A DNA stretch of 51,811 nt from Bacillota bacterium. Its GTDB lineage: Bacteria; Bacillota; Limnochordia; DUMW01. Position numbers and translations under genes: made by a program. The stretch is from positions 1 to 51,811 of the forward strand of contig DUMW01000007.1 in the NCBI GenBank assembly GCA_012839765.1. Reading direction: 5' to 3'. Below, piece after piece: positions 1 to 51,811 of this stretch. The notes beneath the pieces are model-generated. The model did no database searches, was not told the origin of the DNA, and worked only from the letters and a program-made list of their open reading frames with translations. The first letter of the stretch is position 1, and every line of letters begins with the position of its first letter.

Positions 1-212
1 TCAAGTATCACGCTTTTAGGAATAGCCCGAAAGCTGTCCATGTTAAGTTGGTCTATATCAGAAAAAGCCTTCTCCTTTGGCCTATTGTACACTTGCCTGA
101 ACATCTCCTTTTGGAGTTGCTTTTTCTCTTCCTTCTCTTCCTTCTGTCTCTGAATCTGTCTCTGAATATCCCGTAATATAGCCATCCTTGGGATTCTTCT
201 CTTTGTCATCAT
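1..212 (-). CDS. Partial coiled-coil-like small protein, phage-like context
   Basis: An open minus-strand frame starts at ATG 212-210 and runs off the left edge after about 70 codons. An AAGGAG ribosome binding site at 219-224 sits six bases upstream, which selects this start over the ATG at 216, whose frame closes after 44 codons. The visible protein begins MMTKRRIPRM and is rich in Lys, Glu and Gln (about residues 17-36), so it is probably helical. It follows the 229-435 gene by 17 bases and is probably co-transcribed with it. I do not recognise a family. Base composition is visibly more AT-rich than the rest of the window, as in mobile or phage DNA. Confidence 0.5.
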   Translation of the reverse strand, partial: MMTKRRIPRMAILRDIQRQIQRQKEEKEEKKQLQKEMFRQVYNRPKEKAFSDIDQLNMDSFRAIPKSVIL

Positions 213-228
213 CCATCACTCCTTCGAT

Positions 229-435
229 CTACATCATTTTACTTTTCATTTCCCTCGCGAAATTCGTCCAGCGTTGGAAGGCTTCTTCTGTAGCTTCGTC
301 CCTTTTGAACCGCAAGAATACGTCCCCGTGTTTGCCTCTTCCTACCGCTACAGGACGCAGGCCACAGTCTAAGAAGAATTGAGCCTGAACCAAGTTATAA
401 ACATACACATCCCCTCTGTTTTTAGTTCGGGTCAT
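229..435 (-). CDS. Small hypothetical protein, DUF5659-like
   Basis: A 68-residue basic protein. The pattern of an N-terminal tyrosine strand (VYVYN), the segment AQFFLDCGLRPVAVG, then an aromatic strand (VFLRFKRDE) followed by a helix with a Trp resembles the small DUF5659-type proteins of Firmicutes phages and integrated elements. That match is from memory and not certain. An AGGTGA motif lies about eight bases before the ATG. A TATAAT box on the minus strand lies about 45 bases upstream, so this is probably the first gene of a short minus-strand operon with 1-212. Function is unknown; the context is accessory DNA. Confidence 0.5.
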   Translation of the reverse strand: MTRTKNRGDVYVYNLVQAQFFLDCGLRPVAVGRGKHGDVFLRFKRDEATEEAFQRWTNFAREMKSKMM

Positions 436-476
436 CGTTCATCACCTCATCTTTCCACTTTTTGTCCCTCCCCCTT

Positions 477-504
477 ATTATACAAATGAGGTTAATTTCA
501 TTAA
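477..504 (-). promoter_or_regulatory. Candidate promoter for the left-edge minus-strand genes
   Basis: On the minus strand TATAAT (482-477) is preceded by a 16-base spacer and a weak -35 hexamer TTAATG (504-499). It points at the 229-435 gene. The -10 is perfect, the -35 is poor. The promoter ends two bases from the GGA repeat. Confidence 0.4.
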
Positions 505-505
505 G

Positions 506-538
506 GGAGGAGGAGGAGGAGGAGGAGGAGGAGGAGGA
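506..538. repeat. GGA trinucleotide microsatellite, 11 units
   Basis: Eleven uninterrupted GGA units. The repeat sits exactly between AT-rich, phage-like sequence on the left and the truncated glycanase remnant on the right, so it marks a junction. It could be a recombination scar, or the place where an assembler joined two contigs. Confidence 0.95.
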
Positions 539-557
539 AGGATAAAACCATATATAA

Positions 558-860
558 CATTATGAATTTGTGCTGACCCTCTACGCCAAGACAGGGGAGA
601 TCCGGGATTATTTGCACATCGAGGCCTCAGCCGACGGGGAAGCGTGGTCGAAAGTACCCTATACAGTGGAGTTGGTCTCCGACGCGGATACTGCTTGGCA
701 AAAACTCGCAGTACAGGGCGTAATCCCCAGGGATCTCGGTGCCCAGTTCTTCCGAGTGTCCTTTGCCGGTGACGGCTTTGCCCCTGAAGACTTGCAGCTG
801 GGCCATGTGTACTTGGCCGGTGTGGCCATTCCCGAAAGCCTGGAATTGCTTCCCTATTGA
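558..860 (+). pseudogene. 3' remnant of a secreted glycanase gene (C-terminal domain only)
   Basis: From the codon after a TAA at 555 the frame is open to the stop at 860 and reads ..HYEFVLTLYAKTGEIRDYL... The roughly 100 residues match, by eye, the C-terminal domain of the GH16 gene at 1127-2941: LTLYAKTGEI against LVVYARDEAV, IEASADGEAW against LAVSADGDRW, and LGHVYLAGV against IGYLELWGV. A GTG at 570 could start a 96-residue product, but it has no ribosome binding site and would begin inside a domain. I read this as the surviving 3' end of a gene whose 5' part was replaced at the GGA-repeat junction. It keeps its own terminator at 871-910. Confidence 0.75.
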
Positions 861-870
861 TTAATACATC

Positions 871-910
871 CGAAGGCCCATCGGGGTTGAGCCTCCTCGA
901 TGGGCCTTCG
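871..910 (+). terminator. Hairpin terminator after the glycanase remnant
   Basis: Perfect 13-bp inverted repeat CGAAGGCCCATCG / CGATGGGCCTTCG with a 14-base loop, ten bases after the stop codon. It has no U-tract, so it may act as a stability or termination hairpin rather than a classical intrinsic terminator. Confidence 0.65.
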
Positions 911-943
911 ACACAGGCGATTCTAGACAGAGATACCATACCC

Positions 944-972
944 TTGACTTCGGTCTAGGCCCGTGTTAAACT
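944..972 (+). promoter_or_regulatory. Promoter for the GH16 gene
   Basis: TTGACT (944-949), a 17-base spacer and TAAACT (967-972), 155 bases upstream of the GTG start at 1127. Good -35, moderate -10. Confidence 0.5.
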
Positions 973-1001
973 AGACTCGGGTATTCAAATAGTAGATATA
1001 G

Positions 1002-1018
1002 TATCCACTGTGTGGATA
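1002..1018. promoter_or_regulatory. Candidate operator: 17-bp inverted repeat downstream of the GH16 promoter
   Basis: TATCCAC, a three-base centre and GTGGATA form perfect 7-bp arms about 25 bases downstream of the likely transcription start, a typical place for a repressor site. It also contains one exact DnaA-box-like TGTGGATAA, taken as coincidence. No regulator is encoded nearby. Confidence 0.35.
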
Positions 1019-1126
1019 ATGGTGGATAGGTAAAGGTTTGACGGAAAAGCAAAAGCACTTCCGATCAAAGGGTCGAGAAGAAAAAACAGGAGGCGCAAAG
1101 ATGCGCCACAACAGGGAGGGTCAAGG

Positions 1127-2941
1127 GTGCGGCGACCTCTGGTACTGATGCTAATTTCATTAATACTCTGCATTTCTTGGACTGGGGAAATTGCCCTCAT
1201 GGAAGAACCAATCACGAACAACGACAAACACAAACCCGGTTGGCGCCTTGTCTTTGAAGACGATTTCGACGGCGAGTACCTTGATCTCACAAAGTGGAAC
1301 TACCTCAACGGACCGCGGCGGGACGGCTATTGGTCTTCCTCGGAAGTCTTCCTAGACGGTAACGGCCACCTGATCATTCAGGTGAGCGAACGGGACGGCC
1401 GGTATTACTCCGGTGCCATCAACACCCGGAACAAATTTGAACAGGCCTATGGTTATTACGAAATCCGTTGCCAGTTGCCGAAGGAAGAGGGTTTCTGGAC
1501 TGCCTTTTGGCTGATGACCGACGGAGCTCACCTTGTGGGAAACGAAGGTCGGGACGGCACCGAGATTGATATCTACGAATCGCCCTATCCCCACGAAGAC
1601 CGCATCCAACATGCTCTCCATTGGGACGGCTATGGCCCGGAACACAAAAGCGCAGGCCATGCGCCCTATATAAAAGACATCTACACTGGGTTCCACACCT
1701 TCGCCCTGGAATGGAACGAAGATGAGTACATCTTCTACGTAGACGGACGGGAAACCTGGCGTACCGCGGCCGGGGGTGTCTCCCAGGTACCTGCCTTTGT
1801 TAAGATCACCGCGGAAGTAGGAACGTGGGCTGGAGATATTCGCAAGGCTAACTTACCCGCACAATTGATCGTGGATTATGTACGGGTCTACGACCGGATC
1901 AGGGAAGTCACTATCGAGTCTCCAGTGGCGGGCAGTACAGTCTTAGCCGATGCGCCCGTTCGCCTTTCGGTGCAACCGGATGTGAAAGTAGCCCATCTAA
2001 AGGTCCTGCAAAACGACGTGGTCATCTATGAGGGGAAAGAGGTGCCTAAGGACCTGCGGCTTTCCGCTCCGCTGAAGGAAGACGATGAAGAACACCGCCT
2101 GATGGTCCTGGTCACCGATCAAAGCGGGCAAGTCTTTACCCAGGTGGCAGATTTCAAGGTTAGACGTACCCACATCCATCTGCCGGAAACGGGTACCCTC
2201 TACGTGCAAGGACTCCTAGAAGTCCCCGGGCAGGTGGGCCTCGCACCCCAGGAGAAACTGGAAAACTGCACCCTACTTCTTCATCCTGTTCGTGCCTTTG
2301 AAGAATCGGAACCCATTGTGCTCTATTCTGCCGAAACCTGGCCTGGGAGCTTCTCCCTAGACACCCTGGCCTTCGCGGACGGTGCCTATGACCTCATCCT
2401 TCAGGCCCGCACAACCCTGGGCAACCTTTCCGAAGCAGTACGCCGTTTGGTCATCCGTAACTGGGAACGGCTCGAGGAGAACTTTGAACCGCCAGGCAAA
2501 TGGTTCGGTGGTACCTTCGATCGATTGAAGACCATAGAGCGTTCCGCCGGTTGGGAATTTCCCACGGACCAAGGGGATATCTTCTTCGGCGATACCACCC
2601 GTATCGCTTCCTCCGGGGTAGAAGGGGAGTTCCTGCTGTGGGAACATCCTAGGTTGAGGAGTTTCCGCTTGGTTGTCTATGCCCGGGATGAGGCGGTGGT
2701 AGCCGATATGGAACTTGCGGTCTCCGCCGATGGGGATCGGTGGCAGATGCTCGAACCAAAAGTGGAAAGCAAAGAACAGGGGGACCAAGGTTGGAGTAAG
2801 ATCTCCCTCATGGGCGAAATCGACCCAGCTTACGAACACAACTATTTCCGCCTGGGACTGCCTGCGGCTATAGATAAAGAGCGATTACAGATAGGTTACC
2901 TGGAGCTATGGGGCGTAGCCTCCGGGGCCACAGAGAACTAG
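1127..2941 (+). CDS. Secreted GH16-family endoglycanase with C-terminal beta domains
   Basis: Retaining endo-acting glycoside hydrolase of family 16 (laminarinase / carrageenase / keratanase-type fold). Starting at GTG 1127, with a GGGAGG motif about eight bases before it, the 604-residue protein has a hydrophobic N-terminal signal (residues 5-20), a GH16 jelly-roll catalytic domain at about 38-255, and the signature GTEIDIYES with nucleophile E146, D148 and acid/base E151. Further beta-sandwich domains follow at about 256-345 and 345-440, with a C-terminal domain at about 500-600. ATG 1148 is an alternative start that keeps most of the signal peptide. The C-terminal domain is paralogous to the remnant at 558-860. 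Substrate cannot be told from sequence; nearby fucosidases and an M60 peptidase make host-type O-glycans one possibility. Confidence 0.85.
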   Translation: MRRPLVLMLISLILCISWTGEIALMEEPITNNDKHKPGWRLVFEDDFDGEYLDLTKWNYLNGPRRDGYWSSSEVFLDGNGHLIIQVSERDGRYYSGAINTRNKFEQAYGYYEIRCQLPKEEGFWTAFWLMTDGAHLVGNEGRDGTEIDIYESPYPHEDRIQHALHWDGYGPEHKSAGHAPYIKDIYTGFHTFALEWNEDEYIFYVDGRETWRTAAGGVSQVPAFVKITAEVGTWAGDIRKANLPAQLIVDYVRVYDRIREVTIESPVAGSTVLADAPVRLSVQPDVKVAHLKVLQNDVVIYEGKEVPKDLRLSAPLKEDDEEHRLMVLVTDQSGQVFTQVADFKVRRTHIHLPETGTLYVQGLLEVPGQVGLAPQEKLENCTLLLHPVRAFEESEPIVLYSAETWPGSFSLDTLAFADGAYDLILQARTTLGNLSEAVRRLVIRNWERLEENFEPPGKWFGGTFDRLKTIERSAGWEFPTDQGDIFFGDTTRIASSGVEGEFLLWEHPRLRSFRLVVYARDEAVVADMELAVSADGDRWQMLEPKVESKEQGDQGWSKISLMGEIDPAYEHNYFRLGLPAAIDKERLQIGYLELWGVASGATEN

Positions 2942-3475
2942 CGCTAGGTCCAGAGGAAGACCAAGGGGAGTCCCGTTGGAGTATCAAACAGAGGGGACGG
3001 GGAGAGGATTAGGGATCACTCCGTTCCCAGGTCCACTCTGCATTAAGTGGATGTGGATCCACATTTCGGATCAAGGATCCAAACTTGTGGGGAAAAGGGG
3101 AGGAATCGCAAGGGATGTGTCGAAGTAGTCCTGCAGAAGACCCGGAGAATTGCCGTTCTGTATCGTGGCGGAACTATTAACGCAGAAACCTATACAATTA
3201 CCACCGCATCACATAGATAGGCAATTACCTTCTACAATTGAGTTGTTCAGAATCTTTTGATGTATAAGAAGAATCCCAAGACTATCCAGCCGCCAACCTT
3301 TCGGGGGCAACGTGAGAGTGATGCATACGCCGGTGCCACAGACCAAAATTTGCGCCCGCACATCCACTCTAGAGTGGGGATGTTAGGCCCCGCCAATGAA
3401 AAGTAGATAGCTAGAACAAATACAGAAAGGAAAATCCCGGCAGAAGTCCGGGAGAGTATAAGGAGGCTTAAATTA
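2942..3475. other. Long intergenic region with two palindromes
   Basis: 534 bases without a convincing gene. It holds a perfect 14-bp palindrome ATGTGGATCCACAT at 3051-3064 and a near-perfect one at 3361-3382 (CATCCACTCT / AGAGTGGGGATG). Either could be an operator or a leader hairpin for the downstream binding-protein gene. A weak promoter-like pair (TTGAGT 3238, TATAAG 3263, spacer 19) lies between them. No known riboswitch is recognised. Confidence 0.4.
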
Positions 3476-4774
3476 ATGAAACTACATCATCTCCAAAGAA
3501 CATCAGTCTTATTCATCCTACTGCTGGGACTTCTCTTTCCCTTTGGGGCCTTTGCTGCCGATGAGATCGAGATGACCATTTGGGTTAACAATTGGCAGTA
3601 GAAGGTGATTCAGGGGATTAGGGAAGTGGCAGAACTCTTTGCCGAGCGGCACCCCGAAGTCAAGAGTGTCAGCGTGGTGGAAGGGGACCAGAACTCCTTG
3701 GCCGAACGGTTGACTTTGCGGATCGTCTCCAATACAGCACCGGACTTAGTGGCCCTGCCGGCACCGGCAATTCAGTACGCGTTGGCTGGACTCCTGCAGC
3801 CCATTGATGAATTCATCGCCGCCAGCGACATCATTTCCCTCGCGGATTACCCACCGATGGTGGTGGAATCCTTCGCTGGCCACGACGGGCTGTATGCCCT
3901 GCCTTCTCTGGAAGTGGGACCAGGCCTGTGCCTCATCTACAACAAAGATCTTTTCGCCGAGGCCGGCGTGCCGGACCGGGGACCGGAGACCTTAGACGAA
4001 TTGTACCAGATTCACCGGAAGATGACCGTACTCAGCCCTGAGGGGAATATCACCCAATTGGGCTTCCAGCCCCTAGATGCCATGGGTTCCGCCTATTTCC
4101 CCACCATCTGGGCCACCATCTTCGATTTTGAGTGGTTCGATGCGCAGACCAATACCGTGGATATATTCGCCTTTGAACCAGCGGTGGAATTCATCAAGGA
4201 TATCTACGATACCCCCGGTTATGAGCTAATCATCGGAGCCGGGACCGGTGGCTGGGCCGGTGCCATGGCTAGCCAACGTCTGGCTATGCAAATCAACGGC
4301 TATTGGCTACCGGGAGAACTCAGTGGATTAGGGCAGGATCCCTCAAGGTACGGCTACACCTGGGTGCCGACCGTGAAGGGTGACAAAGCCACCGCGATCG
4401 CACCTTGGGGCTTCGGCATTCCCAGTGGTGCCCAACGGCCGGATCTGTCCTTTGCCCTGATGGAGTTCTTTGCCACTCCCGAAGCCGCCCAGATTATGTT
4501 TGATGCCTGTGGTTATCTCAACGGAAATATCGCGGCTATCCGCGAGCTGGATATCACCCAGCTGTCGGTGGTGGCGCCGATCGTAGCCATGTTGGACGAA
4601 GCAGATCGGATCAATGCTCCGCCGCCGGCACCTATGCTAGAGCAAATCCGGGCCCAAATGCGGAACGAACTGGTCAAGGTATGGCGGACCGAGGAACCGC
4701 CCAGTGTGGCCTTGGATAATCTCCAAAGGCTCGTCCAGCAGCAGATTGACGAAGCCCTGGCACCCAAGGAATAG
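3476..4774 (+). pseudogene. ABC-transporter sugar-binding protein interrupted by one in-frame TAG
   Basis: Extracellular solute-binding protein (family 1 type) for an oligosaccharide ABC importer. ATG 3476 follows AAGGAGG by about eight bases and begins a clear signal peptide ending at AFAA (residue 28), without a lipobox cysteine. The mature start EIEMTIWVNNWQ is cut by TAG at 3599-3601 (codon 42). The same frame then stays open for about 390 codons with all normal features (AERHPEV, TAPDLVALPA, LYALPSLEVGPGLCLIYNKDLF). A GTG at 3605 would give a protein with no signal peptide and no ribosome binding site, so I do not call it the start. Either a recent nonsense mutation, suppression of UAG, or a base-call error. 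No permease genes adjoin. Confidence 0.8.
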
Positions 4775-4795
4775 TGGTTATAGCCCCAGTATCCT

Positions 4796-4827
4796 GCTAT
4801 CCACAGCCAGGACTGGCTGTGGATAGC
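4796..4827 (+). terminator. Terminator hairpin after the binding-protein pseudogene
   Basis: Fifteen-base complementary arms GCTATCCACAGCCAG / CTGGCTGTGGATAGC separated by two bases, so effectively a 13-bp stem with a small loop. No U-run follows. Confidence 0.6.
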
Positions 4828-4980
4828 CTTCCCCGAAAAAGCCCCTGGGGGTTTGGCTTACTTCCCCACACAAGATCGACACCCACGACTTTCCCGAGGG
4901 TTTTCGTACCGCACTGGGAAGCTTTTCCCAGGGCAAAGAACCGGCCTGCACCGGTGATCCCTTCCAAGAGAATAACGACT

Positions 4981-5010
4981 TTGCTCCCCGTTAAATGGTA
5001 AACTTAGATT
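4981..5010 (+). promoter_or_regulatory. Candidate promoter for the GH95 gene
   Basis: TTGCTC (4981) and TAGATT (5005) with an 18-base spacer, 38 bases upstream of the start codon. Only moderate matches to consensus. Confidence 0.3.
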
Positions 5011-5047
5011 AAAGTAGTGTAGCGCGACAAACAGGGAGGTTGAGTGG

Positions 5048-7387
5048 ATGCAATTGTGGTATGACAAACCCGCCGGGGAATGGAATGAAGCCCTGCCTTT
5101 AGGCAACGGACGGATCGGTGCTATGGTCTACGGCGGAATCACCAGGGAGGTCATCAAGCTCAATGAAGACACCCTTTGGTCCGGTGGTCCCCGGGACCAC
5201 GACAATCCGGAAGCAAAGACCTACTTGCCCCGGGTGCGCGAACTCCTCTTGGGCGGACAGTACGAGGCAGCCCACGAAATGTGCAAACGCATGATGGGAC
5301 CAAACACCGAAAGCTATCTTCCCGTTGGCACCCTGAAGTTGGAGCTGGCCCACGGCAATGAGGTTTCCCAGTATCGCCGCACCTTGGACCTTTCCACCGC
5401 GGTGGCGGGAGTGGAGTATCTTGCGGATGGTTGCCGTTACTCCCGCCAAGTTTTCGTCTCCTATCCGGCCCAGGTCCTCGTCCTGCATCTACAAACGGAC
5501 AAACCAAGGAGGTTACATTTCACAGTAACCCTAGACAGTCCCTTGTACCACCGGCTCAACACTGTACCGCCCAGACTCCTTTTAGAGGGTCGGGCACCCA
5601 AGAGTAATCCCAACTACTATCCTTACGACCCCTCCAAAGGCCCTAGGGAAGGGGGCATGTTCTTTGCTGCCCATCTGGCTCTGTTGACGCCCGACGGGGA
5701 GCTAAGACCAGGAAATGCCTGTCTCCAGGTGAAAAACGCCACCGAAGCAACGATCTTGTTGAGTCTGGCCACCAGTTTCGCCGGTTTCGATGTGCCCCCG
5801 GACAAAACCAATCGGGATTCCAACCGTATTGCCGAGGATTACCTGCACAAAGCTATGGAAAAGCCTTGGTCGAAGCTCTTGGAGGAGCACGTCCAGGATT
5901 ACCAGGAGCTGTTTACGCGGGTCAGTTTGCACCTAGGGCCGGGACGGGGAGAGAACCTGCCCACGGACCGCCGGATCCAGCAATGGGGGGCAGCGGATCC
6001 GGAGCTAGTAGCTCTGCTGTTTCAATATGGCCGATATCTCCTCATCAGTAGTTCCCGCCCCCAAACCCAACCGGCAAATCTGCAAGGCATCTGGAATGCA
6101 TCCCTCCAGCCTCCTTGGAATAGTAATTATACGTTGAACATTAACACGCAGATGAACTACTGGCCTGCGGAAGTATGTAACCTGAGCGAATGTCATACAC
6201 CCCTTTTTGACCTCATAGAGGAATTGGCAATCAGGGGAGCCCGCACCGCAAAGGTGAACTACGGTTGCCGGGGTTGGGTGGCCCACCATAATACCGACCT
6301 TTGGCGCCAGGCAGCACCGGTGGGGGACTGGGGGAAGGAGGATCCCGTCTGGGCCACCTGGCCTCTGGCTGCAGCCTGGCTGTGCCAGCATCTTTGGGAG
6401 CACTATCTGTTCACCTTAGACGAAGAGTTCCTAAGGGAACGGGCCTATCCCTTGATGAAAGGGGCAGCCCAGTTTTACCTGGATTGGTTAATCGAAGATG
6501 CCGATGGCCATTTGGTTACAGCCCCTTCCACCTCCCCAGAGCATAAGTTCTATACAGAATCGGGCCAGCTGGTGGCGGGAAGTGTTGCCACCACCATGGA
6601 CCTTTGCCTGATCTGGCAGCTGTTTACCGACTGCCTCGCGGCCCAAAGGCTCTTGGCAGTAGATCCAGAGTTACAAAGGAAGCTAGAGGAAGCTAGAAAC
6701 CGGCTTTATCCCCTACAGATCAACGACAAGGGAGAACTACAAGAATGGTTTCAGGACTTCCCACCCCAGGATCCCCAGCACCGACATCTATCCCACTTGG
6801 TGGGGGTCTATCCAGGCCGACAGATCACCGCCGAAACGCCCAGACTCTGGGAGGCAGCACGGAAGGCCCTGGAATCCCGGCAGGATTTGGGCACCGGCTG
6901 GAGCCTAGCCTGGAAGATCAACCTCTGGGCCCGATTCCACGACGGCCAACGGGCCCACCGTTTGGTTGAGCTTATTCTAACACCGGTGGCACACAGTCCC
7001 AACAGCAGTGGTGTTTATCCAAACTTGTTGGCCTCCCATCCGCCCTTCCAAATCGACGGCAACTTCGGATTTACCGCGGGCATTGCCGAAATGCTGTTAC
7101 AGAGCCACGGGGGTAAGCTCTTTTTGTTGCCTGCACTACCGAACAGCTGGCCCCAGGGAAGGGTGACGGGTCTGGTAGCCCGGGGTGCCTTCGAGGTGGA
7201 CATCGCCTGGAAGGGAACCACCCTGCGGGCCAAGATCCTCTCCCGCAAGGGGGGGACCTGCTGGGTTACCGCCAAGGTGCCCTTGAGACTTGCCCCCGGT
7301 CAAAGGGTGACAAACCTGGTGAGTGCCCAAGGGAGCTTACGTTTTGATACCAAGGCCGGAGAGGTCTATGAAATCGTCTCCCTTTAG
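5048..7387 (+). CDS. GH95 alpha-L-fucosidase / alpha-L-galactosidase, cytoplasmic
   Basis: Inverting glycoside hydrolase of family 95, which removes terminal alpha-1,2-linked L-fucose (or L-galactose) from oligosaccharides. ATG 5048 lies nine bases after GGGAGG. The 779-residue protein has the family's N-terminal beta domain (from LWYDKPAGEWNEALPLGNGR), the (alpha/alpha)6 barrel and the C-terminal beta domain. The motif NINTQMNYWPAE gives N364 and N366, SPE gives E498 and FQIDGNFG gives D670; by family knowledge these correspond to the catalytic Asn pair, Glu acid and Asp. There is no signal peptide, so it acts on imported oligosaccharides in the cytoplasm. The M60 peptidase gene follows after 90 bases and may be co-transcribed. 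Confidence 0.93.
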   Translation: MQLWYDKPAGEWNEALPLGNGRIGAMVYGGITREVIKLNEDTLWSGGPRDHDNPEAKTYLPRVRELLLGGQYEAAHEMCKRMMGPNTESYLPVGTLKLELAHGNEVSQYRRTLDLSTAVAGVEYLADGCRYSRQVFVSYPAQVLVLHLQTDKPRRLHFTVTLDSPLYHRLNTVPPRLLLEGRAPKSNPNYYPYDPSKGPREGGMFFAAHLALLTPDGELRPGNACLQVKNATEATILLSLATSFAGFDVPPDKTNRDSNRIAEDYLHKAMEKPWSKLLEEHVQDYQELFTRVSLHLGPGRGENLPTDRRIQQWGAADPELVALLFQYGRYLLISSSRPQTQPANLQGIWNASLQPPWNSNYTLNINTQMNYWPAEVCNLSECHTPLFDLIEELAIRGARTAKVNYGCRGWVAHHNTDLWRQAAPVGDWGKEDPVWATWPLAAAWLCQHLWEHYLFTLDEEFLRERAYPLMKGAAQFYLDWLIEDADGHLVTAPSTSPEHKFYTESGQLVAGSVATTMDLCLIWQLFTDCLAAQRLLAVDPELQRKLEEARNRLYPLQINDKGELQEWFQDFPPQDPQHRHLSHLVGVYPGRQITAETPRLWEAARKALESRQDLGTGWSLAWKINLWARFHDGQRAHRLVELILTPVAHSPNSSGVYPNLLASHPPFQIDGNFGFTAGIAEMLLQSHGGKLFLLPALPNSWPQGRVTGLVARGAFEVDIAWKGTTLRAKILSRKGGTCWVTAKVPLRLAPGQRVTNLVSAQGSLRFDTKAGEVYEIVSL

Positions 7388-7408
7388 TTACGGATATATA
7401 TAGATAAG

Positions 7409-7460
7409 AAGGGTTCGGTTCTGGGGGAAGGAGCAACCTAAAGGAGCAACCCGAACCCTT
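7409..7460 (+). other. Intercistronic hairpin with an internal direct repeat
   Basis: AAGGGTTCGG at 7409-7418 pairs with CCGAACCCTT at 7451-7460. The 32-base loop carries two copies of GGAGCAACC. It lies between the GH95 stop and the M60 ribosome binding site, so it may tune the relative expression of the two genes. No U-tract follows. Confidence 0.45.
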
Positions 7461-7477
7461 AAGAAAGGATGGAATCA

Positions 7478-8788
7478 ATGTATCTGGAATGCGGGTTAGT
7501 TATCGTTCTCATTAGTTTAATCCTTTACTTAATGGAAAGTAGGGCCCACGCCCAAGAAAGGGATCCTATGGGTGAAGAGGTGGTGACCATCCACCTGACA
7601 CAGTGGGGCAGCCTGGCCGCCGAACGGGAAACCAAACTTTTTGCGGGCCCCAGTCGCAATCTACCCACCGGGGTGTACAAAAAGCCCGGCGAAGCCATCA
7701 CCATCAACGTAAGTCCCACGGACCAAAAGGAGCTTCCCCGGGTGGTAATTTCGGATCCTATCCTGAAGGACTACCGCGATGGAAATGCGGAAGGGATGGT
7801 CCTGCAGCCGGGGGAAAACGTGCTGTCTATGCCCGAGGGAGGCGTGGTACACCTGATTAACGAAAGCCCGCCCACCGCCGAGCCCCCGGTGGTCACCATA
7901 GCCGGTGGTACGAAATTGGCCTGTTTCGTATTGGGCCGACATACCCTCGCCGACTGGCAGAGGATGCTGGCTCTGTACAGGGATGTCCCCGCCATCGAAC
8001 TGGTCGGTAACCGAGTAATGATCACCGCCGGTTACGAGACCGCAAGGGACATCGATGATCCCATCCGCTTGTTACAGTATATTGACGAGGCCATCGCGGT
8101 ACAAGACAAGGTGTCGGGACTTGATGCAGAAGACCCGGATCCCCGTCATCGTCCCTGTCCCTACCGGCAGCACATGCGGGAAAACAACTCCCCGGGCACC
8201 TATATGTATATGTACTACAATCACACCGGGTACAACTCCGCAGCGATGAAAACCATCCTCAACACCCAAAACTTTACCCAGGACGGGTGGGGACCCTGGC
8301 ATGAGTTGGGGCATACCTATCAACAGCGGCCCTGGAAGTGGGATGTGGTGGGGGAAGTGACTGTCAACATCTACTCCCTCTTTGTACAACGACACTTCGG
8401 TAACCAAAGCCGGTTGGAGGCTGAAAACTACTACGACAAAGCCTTTGCCTATCTGCAACAACCCACCAAGGATTTCAATAAAATCGAAGACCATTTCGTG
8501 AAACTGGTGATGTTCTGGCAGTTGGCCCTCGCCTTTGGCGATGACTTCTACCCGCAGTTGCATCGGGTGTATCGGGAGATGCCCCCCTGGCAACATCCTA
8601 CCAACGACCATGGCAAGATCCAAACCTTCATAATCATCAGTTCCCAGGTAGCCGGGGTAAATCTTAGTCCCTTCTTTGAGATGTGGGGACTCGCCCCAGA
8701 CAAGGCCACCAAGGAACAAATCCACCACTTGCCGGTCCTTGCCCGGCCCCTTTGGAAGCTGCGGGATAGGAACGTCCAGGAATTCTAG
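7478..8788 (+). CDS. Secreted M60-family (enhancin/mucinase-type) metallopeptidase
   Basis: Zinc metallopeptidase of the M60/M60-like family, whose members cleave mucin-type O-glycosylated proteins. ATG 7478 is preferred over ATG 7469 because AAGGATGG lies five bases before it. The 436-residue protein has a signal peptide ending near AHA (residue 25), a short beta region, and the zinc site H275-E276-x-x-H279 (WHELGH) with third ligand E293 in VVGEVTVN, the gluzincin spacing HExxH-x13-E. The rest of the catalytic domain (FWQLALAFGDDFYPQLHRVYR) follows the family pattern. No carbohydrate-binding or anchoring domain is seen. Next to fucosidases, its context suits glycoprotein degradation. Confidence 0.85.
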   Translation: MYLECGLVIVLISLILYLMESRAHAQERDPMGEEVVTIHLTQWGSLAAERETKLFAGPSRNLPTGVYKKPGEAITINVSPTDQKELPRVVISDPILKDYRDGNAEGMVLQPGENVLSMPEGGVVHLINESPPTAEPPVVTIAGGTKLACFVLGRHTLADWQRMLALYRDVPAIELVGNRVMITAGYETARDIDDPIRLLQYIDEAIAVQDKVSGLDAEDPDPRHRPCPYRQHMRENNSPGTYMYMYYNHTGYNSAAMKTILNTQNFTQDGWGPWHELGHTYQQRPWKWDVVGEVTVNIYSLFVQRHFGNQSRLEAENYYDKAFAYLQQPTKDFNKIEDHFVKLVMFWQLALAFGDDFYPQLHRVYREMPPWQHPTNDHGKIQTFIIISSQVAGVNLSPFFEMWGLAPDKATKEQIHHLPVLARPLWKLRDRNVQEF

Positions 8789-8790
8789 AG

Positions 8791-8811
8791 TAGGGGGCCC
8801 CGCGCCCCCTA
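8791..8811 (+). terminator. Terminator hairpin after the M60 gene
   Basis: TAGGGGGC / GCCCCCTA, an 8-bp GC-rich stem with a five-base loop, starting two bases after the stop codon. No U-tract. Confidence 0.55.
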
Positions 8812-9056
8812 GCCAAAGGATCTCAAATAGATGTGTTTTACCCCAGCCGCTCTGGGGGTGTATTTACAACCAAAGGCGCATGACCACCGTGGGTCCACCC
8901 CCTACCAGCGGAATCCTCTAGCCTGAGCAACAGGTTTGTAGCGACCAGCTCCCCGGGTCTTGCTTTGTGAAAGGGAGATAAATCTCCTGTAATCCGGTTC
9001 TTTGGTGGTTTACCACAGCGAGCCTTCATTTTGATCAGAAATTCTCATTTTATCTC
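8812..9056. other. Intergenic region, no gene seen
   Basis: About 245 bases upstream of the pot promoter. I see no coding potential, repeats or known RNA motif here. Confidence 0.4.
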
Positions 9057-9084
9057 TTGCAGTCCAGGGGTAATTCTGTATAAT
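9057..9084 (+). promoter_or_regulatory. Promoter of the potABCD operon
   Basis: TTGCAG (9057-9062), 16-base spacer, perfect TATAAT (9079-9084). The predicted start near 9091 gives a leader of about 113 bases before potA. Confidence 0.65.
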
Positions 9085-9090
9085 TATTGA

Positions 9091-9190
9091 TCGTAACCGG
9101 AGGATTCGGTTATGCCCAGGCAATTAGCTGCCAGGTCTTGGACAAGGCTATGGTAACCGGCTAAAAGTAGGGCAAAATATCACCTAGTAG
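9091..9190 (+). promoter_or_regulatory. Structured 5' leader of potABCD
   Basis: The leader contains TAACCG (9094-9099) pairing with CGGTTA (9107-9112) and GGCA (9119-9122) pairing with TGCC (9129-9132), then a second ACCGG-containing stretch (GGTAACCGGC near 9150). This suggests an RNA with alternative pairings. I do not recognise a named riboswitch class. A regulatory role is inference. Confidence 0.3.
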
Positions 9191-9203
9191 GGGGGCGACA
9201 ACG

Positions 9204-10307
9204 ATAGCAAACAACGTTATTGTCCGCTTTGAGAATGTCACCAAGCAATATGACGATGATCCACCGGTGTTGGAGAACGTCAGCTTCGAGTTGGAGAAAG
9301 GTAAGTTCTACACATTGCTTGGTCCTTCCGGTTGTGGGAAGACCACAATCATCCGTCTAATTGCTGGATTCACCGAGCCCACCAAGGGGAGAATTTATCT
9401 CAATGGACAGGATATTCGGACAATTTCCCCAAGGCAACGCAAGGTGAATACTGTCTTCCAGGACTACGCTCTATTTCCCCATCTTGATGTCTTCGAAAAT
9501 GTAGCCTTTGGTCTTAGGGTAAAGCGCATGAGCCGCGATGTCATTGCCCAAAAAGTGATGGAAGCTTTAAGGTTTGTGAACCTCGTGGGATTGGAGAACC
9601 GGGAGATCAGCGGTTTGTCCGGCGGACAAAAACAGCGGGTGGCCATTGCCCGGGCCATTGTCAATGAGCCGGAGGTGTTACTCCTGGACGAACCCTTGTC
9701 CGCCCTTGATTTGAAGCTGCGCAGCGAGATGCAGTATGAATTGAGGGAAATGCAACGGCGATTGGGTATCACCTTTGTCTTTGTCACCCATGATCAAGAG
9801 GAAGCACTGGCCATGTCCGACGAGATCTTCGTGTTGAACAATGGTCAGATCCAACAAAGCGGAACACCCATGGACATCTACGACGAACCCATCAACAGGT
9901 TCGTGGCCGACTTCATCGGAGAATCCAACATTGTCCCTGGGAAGATGATCAAAGACTACCTGGTGGAGTTTGTGGGACACCAATTCGACTGTGTGGACGG
10001 TGGTTTTAACCCCAACGAACCGGTGGAGATCGTAATCCGTCCCGAAGACCTGGATTTGACCACCCGGGAAGAGGGCAAGTTGAAAGTACGGGTAGATTCG
10101 GTGCTCTTCAGGGGTGTACACTGGGAGATTTGTTGCTACGATGAAGAAGGGAACGAATGGCTGGTCCATTCCACCAAGAAAGCCACAGTGGGAGATGAGA
10201 TCGGTCTGAACTTCGAACCTGAGGATATACATGTGATGCGCATAGGGGAGACCGAGGAGGAGTTCGACCGCAGGATCGAGGAATATGGAGAGATGCGCCA
10301 TGTATAA
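9204..10307 (+). CDS. potA: Spermidine/putrescine ABC transporter ATPase PotA, apparent AUA start
   Basis: ATP-hydrolysing subunit of the polyamine importer. The frame contains no ATG, GTG, TTG or CTG between the stop at 9168 and GTG 9267. Starting at GTG 9267 would delete the first beta strand (VIVRFENV) and the A-loop tyrosine (KQY) found in all such ATPases. The best-placed start is ATA 9204, eight bases after AGGGGGG, giving a normal 367-residue protein beginning (M/I)[15 protein letters not shown]. Visible motifs are Walker A GPSGCGKT (about 40-47), signature LSGGQKQR, Walker [12 protein letters not shown], the switch His in VTHDQEE, and a C-terminal TOBE-type domain. Its stop overlaps potB by eight bases. 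Confidence 0.88.
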
Positions 10308-11154
10308 GCGGACCCGGAATATCTACTTGGTGCCCTATGTGCTGTGGATTGTGCTCTTTGTAGTGGTGCCCATCCTGTTGGTGGCCTACTACTCTTTTTT
10401 TGACATTGAAGGGAATTTTACCCTGGCGAATTATGCTCGGTTCTTTTCGCCGATTTACCTGAGCATGGCATTACGTTCCTTTTTCTATGCCTTGCTGATC
10501 ACCTTGTTTTCGTTGTTGGTGGCCTACCCGACGGCCTACTTCCTCACCAAGGCGAAACATAAGCAGCTATGGTTGCTGTTGATCGTCTTGCCGTCGTGGA
10601 TGAATTTGTTGCTGAAGACTTACGCTTTCATCGGATTGCTGGGAACCTACGGGCCCGTCAATGCCTTCCTGGAGGTGGTGGGGATAGGTGCGCGGCAGAT
10701 CCTGTTTACGGATTTTAGCTTCATCTTTGTCGCGGTCTATATCTTCATCCCCTTTATGATCCTGCCCATCTTTGGGGCCTTGGAAGAGCTGAATCCCTCC
10801 CTGGTAGATGCGGCTTATGATCTGGGGGCTTCCCGCTGGACCACCTTTTGGCGGGTGGTGTTCCCCCTCACCCTCAGTGGGGTGGAGTCCGGGTGTCAGG
10901 CGGTATTCATTCCATCGTTGTCGCTGTTTATGATCACCCGGCTCATTGCGGGCAACCGGGTCATCACCCTGGGTACCGCTATTGAACAACATTTCCTCGT
11001 GACCCAGGATTGGGGTATGGGTTCGGCTTTGGCCATCGTATTGGTATTGATTATGGGGCTTACCATGGTCGTAACCACCGGCAGGAAAAGGATCATGCTC
11101 GGTCTTGCCACCATGGTAACTAACGGAAGAAAGAAGGTGAACGAAGATGCGTAA
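10300..11154 (+). CDS. potB: Polyamine ABC transporter permease PotB
   Basis: Integral membrane permease of the polyamine importer, 284 residues. ATG 10300 overlaps the potA stop (ATGTATAA) and has GGAGAG seven bases upstream; the in-frame ATG at 10285 is less likely. About six hydrophobic segments are visible. The ABC-permease EAA-type loop appears as [24 protein letters not shown]. Its end overlaps potC by eight bases, so the operon is translationally coupled. Confidence 0.92.
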
Positions 11155-11953
11155 AGGATTCAGGTTTTCCACTATCTATTTGATCTGCGTATTTGTGATC
11201 CTTTATGCACCGATCCTCTACCTCGCGTATTACTCCTTCAACAGCGGGGGGACGATGTATCAGTTCGAAGAGTTCACCTTGGAATGGTACCAGGAGGTTT
11301 TTCAGGACACGCGGTTGATCGTCATCCTGCTCAACACCGTGGTCATTGCCTTGCTATCGGCGGCCATCTCCACCATCATCGGGGTGGCGGGTGCCCTGGC
11401 CATTCACAACGTCCGACGGAGCGGTCTTCGCAACGCTTTGTTGACCTTAAACAACGTGATGATCGTGAGCCCAGACGTGATCATCGGAGCCTCGTTCCTG
11501 ATCCTGTTTGCCATCATCGGGCTACAACTGGGATTCACCTCGGTGCTCATCGCCCATATTGCCTTTAGTGTGCCCATCGTGGTGTTGATGGTTCTGCCGA
11601 AACTACAGGAGATGAGCCCCACCTTGATCGATGCCGCCTATGATCTAGGGGCCACCCGCCGGGATGTGCTGACCCGGGTGATCATTCCCTATATTACCCC
11701 AGGGATTATGGCGGGCTTCTTCATGGCGCTTACCTACTCCCTAGACGACTTTGCCGTGACCTTCTTCGTCACTGGCGCGGGCTTCTCCACCTTGTCCGTG
11801 GAGATCTATTCCATGGCCCGCCGAGGGATCTCTTTGACCATCAACGCCCTATCAACCCTGGTCTTCTTGGTCACCTTGGGCCTTGTGATCGGGTACTATA
11901 TCATTAGTAAACAAGGGGCGAAGCCCAACAACCGGGTGGAGGTGAGCCGATGA
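11147..11953 (+). CDS. potC: Polyamine ABC transporter permease PotC
   Basis: Second membrane permease of the importer, 268 residues, with about six membrane segments and the EAA loop [24 protein letters not shown]. It begins at ATG 11147 inside the end of potB and ends overlapping the potD start (ATGA). It forms the heterodimeric channel with PotB and receives substrate from PotD. Confidence 0.92.
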   Translation: MRKGFRFSTIYLICVFVILYAPILYLAYYSFNSGGTMYQFEEFTLEWYQEVFQDTRLIVILLNTVVIALLSAAISTIIGVAGALAIHNVRRSGLRNALLTLNNVMIVSPDVIIGASFLILFAIIGLQLGFTSVLIAHIAFSVPIVVLMVLPKLQEMSPTLIDAAYDLGATRRDVLTRVIIPYITPGIMAGFFMALTYSLDDFAVTFFVTGAGFSTLSVEIYSMARRGISLTINALSTLVFLVTLGLVIGYYIISKQGAKPNNRVEVSR

Positions 11954-13023
11954 AAAGGTTAGTGCAGCTTTTTGTAGCCGTCTTTGCGGCGGCGTTCCTG
12001 TTGATCTATATCACGGCGCGCTTAAACTCCCTGCAAGGGTATACCGGGGGAAATACCCTCACCATCTACAACTGGGGGGACTATATTGATCCTGACCTCA
12101 TCACCCGGTTTGAAGAGGAGACAGGTATCAAGGTCATCTATGAGACCTTTGAGTCCAACGAGGCCATGTTCACGAAGGTCACCCACGGGGGCAACGCCTT
12201 CGATATTGCGGTACCGTCGGACTACACCATCACCAAGATGAGGTCTTTGGGGTTGCTGCATCCTTTGGATCACAGCAAACTGCCTAACTTACAGTATATC
12301 GATCCCCGGTTTTTAGACTTATCCTTTGATCCCGGGAACCAGTATTCCGTTCCCTATTTCTGGGGCACCGTGGGCATTGTGTACAATTCGAAGATGCTAG
12401 GGGGCAAGGTCATCGAAAGCTGGAACGATCTGTGGGATGAGGACCTACGTAACCAGATCCTCTTGGTGGACAGTGCCAGGGAGGTACTTGGCATGGCCCT
12501 AGACAGCCTCGGTTACTCCCTCAACGAGACCGACACCGCTCGCCTTTTGGAGGCCCAAAGTCGTCTCTTTGAACTGGTGCCCAACATCCGCGCCATCGTG
12601 GGGGACGAGATCAAGATGTTGTTGGTAAATGAGGAGGCAGCCATCGGTATCGTCTGGTCCGGTGATGCCCTCACCATCATAGAGGATAACCCCGATCTGG
12701 ACTACGTGATCCCCGCAGAGGGCACCAACGTCTGGTTTGATAACATGGTGATTCCCACCACCGCCAGAAACATCGAAGCGGCCCACCAGTTCATCAACTT
12801 CATGCTGGATCCCGAGGTCGCGGCCCAAAATGCGGAATACGTGGGTTACGCCACCCCCAACCAAGGGGCCATGGAGCTATTGGACGAAGAACTGATCGAG
12901 GATGAAAGGTTCTATCCGGGACCGGACATCACCGATAAACTAGAGGTGTATGAAGATTTAGGGAAGAAGATGAACGCGTTTTACAACGAGCTCTTCCTTG
13001 AATTTAAGATGCACCGCAAGTAA
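11950..13023 (+). CDS. potD: Polyamine-binding protein PotD
   Basis: Extracytoplasmic spermidine/putrescine-binding protein, 357 residues. ATG 11950 overlaps the potC stop by four bases. An N-terminal hydrophobic segment (residues 5-23) is followed by the mature start LTIYNWGDYIDPDLITRFEEETGIKVIYETFESNEAM, the family hallmark. PYFWGTVGIVYN and the acidic, Trp-rich positions (WSGDAL, NVWFDNMVIP) fit a polyamine site. No lipobox cysteine is present; the protein may be anchored by its N-terminal helix or released after cleavage. Confidence 0.92.
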   Translation: MKRLVQLFVAVFAAAFLLIYITARLNSLQGYTGGNTLTIYNWGDYIDPDLITRFEEETGIKVIYETFESNEAMFTKVTHGGNAFDIAVPSDYTITKMRSLGLLHPLDHSKLPNLQYIDPRFLDLSFDPGNQYSVPYFWGTVGIVYNSKMLGGKVIESWNDLWDEDLRNQILLVDSAREVLGMALDSLGYSLNETDTARLLEAQSRLFELVPNIRAIVGDEIKMLLVNEEAAIGIVWSGDALTIIEDNPDLDYVIPAEGTNVWFDNMVIPTTARNIEAAHQFINFMLDPEVAAQNAEYVGYATPNQGAMELLDEELIEDERFYPGPDITDKLEVYEDLGKKMNAFYNELFLEFKMHRK

Positions 13024-13030
13024 AACATGG

Positions 13031-13062
13031 GGCTAGGGTGCTAGCCCAATAGCACCCTAGCC
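13031..13062. terminator. Bidirectional terminator between potD and purC
   Basis: Perfect 13-bp stem GGCTAGGGTGCTA / TAGCACCCTAGCC with a six-base loop. It serves potD on the plus strand. On the minus strand it overlaps the last codons and stop of purC and is followed by a short U-run (CCATGTTTTA). Confidence 0.75.
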
Positions 13063-13715
13063 AATTCATTCTGCACTAGCACCGCGCCGTCTTTCACTAC
13101 CCGCATGCTGTCCCCTGAGATCTCATCAATCAGAATGGGCTTGCCATCCACCCGCCCAAACTCGTACTTGATATCAATCAATTCCAGACCCTTTTGGGCG
13201 AGGTCCTCTTTGATCAATGCGGTAATCTTCTGGGCAGTGTCGTGCATATACTGAACCTCTTCTCGGGAGGCAATCCCCAGGGCCACCATGGTATCCACCG
13301 TGATCAGAGGGTCACCCCGTTCATCGTCCTTAATGGTAAACTCTACCAAGGAGGGTAGAGGAGTGCCTTGGGTGACGTATTTGGCATAACGCCGGACAAA
13401 ACTACCCCAGGCCACCTCCCGGCAGATTACTTCCAACCCATAGGAGTCGGCCGCCCGCACAATCAGACTGTTTTCCTTTGGCCCCACCTCGACAAAATGG
13501 GTGGCGATCCCATCCTGCTTCAGGAGGTTGAAAAAGTACAAAGTGAGACGGTAGGAGGAATTCCCTTTTCCCGCCACTTCCCCGATCACTTCATTGCCGC
13601 CGGCATCCAACTGGCCCTCGGTGCCCGTGACCGCGTCCTTGAACACCAACAGGAGGTTACCGTCCTCCAAAGCATACACATCCTTTGTCTTTCCTCTGTA
13701 TCTTACCTGCAACAA
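13041..13715 (-). CDS. purC: Phosphoribosylaminoimidazole-succinocarboxamide synthase (SAICAR synthetase)
   Basis: Purine biosynthesis enzyme that joins CAIR and aspartate using ATP to make SAICAR. The 224-residue protein begins at TTG 13715, seven bases after AAGGGG. It shows the family's N-terminal RGKTKDVY nucleotide-binding turn, the FVRRYAK substrate loop, and the LIDIKYEFG and LIDEISGDSMR motifs containing catalytic acidic residues. It is slightly short for the family but complete in motifs. It stands alone, convergent with potD, and no other purine genes are in the window. Confidence 0.93.
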   Translation of the reverse strand: MLQVRYRGKTKDVYALEDGNLLLVFKDAVTGTEGQLDAGGNEVIGEVAGKGNSSYRLTLYFFNLLKQDGIATHFVEVGPKENSLIVRAADSYGLEVICREVAWGSFVRRYAKYVTQGTPLPSLVEFTIKDDERGDPLITVDTMVALGIASREEVQYMHDTAQKITALIKEDLAQKGLELIDIKYEFGRVDGKPILIDEISGDSMRVVKDGAVLVQNELARVLLG

Positions 13716-14074
13716 GACTCATCCCCTTAGTTTGGACTACATAGACTACGTGCATATTTTAACACAGGCCCCATAGGTCGCCAAGATTGTCCCCAGGAGA
13801 AAACCAAATGCGATTATGCCCACTAGACCGGTACATTCAAAAAAGTTCACAGGCTGGAACTATTCTAGAAGGATTTGCAAGATAGACGTCGAATAACTCA
13901 TTAGACCATTGTTGACCGGTATAGTACATAGACCCAGATCTAACGAGTCAACACGTTGTGTGTAAACGTATAATCAAGTATTCATCAAAGATAAGGAGGG
14001 ATCTGTACCACACATTCCTGGACAGTATACCGGTATAACCGACTTCACAAAGCTGGAGCAAGGGAGGAAGGATC
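13716..14074. promoter_or_regulatory. Upstream region of the second glycan operon with a cre-like site over a TATAAT box
   Basis: 359 bases with no gene. TATAAT at 13969-13974 is overlapped by TGTAAACG (13961-13968), the conserved left half of catabolite-repression (cre) sites; the right half matches poorly. The -35 is weak, which would fit an activator-dependent or repressed promoter. A second TTGACC at 13913 has no good -10. AAGGAGGG at 13992 precedes no canonical start codon. Carbon-catabolite control is inference. Confidence 0.35.
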
Positions 14075-17053
14075 GTGACCGATAATTACAGCTGCTTGCT
14101 ATTGTTTTCCCTCGTTCTTTTGGTGGTCGTGGCAATCTTCGGCTGGTCTGTTCACCCGGCCAAAGCCCAAGACCTTGCTTACAAATATGAACCGGACCTG
14201 TTTCCAGACTATATCCGGATCCCCATGGATCCTGACCAGTGGAAACAGAGTGGTGCTGCCGACCACTACTTTGTCGCACCAGGGGTGCGAAACTCCACCG
14301 CCCTTGGGATTGAAACCAAGACCCCGGCCACTTTATTTTGGAACCGCACCCTCGATCTGGACTGGGAAGGAGGCGCCAGTTACCTGGTGGCCTGCGCCTT
14401 CCAGGGGGAACTGCACGGTGTGGACAACGGGATAAACATCGTCCTGCGCTTTCGGGACGCCCAAGGTCGACTAATTTCGGGCGGCACAACCTACATTGAC
14501 AAACGGCTCTTTGCGCCCTGGTGCAACATGTTGGGTTACATAGACACCCGGGGCACGTGGCAGGAGTATCGGTGGGTGGTGGAAGTCCCCGAGGGTACCG
14601 CCACGGTGGACGTCCATCTGGGCGTAATGAGCGCTAGCGGGAGAGTACTCTTCGACGATTTGCGCATTGTTAAGGTAGCCAGCGCCGAGGAGCGAAAAGC
14701 CTTCTACGATCAACGTCTCCAACGGGCTCAACAACGGGTGAGCGAGGATTTGACCAAGATCATCCGAAACGCCAACACCTTCAGGGAAAAAACCTTGGCC
14801 TATTACGAAGAATCTAGAAACCGGGCCGAGGACAAATTCCGACAGGTGGTGGCCATATTAGATCAGTGGATCACTCCGCAGCTGCAGGGCCAAACCCTCG
14901 ATGGAAGCGCCAACCACGGAAACTTCCGGGCCGGCACCACCATGTGGGACTACCGCACCTCCGCGGAGCTCTCCTACGTACTCAGCGTCCTGTACAATCT
15001 CCCCGAAAGCAAGTTCTACCAGGACCAAAGGGTTCTAGAGGCCCTGAAGGCTGCAGGAGAATTCATTGCTAAGGGCTTTTTACCCCGGGGCGATGTACCC
15101 GGCCATCCCAACGACAGCTACAAGGACGAAAACGTCAACCGCTTTACCCTTTGTGCCTGGGTAGATGCATACATCATGATCGCCCCGTGGCTCAGTGAAG
15201 AGGAACACACTCAGTGGCTTACCAGTTTCTTCTTGGGAGCCGAATACCAGTTAGAGCAATACGCCCTGCGGCCGGTATACTATCCTAACATGGATGCGGC
15301 CTTCACCCTCTGCGTTGGCCTCATTGGCAGTCTCTTCGAAGAACCGGTGTGGCAACGGGCCGCGGCCTACCGCGGTGAGGGGTTGCGAGACTTCATCCGT
15401 CCCCAGGGGGCCTATGAGTATATGGCCCAATGGAATCCTGTACCGGTCTATCAAGATGTGACCGTCATGTACCTAGGACGATATTGGCGCCTACTTGAAG
15501 AGGAGTCCATCGGGGACCAACTGGCCCAGACCAGGGATTATTATCCCACCTTCTGTGAGGTGAGTGGATTTCTCTCCAACGGACTGAATACCCATTGGAA
15601 GCAACCGGCCTATCCCGAGGAGCAGGGGTGGGAATACTACGTGCATCCCGCAGGGCCAGAACTGATTGCCTATCTCACGGATTGTCCCTACAACGCCTAC
15701 ATCGCCCAGTTGAACCTTTCACGGGCCAATGGCTATTGGGGAGCCCTGATGCTTCAGTGGTTGACGGATCTAGCACCGGAGGCACCCTTGGACATCCCCG
15801 TTTCCCCAAGCCCCGATATCCAGGGTTTTCTGACCAAGTCGGAAGGGTTTTCGGGATATATTACCGGTGCCGATGAACCGCGCTTCAATTTCGCCACCGC
15901 CGTCGTGGTGGAAAGCAACCGGGCCAGTCAGTTTCTAGGTACTTGGTATCAATTCCAGCATCAAGGTAGGACCTATGCTCTGCACACCCATCACCGGCAA
16001 ATTAGTCAGAATGTGGGGGAACAGTTGGCGGTGCAGCATACCGTAAGCACCCTCCAGTACAACACCTCTGGTCTTCCCCAGGTAGCCCCCGTGACCATTC
16101 AGGAAACCTGGATCCTGGGCCAAGACTTCCTCATCGGTTGCGATTGGGTGGAGTTTACAGAAGACTGCCCGGGCAGCGAACTGATCCTGGCTTACCGGTT
16201 CAACCAAGGGGCCACCAGTCTTTCTCCCAACGCTGGAAAGATATCTTTCCGCTATGGCGGATTGGCCGCGGAACTGCGGGCTGACGCCCGGTGGGACAGG
16301 AATTTTGAGCGGGGTTTTGTGGTGGACCTGGCACCGGGATCCTATCGGTTGGATGTTTATACGGCTAACTTCCAGTTCCGCCGGGAACCGGTGGATGTCT
16401 TCGTGAACGGTATACCTGTGGGACGCATCGAGGGAGGTGAAATGGGAGAAAAAACTGTGGAATCCTTCGACGTGGTCATCGAAGAAGGACAACTGCGCCT
16501 GAGCTTTCACGAAGAACGCAGTTGGGGTGTGGCTCTGGTGGGTCTTGGGCTGTACCGCCAGGATACCCAAGAGATGGTCTATCAGTTCGACTTTACGCAG
16601 GGTAGCGGAGCTGCCGTCTCCGGCTGGATCCCCGTTCCAGGCACTACAGTCTATAACCCCACCCGGGGCTATGGCTGGACAGAGGATGTGGGACGCTACG
16701 TCAGAACCAGCGGCGAAGGGGGGATCTGGGGTACCTGGGTCTATATACCCTTCCTGCGCAATCTGACTATCCCAGTGCTGAGCATCACTGACCCGGAGAC
16801 AAAGGCTAGACTTTCTGCCTCCATTGTAGTGGTGCCTTTCCAGAACAGGGAACGTTTACCGGAGCTTGTGGTCAAAGAACAGGAAGAGCTCCTGGGCTTT
16901 GTCCTTGAGGGAGAATATGTGGTGGTGAATCGCAGTAATCAGGAGATCGGCATCAAAGAGGCATTGCAGCGGCTTTATCCCGACTTGTCGGTAACCACCG
17001 AAGGGACGATTGCCCCCTTCGGAACTCTAATCCTTAAGGAGGGACTGGAATAA
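14075..17053 (+). CDS. Large secreted multidomain protein, candidate polysaccharide lyase or hydrolase
   Basis: 992 residues from GTG 14075, preceded by GGGAGGAAGG. A signal peptide ends near AKAQ (residue 32). Visible layout: a beta-sandwich at about 50-205 that ends VLFDDLRIVKV, as in carbohydrate-binding modules; a charged helical linker at about 206-265; an alpha-helical region at about 266-600 rich in Trp and Tyr (MWDYRTSAELSYVL, VNRFTLCAWVDAYIMIAPWL, NGYWGALMLQWL) that resembles an (alpha/alpha) toroid; then beta-rich domains to the end, with a segment (SYRLDVYTANFQFR..VFVNGIPVGRI) like lyase-associated binding domains. Toroid plus beta-sheet order is typical of polysaccharide lyases and heparinase II/III-like enzymes, but I cannot place it in a family or name catalytic residues. 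It is translationally coupled to the binding-protein gene (TAATG). Confidence 0.75.
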   Translation: MTDNYSCLLLFSLVLLVVVAIFGWSVHPAKAQDLAYKYEPDLFPDYIRIPMDPDQWKQSGAADHYFVAPGVRNSTALGIETKTPATLFWNRTLDLDWEGGASYLVACAFQGELHGVDNGINIVLRFRDAQGRLISGGTTYIDKRLFAPWCNMLGYIDTRGTWQEYRWVVEVPEGTATVDVHLGVMSASGRVLFDDLRIVKVASAEERKAFYDQRLQRAQQRVSEDLTKIIRNANTFREKTLAYYEESRNRAEDKFRQVVAILDQWITPQLQGQTLDGSANHGNFRAGTTMWDYRTSAELSYVLSVLYNLPESKFYQDQRVLEALKAAGEFIAKGFLPRGDVPGHPNDSYKDENVNRFTLCAWVDAYIMIAPWLSEEEHTQWLTSFFLGAEYQLEQYALRPVYYPNMDAAFTLCVGLIGSLFEEPVWQRAAAYRGEGLRDFIRPQGAYEYMAQWNPVPVYQDVTVMYLGRYWRLLEEESIGDQLAQTRDYYPTFCEVSGFLSNGLNTHWKQPAYPEEQGWEYYVHPAGPELIAYLTDCPYNAYIAQLNLSRANGYWGALMLQWLTDLAPEAPLDIPVSPSPDIQGFLTKSEGFSGYITGADEPRFNFATAVVVESNRASQFLGTWYQFQHQGRTYALHTHHRQISQNVGEQLAVQHTVSTLQYNTSGLPQVAPVTIQETWILGQDFLIGCDWVEFTEDCPGSELILAYRFNQGATSLSPNAGKISFRYGGLAAELRADARWDRNFERGFVVDLAPGSYRLDVYTANFQFRREPVDVFVNGIPVGRIEGGEMGEKTVESFDVVIEEGQLRLSFHEERSWGVALVGLGLYRQDTQEMVYQFDFTQGSGAAVSGWIPVPGTTVYNPTRGYGWTEDVGRYVRTSGEGGIWGTWVYIPFLRNLTIPVLSITDPETKARLSASIVVVPFQNRERLPELVVKEQEELLGFVLEGEYVVVNRSNQEIGIKEALQRLYPDLSVTTEGTIAPFGTLILKEGLE

Positions 17054-18279
17054 TGACCAAAAGACTAGTTCCATTGGTTGCAGTGTGGCTGTTGCTGGGG
17101 ATTGCCGCCAGCACTTTGGCAGCGCCCACGGGGAAGATCACTGTAGGGTGGAAGGGTTACGATCCAGTGATTGAACAGTTGGCAGCGGAATTCGAAGCCC
17201 GGTACCCGGGTACCACCGTGGAGATTATCGACATGGCCGCAGGAACGCCCTGGTTGGAAAAGTTACAGGTATTACTCATGAGCGGCACGGCCCCCGATGT
17301 GGTCCGGGGCGAGATCCTGCGCATGGCTCACTTTATCGAACAGGGGGCCTTCCTGGCCTTAGATGAGCTCATTGCCCATGATCCCGAGTTTCGTCTCGAG
17401 GACTTCTTTGAACCGGCCATTGAGATGTACCGATACAAGGGGAAACTCTACGGACTACCCCGGGAGGCCAACGTGATGTCCATTTTCGTCAATAAGGATA
17501 TCTTAGCAACCTTAGCGATCCCCATGCCCGATTATAACTGGACCTACGATGATCTGATTGAAATGGGTCGCAAGATCGTATTGGACGTCGATGGGGATGG
17601 TATCTGGGAACGGGTTGGTTGCGTATCCCGCCAGTGGAGCACCCGGATTCACAGCTTTCTGTTGGGGTTCGGCACCGATCTACTCACCGAGGACGGCAGC
17701 TGGTGGCGCCTGGAAGAACCTCGGGCCATCGAAGCGTTACAGTTTCTGCAGGATGCGGGCATCAGCGGGGCCATCGTGGCCGATAGCCGCTATGACTTCC
17801 CCGCGGGAAACACGGCCATGAAGCTCTCCGGTCCCTGGCGCAATCCCGCCTACCGGACGGCCGACTTCGAGTGGGATATTGTACCGGTACCCGAAGGACC
17901 CTACGGACGGGGTAGCACCCTCATTGGCGACGGATACTGGATTACCAAGGAAAGTCAGAACGTGGAGCTAGCCTGGGAGTTTATCAAGTTCCTTACCTCG
18001 GCAGAGGCTCAGCAAGCTACTGCGGGAGCAGGGGAGCTGATTCCCAGCAATAAGGAAGCCTTCTTCAGTCCCTGGTTCCTATTCCCCGAAGAGGCACCCT
18101 TTAACATTGATGCCTACGAAGTTGGGCTGCAGTACGCTTCCTCCATTCCTGCCGCACCGCGCTTTCGGGACTTTGAAGTGGCCATCGAGCCTACCTTACT
18201 GGAGATCCTCACCGGCCGGATCCCGGTGGAGCAGGCCCTGCACCAGCTAGAGCCGGTGGTTAGAACGATCCTACAATAA
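17053..18279 (+). CDS. Sugar ABC transporter extracellular binding protein
   Basis: Family-1 extracellular solute-binding protein, 408 residues. ATG 17053 overlaps the previous stop by one base. A type I signal peptide ends near LAAP (residue 25), with no lipobox. The mature protein starts KITVGWKGYDPVIEQLAAEFEARYPG and has the usual APDVV, KLYGLPREANVMSIFVNKDIL and GDGYWITKESQNVELAWEFIKFLTSAEAQ motifs. It probably delivers the product of the 992-aa protein to an importer. No permease genes are in this operon or elsewhere in the window, so it must use permeases encoded elsewhere. Confidence 0.9.
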   Translation: MTKRLVPLVAVWLLLGIAASTLAAPTGKITVGWKGYDPVIEQLAAEFEARYPGTTVEIIDMAAGTPWLEKLQVLLMSGTAPDVVRGEILRMAHFIEQGAFLALDELIAHDPEFRLEDFFEPAIEMYRYKGKLYGLPREANVMSIFVNKDILATLAIPMPDYNWTYDDLIEMGRKIVLDVDGDGIWERVGCVSRQWSTRIHSFLLGFGTDLLTEDGSWWRLEEPRAIEALQFLQDAGISGAIVADSRYDFPAGNTAMKLSGPWRNPAYRTADFEWDIVPVPEGPYGRGSTLIGDGYWITKESQNVELAWEFIKFLTSAEAQQATAGAGELIPSNKEAFFSPWFLFPEEAPFNIDAYEVGLQYASSIPAAPRFRDFEVAIEPTLLEILTGRIPVEQALHQLEPVVRTILQ

Positions 18280-18296
18280 TAAGGAGGTCAACCATA

Positions 18297-18863
18297 ATGA
18301 AAAGCCGAGTACTGCTTACCGCCCTTTTCGTCGTATTGCTCACCGGTCTTGTGTGCTATGCCAATGACGTGATGATCAATGGGGATTTTGAAGTGGTAGA
18401 TCCGAACAACGCTGACCGACCACTGGCCTGGTCGCCCCAGGCCTTTTCCACCAACAGCTCCTTTGCCTACGTTTACGACCCGGCCGGCGCCTTCAGCGGT
18501 AGCCGCTATGTTGCCATCACCGTACCCACCCGCGACGATCGGGGCCAGTGGGGGCAAGAGTTTCGGGATCTCCCCGCCGGGGACTACAAGCTTTCTTTGT
18601 ACTACCGGATCGATGAACCATTGGTTACCGTGGGTAGTGCTGTTGGGTCCAGTGTCCGGATCCTTCGCTTGACTAAGTCTTGGGAAAAGGTCTTCCCCGA
18701 CACCATGTACGATGTTGATAACTATACCTTTGGTGAGTGGGAGTATGCAGAATTCATCTTTGAAGTAACCCCCGAGGTAGAGGTCATATGGATCGAACTG
18801 TTCAACTGGTTTGGCGTAGGCACTGTCTACTTTGATGCGGTGAAGCTCGAGAAGGTGAACTAG
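18297..18863 (+). CDS. Secreted single-domain carbohydrate-binding-like protein
   Basis: 188 residues: a signal peptide (to about residue 22, VCYAND) and one jelly-roll domain like CBM4/9-type modules, beginning MINGDFEV and ending GTVYFDAVKLEKV. AAGGAGG lies eight bases before ATG 18297. The domain is clearly paralogous to the C-terminal domain of the next gene (shared QAFST, YRID, LRLTKSWEKVFPDT / LRVTKEWEKIFPDT and GTVYFD/GTVYYD). It has no catalytic motif. A role in binding the operon's substrate at or outside the cell surface is inferred. Confidence 0.75.
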   Translation: MKSRVLLTALFVVLLTGLVCYANDVMINGDFEVVDPNNADRPLAWSPQAFSTNSSFAYVYDPAGAFSGSRYVAITVPTRDDRGQWGQEFRDLPAGDYKLSLYYRIDEPLVTVGSAVGSSVRILRLTKSWEKVFPDTMYDVDNYTFGEWEYAEFIFEVTPEVEVIWIELFNWFGVGTVYFDAVKLEKVN

Positions 18864-18889
18864 ATCAATGAAAGATGGAGGTGACACCC

Positions 18890-19702
18890 TTGAAACGGGC
18901 ATTACATCTTCTCATCCTTTGGATGCTGGTCTTGGTGTTTGTCGGCTGCACCTTGGTATCTAGACCCCAGGTGAAAGTGGACGCGGGCCATGATTTTAGC
19001 ACCATCGTTGGTCGCGAAGTACTTTTCGATGGCACCAAGAGCGTAGTAGGCCAGGCTAAGTCCCTCAAGTACCACTGGGAAATCAACGGGGAGACCTTGG
19101 TGGGACAGCAGGTCAGCTACGTGTTTACGGAGCCGGGCGAGTATCAAGTGCAGTTCGTGCTCACGGTGGATGGGGTGGAATTCACCGACAAGATCCGGGT
19201 CTTCGTGGCCGACACCAACCTTCTTAACAATGGAGACTTCAGTCAGATTAACCCCGACACCGGCATCCCCGTGGGCTGGGAACCCCAGGCCTTTAGCACC
19301 GAGGGCGAAGCCTTTGTGGTAAGGGATGCCGATGACGCCTATATCGGCCGCAACTATGTAGGAATCACCGTTACGAAGACCCAAGACCGGGCCCAGTGGT
19401 CCCAGCGGAAGGATAATCTGGAACCGGGTATGTATCGGGTAGCTGGTCGTTACCGGATTGATACGCCGATTGCCCAGCAAAACAGGGTCCACGTTCGGCT
19501 CCTGCGGGTGACCAAAGAGTGGGAGAAGATCTTCCCTGATACCTACTTCTATCTGCAGCAGGATACCGGTGGAGAATGGTTCTACTTCGAACAAGACTTT
19601 GAGATCACCGAAGAGGTGGAGGTCACCTTCCTAGAGTTCCAGCTCTTCCACGCCATCGGCACCGTCTATTACGATGATCTCATGTTGATGAAACTTCCGT
19701 AA
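18890..19702 (+). CDS. Putative lipoprotein with a PKD-like domain and carbohydrate-binding-like domain
   Basis: TTG 18890 is chosen because a perfect GGAGGTGA (18877-18884) lies five bases before it; the in-frame ATG at 18875 would place that site inside the gene. The 270-residue protein has an N-terminal hydrophobic segment ending VFVGC, a near-lipobox (Phe rather than Leu/Val/Ile at -3), so it is probably membrane-anchored. Next comes a PKD-like Ig domain (about 30-110: GREVLFDGTKS, YHWEINGE, YVFTEPGEYQVQ). A jelly-roll follows (about 118-270) that is paralogous to the whole mature protein of the preceding gene. Likely a surface glycan-binding partner of the 18297 product. Function not proven. 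Confidence 0.75.
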   Translation: MKRALHLLILWMLVLVFVGCTLVSRPQVKVDAGHDFSTIVGREVLFDGTKSVVGQAKSLKYHWEINGETLVGQQVSYVFTEPGEYQVQFVLTVDGVEFTDKIRVFVADTNLLNNGDFSQINPDTGIPVGWEPQAFSTEGEAFVVRDADDAYIGRNYVGITVTKTQDRAQWSQRKDNLEPGMYRVAGRYRIDTPIAQQNRVHVRLLRVTKEWEKIFPDTYFYLQQDTGGEWFYFEQDFEITEEVEVTFLEFQLFHAIGTVYYDDLMLMKLP

Positions 19703-19713
19703 TCAGGCATAAT

Positions 19714-19746
19714 TCCCTTAGGGCAGCTGAACACTGCCCTAAGGGA
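19714..19746 (+). terminator. Hairpin between the surface-protein gene and the GntR-type regulator
   Basis: Perfect 13-bp stem TCCCTTAGGGCAG / CTGCCCTAAGGGA with a seven-base loop, 25 bases before the regulator start. No U-tract. It may partly terminate transcription so that the regulator and fucosidase are made at lower level, or protect the upstream mRNA. Confidence 0.55.
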
Positions 19747-19770
19747 CACAGTCTGTAGGTGAAATCGAAT

Positions 19771-21144
19771 ATGGTTCAGCAAAGTAAAGGGCCACGGCCG
19801 GTGTTCGAGCCAGTGGTGGAACAGATCAAGCAGGGGATTATCTCCGGCAAGTACAAGCCCGGCGATGCCATCCCCTCGGAACGGGTCCTCAGTCGTCAAT
19901 TCAAGATCAGCCGGATGTCGGTGCGGAAAGCCATCGACACCCTAGTGCAAGCAGGATACTTGGTCAAGAAACCGGGATTGGGCACCTTTGTCCCCGATGA
20001 AAGCACCCGCCAGGAACAGACAGGGCAAGTGGAACTAACGGTGGAACACAATCCCTACCCAAGATCGGGATTGATCATGCGGATCATCGCCAAGAGCTTT
20101 GAACGACACAATCCCTGGGTGCGGATTCGCTTTGTCCCCAGCAGTGGATCCGCCGATGTGTTGTTCGGAGACGAGATCCGCCTCCGGGAGTTAGGCCAAG
20201 GGGGAAGTATCCTTCCCTTGGACCAGTACGTGGCCAAGGATTTGGAGCTAGATGCGTATTTCTCCCGACTCTTCACATTCTTGACCCATGAGGGCCATTT
20301 GTACGGTGTTCCGGTGGTCTGGTCCCCGGTGGTGGTATTGTACAACCGAGAGATCCTGGAAGAACTAGGTCTTGCTCCACCGTCTGATTCCTGGTGCCCT
20401 CGGGATCTTGTAGAACTTTGCAACGCGATCACTGACCCAGCGGAACGACGGTTTGCCTTTGGCTGGACCGAAAACTACAAACGTTGGGTCCCCTTTGTTT
20501 GGAACTGCGGGGGCCGGATCTATGACCAGGCCAAGGATCGCATAACCATCAGTGAAAAAGAAACCATCGAGGCCCTGGTTACCTATCGCAAGCTTTTGGA
20601 ACACAGCCCCGCCTTCCGGATCAAACGGGACTTTTTCAGCAGCGAACAGCTTTTCGTGGCCGGTGCGGCCGCCGTGGTGCTAGGGACGGCCTATCTGGTG
20701 GGGGAACTGAAAAGGGGTCGTCTCCAGTTCGGCTGTGCACCCATGCCTACTATAGAAGGTGTCCCGCCGGTCAGCGCAGTGGCCCTGGAGGCTTTGGGCA
20801 TCAGTGCCGGCTCAGAGAAAAGGGATCTGGCCTGGGAATTTGTGAAGTTTGCCCTGACCGAGGGACAGAGGGAATATGCCCATTGCCGCTATGGACTACC
20901 GGTACTTAGACAGTGGGAGGATGAGCTTTGCAAAGAAGAGCCATACTACCGGGTGTTTTATGCCCAGGAACCCCACCTGGCCTCCGTTTGGCCCTTACCC
21001 GACGTTCGACTCTTGGCCATGTTTAGCAACAGCATGACCATGCTCTGGTACGGACAATCGGAGGTGGAAAACGCCGCTCAGGAAGTGGAGGCCGTGATAA
21101 ACCTGGCCCGCCAAAGAAATATGTATCAATTGCCCTTCGGCTGA
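19771..21144 (+). CDS. Transcriptional regulator: GntR winged helix fused to a solute-binding-protein domain
   Basis: 457 residues from ATG 19771, which has AGGTGA eight bases upstream (GTG 19759 overlaps that site). Residues about 10-75 are a GntR winged helix-turn-helix (IIDGKYKPGD-type turn, PSERVLSRQFKISRMSVRKAIDTL, GTFVP). Residues about 90-450 are a family-1 extracellular solute-binding fold (LTHEGHLYGVPVVWSPVVVLYNREILEELGL, LGISAGSEKRDLAWEFVKFALTEGQREYA). There is no signal peptide or membrane segment, so the binding fold is cytoplasmic and must act as the ligand sensor in place of the usual UTRA/FCD domain. It lies in the same operon as a true binding protein (17053) and a fucosidase. 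It probably controls this operon in response to an imported oligosaccharide. Confidence 0.85.
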   Translation: MVQQSKGPRPVFEPVVEQIKQGIISGKYKPGDAIPSERVLSRQFKISRMSVRKAIDTLVQAGYLVKKPGLGTFVPDESTRQEQTGQVELTVEHNPYPRSGLIMRIIAKSFERHNPWVRIRFVPSSGSADVLFGDEIRLRELGQGGSILPLDQYVAKDLELDAYFSRLFTFLTHEGHLYGVPVVWSPVVVLYNREILEELGLAPPSDSWCPRDLVELCNAITDPAERRFAFGWTENYKRWVPFVWNCGGRIYDQAKDRITISEKETIEALVTYRKLLEHSPAFRIKRDFFSSEQLFVAGAAAVVLGTAYLVGELKRGRLQFGCAPMPTIEGVPPVSAVALEALGISAGSEKRDLAWEFVKFALTEGQREYAHCRYGLPVLRQWEDELCKEEPYYRVFYAQEPHLASVWPLPDVRLLAMFSNSMTMLWYGQSEVENAAQEVEAVINLARQRNMYQLPFG

Positions 21145-21167
21145 TCTCAAAGGAAGGAAAGATATCG

Positions 21168-22415
21168 ATGATACGGAAAACCGCAATTCCCACACCAAGA
21201 CAACTGGAGTTTCAGGACTGGGAGATGGGACTGTTTGTCCACTTCGGCATCAGGACCTTCTATGAAGGACACCGGGATTTCGACGGAAGACCCATGGACC
21301 CGCGCCAGTTCAATCCCGTCGGCCTTGACTGCAACCAGTGGATCCAAACCGCGGCGGAGGCAGGGATGAAGTATGCCATCCTCACCGCAAAACATCACGA
21401 TGGCTTTGCCAATTGGCCTTCCAAGTACACCAAGTTCTCCGTAGCCTCATCCCCGTGGCGGGAGGGGCAGGGCGATGTGGTGAAGGAATTTGTGGAAGCT
21501 TGCCGACGTTATGGGCTGAAGCCTGGGCTCTACTATTCACCCGCCGATGTGGACTGCCCCTTGTACGCTGATCCCAAAGCCTACGATGATTATTTCATCA
21601 ACCAGATCTCCGAGATCCTCACCGGTTACGGCCCCATTGACCTCCTTTGGTTTGATGGCTGTGGGTCCGAGGGACACGAATATGATTGGGAACGGATCGT
21701 TGGCGAGATTCGGCGGATGCAACCGGACATCCTGATTTTCAACATGGGAGATCCCGACTACCGCTGGGTCGGCAACGAATGTGGTCTGGCACCTTACCCC
21801 TGCTGGAACACGGTGGATGCGGTGGCTTTCAGTATCTATAAGGACCAGGAGGAGTTGCAGGAACCCCTGTGGTTACCGGCGGAATGTGATTGCCGGATGC
21901 GGTTTTCCAACTGGTTCTACAGTGATCACGATGCCCATACGGTAAAGAGCCTGAAGGAACTGATGGGCCTTTACTACTATTCCGTCGGTCGGGGGGCAAA
22001 CCTCCTGATCAACATCGGTCCTAACCGAGAGGGACTGTTGCCGGAACCCGATGCCCAGCGCCTGAAGCAATTTGGCGCGGAGATCCGCCGCCGATTCGAA
22101 AGACCCTTGGTCAGCTTCTCCCAGGGACAACTTACCCCCCAGGGCTGGGAGTGTACCGCGGAAGAACCCGTCCTCATCGACCATATGATCATCCAGGAGG
22201 ATTTGCGGCAGGGCGAGCATGTGGAAGGTTTCACCATTTCCATTTTACCCACCCACGGCTCCCAAGAGATCGTGATCTATGAGGGAAAGAACATTGGGCA
22301 CAAGGCCATCTGTCAGTTTCCACCCGTACGGGCCCGGAAGGTGAAACTGAACATCACCGCAGGAAGTGAGGACTTCACCCTGCGCTCCGTGGCCCTGTAT
22401 TGTGTCGAAGACTAA
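21168..22415 (+). CDS. GH29 alpha-L-fucosidase, cytoplasmic
   Basis: Retaining alpha-L-fucosidase of family 29, 415 residues, ATG 21168 after AAGGAAGG. Motifs: MGLFVHFG near the N-terminus, AKHHDGFANWPS, and the nucleophile region LLWFDG with D163. The C-terminal part is a small beta domain. It lacks a signal peptide, so it hydrolyses imported fucosylated oligosaccharides in the cytoplasm. It is 24 bases after the GntR-type regulator and probably co-transcribed. The other fucosidase in the window, GH95 at 5048, would give complementary linkage specificity. Confidence 0.9.
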   Translation: MIRKTAIPTPRQLEFQDWEMGLFVHFGIRTFYEGHRDFDGRPMDPRQFNPVGLDCNQWIQTAAEAGMKYAILTAKHHDGFANWPSKYTKFSVASSPWREGQGDVVKEFVEACRRYGLKPGLYYSPADVDCPLYADPKAYDDYFINQISEILTGYGPIDLLWFDGCGSEGHEYDWERIVGEIRRMQPDILIFNMGDPDYRWVGNECGLAPYPCWNTVDAVAFSIYKDQEELQEPLWLPAECDCRMRFSNWFYSDHDAHTVKSLKELMGLYYYSVGRGANLLINIGPNREGLLPEPDAQRLKQFGAEIRRRFERPLVSFSQGQLTPQGWECTAEEPVLIDHMIIQEDLRQGEHVEGFTISILPTHGSQEIVIYEGKNIGHKAICQFPPVRARKVKLNITAGSEDFTLRSVALYCVED

Positions 22416-22417
22416 AG

Positions 22418-22444
22418 CCGGGGAAGTATCCTTGTTTTTCCCGG
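22418..22444 (+). terminator. Terminator after the GH29 gene
   Basis: CCGGGGAA / TTCCCGG hairpin with a loop containing a T-run. Ends the 14075-22415 operon. Confidence 0.5.
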
Positions 22445-22806
22445 AGGGATGAACGATGATTGCCCTTTTGTGGCTGTCCAAGGGAAAGGCCCTGGCTAGT
22501 CTGCCCAAAGGCCTTTTCCCACAAGTTGCCTTCGGTACGGTTGGATAATGACGAAGAAGACTCAACGGACCGGTTATTAATATCGGTGGTTAGAAACAAG
22601 CGGAAACGGGGTATCTTCTTGGAGGCGGAGCAGGGTAGAAGACCGGGGCTTCTTTTCAAGAGGAACCCAAGTGGAAACGGGTAAGGTATTACCGGATGCT
22701 TCATTGCTGCCTTGCTCGTCGAAGTTCAGGAAACCCTGTGGATAGTTTTTCTCGCGGGAGGAGTACCAGGTGTCTTTAAGCGGCGGCTTCTTAGTCTTGG
22801 GCCTGG
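22445..22806. other. Intergenic region, no convincing gene
   Basis: About 360 bases. A GGAGGG at 22443 is followed by a possible 30-codon frame starting MIALLWLSK, but nothing supports it as a gene. No repeats or RNA motifs recognised. Confidence 0.35.
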
Positions 22807-22835
22807 TTGCATCTTTCGATAAGGTGCGCTATCAT
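22807..22835 (+). promoter_or_regulatory. Promoter of the ABC-F gene
   Basis: TTGCAT (22807), exactly 17 bases, TATCAT (22830-22835). The predicted start near 22842 gives a leader of about 220 bases, typical of attenuated ABC-F resistance genes. Confidence 0.55.
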
Positions 22836-22925
22836 TAGGGTTGAACGTTAGGTAGAAAGGATTAGGTTGTAGGCACCGATGAAAAACAGCTAATTCAGCA
22901 AGAAACAAAGGATCGTCTTCTAAAG

Positions 22926-22969
22926 GGGTACGGATACAAGGTACCCTTAGTGTCCTTTTGTTCTTTTTT
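22926..22969 (+). terminator. First leader hairpin with U-rich tail upstream of the ABC-F gene
   Basis: GGGTAC and GTACCC form a short stem (about 22926-22946), followed downstream by the U-rich stretch CCTTTTGTTCTTTTTTG. Could be an early terminator or part of an antiterminator. A four-codon frame ATGAAAAACAGCTAA lies just upstream at 22879. Confidence 0.4.
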
Positions 22970-23007
22970 GTGCTGGATTGGCTGTAGTTAAGACTGTATC
23001 GTTTACC

Positions 23008-23046
23008 ATGTCTACTTGTGGCCTCTCCAGCACAGGGGAATTGTGA
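23008..23046 (+). CDS. Candidate 12-aa leader peptide MSTCGLSSTGEL
   Basis: ATG 23008 to TGA 23046 encodes a 12-residue peptide that overlaps the left arm of the terminator hairpin at 23020. Its stop lies just before the right arm. That geometry is what ribosome-mediated attenuation needs: a ribosome on this frame would cover the left arm and release both the terminator and the ribosome binding site of the ABC-F gene. No strong ribosome binding site is visible for it, so this is a candidate only. Confidence 0.45.
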   Translation: MSTCGLSSTGEL

Positions 23047-23062
23047 AGGGAGAGGCCTTTTT
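23020..23062 (+). terminator. Attenuator terminator immediately before the ABC-F start codon
   Basis: GGCCTCTCC (23020-23028) pairs perfectly with GGAGAGGCC (23049-23057), followed by TTTTT (23058-23062) and then ATG 23063. It is a textbook intrinsic terminator whose right arm also contains the gene's ribosome binding site (GGGAGAGG). The default state should therefore be off. Confidence 0.85.
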
Positions 23063-24670
23063 ATGCTCCTGTTAGAAGCTAACCAAATCGAAAAATACTA
23101 CGGTGACCGTCTAATCCTAAGTGTCCCGACGTTCAAGGTATATCAGGGGGACCGGATCGGACTGGTGGGACGGAACGGTTCCGGAAAGACTACCTTGCTA
23201 GAGATCCTGGCCAGGCGACTTACCCCCGATCGAGGACAGGTAAGACACTACTGCCCCTTGGCCTACATCCGTCAGTTTTCCGCGGAAGAAATCACCGCGG
23301 ATAGGAGGTTGCTAGAGGAACTTGGCCTCAGCAATAAGGTGAACCAACCAACCTACAGCGGAGGGGAGCTGACCCGGATCCGGATTGCCAATGCCTTGAG
23401 CTATGAGCCTGTTTTGCTCCTAGCCGATGAACCTGGAGCGAACCTAGATCACACGGGAATAAGACTGCTTAAAGAAAAGCTGCGTTCCCTTGAGTCCTTT
23501 ATCCTCGTGAGTCACGACCGGACACTGCTCGATGAGCTTTGTAACAAGATTGTGGAAATCCAGGAGGCCACCTTAACGTGGTATGAGGGGAATTTCACGG
23601 CTTACCTCCTCCAAAAGGACCGGGAACTTGAGGAACAAAGGCGGGCCTATGAAAACTATGTACAAGAAAAGAGACGGCTAGAAGCAACCATCCGGGAACG
23701 AATGCAAAAATCCAGTACCATGCAGAAGCCTCCCCGACGGATGGGTCCTTCGGAAGCCCGCCTCCATAAGGCAAAGGGCCGGGCCAAACAGGAGAAAGTC
23801 CACCGGGCGGCAAAGACCTTGCAAACCAGGCTGGAACAACTGGAAGCAGTCCCCAGACCCCAAAAGTCTCCCGAGGTCAAGGTGGATCTATCCCTGACAG
23901 ACCCGCCAGAAAACCCGATCCTCCTCCGGGTTCATAACTTAACCTTCGGGTATGGTCCCAAGGTGTTGGTACAGGGGGCCTCCTTCCATATTCCGCGGGG
24001 GTCCAAAACCGCCCTTTGGGGAGCCAATGGCACCGGTAAAACCACATTGCTGAACCTGCTATTTAGCGGGACCCATGAAAGGATCTTTTGGGTGCCAAAG
24101 GCAAAGCTAGGCTACCTCCACCAGGGCTTTGAGAACCTAGATCCGAGGAAATCGGTGTTGGAGAATGTGATGGAAAGCAGCGTGCAGACCGAGACCGTGG
24201 CCCGCACCATCTTGGCTCGGCTGCTCCTCCGGGGAGATGAGGTGCACAAACCGGTGGCGGTACTGAGCGGTGGGGAAAAGGTGAAGGTGTCCTTAGCCAA
24301 ACTCTGCGTCTCTTCCGCTAATGTTCTGCTGTTGGATGAGCCCACCAACTATCTGGATCTGGCGTCCCGGCAAGCCGTAGAGGGTGTTTTACAGGACTAT
24401 CCGGGCACCGTTCTTTTCGTTTCCCACGATCAGGCCTTTGTAAACGCGGTGGCAACCCAATTACTGATCTTTGAAAAGGGTACGATCCGGCCCTTCATGG
24501 GAAATCTAGAGGCCTTGAAAAACAAAGAAGAGAAGGGACCGGACCAGGGGCTAACCGAGATGATCCGAAAAATGCGCCTGGCTGAACTGAGCCAACGGTT
24601 AGCGGAACCGGGGGCGGACAAAGCCGCGTTGGAAGCCGAATGGGAACGGATCATCAAACAGTTGGATTAG
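23063..24670 (+). CDS. ABC-F ribosomal protection-type ATPase (Vga/VmlR-like)
   Basis: Soluble tandem-ATPase ABC protein of the F subfamily, 535 residues, no membrane segments. ATG 23063 is used; the upstream in-frame GTG at 23018 lies inside the terminator hairpin. First ABC domain: Walker A GRNGSGKT (36-43), signature YSGGELTR (about 98-105), Walker B LLLADEPGANLD. Second: GANGTGKT, LSGGEKVK, LLLDEPTNYLD. The long charged interdomain linker (with RRMGPSEARLHKAKGRAKQEK) resembles antibiotic-resistance ABC-F proteins that reach into the peptidyl-transferase centre and displace lincosamides, streptogramin A or pleuromutilins. The leader attenuator supports an antibiotic-inducible resistance role, but spectrum cannot be read from sequence. 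Confidence 0.85.
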   Translation: MLLLEANQIEKYYGDRLILSVPTFKVYQGDRIGLVGRNGSGKTTLLEILARRLTPDRGQVRHYCPLAYIRQFSAEEITADRRLLEELGLSNKVNQPTYSGGELTRIRIANALSYEPVLLLADEPGANLDHTGIRLLKEKLRSLESFILVSHDRTLLDELCNKIVEIQEATLTWYEGNFTAYLLQKDRELEEQRRAYENYVQEKRRLEATIRERMQKSSTMQKPPRRMGPSEARLHKAKGRAKQEKVHRAAKTLQTRLEQLEAVPRPQKSPEVKVDLSLTDPPENPILLRVHNLTFGYGPKVLVQGASFHIPRGSKTALWGANGTGKTTLLNLLFSGTHERIFWVPKAKLGYLHQGFENLDPRKSVLENVMESSVQTETVARTILARLLLRGDEVHKPVAVLSGGEKVKVSLAKLCVSSANVLLLDEPTNYLDLASRQAVEGVLQDYPGTVLFVSHDQAFVNAVATQLLIFEKGTIRPFMGNLEALKNKEEKGPDQGLTEMIRKMRLAELSQRLAEPGADKAALEAEWERIIKQLD

Positions 24671-24678
24671 TCAGGACA

Positions 24679-24722
24679 GACGGGATACCCCGCTCCTAGA
24701 AGGGGTGTGGGTCCCGTCTTTG
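24679..24722 (+). terminator. Terminator of the ABC-F gene
   Basis: Outer stem GACGGGA (24679-24685) / TCCCGTC (24712-24718), inner stem ACCCC / GGGGT, followed by TTTG. Confidence 0.7.
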
Positions 24723-24950
24723 CTCTGTCCCACTAACGTTCGAGAGAATATCCCTACCACTGAGAGCTCTTCCCCGAGAAGGTGGAGAAACTAAAACAAG
24801 TTCCGATCAACCCAGCTTGTTCCCAGAGTCTCTCCGTAATGGGCACTGGTACTGACCCCTTCTTTGACAAAAGACAGAATGTAGAGTTGCACACAGGGAG
24901 ACTACGCCGCGATCTCTTCGTTGGAGACACTTCACACCAAAACCAGCAGC

Positions 24951-25514
24951 TCAAACAAGAATCCTCAGGTGACTCAACAGAATCCGCAAACCCATGCCAA
25001 TGAGGATTACTCCACCGGTGAGCTCCGCCTTCGCTTGATATCTTGCCCCAAAGACATTGCCAATACCTGTCCCCAGCAAAGAAAAAAGAAAGGTGGTCAC
25101 ACCGATCAAAGCCGCGGCGGGGAGAATGTTCACTTGCAGGAAGGCGAAGGTGATTCCCACGGCCAAGGCATCGATACTGGTGGCAATGGAAAGAAGGATG
25201 AGGGATTTGAGGCTGAGATTTGTGCATTTCTTTTCTTCCCTCGGTTTGCGGGCTTCATGGATCATTTTCAGACCAATGAAGGACAACAACAGGAAGGCCA
25301 GCCAATGGTCGACGGAGGTGATGTAGGCTTGAAACTGTACCCCCAGCGTATAACCCACCAACGGCATCAGGGCTTGGAAGCCGCCGAAGAACAGGGCCAC
25401 GAGGGCACACCGACCCAGGTTCCTGTTTCCCATGGACAAGCCCTGGCAAATGGCCACGGCAAAGGCATCCATGGATAGCCCCACGGCTATTAAGAACAAT
25501 TCTAGAAATCCCAT
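24951..25514 (-). CDS. mntP: Manganese efflux pump MntP
   Basis: Six-helix membrane exporter of Mn2+ (MntP/YebN family), 187 residues from ATG 25514. GGAGG lies nine bases upstream within a small TTGGA..TCCAA hairpin. Two repeated halves each carry the family's intramembrane aspartate motif: LSMDAFAVA near the N-terminus and ATSIDALAVG in the middle. It exports excess manganese and is commonly controlled by MntR or a manganese riboswitch; I see neither clearly here. It is divergent from the GIY-YIG/ArsC gene. Confidence 0.92.
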   Translation of the reverse strand: MGFLELFLIAVGLSMDAFAVAICQGLSMGNRNLGRCALVALFFGGFQALMPLVGYTLGVQFQAYITSVDHWLAFLLLSFIGLKMIHEARKPREEKKCTNLSLKSLILLSIATSIDALAVGITFAFLQVNILPAAALIGVTTFLFSLLGTGIGNVFGARYQAKAELTGGVILIGMGLRILLSHLRILV

Positions 25515-25578
25515 TTGGAAGTTCCTCCAAAGCAGCCTTAGCTTGCCATATTCTTAGTATGGACAACATACGATGAAT

Positions 25579-25590
25579 ATTATAGCATAA
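25579..25590 (-). promoter_or_regulatory. Extended -10 promoter of mntP
   Basis: On the minus strand TGC-TATAAT (TATAAT at 25584-25579) is an extended -10 element. No good -35 is visible. Confidence 0.5.
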
Positions 25591-25689
25591 CCTACCAGGC
25601 AGGGGGGACAAACCTCCGGTGTCCTTGTGGGAACGACCGGAAACTGCTATCCTAGGGCTTAGGACAAAGGCAAAGGGAGATGGCCCACA

Positions 25690-26367
25690 ATGGCCAAAAG
25701 GCACCACTACGTCTATATCCTCCAGTGCCGGGACGACACCCTCTACACCGGGTACACCACGGATCTCATCCGGCGACTGGGACAGCACAACCGGGGTAAA
25801 GGGGCCCGGTACACCAAGGGAAGAATACCCGTGCGGCTGGTCTATTGGGAACAGGTTCCCTCGAAGGAACTGGCGTTGGCCCGGGAACACGCCATTAAAC
25901 GCCTATCTCGGAAGGAAAAGCTAATGCTAATTCGAAACCAAGGGGGTGGGACGGCTATGCTGAAAGTGGCCTTTGTGTGTATCCACAACTCCTGTCGATC
26001 CCAAATGGCTGAAGCCTTGGCCAAATATTTCACCCCATACCTCTTTGTGCCTTACTCTGCGGGAACGGAGCCAGCCGCGAGAATTAACCCCGATGCGGTT
26101 CGGATCCTAAAAGACCTTTACGGGTTGGATCTGGAGAAGGACCAATACCCCAAGTCCGTCGCCCAACTACCGCCGGTAGACCTTGTCATCACCATGGGTT
26201 GTGGCGTGACCTGTCCGACGATACCCCATCGGTACCGCGAGGATTGGGGTATCCCCGATCCCACCGGCCAAAAGGATGAGGCCTTCATCCACACGGCGCG
26301 GCTCATCGAGACCAAGATAAAGGAACTGCGTAGACGCCTTCTTGCAGGGGAACTGGTCCTCGATTAA
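25690..26367 (+). CDS. Fusion of a GIY-YIG nuclease-like domain and a thioredoxin-type arsenate reductase (ArsC)
   Basis: One open frame of 225 residues from ATG 25690. Residues 1-85 are a UPF0213/YhbQ-type GIY-YIG domain (YVYILQC, LYTGYTTDLIRRLGQHN, ARYTKG, EWxQ-like WEQ). Residues 90-225 are a low-molecular-weight-phosphatase-fold arsenate reductase: active loop C97-IHNS-C102-R103, a second cysteine pair in MGCGVTCP, and YREDWGIPDPTG. The junction is marked by an in-frame ATG at 25957 after AGGGGGTGGG, so the two parts could also be made separately. The simplest history is loss of the stop codon between two adjacent genes. Both domains look intact. Confidence 0.82.
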   Translation: MAKRHHYVYILQCRDDTLYTGYTTDLIRRLGQHNRGKGARYTKGRIPVRLVYWEQVPSKELALAREHAIKRLSRKEKLMLIRNQGGGTAMLKVAFVCIHNSCRSQMAEALAKYFTPYLFVPYSAGTEPAARINPDAVRILKDLYGLDLEKDQYPKSVAQLPPVDLVITMGCGVTCPTIPHRYREDWGIPDPTGQKDEAFIHTARLIETKIKELRRRLLAGELVLD

Positions 26368-27094
26368 CCTAGCGGGGAAGGCCAACAGAGTCACCCCAAG
26401 GACCCCAGGCGAGAAAACTCAGCAGCCGCTACAGGGAATTCACAGGGTCGAGCCCAATCCCTACCGGGTAGGGCACAGGATACTCCCGACATCAGATCCG
26501 CCTTGCAGGTGTGCATACTTCCAAATCCGTCCTCCTGCCTAGGCCCACCCGGCGGCCTTCTTCACCCACCTGCCGAAAGACACTGTGGGCCTGAGCGAAG
26601 GTCCATCAGGAACTCCATACCTCTACCGGGTTTCCCAAATACCAACCCTAGAACTCGCCGTCGCAATTCGATAGGCTACCCGGGGGATTCCTGGTGCTAA
26701 CCACCAAGACATCCCGCATCCGGGATAGCCAATATGCAATGAACAGATGAAGGGAGTAAGCACCGCCACCAAGATACCCCCGGTAAAGGGTAAACGGCCC
26801 CTACAAACGGGGGAAGAAGGGAAGGGGAGAAAGCATCGCAAACACATCCCCAGGACAATTAGGAATGCAGTCAAGACACTAGCAAGGAGCAAGGCACAAG
26901 GACCAAGGAAACCACCCACCGATCGTTCAATGATTGACTAATATGGTGGACTCAAGAGTCGCACCAATCAACGCACGTGAGACTGGCAGAACAGGAAGAC
27001 TCATAGCCTACTCCCGCACAGATTTGGCGGAACATCCACTGTCTAGAATCTCGCAGAAAAACGTCCCTTACGGCAGGAATCACTATCACCACAC
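26368..27094. other. 727-base intergenic region, no supported gene
   Basis: No convincing gene, RNA or repeat. A minus-strand frame at 26623-26919 starts at GTG and is hydrophobic over its first half, but has no ribosome binding site and no recognised family. It could be decayed sequence. Confidence 0.4.
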
Positions 27095-27095
27095 A

Positions 27096-27128
27096 AGGGG
27101 GTTGTCCCACCGCCAGGACAATCCCCCT
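27096..27128 (-). terminator. Terminator at the end of the deacetylase-like gene
   Basis: AGGGGGTTGTCC (27096-27107) pairs with GGACAATCCCCCT (27116-27128) with one bulged base. It overlaps the stop codon of the minus-strand gene at 27127. Confidence 0.55.
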
Positions 27129-28491
27129 AGAATTCCCTTTGGACATTGGTAAGAAATCGGTCCTGCTCACTGTCCTGAAAATAGCAATAATCCAGGTTTC
27201 CTTCCCTCATTAATCGCTGATACTCCTCCTCCGCATCTTTGCGACACTGTGGACAGGCCAGCCAAGGTACCACCACGGCGCCGATCCGGGTGGACCTCCC
27301 ACTCATCCTTAAGATCCCCACCTGCCTGGTAGCGGTGGAATAGATATGGCGCCAGCCCGAACACTGTGGGCATAGACGAATCCTCTCCTGTTGCTCTTCA
27401 AAGATCCCATCGGTGTCGTAGTAAATCTGGCGCTCTCGGTGGTAAAAGGGTCCATCACCAAAGGCCCGTGAGTGCCCCGGATCCTGGCGGGACTCCCACA
27501 GGACTCTCACCTGGGCGACGGTGTCCCGAATGGCTGCAGTAACGGCTTTACTTTGGGTCACTTTGGTCTCGTCCCAGTCCGGTTCTCGCACCTGGCTATA
27601 GTCCAACCCCCCAAGGGCCAAAAGGATCCCGACGTTTACATAGGGCAGGGCCCCTTCGATGGAATAGCCGCCCTCTAAGATCACGATATCGGGATTGAGC
27701 ATTTCTGTAAGCCGGGCGTAACCTTGGGCACTGAAGCGCATGTTGGTCAGGGGATCCGAGTAATGGTTATCTTGGCCTGCGGCATTGATCACCAGATCCG
27801 GCTGCCACGCGGACAGAATCGGCATCACCAGTTCCTCCAAGACATAAAGTATGCCTGCATCCCCTGTCCCCGGCGGAAGGGGAATATTCACCGTCTGACC
27901 CCGGGCTGCCGGGCCACCCCGTTCGAAAACGCCTCCGCTTCCGGGATAAAGAGTCCGGCCATCCTGGTGGAGGGAAATATGGAGGATATAGGGATCGTTG
28001 TAGAAAATGTCCTGGGTACCGTCGGCATGGTGGGCATCGGTATCCACGATGGCAATTCTCATCTGGGGTCCGAAACGATGTCGGATGTGTTCCACCATGA
28101 TGGCCTCGCTGTTTACCGTACAAAAGCCCCGGGAGCCGTGGACAATACGCATGGCGTGGTGCCCCGGTGGGCGCAGGAGGGCAAAGGACCGTTCCACCTT
28201 GCCTTCCAAGACTAGATCCGCAGCCAGCATCGCGCCACCCGCGGCGATGAGATGGGACTCGGTAACAAGACTGGCCACTGAAGGGACACAAATATGAGCC
28301 CGCTGGACGTGTTTGGTCGCGGCGACCGTGGGACGGTATTCCTCAATGCCTTCAATATCCAGCAAGCCTTCTTCCATAATCTGGTCCCGGGTATAAAGCA
28401 GCCGTTCCTCCCGCTCGGGATGATCCGGAGTGATGCACCAGTCAAAGGCAGGGAAAAACACAAGTCCCACGGACCGTTTTGCTTTTAGCAT
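27127..28491 (-). CDS. Histone-deacetylase-family amidohydrolase with C-terminal zinc ribbon
   Basis: Zinc-dependent deacetylase of the arginase/deacetylase superfamily (AcuC / acetylpolyamine amidohydrolase relatives), 454 residues. Active-site residues are all visible: H111-H112 in RPPGHHA, D152 and H154 in DTDAHHADGT, D241 in AGQDNHYSDPL and the catalytic Y276 in EGGYS. A C-terminal extension of about 110 residues has two CPQC pairs, probably a structural zinc ribbon, unusual for this family. ATG 28491 overlaps the hydantoinase stop by seven bases, so the two are translationally coupled. The substrate is probably a small acetylated or acylated amine; it is not known. Confidence 0.88.
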   Translation of the reverse strand: MLKAKRSVGLVFFPAFDWCITPDHPEREERLLYTRDQIMEEGLLDIEGIEEYRPTVAATKHVQRAHICVPSVASLVTESHLIAAGGAMLAADLVLEGKVERSFALLRPPGHHAMRIVHGSRGFCTVNSEAIMVEHIRHRFGPQMRIAIVDTDAHHADGTQDIFYNDPYILHISLHQDGRTLYPGSGGVFERGGPAARGQTVNIPLPPGTGDAGILYVLEELVMPILSAWQPDLVINAAGQDNHYSDPLTNMRFSAQGYARLTEMLNPDIVILEGGYSIEGALPYVNVGILLALGGLDYSQVREPDWDETKVTQSKAVTAAIRDTVAQVRVLWESRQDPGHSRAFGDGPFYHRERQIYYDTDGIFEEQQERIRLCPQCSGWRHIYSTATRQVGILRMSGRSTRIGAVVVPWLACPQCRKDAEEEYQRLMREGNLDYCYFQDSEQDRFLTNVQREF

Positions 28492-30209
28492 TGAGAATCA
28501 GCTCCTTCTGACCCAAAGACCCCGTGGACCCTATACACCTTAGGACGTACCTGGGCCCGAATGGTGTGGATCTGACCTACTGTCTGAAAGCCCCGCACCA
28601 CATTGAAGCTTTCGGCTTCCACCACATAGACATCGTCACAATCAGCTAATCCCAACTCCTGGGCATATTGTCTACCCTGGGCAATGGCTTCCGCCCGGGC
28701 CCGTTTTCCATCGAAAAGAAGTGCCCGGGGAATCCTCTGTCGAATACCCCGTTCCGGGACGGTAAGTACTTCCTGCTCTGTATCCGCGTGCAAGGTGATA
28801 CTGGCGGTGGGGCGGGCAGCCGCAGCCCCAATCGCGTTGGCACCGGCATGGGCCGGTAGGATCTCCCAGGGTAGACCAAGTTGCCCCGCTGCAAGGGGTA
28901 CAAAGACCCCAGCGGGGGCTCCCAAGCCAATGATCCTTCGGGGTCGAATATCCGGTGGGGCAAGGATCTCCGAGATGGTATAGACCGGCACACAGGCCAA
29001 GTGATCATAAATATCCCGAATGGCCTGGGCTAGCTGCTGGGCGAAGGCGGTCATGATCCCTTGGGCCACGTCCTGCCAGTCAAGCCCCCAGGGTTTGCCA
29101 AAACACTTTAAAGACTCCACAGCCCGGTCCCGGCTGCCCAGGGGAGCCAATCCCAAGGCCACCGCGGCATCGATGGGGGTAGGTCCTGTTCCACCCAGGG
29201 CCGCAGGCAAACCCGCTCGGGTGGGACCCAAGCGAAAATCAAGCTGCTGGTCCTCGGTGGGTACCACCTGTACCGTACTGTCGCCTCCCAGGCCAAGGGA
29301 ACGGCTGAACAAAGCCGGCACCAGGGTACGGTAACCGGCAATTTCGGCTCCCTTACGTTCAAAAAGCGGTTCACCGTTGACAATTACGGCGATATCGGTG
29401 GTAGTACCACCGATGTCCACCACTACTGCGTTATCTTGGGGATGCTGGGTAAGCGCCAAGGCCGCCATGATACTGGCTGCAGGCCCCGAAAGGATGGTCT
29501 CCACCGGGCGCAGGATTGAATCCTCGAGGGACATGGTTCCTCCGTCGGCTTTGAGGATCCGCACCTCCTTGATGACCCCATGGTCTGCCAATACTTGTTG
29601 GATGGTCTGCACAAAGTGCAGCTGTTGTCTTGCTACCCGGGAATTCAGGTAGGCAGTGGCAATCCGGCGCGGAAAATTCGAGCGCCCCGAAAGACGATGG
29701 CCTAAGGTGATCTGGCTGAACGGGACTCCACTTTTCCGCACCACCCCTTGCACAGCTTCCTCCTGGCTGGGATTACGGTGGGAGAACTTACCCACAATGG
29801 CCAGGGCCCCCATTCCTTCGGCATTGACCTTCCGTACCGCCTCCAATACTTCCTGGGGATCAATGGGAGCAACCTCCCGTCCCCGGTGGTCCACATAGCC
29901 CCGGAGCTGGTGCAAGGGAATAGGCAAGGCCAGCTCCTGCAGATTCACACCCGGACCGGGAATCGCCAATACAGCGGTAGGCTCACCTTTCCCTTCTACA
30001 ATGGTATTGGTGGACAGGGTAGTGGAAAGATGCAGTGCCACCGGTTCCTCACTGTGATAGGCCCGGAGGATCTCCCTGAGGGCTTTCGTTGTACTTGCCA
30101 AGAGATTCGCGTGATCTGTGGGTGTTTTGGCCATGGCCAACACCCGTCCCTGGGAAATCAAGGTTGCGTCGGTGTTGGTGCCCCCCACATCGATACCGAT
30201 AATCGCCAC
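28485..30209 (-). CDS. Hydantoinase/oxoprolinase HyuA-family ATPase
   Basis: ATP-dependent amidohydrolase subunit of the hydantoinase A / N-methylhydantoinase / 5-oxoprolinase family. GTG 30209 is chosen because the family start IIGIDVGGTNTDATLI follows at once; longer frames back to 30482 add about 90 residues unlike the family. The 574-residue protein shows LHLSTTLSTNTIVEG, ILKADGGTMSL, ILSGPAASIMAAL and VVDIGGTTTDIAVI (second phosphate-binding loop of the ASKHA ATPase fold). No HyuB partner is encoded; instead it is coupled to the deacetylase-like gene. Substrate unknown. Confidence 0.85.
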   Translation of the reverse strand: MAIIGIDVGGTNTDATLISQGRVLAMAKTPTDHANLLASTTKALREILRAYHSEEPVALHLSTTLSTNTIVEGKGEPTAVLAIPGPGVNLQELALPIPLHQLRGYVDHRGREVAPIDPQEVLEAVRKVNAEGMGALAIVGKFSHRNPSQEEAVQGVVRKSGVPFSQITLGHRLSGRSNFPRRIATAYLNSRVARQQLHFVQTIQQVLADHGVIKEVRILKADGGTMSLEDSILRPVETILSGPAASIMAALALTQHPQDNAVVVDIGGTTTDIAVIVNGEPLFERKGAEIAGYRTLVPALFSRSLGLGGDSTVQVVPTEDQQLDFRLGPTRAGLPAALGGTGPTPIDAAVALGLAPLGSRDRAVESLKCFGKPWGLDWQDVAQGIMTAFAQQLAQAIRDIYDHLACVPVYTISEILAPPDIRPRRIIGLGAPAGVFVPLAAGQLGLPWEILPAHAGANAIGAAAARPTASITLHADTEQEVLTVPERGIRQRIPRALLFDGKRARAEAIAQGRQYAQELGLADCDDVYVVEAESFNVVRGFQTVGQIHTIRAQVRPKVYRVHGVFGSEGADSQC

Positions 30210-30686
30210 GTTGCTGCACCGTCCTTTATCCAGTCTCCTTCTGGTATATATTAACATGTTCTGAAAGGCGCAAGCCAACTCCTGCTTCTCATTCAACGAG
30301 GCAACATACCTGAGAGTCACATCGTCCCAGGACCTGTGTCCCAATCCAACCTTCCCGGTTTCCCCATAAAAGACGGTACAGGCAAACTTAGTAGGGTTTT
30401 GACTACATAAGCGAGACAATTCGCTTAGTTTTCCCCTAGGACTTTGGTAGTATTGCGTTACAAATTGTGCTATGATTGACACAAGCTTCCAAGAGCCAGG
30501 AGCGGACTAGTTAGTCAAATCACGGCCACAACGTCGTTCTATACCATTGCCGGCATAGCCTGCCTGTGTCATAATATAACGCGAATGTGTCCTTGGCACA
30601 ATCGTTTCGACAGATCCAGAAGGTCTTCTACACCGGGGATGCCCATGACCGGCGAGACGACGCTGGTGGGAAGGGATGGTGAATCC
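30210..30686. promoter_or_regulatory. Divergent intergenic region between the hydantoinase and dehydratase genes
   Basis: About 480 bases. On the minus strand TTGCGC and TATATA with a 17-base spacer (about 30245-30273) could drive the hydantoinase operon. For the plus-strand gene I see TTGACA at 30476 without a good -10 and a TAATAT near 30572 without a good -35, so its promoter is unresolved. GACTA-gt-TAGTC near 30505 is a small palindrome. Confidence 0.35.
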
Positions 30687-32570
30687 ATGATCTTAAATAA
30701 ACGAAAACTGGCTCTCATGGTGCTTGATGTGTTTCTCGTGCACGCTTCTTTAATCTTCAGTACATTCCTTTACTACGGTCAGGAAACCTCGGAGATTATC
30801 GCACAATGGCCCATTTCCCACTACGTCGTTGTCTCCCTACTGACCTTGGTGGTTTTTGGGTTTTCCGGAATGTACAGCGGTGTGTGGCGGTATGCTTCCA
30901 GCCAGGATCTACTTCGGATGACCCTGGGAGTGACCATGGGAACCATAGCGGTGGTTTTCGTAACCCCTCTACTGCATTCAGTACCCTTGGCAAAAGGTGT
31001 CTTTGTCATCCACTGGTTTGTGACCATCGTTGCCCTGGGGGCTTTGCGTTCAGGGGTAAGACTGTACAGGGAGCATCAGGCCCGGATTACGGCTGCGCCC
31101 GCTAACCAAACCCGAGTACTGATCATCGGCGCCGGAGATGCCGGCACCCTGGTAGCCCAGGAACTGTGTAACCATCGAGAGTTGGGGAAAAAGGTCGTAG
31201 GTTTTGTCGATGATGCGTCGGACAAGCTCGGACGATACATCCGGGGCATCAAGGTCCTGGGCACAGTGGAACAGGTGCCGGAGTTAGTGGCGGCCCATAA
31301 CATTGATGAGATTATTATCGCCATCCCCTCGGCGTCGGGCAATCAGATCAAACGGATCTTGTCCTTCTGTGACCAAACCACCGCCAAAGTACAGATAGTT
31401 CCCGGTATTTACGAGATCCTGGAAGGCAAGGTGGATCTGGGGAAACTTCGGGAAGTGCAACTGGAGGATCTGCTGCGCCGGGAACCGGTGCGGATCGATC
31501 AAGAACATGTGCGCGGTCACCTGTCGGGCAAGACGGTGTTGATCACCGGCGGGGGTGGTTCCATCGGTTCGGAACTGGCCCGCCAGGTGGCTCGGTTCCG
31601 ACCGAAAACCTTGGTTTTGTTTGACATCAGCGAGAACAATCTTTACCAGATTCAACATGATTTGAAAGACGAGTATTTCCAGCTAGATTTACATACGGTG
31701 GTGGGCAGCATCCGAGACTGGCACAAACTAGAGGCTGTTTTCTCTAGATTTCGCCCCGATGTGGTCTACCACGCCGCGGCCCACAAACACGTGCCCCTCA
31801 TGGAAGACCATCCGGAGGAAGCGGTGAAGAACAATGTCTTTGGCACTTACAACGTGGTGCAGGTGGCGATCAAATATGGTGTAAAACGCTTTGTCATGAT
31901 CTCCACCGACAAGGCCATCAACCCCACCAGTGTCATGGGGGCCACCAAACGCATCGCGGAGATGATCGTCCAAGCGGCTAACAGGCTGAGCAGTACCGAA
32001 TTTGTGGCGGTACGCTTTGGCAACGTATTGGGCAGCTGTGGTTCCGTGGTACCCCTGTTCAAACAACAGATCGCCAAGGGGGGACCGGTGACCGTCACCC
32101 ATCCGGAGATGACCCGATATTTCATGACCATTCCCGAAGCTTGCCAGCTGGTGCTCCAGGCTGGGGTCTTAGGACATGGTGGAGAAGTCTTCGTGCTGGA
32201 TATGGGAGAACCAGTGAAGATCATCGATTTAGCGCGGGATCTAATCCGTCTTTCAGGGTTACAGGTGGGTAAGGATATTGAGATTAAGATTATCGGCACC
32301 CGGCCGGGAGAAAAACTGTATGAAGAGATCCTCACCGACGAAGAACATACGGAGAGTACCAAGCATGAGAAGATTTTCGTGGCGAAATTGCAGGATGTGG
32401 ACATGGACCAACTGGAAAGACAGTTAGGTCTCCTGGAAGAGATCATCAAACAGTCCCCTCCGCCGGAGGTGGTACGGCAAGCCCTCAAAGCCCTTGTGCC
32501 CACCTACCAACCCCCGCAAGAACCCGTGGAGGTGCCTGGTTTCGCCGATGCAGCGGCAGCGAGGGAATAA
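30687..32570 (+). CDS. CapD/PglF/WbpM-type UDP-N-acetylhexosamine 4,6-dehydratase, membrane-bound
   Basis: Nucleotide-sugar dehydratase that makes the 4-keto-6-deoxy precursor of diaminated or deoxy sugars for surface polysaccharides. ATG 30687 has AAGGGATGG upstream; earlier in-frame ATGs lack a site. The 627-residue protein has four N-terminal membrane segments (about 10-110), a first Rossmann domain (VLIIGAGDAGTLVAQEL) and a second, catalytic SDR domain (VLITGGGGSIGSELARQ). The active site STDKAINPTSVMGATK has Met in place of Tyr, as in the WbpM subgroup. It stands alone between divergent and unrelated genes. Confidence 0.9.
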   Translation: MILNKRKLALMVLDVFLVHASLIFSTFLYYGQETSEIIAQWPISHYVVVSLLTLVVFGFSGMYSGVWRYASSQDLLRMTLGVTMGTIAVVFVTPLLHSVPLAKGVFVIHWFVTIVALGALRSGVRLYREHQARITAAPANQTRVLIIGAGDAGTLVAQELCNHRELGKKVVGFVDDASDKLGRYIRGIKVLGTVEQVPELVAAHNIDEIIIAIPSASGNQIKRILSFCDQTTAKVQIVPGIYEILEGKVDLGKLREVQLEDLLRREPVRIDQEHVRGHLSGKTVLITGGGGSIGSELARQVARFRPKTLVLFDISENNLYQIQHDLKDEYFQLDLHTVVGSIRDWHKLEAVFSRFRPDVVYHAAAHKHVPLMEDHPEEAVKNNVFGTYNVVQVAIKYGVKRFVMISTDKAINPTSVMGATKRIAEMIVQAANRLSSTEFVAVRFGNVLGSCGSVVPLFKQQIAKGGPVTVTHPEMTRYFMTIPEACQLVLQAGVLGHGGEVFVLDMGEPVKIIDLARDLIRLSGLQVGKDIEIKIIGTRPGEKLYEEILTDEEHTESTKHEKIFVAKLQDVDMDQLERQLGLLEEIIKQSPPPEVVRQALKALVPTYQPPQEPVEVPGFADAAAARE

Positions 32571-32729
32571 CCGGAGACTGTCTTCGGACTGTCACCGCCG
32601 CAATAAATATTAAACTAAACCCAATTAAGGTAAAAGGAATTCACAATCGTTAGGCGAAGTAACAGGGCTATATCGTGTCAAGCAGTTTGGTCTAGTTGGA
32701 TGGAATACCAGTAAGGAAGGATGTAACCG

Positions 32730-33605
32730 ATGGATCAAAAGGTAAAAGTGCTTCTGGATACGGATCTTGGTTCAGACATCGATGATGCCCTGTGTCTGGC
32801 CTATTTGCTCACTGAACCCCGGTGCGAGTTATTGGGAATTACCACCGTTAGCGGTGACACCCAGGCCCGGGCCATGATTGCCGACGCCCTTTGCCAAAGT
32901 GCTGGGGTGGAAGTACCCATCTATGCTGGACGCCGGGAAGTGCTCCTCACAGGCAGGGGGCAGCCCCATGTTCCCCAGGCGGAGGTCTTGCCGGAGGTTC
33001 CCCACCGGACGGAATTCCCGACAGATTACCTGCAATTCATGCAGCGCACGATCCGGGAGAATCCCGGAGAAGTGACTCTCTTGGCGGTGGGTCCCATGAC
33101 CAACGTGGGACTGCTTTTCGCCATGGATCCGGAGTTGCCCAAATTACTCAAGAGAACGGTACTGATGATCGGTCAGTTCCTTACCGAGGGACGGGAGTGG
33201 AATGCCTTGGTGGATCCCATCGCTTCAGCGTTGGTCTACCACTACGCGGAGTGCCTTTCCATCGGTTTGGACGTGACAAGAAGATGTGTCATTTCCGCGG
33301 AGGAAGCCAGGGAGAAATTCACTGGGCCCATTTTGGGCACAGCCCTGAAGTTTGCCGAGATATGGTTCCGCCAGCGGGACCGGATTACTTTCCACGACCC
33401 CTTGGCGGCCACGGTGATCTTCGAACCGGATCTATGTACCTATAGGGACGGTCACGTCACCGTGGAAATCGCTGATCCCGCCATCGAGGGGACGACCTAC
33501 TGGTCCGAAAACACCAACGGTAACCCCCACCGGATTGCGGTGGAGGTTAACCCAGAAGCCTTCTTTGACCACTATTTTAGAACACTCAGTAAAGCCTCAT
33601 CCTGA
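32730..33605 (+). CDS. Nucleoside hydrolase (IunH/RihB family)
   Basis: Calcium-dependent N-glycosidase of the inosine-uridine hydrolase family, 291 residues, ATG 32730 after AAGGAAGG. The N-terminal LLDTDLGSDIDDALCLAYLL carries the calcium-binding aspartates, WNALVDPIASA the central NxxxDP motif and TFHDPLAA the C-terminal catalytic His-Asp. All are canonical, so this copy should be an active ribohydrolase or related N-glycosidase. It is one of three members of the family in this window; the other two (the 45342-47045 fusion and 47172-48092) deviate at these motifs. Confidence 0.92.
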   Translation: MDQKVKVLLDTDLGSDIDDALCLAYLLTEPRCELLGITTVSGDTQARAMIADALCQSAGVEVPIYAGRREVLLTGRGQPHVPQAEVLPEVPHRTEFPTDYLQFMQRTIRENPGEVTLLAVGPMTNVGLLFAMDPELPKLLKRTVLMIGQFLTEGREWNALVDPIASALVYHYAECLSIGLDVTRRCVISAEEAREKFTGPILGTALKFAEIWFRQRDRITFHDPLAATVIFEPDLCTYRDGHVTVEIADPAIEGTTYWSENTNGNPHRIAVEVNPEAFFDHYFRTLSKASS

Positions 33606-33658
33606 GAGGCCCCACGTTTTTCTGCCGGAACCCGTCCTGTTACCAAGGACAACCATTA

Positions 33659-33700
33659 AACATCGGCATGGGAGAAGGACGTCCCATGCCGATGTTGGGT
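33659..33700 (+). terminator. Strong terminator after the nucleoside hydrolase
   Basis: Perfect 15-bp stem AACATCGGCATGGGA / TCCCATGCCGATGTT, eight-base loop, followed by GGGTTTT. Confidence 0.85.
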
Positions 33701-33738
33701 TTTGAACTCACCGAGGATTATCCGAAAGAGTCCTCGCC

Positions 33739-34934
33739 TCACCGTCCAATAAAGTTCATTACTTTCACCCTGGTAAAGTCGGGGTAGGGGGGGTTGTCCA
33801 TCCGCAGATAGGCCGCCGGTTTGTAGCCCAGGTTATTGGCCACCATGGTTCCCGTCCCCAGGGCAATAATATCATCGTGACAATAATTGATGTTGTTGTT
33901 GGTGATGGAATTGTTGAGACAGGTTTGATCTTCATAGATCCCCGTCTGCATGATGACCTGATCGCCCCAGTTGAAGATGCTATTGGCGGTAACCTGAATG
34001 CCCTTAGTACCGGAAAGGAGCATGATCCCGTTGTTCAGATTGCCCTCTAAGTCCCGCACACCGGTATCAATGACCTCGTTGGCACTGATGGTCCCCCAAT
34101 TGACATCTTTGAGGACAATCCCGTGGCCACGATGCCAGCAGAAAACATTACTGGAAATGTTGATCTCGTTGGAGGATTCAACCAGCACTGCGTCTTTACC
34201 CACCTGAAAAGACCTACAGCCGGAGATCAGAACACTGTTGCTGGTGTTAAACAGATGATAGGCATGGTTCTCCGGTTGAAAGACCGCGCAACCGAGGATG
34301 TTAAGGACTATGGTGTTACTGCACGCAATTCCTGTACCGCCCCCGTAGGTGATACAGTTCGCGACCACGTTGGGGACGAAATCCCCAGCGGCACTGTTGC
34401 AAGCCAGTTCATCGAAGTAGATGTTTGCTTTCCCATTGTCTGCCGCGCTACACTGACTTATACTACATAGGAAGGAAGCGTTCCGCACCCAGATACCGTA
34501 CCCGGCAAATCCTTGGCATAGCACTGCCCGCACATGGCAGTCCCCACAGCCGTCCAACACGATGCCCGCCAGGGCCCCGCATGGTCTTTCCGACCGGACC
34601 GTCAGATCCGCGATGGTCACTCCCTTGGCCCCCTGACAGATCACCCCCACGGACTCATTTCCAGAGCTAACCTCCAGGACCGTTGCTTTTCCACTGCCGC
34701 ATAGCTCAACCCGGTCCCCAGGCGAATCGGTTCACCGATGGGGAAGGTGTCGTTGCTTAGAATGACCCGGCCGCCACTGGTCAGGGAATCAACAGCGGTC
34801 TGGATAGCCCTTGAGGCATCCTCGGCAACAGCCAATTGCTTGCCATCAACTTGACCCACCACCCGAAAGACGTCGCCATCACGATAAACCAAATAATTCT
34901 GTTTCAGTGCCACGCTCTTTACCCCCATAAACAC
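33739..34934 (-). pseudogene. Right-handed beta-helix protein gene with a single-base frameshift
   Basis: Parallel beta-helix protein (pectate-lyase/NosD-like repeats with many N and G turns: SNEINISSNVF, GTISANEVIDTG, GIQVTANSIFNWG, LNNSITNNNINYC). Two overlapping frames make up the gene: 34934 to about 34710 and about 34710 to 33739. Inserting one G in the GGG run at 34710-34712 (minus strand) fuses them into about 398 residues, turning the out-of-frame LGTGLSYAAVEK into the expected LGTGVELCGSGKATVLEV. There is no signal peptide, which is unusual for a pectate-lyase-like protein. The upstream region carries one of two matching operators. Confidence 0.8.
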
Positions 34935-34958
34935 AGATTGCTAAGCCCGCAAGCTAGA

Positions 34959-34978
34959 CAACTAACGCGCGCTAGTTG
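34959..34978. promoter_or_regulatory. Operator-like palindrome 1 (upstream of the beta-helix gene)
   Basis: CAACTAACGCGCGCTAGTTG; core ACTAACGCGCGCTAGT. It lies 25 bases upstream of the minus-strand beta-helix start and shares its 16-base core with palindrome 2 at 35171 except for two positions. A CpG-rich centre is typical of LacI-family operators. Confidence 0.6.
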
Positions 34979-35130
34979 CTGGGAGAATTCGACAATGGGT
35001 CGCCCTGTCCCTGCCATAAGGGTGAAGGCAAGTGCGAAATTTATCTCCCTTTTGACAAGGTGTGTTGTTCCAGAAGAGCTAGGTGTTGCTGCTCATTGAT
35101 CTCCACGACAAGCCTGGCCTAGTCGCAGTA

Positions 35131-35159
35131 TTGACCCGTGTCAGCCAACAACGTATAAT
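35131..35159 (+). promoter_or_regulatory. Strong promoter for the URO-D-like gene
   Basis: TTGACC (35131-35136), exactly 17 bases, TATAAT (35154-35159). Transcription should start near 35166, just before the second palindromic operator. Confidence 0.75.
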
Positions 35160-35170
35160 CTAACTAACAG

Positions 35171-35188
35171 CACTAACTCGCGTTAGTG
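35171..35188. promoter_or_regulatory. Operator-like palindrome 2 (just downstream of the promoter)
   Basis: CACTAACTCGCGTTAGTG; core ACTAACTCGCGTTAGT. Its position directly after the transcription start is that of a roadblock repressor site. Together with palindrome 1, 210 bases away, it could support DNA looping. Confidence 0.65.
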
Positions 35189-35393
35189 GTCTATTTTTCG
35201 TTGCAACCGCCGTCTAGACGTTGGAATCATAGGATAAAGCCCACCAATCAGAGGTAACCCCCTTGTTTGGATCAGGTCTGTCGGCGGCATTGCGCAAATC
35301 AGAAGGGCTCGGTATTGTTGTAGTAGAACCTAAACATGGGATATAAATGACAGAATCCTTGGTGCACGCAAGGTTACTAAAGGAGGCATGGAT

Positions 35394-36452
35394 ATGTTAC
35401 CACGGGAACGGGTACATGCGGCGCTCCGGCACGAGAGGACCGATCGCATTCCCTTTGAGTTGGGATTTGTACCAGCGGTCCTACAAGAGTTCAAGAAGCG
35501 GACCGGCGCCACGTCGCCCGAGGAGTATTTTCAATTGGACATGCGCACAGCCCACCTAGGTCCCAGCAACCAGGTGCACGATTACCAGAAATACTATTCC
35601 GAAGACATCAGCGGACTGTGGCTAGACGAGTTCGGGGTAGCCCATCGTCCGGGGGGATATTATCATTTCACAAAGATGCTCCATCCCTTGGCCGGTGCCC
35701 AGGATCCTGCGGAAATATTGGCTTATCCCTTCCCCGATAGCGACGCACCCTACCGGATGGCCCACCTGGAAGCCCAGGTGCAGGACTACCACCGGCGGGA
35801 CCTTTTTGTCAGCGCCTTTGTGGGCCACATCTTTGAGACTGCCTGGTACTTGCGGGGCATGGAAAACCTCCTCATGGACTTTTACCTAAACCAAGACCTT
35901 GCTTCGGCCCTGTTGGACCGAATTACGGAGCTCAATGCTTCCCTCGCCCGGGGGTTTGCCCAGGCCGGGGTGGACATGGTCCGTTTAGGGGACGACGTGG
36001 GTTCCCAAAGGGCACTGTTGATGAGCCAGGAAACTTGGCGAAAGTGGCTAAAACCACGGATGGCCAAGGTGATCGCCGCGGCAAAGGAGGTCAACAGAGA
36101 AGTACATATCTGGTATCACAGCGACGGCGTTATCGGGCCCATTCTCGATGATTTGGTGGAAATAGGGGTCAATGTGCTAAATCCCGTACAACCGGAGTGC
36201 ATGGATCCCTTGGACCTTCGGCGTCGTTACGGTAAGAAGCTAGCTTTCTGGGGAACGGTGGGTACCCAGACCATTATGCCCTTTGGTACCCCGGAGGAAG
36301 TCTTTGCCTACGTCACGGACCGGATCCGCACCCTTGGAAAGGAAGGCGGCCTTGTGCTAGCGCCCACCCACGTGTTGGAACCCGATGTGCCCTGGGAGAA
36401 CATCACCGCCTTTGTGGCCGCGGCAAGGCAGGAGGTACGAAAAGTAGTCTAG
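35394..36452 (+). CDS. Uroporphyrinogen-decarboxylase-family protein (non-haem role likely)
   Basis: URO-D/MtaA-fold protein of 352 residues. ATG 35394 is chosen because AGGAGG lies seven bases before it; ATG 35388 would leave only one base. It begins LPRERVHAALRHERTDRIPFELG, then shows VRLGDDVGSQ, the conserved WYHSDG and GTQTIMPFGTPEEV, and ends with the typical LAPTHVLEPDVPWENI. Proteins of this type are common in sugar-catabolic and methyl-transfer loci of Firmicutes. The haem-pathway decarboxylase is unlikely here because no haem genes adjoin. It is transcribed from a promoter with a palindromic operator, divergent from the beta-helix gene. Confidence 0.8.
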   Translation: MLPRERVHAALRHERTDRIPFELGFVPAVLQEFKKRTGATSPEEYFQLDMRTAHLGPSNQVHDYQKYYSEDISGLWLDEFGVAHRPGGYYHFTKMLHPLAGAQDPAEILAYPFPDSDAPYRMAHLEAQVQDYHRRDLFVSAFVGHIFETAWYLRGMENLLMDFYLNQDLASALLDRITELNASLARGFAQAGVDMVRLGDDVGSQRALLMSQETWRKWLKPRMAKVIAAAKEVNREVHIWYHSDGVIGPILDDLVEIGVNVLNPVQPECMDPLDLRRRYGKKLAFWGTVGTQTIMPFGTPEEVFAYVTDRIRTLGKEGGLVLAPTHVLEPDVPWENITAFVAAARQEVRKVV

Positions 36453-36457
36453 GGTGG

Positions 36458-36486
36458 AAGGGAGCAACCGGCTTGGTGGCTCCCTT
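36458..36486. terminator. Bidirectional terminator between convergent genes
   Basis: AAGGGAGC (36458-36465) pairs with GCTCCCTT (36479-36486), between the URO-D-like gene and the convergent oxidoreductase gene. Confidence 0.6.
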
Positions 36487-36493
36487 GCTTGAA

Positions 36494-37558
36494 TCAATAG
36501 GTGACCGCATACTCGGCCACTTCGTCCACCGGCAGAACCTCACCATCATTGGCCGCGGACTCTACCATCTTCAGCACTGTCAAGGTATCCCCAAATTCCA
36601 GTTCCGGGGTCACCGCGATGGGTTCCTCGTGGTTCATGGCCTTATGGAAGTTGAGCAGTTCTCGGTAAAAGCCCTGTTCAGGCTGGTAGGGAATCTGTTC
36701 CTGGGAACCGTCGTTGTACGCGATATTGATCGTTCCCGCATCCTTCTCCTCCAGATAGATCATGCCCTCGGTACCGAAGATCCGCAGTCCGATCAAAGGT
36801 CGCTGCATCTCCATGCCCGCGCAATAGAAGGAAAAGTGACCGGTAACACCACTGTAGAACTGGAAATTGGCGTTGATCACCAAGAAGGGAGACCAATCCT
36901 CCTGGCAGGGCACACCGAAGGCCTGGACCTGCTTGATGGCACCGAAGATATGGCGAAGGGCGCCGATATCATGTACCGCCGTATCGGTGATCACACCCCC
37001 CGGATAGACGGGATGTTGCCGCCATTCCTTAGCGGCAAACTGGTTCCCGAGCATATCCTGGGGCATGTTTACCACCCGGTTTTGGAGGAAATAGACCACG
37101 TCACCCACCCGTTTTTCCCGGACAAAATCCCGCAGAAGGTCTGTCTCGGCATCATAGCGGTAGTTTTCCGCGATCATGATGGGCACCCCATAACGACGGG
37201 GCAACTCCCGGGCCGCCTCAATCTCTTCGAGGTTGCTACCTAAGGGCTTTTCACAGATGATCCCCCGGTGGGAATGGGCCACCATCTCCGCGACTTCCTG
37301 GGTGATCCGGAAATTAAGGGGAATGGGGACGATGATGTCAATTACGTCCAAGTCTTCTTCGCTGATCATCTTTCGATAATCGTCATAGATGTGTGCCTCG
37401 GAGATCCCAAGCTTTTCACCCCAAGCCCGGGCTTTGTTGAACTCCAAATCCGCCAGGGCCACCAGTTCATACTCCTGGGATAGCCTTTGGAAGGCGGGCA
37501 AGTGCAGCCGTTCAAAGGCCATCCCCGTACCGATAATGCCAACCCGCAAGCGTTTCAT
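36494..37558 (-). CDS. Gfo/Idh/MocA-family oxidoreductase
   Basis: NAD(P)-dependent sugar or inositol dehydrogenase of the Gfo/Idh/MocA family, 354 residues from ATG 37558 with GGAGGGAT upstream. The N-terminal Rossmann fold starts RVGIIGTGMAFERLHLPAF. The EKPLG motif holds the family's catalytic lysine, ENYRYD follows, and the C-terminal alpha/beta domain includes GGVITDTAVHDIGALRHIFG with the usual D..H pair. The substrate is not readable from sequence. It is convergent with the URO-D-like gene and its promoter would lie in 37560-37700. Confidence 0.88.
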   Translation of the reverse strand: MKRLRVGIIGTGMAFERLHLPAFQRLSQEYELVALADLEFNKARAWGEKLGISEAHIYDDYRKMISEEDLDVIDIIVPIPLNFRITQEVAEMVAHSHRGIICEKPLGSNLEEIEAARELPRRYGVPIMIAENYRYDAETDLLRDFVREKRVGDVVYFLQNRVVNMPQDMLGNQFAAKEWRQHPVYPGGVITDTAVHDIGALRHIFGAIKQVQAFGVPCQEDWSPFLVINANFQFYSGVTGHFSFYCAGMEMQRPLIGLRIFGTEGMIYLEEKDAGTINIAYNDGSQEQIPYQPEQGFYRELLNFHKAMNHEEPIAVTPELEFGDTLTVLKMVESAANDGEVLPVDEVAEYAVTY

Positions 37559-37559
37559 C

Positions 37560-37926
37560 GGATCCCTCCTCCAAAATATAAACAGCTACTTTATTATCCT
37601 TCCCGGCGAAAGGCAAATATTCGGGACACCGTTGGACCTTTGGGAAGAAGATGGCAGAGCCCAAATTGGCACCCACAGACCCGGCAGACGCCAATCCCGG
37701 GAAGGATAGGAACAGACAGGGGAGAAATAGCAGAGTCCTACAAGAAAACAAAATTGTACAAATGGGTATATTTACTTTTACTTTCGCCCATGATATAATG
37801 CAAGAGCTCAAGTCCACAGAACAGGGACATAACGTTATTTACCCCTCCTCCTATGGTTTGTTGCTCGGGGAAATAAGTTAGCTCCTTCTGTGTTGAGCAA
37901 TAAACCTTTGTGAGGAGATACCCTAA
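37560..37926. promoter_or_regulatory. Divergent intergenic region; promoter for the zinc-ribbon gene
   Basis: TTTACT (37771-37776), 17 bases, TATAAT (37794-37799) precede the zinc-ribbon gene by about 130 bases. In the leader TTGCTC (37861-37866) pairs with GAGCAA (37895-37900). Nothing else recognised. Confidence 0.5.
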
Positions 37927-38232
37927 ATGTACCAAGACAAGACCCTATCATGTCGCGACTGTGGAAAAGACTTTACCTTTACTGCATCGGAGCAGGCCTT
38001 CTATGCGGAGAAGGGGTTCGAAAACGAACCGAGCCGTTGTCCCGAGTGTCGTGCAGCAAGAAAACAACAGCGTAATGGCAACCAGAGATCCACTGCCCAA
38101 ACGGGGCAGCGGGCCATGTACCGAGCGGTTTGTTCCGACTGTGGGCAAGAAACCCAAGTGCCCTTTCAACCCAGCGGGGACCGGCCGGTGTATTGTCGGG
38201 ATTGTTTTTCACAGAAGCGTAGCAGATATTAA
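37927..38232 (+). CDS. Double zinc-ribbon protein
   Basis: 101-residue basic protein with two zinc-binding modules: C9xxC12 (CRDCGKDFTFTASEQAFYAEKGFENEPSRCPEC, a known small zinc-ribbon type with the second pair about 27 residues later) and a second CSDCG..VPFQPSGDRPVYCRDC pair. GAGGAG lies nine bases before the ATG. Proteins with this layout are widespread in Firmicutes and related phyla, often in stress- or RNA-linked contexts; function is not established. It has its own promoter and terminator. Confidence 0.85.
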   Translation: MYQDKTLSCRDCGKDFTFTASEQAFYAEKGFENEPSRCPECRAARKQQRNGNQRSTAQTGQRAMYRAVCSDCGQETQVPFQPSGDRPVYCRDCFSQKRSRY

Positions 38233-38247
38233 TTAGCGGTAGCCGAG

Positions 38248-38280
38248 ACTCCTTTGCCCCTAGGGGTAAAGGAGTTTTTT
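38248..38280 (+). terminator. Intrinsic terminator after the zinc-ribbon gene
   Basis: ACTCCTTTGCCCC / GGGGTAAAGGAGT with a tight loop and a run of Ts directly after. Textbook form. Confidence 0.9.
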
Positions 38281-38315
38281 CATGTCTAGCCCAAGGACTT
38301 TTCATCTCTTAGGGG

Positions 38316-38786
38316 GTGGTGGGTATCGACCCACGTAAGATACTCGTAGATGCCGATGCCTGTCCCCGCTCGGTGTTAAAGATTTTACAACAGATAAGCA
38401 GCGAATTCCATCTGCCACTGTTCACCGTATCGTCATTCAATCATGACATCGACAACCCCTTGCACATCACCGTGGGCAACGGACCCGACGAGGCAGATCT
38501 GGCCATCGTGAACCGGGTGGCGCCGGAAGACATCGTGGTTACCCAAGACTGGGGCCTGGCCGCCCTGGTCCTAGGACGTAAGGGCCGGGTCCTCAACTTC
38601 TTCGGCAGGGAATATACGGCCCAAAGGATCGACTTCCTGCTGGATGAACGTTTCCAAAAGGCAAAATTCCGACGCAGCGGCGGCCGCACCAAGGGGCCGG
38701 CGGCCCGAACCAGGGAAGATGACCTGGCCTTCGAGCGGGGGCTCCGCCGGATCCTAGAGGAAGGAAGACCGGGGCTACGGGCATGA
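38316..38786 (+). CDS. YaiI/YqxD family protein (UPF0178, DUF188)
   Basis: 156-residue member of the UPF0178 family, with a PIN-like fold and unknown function. The start KILVDADACPRSVLKIL has the family's acidic motif, and later motifs are GPDEADLAIVNRV, DIVVTQDWGLAALVLGRKG and the Arg-rich end RRSGGRTKGPAARTREDDLAFERGLRRIL. The start is either GTG 38316 or GTG 38319; the purine-rich AGGGGG directly before them is closer than usual. Confidence 0.85.
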   Translation: MVGIDPRKILVDADACPRSVLKILQQISSEFHLPLFTVSSFNHDIDNPLHITVGNGPDEADLAIVNRVAPEDIVVTQDWGLAALVLGRKGRVLNFFGREYTAQRIDFLLDERFQKAKFRRSGGRTKGPAARTREDDLAFERGLRRILEEGRPGLRA

Positions 38787-38933
38787 AATTTCCTCCTCGG
38801 GCAGGGTTCACGGGGGGTCCTGACGAAAGAGTAAAAAGTATCCACACCGAACTAGGATCCCAGGATTAGATGCAGCATCGGTGGGGACAAGCTATGGATG
38901 TAGCGTAGTGATGAAGCGGAGGACGATTCCAGT

Positions 38934-39659
38934 ATGAAAGCAGTAATTCTCGCTGCAGGCAAGGGAACGCGTCTGCAGGGGTTAACTAAGGATCGCCCCA
39001 AGGCCCTGATGGATGTGGGGGGGATCACCGCCATCGAACACATCATCCAGGGATTAAAAGGGGCGGACATTGATCAATTGATCGTGGTAATCGGCTACCA
39101 CGGTGAGATGATCCAGGAACTGCTGAAAGATGGCAGCAAGCTGGGTGTAAGCATAGAATATGTAGAGCAGAAGGTCTTAAACGGAACGGGTTCCGCCCTG
39201 CATCTAACTAAGGATGTGGTGGGCCCATCACCCTTCGTGATGACCTATGGTGACATCATCATCTCCCCGGGGAATTATCGGGACATGAGAAGCCTTTGGG
39301 AACAAATCGAGGCCGACGGACTCTTGGCCGTAAATTGGGTGGAAGACCCCTACGCGGGTGCTGCGGTATATTTCGACGAAAACAAGCGAGTAACGAAGAT
39401 CATTGAGAAACCCCCACAGGGGACCTCCACTACCAACTGGAACAATGCGGGCCTGTTTGTCTTCTCACCGATTATCTTCACCTACACGGGCCGTCTTACC
39501 CCTTCAGTACGAGGCGAGTACGAGCTTTCTAGCGCCATCGCCCAAATGCTTGCAGAACAGCGCAAGTTATATGCCTATCCTTTAGAAGGACACTGGGGGG
39601 ATATCGGAACCGTGGAGGAGCTGGAACGGATCCAGACCCTCATGCGGGAGAAAGAATAA
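38934..39659 (+). CDS. Sugar-phosphate nucleotidyltransferase
   Basis: NDP-sugar pyrophosphorylase of the GT-A fold (RfbA/GlmU/GalU-like), 241 residues, ATG 38934 after CGGAGG. It begins with the signature MKAVILAAGKGTRLQGLTKDRPKALMDVGG (nucleotide loop GxGTR and the KPKAL-type lysine), followed by VMTYGDIII and a C-terminal HWGDIGTVEEL. The short length means no C-terminal hexapeptide acyltransferase domain. It is followed by a galactokinase-type kinase, so it probably activates the sugar-1-phosphate made by that kinase. Nucleotide and sugar preference not known. Confidence 0.88.
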   Translation: MKAVILAAGKGTRLQGLTKDRPKALMDVGGITAIEHIIQGLKGADIDQLIVVIGYHGEMIQELLKDGSKLGVSIEYVEQKVLNGTGSALHLTKDVVGPSPFVMTYGDIIISPGNYRDMRSLWEQIEADGLLAVNWVEDPYAGAAVYFDENKRVTKIIEKPPQGTSTTNWNNAGLFVFSPIIFTYTGRLTPSVRGEYELSSAIAQMLAEQRKLYAYPLEGHWGDIGTVEELERIQTLMREKE

Positions 39660-39725
39660 ATCGAAAACAAATCTCTTACAAGGGAGGTTGGGCCGCCACC
39701 ACTAAGTAAGAGGCCCTGATGCTTT

Positions 39726-41147
39726 ATGAAAGAAGACAGTCTTTTACAAGCCTTTAGCGCCCATTTTCCACAGCAGTATCCCTATGGTAAAACGAAGGCA
39801 CCGGGTCGCGTCAATTTGATTGGTGAACATACGGACTACAATGGACTACCAGTGTTACCGATGGCTATCTGCCGGTCGATTCGCACCGTCTTTGCCCCCA
39901 GGGAGGACAGCAAGGTAGTACTGCGCAACCTGGACCCCCATTTCCCCGAACGGGAATTCGACATAAAGCCGGATATTGAACCGTATCCCACGGGGGATTG
40001 GGGCAACTACGCCAAAGCCGCGGTCTGGAAGCTGGTTAATACGGTTTTAGAAAAGGAACCCCGTTTCAAATTCCGGGGCATGTCCGTCCTGGTTCACGGT
40101 GACATCCCTAAGGCCGCGGGTCTGAGTTCTTCTTCGGCCCTGGTGGTCTCCATCGGCTTGGCCTTCAGCGCAGCCAACGACCTTGGATTCTCTCCAGAGG
40201 AGATGGCCAAACTAATGGCCTCGGCGGAAAGATATGTGGGCACCGCCGGGGGAGGGATGGACCAGACCATCTGTCTTTTGGCCCAAGAAAATTGTGCCTT
40301 GAAGATTGAGTTCTTCCCTGACCTGGCCACGCAACCGGTCTCGATACCGGAGGATTATCACGTGGTGGTCTTTAACAGTCTGGTTACAGCCCCCAAAACC
40401 GAAAGGGTACGCCTGCTGTTCAACATGCGGGCCAAAGAGAGTGAACTGGCCACCCGGATCGTCTCCCGCCACCTTGTGGGGGTTGAGCTTGGTAACTTAG
40501 GTGAGTTGATCCTTCGGTATGGGAATGGTCCCGAAGAGCTTTTATCGCAAGCTCAGCGCATTCTACAGGGTCAGTGGACACCGGCAAGGGTGGCCCAGGA
40601 ATTGGAGCTCTCCCTGGCAGCTTTTACCGAACAACACATGCGTACCGGCGGGCGAGAAGACCTGCTGGATGTGCCAGACTCGGGATTTGCCCTCTGGCCG
40701 CGATTCCGCCATGCCCTCACCGAAGGACATCGGGTGCGGCAAGCCTTCGCTTATCTCAAAGCAGGTGATGCGGAACGCTTCGGTGATCTGATGAACGCCT
40801 CCCACCAGTCCTGTGCCGTGGATTATGGGATCAGCTGTGCTGAACTGGATCAGCTGGTCACCTTGGCCCGGCAGCATGGGGCCCAGGGAGCGCGGCTGAC
40901 CGGAGCCGGCTTTGGCGGCTGTGCGGTGGCCTTGGTGGAGAAAAAACGCGTCGAGCCCTTGATTGAGGCGATGACCAGGGAATACTATGGGAAGTATATC
41001 CGCGAAGAACGGCCCGAGCTTTACACGAAGCTACAGCGCAACGGAAACCAGGAAGTCATCCTACACACCCAGCCCCAGGCAGGGGCCTCCTGGGAGATCC
41101 TGGCGGCAGAGCAGGTGGTGGCCGCAGCCGCGGATGATACTCTGTGA
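39726..41147 (+). CDS. Galactokinase-type GHMP kinase, possibly N-acetylgalactosamine kinase
   Basis: ATP-dependent C1 sugar kinase of the GHMP family, 473 residues. Galactokinase signature GRVNLIGEHTDYNG at 27-40, ATP loop GLSSSSA at 132-138, and the third motif GARLTGAGFGGCAVALV near the C-terminus. The residues after the signature, LPVLPMAI, resemble eukaryotic GALK2 (GalNAc kinase; SVLPMAV) more than bacterial GalK (GGFVLP). With the nucleotidyltransferase 66 bases upstream this makes a two-step salvage module: sugar to sugar-1-phosphate to NDP-sugar. GalNAc use would fit mucin feeding, but galactose is equally possible. Confidence 0.85.
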   Translation: MKEDSLLQAFSAHFPQQYPYGKTKAPGRVNLIGEHTDYNGLPVLPMAICRSIRTVFAPREDSKVVLRNLDPHFPEREFDIKPDIEPYPTGDWGNYAKAAVWKLVNTVLEKEPRFKFRGMSVLVHGDIPKAAGLSSSSALVVSIGLAFSAANDLGFSPEEMAKLMASAERYVGTAGGGMDQTICLLAQENCALKIEFFPDLATQPVSIPEDYHVVVFNSLVTAPKTERVRLLFNMRAKESELATRIVSRHLVGVELGNLGELILRYGNGPEELLSQAQRILQGQWTPARVAQELELSLAAFTEQHMRTGGREDLLDVPDSGFALWPRFRHALTEGHRVRQAFAYLKAGDAERFGDLMNASHQSCAVDYGISCAELDQLVTLARQHGAQGARLTGAGFGGCAVALVEKKRVEPLIEAMTREYYGKYIREERPELYTKLQRNGNQEVILHTQPQAGASWEILAAEQVVAAAADDTL

Positions 41148-41186
41148 TCTTCCAGCCAAAATACCACGTATCCAGGAGGGATCAGC

Positions 41187-42605
41187 ATGGCTAACGGGGA
41201 TATCGGGATTGTGGGTCTGGCGGTGATGGGGCAGAATCTGGCCCTCAACTTCGCCGATCACGGTTACAGGGTCAGTGTGTACAATCGCAGCGCAGACCGC
41301 ACCCGTTCTTTTCTAGAGCAAAACCCTACGGAGAGTATCAACGCTTTCTATTCTCTGTCCGATTTCGTCGCCTCCCTCGTGCGGCCACGGCGGATCCTAT
41401 TGATGGTCAGCGCAGCTGCTGTGGACCCGGTGCTTTTGGATCTCTTAGAACTGGTGGAACCGGGGGATCTCATCATGGATGGGGGGAATTCGTTCTTTGA
41501 GGATACCATCCGCAGAGAGGCCCTCTGCCGGGAAAAGGGAGTCCAGTATCTTGGAGTAGGCATTTCCGGAGGAGAGATGGGCGCCCGCCATGGTCCAAGC
41601 CTGATGCCCGGCGGGGATCCGAAGGCCTACCACCTAGTGGAAGACCTCCTTACAGACATTGCCGCCAAGGCCGCGGACGGCTCACCCTGTTGTGCCTACC
41701 TCGGCCCCGGCGGGACAGGTCATTTTGTCAAGATGGTACATAACGGCATTGAATATGCCCTCATGCAAGCCATCGCGGAGTGTTACGCCCTCATGCGCCA
41801 TCATCTGGGCATGGGAGTGGAGGAGATCGCCAACGTCTTCGACCAGTGGAACCAGGGAGAACTGGGAGCCTATTTAATCGAGATCACGGTCCACATTCTG
41901 CGCCGTGTCGATGCGACCCTTCAGCGCCCCTTAGTGGATGTGGTCCTCGATGCCGCGGAGCAAAAGGGCACAGGCATGTGGACCGTGGGCCAATCCCTTG
42001 ACTTAGGTGTGCCCACACCTACCCTGGCCGAAGCCCTCTATGCCCGATACCTGTCTGCATTGCACCTGGAAAGGCAGGAAGCCGCAAAGCAACTGCAGGG
42101 CCCCGCCCCGGTGGAACCGGCCAATAGGGAAAATACCATTAGGAACCTCAGGGAAGCTCTCTATGCCGCCATGATCTGTATCTACGCCCAAGGCTTTGCT
42201 TTACTCAGACAAGCCTCCCGGGATTTCGGCTGGGAACTGGATTTAGAAACGGTGGCCAAGATCTGGCGCAATGGATGTATTATTCGGGCAAAGCTCTTGG
42301 CTCCTATTGCCCAAAGCTTTGCCCAAGAACCCAATCTCAAGAATCTCCTGTTGGCAGAACCCTTCCGGGCAGCCTTAGCCAGGGCCCAAGCTTCGTGGCG
42401 CAGTTGTGTGTGTCTCGGAATAACCTCGGGAATCGCCATCCCCGCCCTCGGATCCGCCTTGGCCTACTATGACGGGTATCGGACTCACCGGTCCAGCGCA
42501 AGCCTCATCCAACTGCAGCGGGACTACTTCGGCTCCCACACCTACCGCCGAATCGACAAACCCGGGTACTTTCATACCGACTGGTCCCGTGAGGAGGAGG
42601 TATAG
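41187..42605 (+). CDS. gnd: 6-phosphogluconate dehydrogenase (decarboxylating)
   Basis: Oxidative pentose-phosphate enzyme producing ribulose-5-phosphate, CO2 and NAD(P)H; 472 residues, full length for the homodimeric type. N-terminal coenzyme loop IGIVGLAVMGQNLALN, LIMDGGNSFFEDT, substrate loop GVGISGGEMGARHGPSLMPGG, catalytic lysine region HFVKMVHNGIEYALMQ, and C-terminal QRDYFGSHTYRRIDKPG. The start at ATG 41187 has GGAGGG upstream. zwf follows two bases after its stop, with its ribosome binding site inside the gnd end. Confidence 0.95.
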   Translation: MANGDIGIVGLAVMGQNLALNFADHGYRVSVYNRSADRTRSFLEQNPTESINAFYSLSDFVASLVRPRRILLMVSAAAVDPVLLDLLELVEPGDLIMDGGNSFFEDTIRREALCREKGVQYLGVGISGGEMGARHGPSLMPGGDPKAYHLVEDLLTDIAAKAADGSPCCAYLGPGGTGHFVKMVHNGIEYALMQAIAECYALMRHHLGMGVEEIANVFDQWNQGELGAYLIEITVHILRRVDATLQRPLVDVVLDAAEQKGTGMWTVGQSLDLGVPTPTLAEALYARYLSALHLERQEAAKQLQGPAPVEPANRENTIRNLREALYAAMICIYAQGFALLRQASRDFGWELDLETVAKIWRNGCIIRAKLLAPIAQSFAQEPNLKNLLLAEPFRAALARAQASWRSCVCLGITSGIAIPALGSALAYYDGYRTHRSSASLIQLQRDYFGSHTYRRIDKPGYFHTDWSREEEV

Positions 42606-42607
42606 GG

Positions 42608-44110
42608 ATGTTTTTCGCTAAGAGGAATGTCACCCCGGAACCCAGCACACTGGTGATCTTCGGCGGCACCGGCGATCTGGCCTGCCGGAAGCTTTATCCC
42701 GCCCTTTATAACCTCTATCGAGTGAAGCGTCTACCCCCCGGCACCCAGGTGGTAGGCGTGGGTCGACGGGAGTACGACCGGCAAGCCTTTCAAGACTACG
42801 TGGCCGGCTGCATCCAGGAGCATTCTCGAAAGAAACCCCATGCCCTGGAAGTGGACTTTCTACGTCTATTCCATTACCAAGCCCTGGATCTTGCCAAGTC
42901 GGATACCTTCGCCTCCCTGGAAGCTTTCCTTGCGAAGCTTACGGGCAGCCAGCAAAAGCAACACATCTTTTACATGGCGGTCCCTCCGGAGGTTTTCGCT
43001 CCCACCGTACGGAAACTGGCAGCGGCGGGTCTAGCAAAGGACAGCCGTGTGGTGCTGGAAAAACCCTTCGGCTGGGACTTGGCTTCGGCCCGCGCTTTGC
43101 AACAGGAACTGGCCGCGGTGTTCCCCGAGTCGGCCATTTTTCGGCTGGATCACTACTTGGGGAAGGAAATGCTGCAAAACATCATGATGATCCGCATGGC
43201 CAATACAGTCTTTGAACCCCTTTGGAACAAGGATCATGTGGCCAGCATTCAACTTCAGGTGAACGAATCGGTGGGGATCGGTCAACGGGGCCGCTACTAT
43301 GAACAGGCGGGGGCCCTGCGGGATATGGTCCAAAACCACTTGATGCAGGTGTTGGCCTTCACCGCTATGGAGCCGCCCCGGGATTTTTCTGCGGATGCCC
43401 TGCGGGATGAGAAGGTCCGGGTGATCAAGGCCCTGCGACCCCTGACGGAGGAGACCATTGCCACCCAAGTGGTGCGGGGACAATACGGTCCGGGGACGAT
43501 CCATGGGGAAACGGTAGTCGGTTACCGGCAGGAACCCTATGTAAGCCCGGACTCTCAGCGGGAAACCTTCGTGGCCATGAAGCTATACATCGATAATCCC
43601 CGGTGGCAGGGGGTACCCTTTTACCTCCGTACCGGAAAACGCCTGCCGCAACGCTCAGCCCAAGTGGTGGTGGAGTTCAAGAAAAACTCCAACCTCTCGT
43701 TTCTAGGGGATTTGGCCCCCAATTTGTTAGTAATCAAAATCCAACCAGAGGAGGGGGTCGCATTCCAGTTCAACGTGAAGGAACCGGACACAGAGTTCAA
43801 CCTGCGGCCGGTGCTGATGTCCTTCTGCCAAAACTGCGACTACCCCGAAAACTCCCCAGAAGCCTATGAGCGTCTGCTCCATGACATCCTGGTGGGGGAT
43901 GCGACCCTCTTTACCCGCTGGGACGAGGTTGAGGCCACATGGGAGTACGTACAGAGTATCTTAGAAGCTTGGGAAAGGGATACTTCCGAGATTCCCCAGT
44001 ACCCCGCAGGTACCTGGGGACCGGAGGAAGCCCAGCAACTACTAGCACAGGATGGAAAGGTATGGTGGGTTGACTGTGAAGATCGCCTACGATGTTTCCA
44101 TGACAATTGA
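42608..44110 (+). CDS. zwf: Glucose-6-phosphate 1-dehydrogenase
   Basis: First enzyme of the oxidative pentose-phosphate pathway; 500 residues. Coenzyme loop VIFGGTGDLACRKL (GGTGDL at 19-24), EKPFG at 151-155, and the active-site motif RLDHYLGKE (DHYLGK at 181-186). The C-terminal domain with FYLRTGKRLP is complete. Its ribosome binding site GAGGAGGAGG lies at the end of gnd. The next gene overlaps its 3' end by 35 bases. Confidence 0.95.
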   Translation: MFFAKRNVTPEPSTLVIFGGTGDLACRKLYPALYNLYRVKRLPPGTQVVGVGRREYDRQAFQDYVAGCIQEHSRKKPHALEVDFLRLFHYQALDLAKSDTFASLEAFLAKLTGSQQKQHIFYMAVPPEVFAPTVRKLAAAGLAKDSRVVLEKPFGWDLASARALQQELAAVFPESAIFRLDHYLGKEMLQNIMMIRMANTVFEPLWNKDHVASIQLQVNESVGIGQRGRYYEQAGALRDMVQNHLMQVLAFTAMEPPRDFSADALRDEKVRVIKALRPLTEETIATQVVRGQYGPGTIHGETVVGYRQEPYVSPDSQRETFVAMKLYIDNPRWQGVPFYLRTGKRLPQRSAQVVVEFKKNSNLSFLGDLAPNLLVIKIQPEEGVAFQFNVKEPDTEFNLRPVLMSFCQNCDYPENSPEAYERLLHDILVGDATLFTRWDEVEATWEYVQSILEAWERDTSEIPQYPAGTWGPEEAQQLLAQDGKVWWVDCEDRLRCFHDN

Positions 44111-44699
44111 ACCCAAAATGCCAGTCTACAAAAACCGGGAACAACTGCGCCCCCAGTTTATTACCATTGCTAGCCACCGCAAGCAGGGTATCCACCAGAC
44201 CCGGGTGTCCCTGGATTTACACACGGGAACCCACTTGGATGCTCCCTTCCATATGCTAGCCGACGGGAGCACCATCGAAGCCTATTCCCTGGAAGAACTA
44301 ATCGTCCCTTGCCAGGTCTACGATCTTACCCACGTAAAGGACCACATCAGTGCAGAGGAACTGAAGGGGTTGCCCTTCACACCGGGACTATTTGCCCTGT
44401 TCAAGACGCAAAACTCCCTGGTTGACAATCCAGGGGAGGATTTCATCTATGTAGATGTCACCGCCGCCCAGTTCCTGGTGGAAAGACAAGTATCCGGAGT
44501 TGGCATCGACTCTTTGGGAATCGAGCGGGATCAGCCGGATCATTTGACCCACCGAACCCTCTTTCGAGCGGGGATCAAGATTCTGGAGGGACTTCGCCTG
44601 GGACACGTACCCCCGGGGAATTACACTCTGCTCATCGCCCCGTTGAAGTTGACAGGGGTGGAGTCGGCACCGGTGCGGGCCCTTTTGTTGGAGGAGTAA
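44076..44699 (+). CDS. Cyclase/kynurenine-formamidase-family metal hydrolase
   Basis: Member of the cyclase family (PF04199; kynurenine formamidase and isatin hydrolase relatives), 207 residues. GTG 44076 gives the usual start (M)KIAYDVSMTIEPKMPVYKNREQLRP; the ATG at 44052 would extend it further into zwf. The metal-binding motif HTGTHLDAPFHML is intact, and GVGIDSLGIERD and NYTLLIAPLKLTGVESAPVRALL follow the family. It overlaps zwf by 35 bases and is co-transcribed. Hydrolysis of a formamide or lactam is inferred from family only. Confidence 0.82.
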   Translation: MKIAYDVSMTIEPKMPVYKNREQLRPQFITIASHRKQGIHQTRVSLDLHTGTHLDAPFHMLADGSTIEAYSLEELIVPCQVYDLTHVKDHISAEELKGLPFTPGLFALFKTQNSLVDNPGEDFIYVDVTAAQFLVERQVSGVGIDSLGIERDQPDHLTHRTLFRAGIKILEGLRLGHVPPGNYTLLIAPLKLTGVESAPVRALLLEE

Positions 44700-44844
44700 T
44701 AACAGCTGGAAAAACCCGAACCCCTCCCAGCACATGTCCTTGGAAGAACCGCAAGGAGGTAACCCAGTCAAGTAGGGGGTAGGTCTCCGCAGATCTTACC
44801 TGCATCTCAGAACCAGATTTCGATTGCAGCAGGGGAGAGTATCC
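44700..44844. other. Intergenic region, no gene seen
   Basis: A GGAGGT at about 44755 has no start codon at a good distance. No terminator is obvious after the cyclase gene. Confidence 0.3.
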
Positions 44845-44955
44845 ATGACCAAGACAGTCCGCTGGGTCCTTCTGGGATGTCTTTTGTTGCCCTTGGCACG
44901 ATGCTATGAAGTCAATGTTTACTGGTTCTCGGTGAGGCAGGACCAGTTAGGGTAG
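44845..44955 (+). CDS. Short secreted peptide or 5' remnant of a binding-protein gene
   Basis: ATG 44845 follows GGGGAG by seven bases and encodes 36 residues: a signal-like segment MTKTVRWVLLGCLLLPLARC then YEVNVYWFSVRQDQLG and a TAG. The strong ribosome binding site and signal sequence look genuine. The part after the signal resembles the first mature strand of a solute-binding protein, so this may be the 5' stub of a lost gene. Nothing recognisable continues after the stop. Confidence 0.4.
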   Translation: MTKTVRWVLLGCLLLPLARCYEVNVYWFSVRQDQLG

Positions 44956-45159
44956 GGGCAATGGTAAGGACCGATCAAATCCTTGCGGGAAAAGAGGCTA
45001 GGTTCATGGTCTGGCAGCTCAGGTTCTTTTTCCCCCATATGACATACACAGAAGAAGGATAAACACGTACTATGGGATCCTGTCCACGACCACCAAACCC
45101 AGCGATACTTCCCGCCCAACTGTTTTCCTTCCAGACCCAAGGGGACAATTCCTTTACCT
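44956..45159. other. Intergenic stretch, possibly decayed sequence
   Basis: About 200 bases without a supportable gene, between a 5' stub on one side and a short coupled frame on the other. No repeat or RNA motif recognised. Confidence 0.3.
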
Positions 45160-45345
45160 TTACGGCCGTCGTGCCCGAAGTGTTTGGACGATTTCTACAG
45201 ATAGCTTTCGGTTTTCCTGGGCAGAAAAATCGACACGGTCAACACTTCCGCCGTTAATGACCGTGTGACGGTCTGAAATGGCCCTTACCCCCTGTTGGGC
45301 AGAACGGGCATATACCCAGTAGATGAACGAAGACTGGTCATTCAT
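45160..45345 (-). CDS. Small ORF overlapping the fusion-regulator stop (ATGA)
   Basis: A 61-codon frame whose ATG overlaps the TGA of the AraC fusion gene (ATGA), the usual sign of translational coupling. The product starts MNDQSSFIYWVYARSAQQG and matches no family I know. It may be the start of a decayed gene, since another open frame continues in a different phase beyond 45160. No independent ribosome binding site. Confidence 0.25.
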   Translation of the reverse strand: MNDQSSFIYWVYARSAQQGVRAISDRHTVINGGSVDRVDFSAQENRKLSVEIVQTLRARRP

Positions 45346-47045
45346 GACCGGTTAGCAAGCCGTTGATAGACCCGGGGACTGATCCCCGTCTCCGCCTTAA
45401 AGGCTCGACTGAAGACCTGTACCGACGAATAACCGAGGCGGTGGGCGATCTCTTTCACCGACAGATGTTCCAACTCCAAAAGGGTGCGGGCCCGCCGCAT
45501 CTTCAAAGACCGGTGATACTGAATCGGCGTGATTTGCAGTTCCTGTTTAAACAGCCGGATTAGGTCAAACTTGCTCACCTGAAACTCCTTGGCTAGCAGA
45601 TCAAGGGTGATGTTTTCTTCCACATGCTGTTCCAGGAACGTCTTCACGTGTTCAATCATTTCCTGGGTACTGCTGGGATCACCCTTGGACCGTTCCGCTA
45701 AACTGCACAAATGTGCGATGAGGGCGAGGAGCTTGCTGTTACAAAGGAACATATTGCCGAAAGAAGGGCGCATCCAGAGGTCAATAATCTGTTCCACCCG
45801 GGACTGCACATAACTGGGGTCCGGCAAAGAGAGCACCAGTCCTCCATCCACTAAAGGCAGGGTATAATCCTGTCTCTCCCCACCTTGCATTTGCCAGCAT
45901 TCAAAATAGAGCATGGAGACAGCCATCCCAGAAGTGGTGGATAACTGATGGGGAGTGTCCGGCGGAAGATAAAGGATGTCTCCGGATTGAAAACTTGTGG
46001 TGGTTCCATCCCTTGCTTCCACCATCCCTTCACCATCCAGGACATAAGCCAGGATGTGCTTGGCCGTGGTGGACCGCCGCATCTGCCAATCCGCAGGATA
46101 AGTTATCACCAAGGCGTCCCGGATGACCACCAAAAGCTCCACAGGATACCACTCCGGGGTCACCACATGTTCCGTAAGACGGGAAACCAGGGTATTCAAA
46201 TAGCGGCCCCGATCCACATCGATGGCCATCTGCACCGGCCAACCATCCATCGCCCGATAGAGCACCCCGTAGTTGGCGCCCGGTTCTGTCTTTACCCGAA
46301 CACGGACCGGCTCCAAGGTCACAACCGAAGGATCGCAAAGATACATCACCGTGAGCGGGTCATACATGATGGGGGGTGTGTTCCCCATCGCCTTAGCCCA
46401 GTGTTGGTACAGGGTCATGAGAAAGCTGGTGCCCGCCAAGCCAGAGTTGAACAGTATTCCCCGTTGGGCCTGGGTTAGGATACAACCCAGGGTCACTTCC
46501 CGACCGATCAACACAATGGGAATTCCCGAGGAGAGGACAACCTCTGCAGCCTTTGGATCTTGGCTGATGTTCCATTCCGGTAGTCGTTGGGTCACCCAGC
46601 CGCCCATGAGCACCACCTGACGAAAGGACGTGACCCGATCGGGGTAGCGACGGAGAAAATCTGCAAGATTTGTTAAGGGTCCGTTGGCCACGTAGACGAT
46701 GCCCCGGCGTTGGGCTGTGACCTTTTCCAGCCACTCGAGGGCGGAGAGGGGACTAGCCTCCCCTAGGGGCACTTTGGGGATAGCCTCTTCCATCTGGGTG
46801 AAGGTATCGCACTCCGCCGGGGGTTCCCCCTGGTAGCGGGGCGATAGCCCAATGCTAACGGGGACGTGGAGCTCACCGTAGGCACCCAGCAAGCGCCGGG
46901 CAATTAGAGCCCGGGCCCGGGGGAGATAAAAGGTGGTGGTAACGCCCAACAGTTCAATCTCCGGAGAATTCACCGCCAGAGCAATGGCGAAGGCATCGTC
47001 AATGTTGTCCCCGATTTCTGTGTCGATAACAACCGGAACTCTCAA
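45342..47045 (-). CDS. Fusion regulator: nucleoside-hydrolase domain, cupin domain, AraC helix-turn-helix
   Basis: 567 residues from TTG 47045, which follows GGGGTGA by four bases and gives the family start MRVPVVIDTE; a TTG at 47093 has no ribosome binding site. Residues 1 to about 305 are an IunH-type nucleoside-hydrolase domain (DTEIGDNIDDAFAIALA, GVTT, VANGPLTNLADFL, WNISQDPKAAE, MYDPLTVMYLCDP). About 325-430 is an AraC-type cupin (VLDGEGMVEARDG, SGDILYLPPDTPHQL). About 470-567 is an AraC domain with two helix-turn-helix motifs (ITLDLLAKEFQVSKFDLIRLF; LSVKEIAHRLGYSS). In the hydrolase domain the calcium-ligand Asp is Glu (DTE for DTD) and the catalytic His of HDP is Tyr (YDP), so it is probably a sensor rather than an enzyme. 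It is divergent from another nucleoside hydrolase gene. Confidence 0.88.
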   Translation of the reverse strand: MRVPVVIDTEIGDNIDDAFAIALAVNSPEIELLGVTTTFYLPRARALIARRLLGAYGELHVPVSIGLSPRYQGEPPAECDTFTQMEEAIPKVPLGEASPLSALEWLEKVTAQRRGIVYVANGPLTNLADFLRRYPDRVTSFRQVVLMGGWVTQRLPEWNISQDPKAAEVVLSSGIPIVLIGREVTLGCILTQAQRGILFNSGLAGTSFLMTLYQHWAKAMGNTPPIMYDPLTVMYLCDPSVVTLEPVRVRVKTEPGANYGVLYRAMDGWPVQMAIDVDRGRYLNTLVSRLTEHVVTPEWYPVELLVVIRDALVITYPADWQMRRSTTAKHILAYVLDGEGMVEARDGTTTSFQSGDILYLPPDTPHQLSTTSGMAVSMLYFECWQMQGGERQDYTLPLVDGGLVLSLPDPSYVQSRVEQIIDLWMRPSFGNMFLCNSKLLALIAHLCSLAERSKGDPSSTQEMIEHVKTFLEQHVEENITLDLLAKEFQVSKFDLIRLFKQELQITPIQYHRSLKMRRARTLLELEHLSVKEIAHRLGYSSVQVFSRAFKAETGISPRVYQRLANRS

Positions 47046-47123
47046 AGGATCACCCCGCGCAATATATGCTAACAGCGTGCCAATCCAAGCCAAAGGGGAG
47101 TGGGCTGAGAAAAATGAAATATT

Positions 47124-47139
47124 TAGTGTATTAACACTA
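47124..47139. promoter_or_regulatory. Operator-like inverted repeat in the divergent promoter
   Basis: TAGTGT and ACACTA with a four-base centre, between the fusion regulator (minus) and the nucleoside hydrolase operon (plus). TATAAC at 47138 overlaps it and could be a -10 for the plus-strand operon. Likely the binding site for the divergent AraC-type fusion or another regulator. Confidence 0.5.
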
Positions 47140-47171
47140 TAACACGAATGCTTTCAGGAGGTAAGTACACA

Positions 47172-48092
47172 GTGACCTCTGTTCACAAGATCCTGATTGA
47201 TACGGACATCGGCAACGACATCGATGACGCCTATGCTTTGGCCTTTGCCCTCATCCATCCCCAACTGGAAGTACTGGGGATATCCACCGTGGATCATCAT
47301 GTAGAACTCCGGGCTCGGCTTGCCCAGACCATCGTAAAGACCACCGGAAAAGACATTCCCGTCACAATCGGTGCCGAAGGCTCACCTACGAAAACAAGAA
47401 CACCTCATCTGACGACCCAACTGGCTTGGGCCGCGGAACACCTATCCACCGCGACTACATATCCTTTGTCTTCCTGGGAGTATTTCAACCAGGTGGCCCG
47501 GGAACACCCCGGCGAGATCACCCTCGTCTGTCTCGGACAGCTGACTAACGTGGCCATCGCCTTAGACCTATATCCTTCCCTCAAGGAAAACCTCAAGGGA
47601 CTGGCCATCATGGGTGGAGAGACGGTGTATTTCCGCCGTGAACACAACTTCGCCAATGACTACCTGGCCGCGGACCGGGTGATCAGCTCCGGGATAGAGA
47701 CCTTCCTGGCCACCTGGAGTGTGAGCAAACAACTGACTTTAGACGAGATAACCCGTCAACGATTCAAAGCTAAAGGGGGCCCCATGTTGGAACTGTTGCT
47801 TACCCTCCAGGACGTATGGGGATATCAACCGGTGCTTTACGACCTTTCGCCCTTACTTTGGTTGATTGAGCCCGGTATCTTCCAAACGGTGCCCATGCAC
47901 CTGCGGGTGGAAAGTGTGGGAATGTTTACCCGGGGCTGCCTGATAAGTCTAGAAAAACATGCGACAGGATTACCCATCGATGAGTGCGTTCCCTATGGTT
48001 TCAGTTACCAAGAATCCCCGGAAGTGTGGGTAAGTCAAGACATGAACGTTGCGCAAGCCAAGGAAGTTTTCGTCCAAACCCTGTTGGGCTAG
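47172..48092 (+). CDS. Nucleoside-hydrolase-family protein with divergent active site
   Basis: 306 residues from GTG 47172, which follows AGGAGGT by nine bases; the ATG at 47148 lies upstream of that site. The calcium motif ILIDTDIGNDIDDAYALAFAL is canonical, the middle motif is HNFANDYLAADRV, but the C-terminal catalytic HDP is LYDL. It may use a substrate other than ordinary ribonucleosides. It is first in an operon with a sugar-binding protein and a DUF4832 protein, and divergent from the regulator that carries a related domain. A role in cleaving an N- or O-linked pentoside-type substrate is inference. Confidence 0.85.
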   Translation: MTSVHKILIDTDIGNDIDDAYALAFALIHPQLEVLGISTVDHHVELRARLAQTIVKTTGKDIPVTIGAEGSPTKTRTPHLTTQLAWAAEHLSTATTYPLSSWEYFNQVAREHPGEITLVCLGQLTNVAIALDLYPSLKENLKGLAIMGGETVYFRREHNFANDYLAADRVISSGIETFLATWSVSKQLTLDEITRQRFKAKGGPMLELLLTLQDVWGYQPVLYDLSPLLWLIEPGIFQTVPMHLRVESVGMFTRGCLISLEKHATGLPIDECVPYGFSYQESPEVWVSQDMNVAQAKEVFVQTLLG

Positions 48093-48172
48093 GGGAGGTG
48101 GGCTTACCGGCAAAGGAAAGCATCGCACATAAGGCTCGAAGAATAACAAAAACAGAGAAAGGAGTGGCAAAG

Positions 48173-49399
48173 ATGCAAAAGCGGTTTACTGTTCTGGTCC
48201 TTTGTCTGCTAGTGGGATTGTTGGTCAACTCAGTGGCATCGGCGAAGACTGTTGTCACCGTGTGGGCCTGGAGCGATGTCCTAGGAGAATTCATTGCGCG
48301 CAAGGCCGAGGAATTCAATCAAATGCAGGATGAGATCGAGATCATTGTTGAGCAGCACCCCTTCGACGGGTACTTGGACAAACTGCAAATGGCCCAGGTC
48401 AGTGGGGTGGCCCCGGAGATTTTGCGGGGTGGTTTTGAAGGCTTGATTTCCCCTTACCCCGACGATTTCTACGCCCCCAGTCTGGTGGAACACATGAAGA
48501 GTCAACAGTTACCCTTCTTTGAGGATTTCATCGCCGAAGACGGGAAGGTCTATGCCTATCCCTTCAGTCTGTGGACCACGCCCCTTTGGTACAATCGGGT
48601 TCTGTTTGCCGAAGCCGGCCTGGGAGATCAGGATGTGCCCAAAACCTGGGACGAACTGATCCAAGTGGCGAAGAAATTGACAAAAGTAGGGGCGGACAAT
48701 CAGGTGGTCCAGTATGGATTTGTCACGGAACCTACCGATTTTCTCCAAGTCTGGTTGCCCCAAGCCGCCCCCGACTATTACCACACCGGTGACCGGCAGG
48801 CCACTTTGGTGGGCACGGGGGCCGTTGATGCCTACCGCTTCTTCCTGGATCTAATAGAAAACCAACTCATCCCCTGGCCCGTTACCGAATGGTGTGGTAC
48901 CAAGTTCCTCAACCAGACCGCGGCGATGATCATGGTGGGTAGCTGGTTCTACGGTACAGCCCAACAGGCCACCTTTGATTGGGCTATCGCACCCCAGCCC
49001 CGGCCCACCCTGGATGCACCTTACGGTGCCACCTGTATTGCCTCGGACTGGCGGTTTGGCTACGGTATCGACGAAGGGTTGAAACAGGCCGGGGCCGAAT
49101 TTCTCCGTTACGTGTACAGTGAGCCCAATTCGGTGGAATGTGCCTTATCCACCGGTCTGCTGCCGGTCCGACTGGAGTATTACCAAGCACCAGAGCTGGC
49201 GGAAAACCACTTCTTCCAAGTCTGTGCCCAAATACTTCCCCATTCCACGTACAAGTTGGATGGAACCGTATGGGACACCGTCTGGAATGCGTTAAGCGGT
49301 GCCACCAACACCGCTCTGTGGGAACTGATGCATCCCACCCAGGCGGTAACGTTGATGGAAAAGCAGGTCAATACCGCCTTGACCGACTACTACCGCTAA
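48173..49399 (+). CDS. Sugar ABC transporter extracellular binding protein
   Basis: Family-1 solute-binding protein, 408 residues from ATG 48173 after AAAGGAG. Type I signal peptide ending SVASA-K (residue 24), no lipobox. The mature part starts KTVVTVWAWSDVLGEFIARKAEEFNQM. Typical internal motifs are GKVYAYPFSLWTTPLWYNRVLFAEAGL, VPKTWDELIQVAKKLT and AAMIMVGSWFYG. It is 80 bases after the nucleoside hydrolase. No permeases adjoin, as for the binding proteins at 3476 and 17053. Confidence 0.9.
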   Translation: MQKRFTVLVLCLLVGLLVNSVASAKTVVTVWAWSDVLGEFIARKAEEFNQMQDEIEIIVEQHPFDGYLDKLQMAQVSGVAPEILRGGFEGLISPYPDDFYAPSLVEHMKSQQLPFFEDFIAEDGKVYAYPFSLWTTPLWYNRVLFAEAGLGDQDVPKTWDELIQVAKKLTKVGADNQVVQYGFVTEPTDFLQVWLPQAAPDYYHTGDRQATLVGTGAVDAYRFFLDLIENQLIPWPVTEWCGTKFLNQTAAMIMVGSWFYGTAQQATFDWAIAPQPRPTLDAPYGATCIASDWRFGYGIDEGLKQAGAEFLRYVYSEPNSVECALSTGLLPVRLEYYQAPELAENHFFQVCAQILPHSTYKLDGTVWDTVWNALSGATNTALWELMHPTQAVTLMEKQVNTALTDYYR

Positions 49400-49407
49400 A
49401 CCTTGCC

Positions 49408-49431
49408 GGGTCCCCCTTTTCCGGGGGACCC
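49408..49431 (+). terminator. Hairpin between the binding protein and the DUF4832 gene
   Basis: GGGTCCCCC / GGGGGACCC, 9-bp stem, six-base loop TTTTCC. It lies between two genes of the same direction and may reduce read-through or stabilise the upstream message. Confidence 0.6.
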
Positions 49432-49449
49432 ACCTTGGGAGGTGTCCCT

Positions 49450-51702
49450 ATGGCCCGAAGGGTCCTATTGGCCTTCTTAATTCCCATCCTGTTGTTGGGT
49501 ACTGGTAGGGAGGTATGCGGGAGAATGGTAAGTGTTTATCCCCAGGAAACCGACGAAGTCTTTTCTAATCCTCTCATGGGCTGGTGGTATATTGATAACG
49601 CCATTCCAGGACACATGGACGCCGGTCGTTCGTTACCCTATATCAAGAACGGCACCTCTTGGGAGCTGGTGGACCATGTGGCCATCTTGTCCGCCTGGGG
49701 GGCCATCGAGGTGGAACCGGGTCGCTTCGATTGGAGCCTCATCGACGAGGCGGTAGAGTTTTGGACAAGCCAAGGCAAGCGTATCCACTTCCGAATCTCC
49801 ACGGATCCCATGATCATGCCCCATGTAGGTTTTGTCATTGGTGCCCCCCAGTGGCTGTATGACCTCGGGGTCCCTTACAAGGTGAAGGACGGAGCGGGGT
49901 GGGGGAAAGAAGCGGAATGTGCCTACCCCGACTATACCCATCCTCTGTATGTCACCCATTTGAAGAGATTCTTGGCAGAATTTTCCGGGCGGTTCAAGGA
50001 CCATCCGGCGGTGGAACTGGTACAGCTGATGGGATATGGGGCATGGGGGGAGTGGCACAGTGGGTATGATTACCCCACCCTGGAAAAACGCCTTGAAGCC
50101 CTGCAGATCATCATCGACGCCTGGTCCGAAGCCTGGGCGGGAAGTAATGTAATCCTGGTGCTCTCCAACTCCTACGAATGGCAAGAGGAGCTGACCCCCT
50201 ATGGCATCTCCATCAATCACTGGCCTAAGCCTAGCTATGAAGAATATGTACGGGCCTCCGCCTTCGACTACGCCTATTACCAAGTGGAAAACATCGCACT
50301 AAATCGCAACGGCCTATCCAGCTACGTACATGATCCCTATGACGGTCGACTGATGCTGGAATTCTTTGACCGCACACGTAAACCCATCTCCGGGGAAATC
50401 GCCGGTTCTTTGGGTTTGTATCAAAACCTTCACGACGGCTACAATCCCCGCCGGGCCATCGATGAGGCCCTAAACTACCACGTCAATTACCTGATGACCC
50501 TGGGATGGGATATTACCGCCTTCAATCTTGCGAAAAACCCCAACGTGGATTCGGCCCTATACTTTTACAACCAGGAATACAACCGGCTCATTCCCTATGG
50601 CCTACGGTGGATGGGTTATCGTTTGGTGCTCACCCAAGCCCACTTCCCCGGGGTAGCGGCGCCGGGCGAAACCTTTACCCTCATACATGCTTGGGAAAAC
50701 CGGGCCGTGGGCAGGCTGTATAGGAAATATCCCTTGGGTGTCTACCTGCTTCGGGATAATGAACTAGTCTTTTCGGCTATAGATGAAAGCTTCGACCCGA
50801 CATATATCGTAAGCGGAAGCACCTATGAATACCAAACCCAAATCACCCTGCCCGAGGATCTTCCCACCGGCGAATATGATCTTTACATCGCCCTAGTGGA
50901 TGAGCACCAGCAGCCCGCGATTCGGCTCCCCATAGAAGGGCACGATGGTCAGAACCGCTATCTTTTAGGAAGAATACAAGTCAAGGAAGAGGTTCCCTTA
51001 CCAAGTCTTGCCAATCCCACAAGGCACCTTCTGTTCACAGAGGATTTTGAGTCTGGAAAACCAGCAGACTCCGGTCTGCGCGTCATCAGTGGGGAAGTGG
51101 AGGCTACTGGGCACAGTCCCCTCACCGGTCAATATACCTTTACGGGAAGCTCCACCGGACCCAGGGGAGACCTACTAGTTGCCGGTGCCAAGTCCCTGGG
51201 CCTAAAGGCCAATGGCACCTATGTGATCAGCTTCGACTATCGTGCCCTTGCGAACCAAGCAAGCTTTCCCGATAACTTTCCCGCATACTACTTCCTTGCC
51301 CGCAGCCGCCAAGGTGGCCTTGGGGGACTGCGCGCCTATCAGACTTGGCAGGATCAACCGGAACTTCCTTGGGCCCGCAAAACCATCCTGCTGACCTTGG
51401 GTCCCTATGATGACTACGAGTTGGTCTGGGGAGCTGACCCGCCAGGGATCCTCTCCATCGACAACCTGCGGATCGAGGAAGTGGACCCGGCCATAGTGGT
51501 ACTCCATGAAGGGTTCGACGGAGCAATCCACCCGGGACTAGTTCTTCACGACCAGGCCCACATTGAGACCCGGAACGCCGTTGTTGGCAGTGGTTCCCTA
51601 GCCATGGCACAAGACTTCGGGCAATTACCGATGGCGATGCAGTGGGGTTTTCTGGAAGACGATTGTCACTATCTTTCCACGGACCGAGTGAGTCAAGCAT
51701 AA
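49450..51702 (+). CDS. Secreted DUF4832-family glycosidase-like protein with C-terminal binding domains
   Basis: 750 residues from ATG 49450, with GGGAGGTG five bases upstream; the frame is open further left but overlaps the previous gene. Signal peptide (about residues 1-24), then a TIM-barrel-like domain (about 30-380) resembling GH42/beta-galactosidase-type barrels: NPLMGWWYIDN, WGAIEVEPGRFDWSLIDEAVEFW, GYGAWGEWHSG with a likely catalytic Glu, and SGEIAGSLGLY. A DUF4832 domain follows (about 385-515: LPTGEYDLYIALVD, RLPIEGHDG, YLLGRIQV). A jelly-roll binding domain comes next (about 528-685, ending LSIDNLRIEEV). A second copy begins at about 690 (LHEGFDG) but stops after about 60 residues, so the protein may be truncated. 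Substrate unknown. Confidence 0.8.
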   Translation: MARRVLLAFLIPILLLGTGREVCGRMVSVYPQETDEVFSNPLMGWWYIDNAIPGHMDAGRSLPYIKNGTSWELVDHVAILSAWGAIEVEPGRFDWSLIDEAVEFWTSQGKRIHFRISTDPMIMPHVGFVIGAPQWLYDLGVPYKVKDGAGWGKEAECAYPDYTHPLYVTHLKRFLAEFSGRFKDHPAVELVQLMGYGAWGEWHSGYDYPTLEKRLEALQIIIDAWSEAWAGSNVILVLSNSYEWQEELTPYGISINHWPKPSYEEYVRASAFDYAYYQVENIALNRNGLSSYVHDPYDGRLMLEFFDRTRKPISGEIAGSLGLYQNLHDGYNPRRAIDEALNYHVNYLMTLGWDITAFNLAKNPNVDSALYFYNQEYNRLIPYGLRWMGYRLVLTQAHFPGVAAPGETFTLIHAWENRAVGRLYRKYPLGVYLLRDNELVFSAIDESFDPTYIVSGSTYEYQTQITLPEDLPTGEYDLYIALVDEHQQPAIRLPIEGHDGQNRYLLGRIQVKEEVPLPSLANPTRHLLFTEDFESGKPADSGLRVISGEVEATGHSPLTGQYTFTGSSTGPRGDLLVAGAKSLGLKANGTYVISFDYRALANQASFPDNFPAYYFLARSRQGGLGGLRAYQTWQDQPELPWARKTILLTLGPYDDYELVWGADPPGILSIDNLRIEEVDPAIVVLHEGFDGAIHPGLVLHDQAHIETRNAVVGSGSLAMAQDFGQLPMAMQWGFLEDDCHYLSTDRVSQA

Positions 51703-51811
51703 GTGGGGGAGAGCTCCCTCTCCAATATTTGGAAGTCAGAAACTGCTACCCTCGGTCAGCAGTCTGTTGAAGAAGTTCGACATCCCCCCGGAAGAAGTCC
51801 TGCCTGCGTAA
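51703..51811. other. Window end after the DUF4832 gene
   Basis: No gene seen in these last bases. A short GGGAG..CTCCC palindrome starts about five bases after the stop. The frame of the upstream gene stays open after the TAA to the window edge, but the residues do not look like the missing part of the domain. Confidence 0.3.

Follow-up and report, generated by a model that had tools for sequence, protein, structure and literature searches.

An AraC-family regulator in Bacillota that carries a nucleoside-hydrolase-fold domain without its catalytic base

Near one end of a contig from a Bacillota bacterium of the class Limnochordia, one reading frame joins what looks like a complete nucleoside hydrolase (NH) to what looks like an AraC-type regulator, and this raises the question of what an enzyme fold is doing at the head of such a protein: is it genuinely part of it, does it still work as an enzyme, or has it become the part that recognizes a ligand? 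The term window is used here for the whole stretch of DNA analyzed, i.e., the 51,811 nucleotides of contig DUMW01000007.1.

The fused gene and its relatives

The gene and its domains are located as follows.

45342–47045, minus strand: NH-cupin-AraC fusion regulator, 567 amino acids, TTG start (open frame, Pfam domains, 11 homologous fusions)
46194–47045, minus strand: pseudo-nucleoside-hydrolase domain, residues 1–284 (PF01156 E 5.9e-42, PDB matches, column counts)
45720–46094, minus strand: AraC-type cupin domain, residues 318–442 (AraC_binding PF02311 E 1.3e-8, Cupin_2 E 2.2e-7)
45360–45596, minus strand: double helix-turn-helix (HTH) AraC DNA-binding domain, residues 484–562 (HTH_18 E 2.8e-21)

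The preliminary description, made from sequence alone, had claimed that one frame holds an NH fold, an AraC cupin, and two HTH motifs, and this claim is upheld by the open frame, the Pfam matches, and a structural model. The frame is unbroken and without an internal stop; it starts at TTG 47045, preceded by GGGGTGAT, and its first codon aligns with the start codons of the homologues (alignment A1). The NH profile PF01156 is nearly complete, with profile positions 1–295 of 297 matched to residues 5–282, and the C-terminus is matched by HTH_AraC (E 3.8e-15) in addition to HTH_18. The PF02311 match of the window protein lies above the cut-off, while in some homologues the Pfam signal for the cupin is weaker or absent. 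The AlphaFold2 model is confident (mean pLDDT 90.2, pTM 0.68), and linker residues 298–302 are its sole part with pLDDT under 50. When searched with Foldseek, the NH half of the model matches nucleoside hydrolases from Gardnerella, plants, E. coli (RihA), and Crithidia with E values of about 1e-17 to 1e-19 (5e-19 among them), the TM score, normalized by target, being ∼0.8 against both RihA and the Crithidia enzyme. By its HTH and cupin, this protein is a member of the AraC/XylS family; by profile and fold, it is also an NH-fold protein.

Regarding the possibility that an assembly or frame error has fused adjacent NH and AraC genes, two circumstances speak for it, namely that the draft assembly is fragmented (121 contigs) and that the divergent neighbor likewise belongs to the NH family. 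Against it stand eleven more fusions, each a single frame, which come from nine additional genomes of this class: these homologues are about 35% identical over their full length, none has an internal stop, and only one is truncated, at a contig end. Moreover, the fused NH domains form a clade apart from the stand-alone NH genes of the neighborhood. The homologous fusions rule out a frame error or chimera in practical terms, and this explanation is all but excluded; the loss of a stop through a sequencing error and the occurrence of the two halves as separate genes in relatives, both of which had been named beforehand as findings that would refute the idea, were not met with, the latter in the sense that no relative with separate NH and AraC genes in place of the fusion was found among the genomes searched.

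The fusion is present in 10 of the 73 genomes of the class, the window's own included, and amounts to 12 proteins, three of which belong to one genome (G004). The genomes that bear it span five families, f1, f3, f5, f8, and f13, with the window's family counted. In a maximum-likelihood tree built from 96 NH domains, all 12 that come from fusions group in one clade with support of 100/100, which fits a single origin. Outside the class, no fusion was found in about 380 genomes sampled from the rest of the phylum, nor in a second phylum draw that overlapped the first at least partly. A scan of genome contigs with an alignment of the 12 members recovered full-length NH-plus-HTH frames solely in the genomes already known; it relied on two peptide patterns characteristic of these proteins, and an unrelated NH-AraC fusion elsewhere could have escaped it. 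Single-protein scans of the genome-contig and viral-contig collections gave no relatives, and none of the 1261 plasmid records with matches covered 80% of the query.

A probably disarmed active site with its pocket retained

The reference for the active site is RihA, whose calcium is bound by Asp10, Asp15, Asp241, the carbonyl of Thr124, the 2' and 3' hydroxyls of the ligand, and a water (PMC2898832). Asp10 is the general base as well as a calcium ligand; Glu164, Asn166, and Asp241 hold the ribose, water, and calcium, with Asn166 helping to hold the water and Glu164, together with Asn158, binding O5' (PMC2898832). The equivalences given below are drawn from shared motifs and not from structural coordinates, and in the column counts related rows are not independent, so that weight is placed on the spread over five families and not on the Fisher value computed from the counts.

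In the window protein, the residues of note are E10, D16, D17, T125, E157, N159, Y228, and D229. It reads D8-T-E10 where DTD is expected and Y228-D-P where HDP is expected, as the preliminary description had stated; its emphasis on the loss of the histidine as diagnostic fails for the family, because the HDP histidine is kept in 8 of the 12 fusions and the diagnostic loss is that of Asp10. At this position, aspartate is found in all 83 readable stand-alone NHs and in none of the 12 fusions, which have asparagine (six), a deletion (three), or one each of glutamate (the window protein), arginine, and histidine. The position of Asp15 is occupied by glutamate in seven of the 12. In addition, the GG..E loop, which carries Asn158 in RihA, has exactly seven residues in every fusion versus mostly 11–14 in the stand-alone NHs, and the shortened loop has acquired the invariant residues W150, Q153, and P156; the GN substrate loop is gone from all 12. 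The equivalents of Asp14, Thr124, Asn166, and Asp241 are invariant throughout the fusions, and that of Glu164 is glutamate in all except one, where it is aspartate.

With Asp10 lost from every member and the pocket residues invariant, the signature of the family is loss of the catalytic base with retention of the binding pocket, not the change of histidine to tyrosine. As a pattern of residues this is shown, whereas the binding of a ligand and of calcium is inferred. In the same way, the fusion lacks the active-site signature of a working NH, which argues against a fully active hydrolase, the third finding that would have refuted the idea; that it does not hydrolyze is itself an inference from the residues.

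A referee may ask whether the protein is instead a trigger enzyme, in which the NH domain still cleaves a riboside, slowly or of an unusual kind, and the regulator reports turnover. PutA and BirA are trigger enzymes of this sort. In favor of this view are the histidine retained in most fusions, the glutamate of the window protein at the Asp10 position, which is still an acid, and the conserved pocket. Against it, the general base is asparagine, arginine, histidine, or deleted in 11 of the 12 fusions and aspartate in none, and the view must also accommodate the Asp15-to-Glu changes and the missing GN loop. We regard it as unlikely.

A second alternative is that the NH domain is a mere oligomerization scaffold and the cupin the only sensor. 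RihA and similar NH enzymes form tetramers (PMC2898832), and in AdpA, an AraC-type regulator, the DJ-1-like domain, also an enzyme fold, has been described as a dimerization domain (PMC8994273). A scaffold would have no need of invariant pocket residues, though, and conservation is higher in the NH domain than in the cupin: mean pairwise identity among diverse fusions is 39% for the NH domain, 28% for the cupin, and 46% for the HTH, so that the NH domain approaches the DNA-binding domain, which argues that it is functionally important. The scaffold reading is thus improbable as well. The reading that we prefer, also that of the preliminary description, is that an enzyme fold has been recruited as the sensor of an AraC regulator, and it is supported by conservation, i.e., by occurrence in five families with the base lost in all members and the pocket kept. 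The accompanying claim of two sensing domains, NH and cupin, remains an inference.

Neighboring genes and a candidate operator

The genes and sites that accompany the fusion in the window are the following.

47172–48092, plus strand: divergent stand-alone NH-family gene, likely GTG start behind AGGAGG (PF01156 E 9.5e-41)
48173–49399, plus strand: sugar-type ABC solute-binding protein, encoded second in the divergent operon (SBP_bac_8 E 4.2e-23, SBP_bac_1 E 2.6e-20)
49450–51702, plus strand: DUF4832 or weakly GH42-like protein, encoded third in the divergent operon (PF16116 E 6e-17; GH42 E 5e-4, below cut-off)
32730–33605, plus strand: second stand-alone NH gene, with both DTD and HDP preserved (residues, tree)
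47059–47096, minus strand: candidate operator CCTTTN8TTGN8TTAN7TTGC, TTG(C) boxes 21 bp apart (f5 matrix, exact genome match; no binding data)
32600–32637, minus strand: second candidate operator, upstream of the second NH gene (f5 matrix, exact genome match; no binding data)

The contig stops at 51811, just past the third gene of the divergent operon. The preliminary description had placed a "true" NH gene at the head of this operon, which holds in part: the gene is of the NH family and keeps DTD, but its catalytic histidine is replaced (YDL) and its branch in the NH tree is long, so that "true" is not secure. The operon NH of genome G060 (L107:4634–5770) likewise lacks the histidine, with WDI in its place. 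The second NH gene shares a clade with the f5 NH genes that lie divergent from the fusion; as a separate observation, it shows MIGQ at a position where nearly all others show MGG.

The preliminary description had also proposed a domain search across genomes to see whether the fusion is conserved and lies beside NH and solute-binding-protein genes. A stand-alone NH gene is directly divergent from the fusion in the window and in six f5 loci, most of which have ABC transporter genes close by; three (L027, L029, L030) also have a GH127-type protein, the family having been tested for L029 only and assigned to the other two by sequence likeness. In G060, the divergent genes encode first a solute-binding protein, then an NH and a weakly GH43-like protein, and near the G004 copies and the G022 fusion there are solute-binding proteins and, within their short contigs, no NH gene. 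Since the neighboring transporters look sugar-type and not nucleoside-type, we infer that a nucleoside is no more likely to be the ligand than a pentofuranoside.

Two other loci of the window are recorded here for themselves: 19759–21144 encodes another fusion regulator, a GntR HTH with a solute-binding-protein domain (PF00392 + PF01547), and at 27127–30482 a histone-deacetylase-family protein overlaps a hydantoinase-A-family gene (minus strand).

Alignment of the divergent promoter regions revealed a shared block of 38 bp, which is put forward as a candidate operator in the absence of binding data. The scoring matrix was built from six f5 sites only, with 500 dinucleotide shuffles per region as the null, and no shuffle reaches the score of the window site. 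The same matrix also detects a site before the G060 fusion and before two of the three G004 copies (L034, L036), again with 0/500 each, and in all the candidate operator precedes the fusion in four families, f1, f3, f5, and f13; it finds no significant site at L033 or L035, and the f8 fusion (G022) and one of the three G004 copies are without one. The site at 32600–32637 is the second-best matrix site in the window, and 60 shuffled windows contain none as good; as the gene that follows clades with the divergent f5 NH genes, it seems that gene and site have remained together.

The genome-wide search was done with an IUPAC pattern and not with the matrix. At up to one mismatch, the pattern has only two matches in the 2.56-Mb genome, the two sites listed above, both beside NH genes. 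The pattern was fixed after the sites were known, and those of its hits that lie at fusion promoters therefore give no independent support; the result from the matrix is independent. Two more exact hits of the pattern took no part in its construction: one lies before a family-5 solute-binding protein (G007:C217) and the other in a broken locus (G004:C225). By eye, this locus (L108, positions 1–1538) is apparently a decayed operon, with DUF4832 and solute-binding-protein pieces resembling the products of 48173–51702. For every site with an identifiable target, motif and target are on opposite strands.

In family f5, the site is immediately adjacent to the -35 box of the fusion-gene promoter (-35 TTGAAT, -10 TATAGT, assigned by eye), which suggests positive autoregulation there. 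Unlike this arrangement, the window site lies ∼13 bp before the fusion start codon, and autoregulation may there be different or repressive. A perfect palindrome, TAGTGT-ATTA-ACACTA, occupies 47124–47139 and overlaps what is probably the -10 element of this operon's divergent promoter, that of the NH operon. It was set aside as the site of the fusion, being the sole exact copy in the genome and absent from the intergenic alignment of relatives; it may be the site of another repressor.

Proposed mode of action and significance

What the sequences show is the fusion together with its conservation, its residue pattern, its gene neighbors, and the conserved site. We consider it likely that the protein is a one-component AraC-family regulator with a pseudoenzyme NH as main sensor, controlling NH/sugar-ABC operons, probably in response to a pentofuranoside; the ligand, metal binding, dimer, and direction of regulation are inferred, without binding or expression data. 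Points against it are the two fusions without a significant operator site (f8 and one G004 copy), the lack of an NH gene in the short contigs of the G004 copies and G022, and the position of the window site, which differs from that in f5. According to this model, a pentofuranoside or nucleoside imported by the neighboring ABC transporter would be bound, uncut and perhaps with calcium, in the NH domain, whose pocket for the hydroxyls of the sugar, and probably for calcium, has been retained. The signal would pass from the NH domain through the cupin and linker to the HTH pair, and the two double HTH domains of a dimer would shift their seating on the tandem operator. The divergent NH/solute-binding-protein operon would thereby be switched on, as would the second NH gene in the window genome, and the regulator would tune its own expression.

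Among known one-component regulators, AraC and RhaS of the AraC/XylS family likewise combine an AraC_binding cupin with a double HTH beside an operon probably controlled, but the fusion carries in addition, at its N-terminus, a full-length NH domain (about 285 residues). The half-sites of AraC stand in tandem 21 bp apart, and the TTG(C) boxes of the candidate operator, its putative half-sites, have this spacing too. AdpA has an enzyme fold (DJ-1/PfpI, a GATase-1-like domain) N-terminal to its AraC HTH (PMC8994273), as the fusion does, and GbdR and FtrA also carry a DJ-1/PfpI domain in this place; the NH fusion differs from all three in its unrelated fold and in additionally keeping a cupin. 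With the group I enzymes RihA, RihC, and Crithidia IU-NH, it has in common the fold and the ribose/calcium pocket, while the fusions lack the catalytic base and the GN loop and are joined to a DNA-binding domain. ROK repressors (Mlc), NrtR Nudix regulators, and Btr, with its substrate-binding-protein domain, reuse a pathway fold as sensor; their sensor folds are others, and so, except in Btr, are their DNA-binding domains. The principle is therefore not new, as enzyme-fold domains on AraC regulators are known (AdpA, PMC8994273). The NH sensor fold is new as far as our literature search reached: the preliminary description knew of no characterized regulator with this architecture, and we found no description of an NH-AraC regulator in the open-access literature searched, most subscription papers being outside its reach.

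A bolder reading, for which we see as much reason to hesitate as to believe, is that these proteins form a one-component regulator class of a new kind. In it, a calcium-dependent hydrolase, disarmed at its base and kept as a ribofuranoside receptor, would be coupled to a second sensor, the cupin, and would control its own enzymatic cousins; the transition from enzyme to sensor would be complete, and enzymes related to the sensor would live on in the operons that it regulates.

If the model is correct, it would offer a way to find the substrates of the many NH-family genes that lie beside sugar transporters and glycosidases, and a furanoside biosensor would be possible. The NH fold would join the enzyme folds that have become gene regulators, the change being clearly marked at the molecular level by the lost base and the kept pocket, and, because the regulated neighbors include stand-alone members of the same fold, the family would make a tidy case for the evolution of a sensor from an enzyme.
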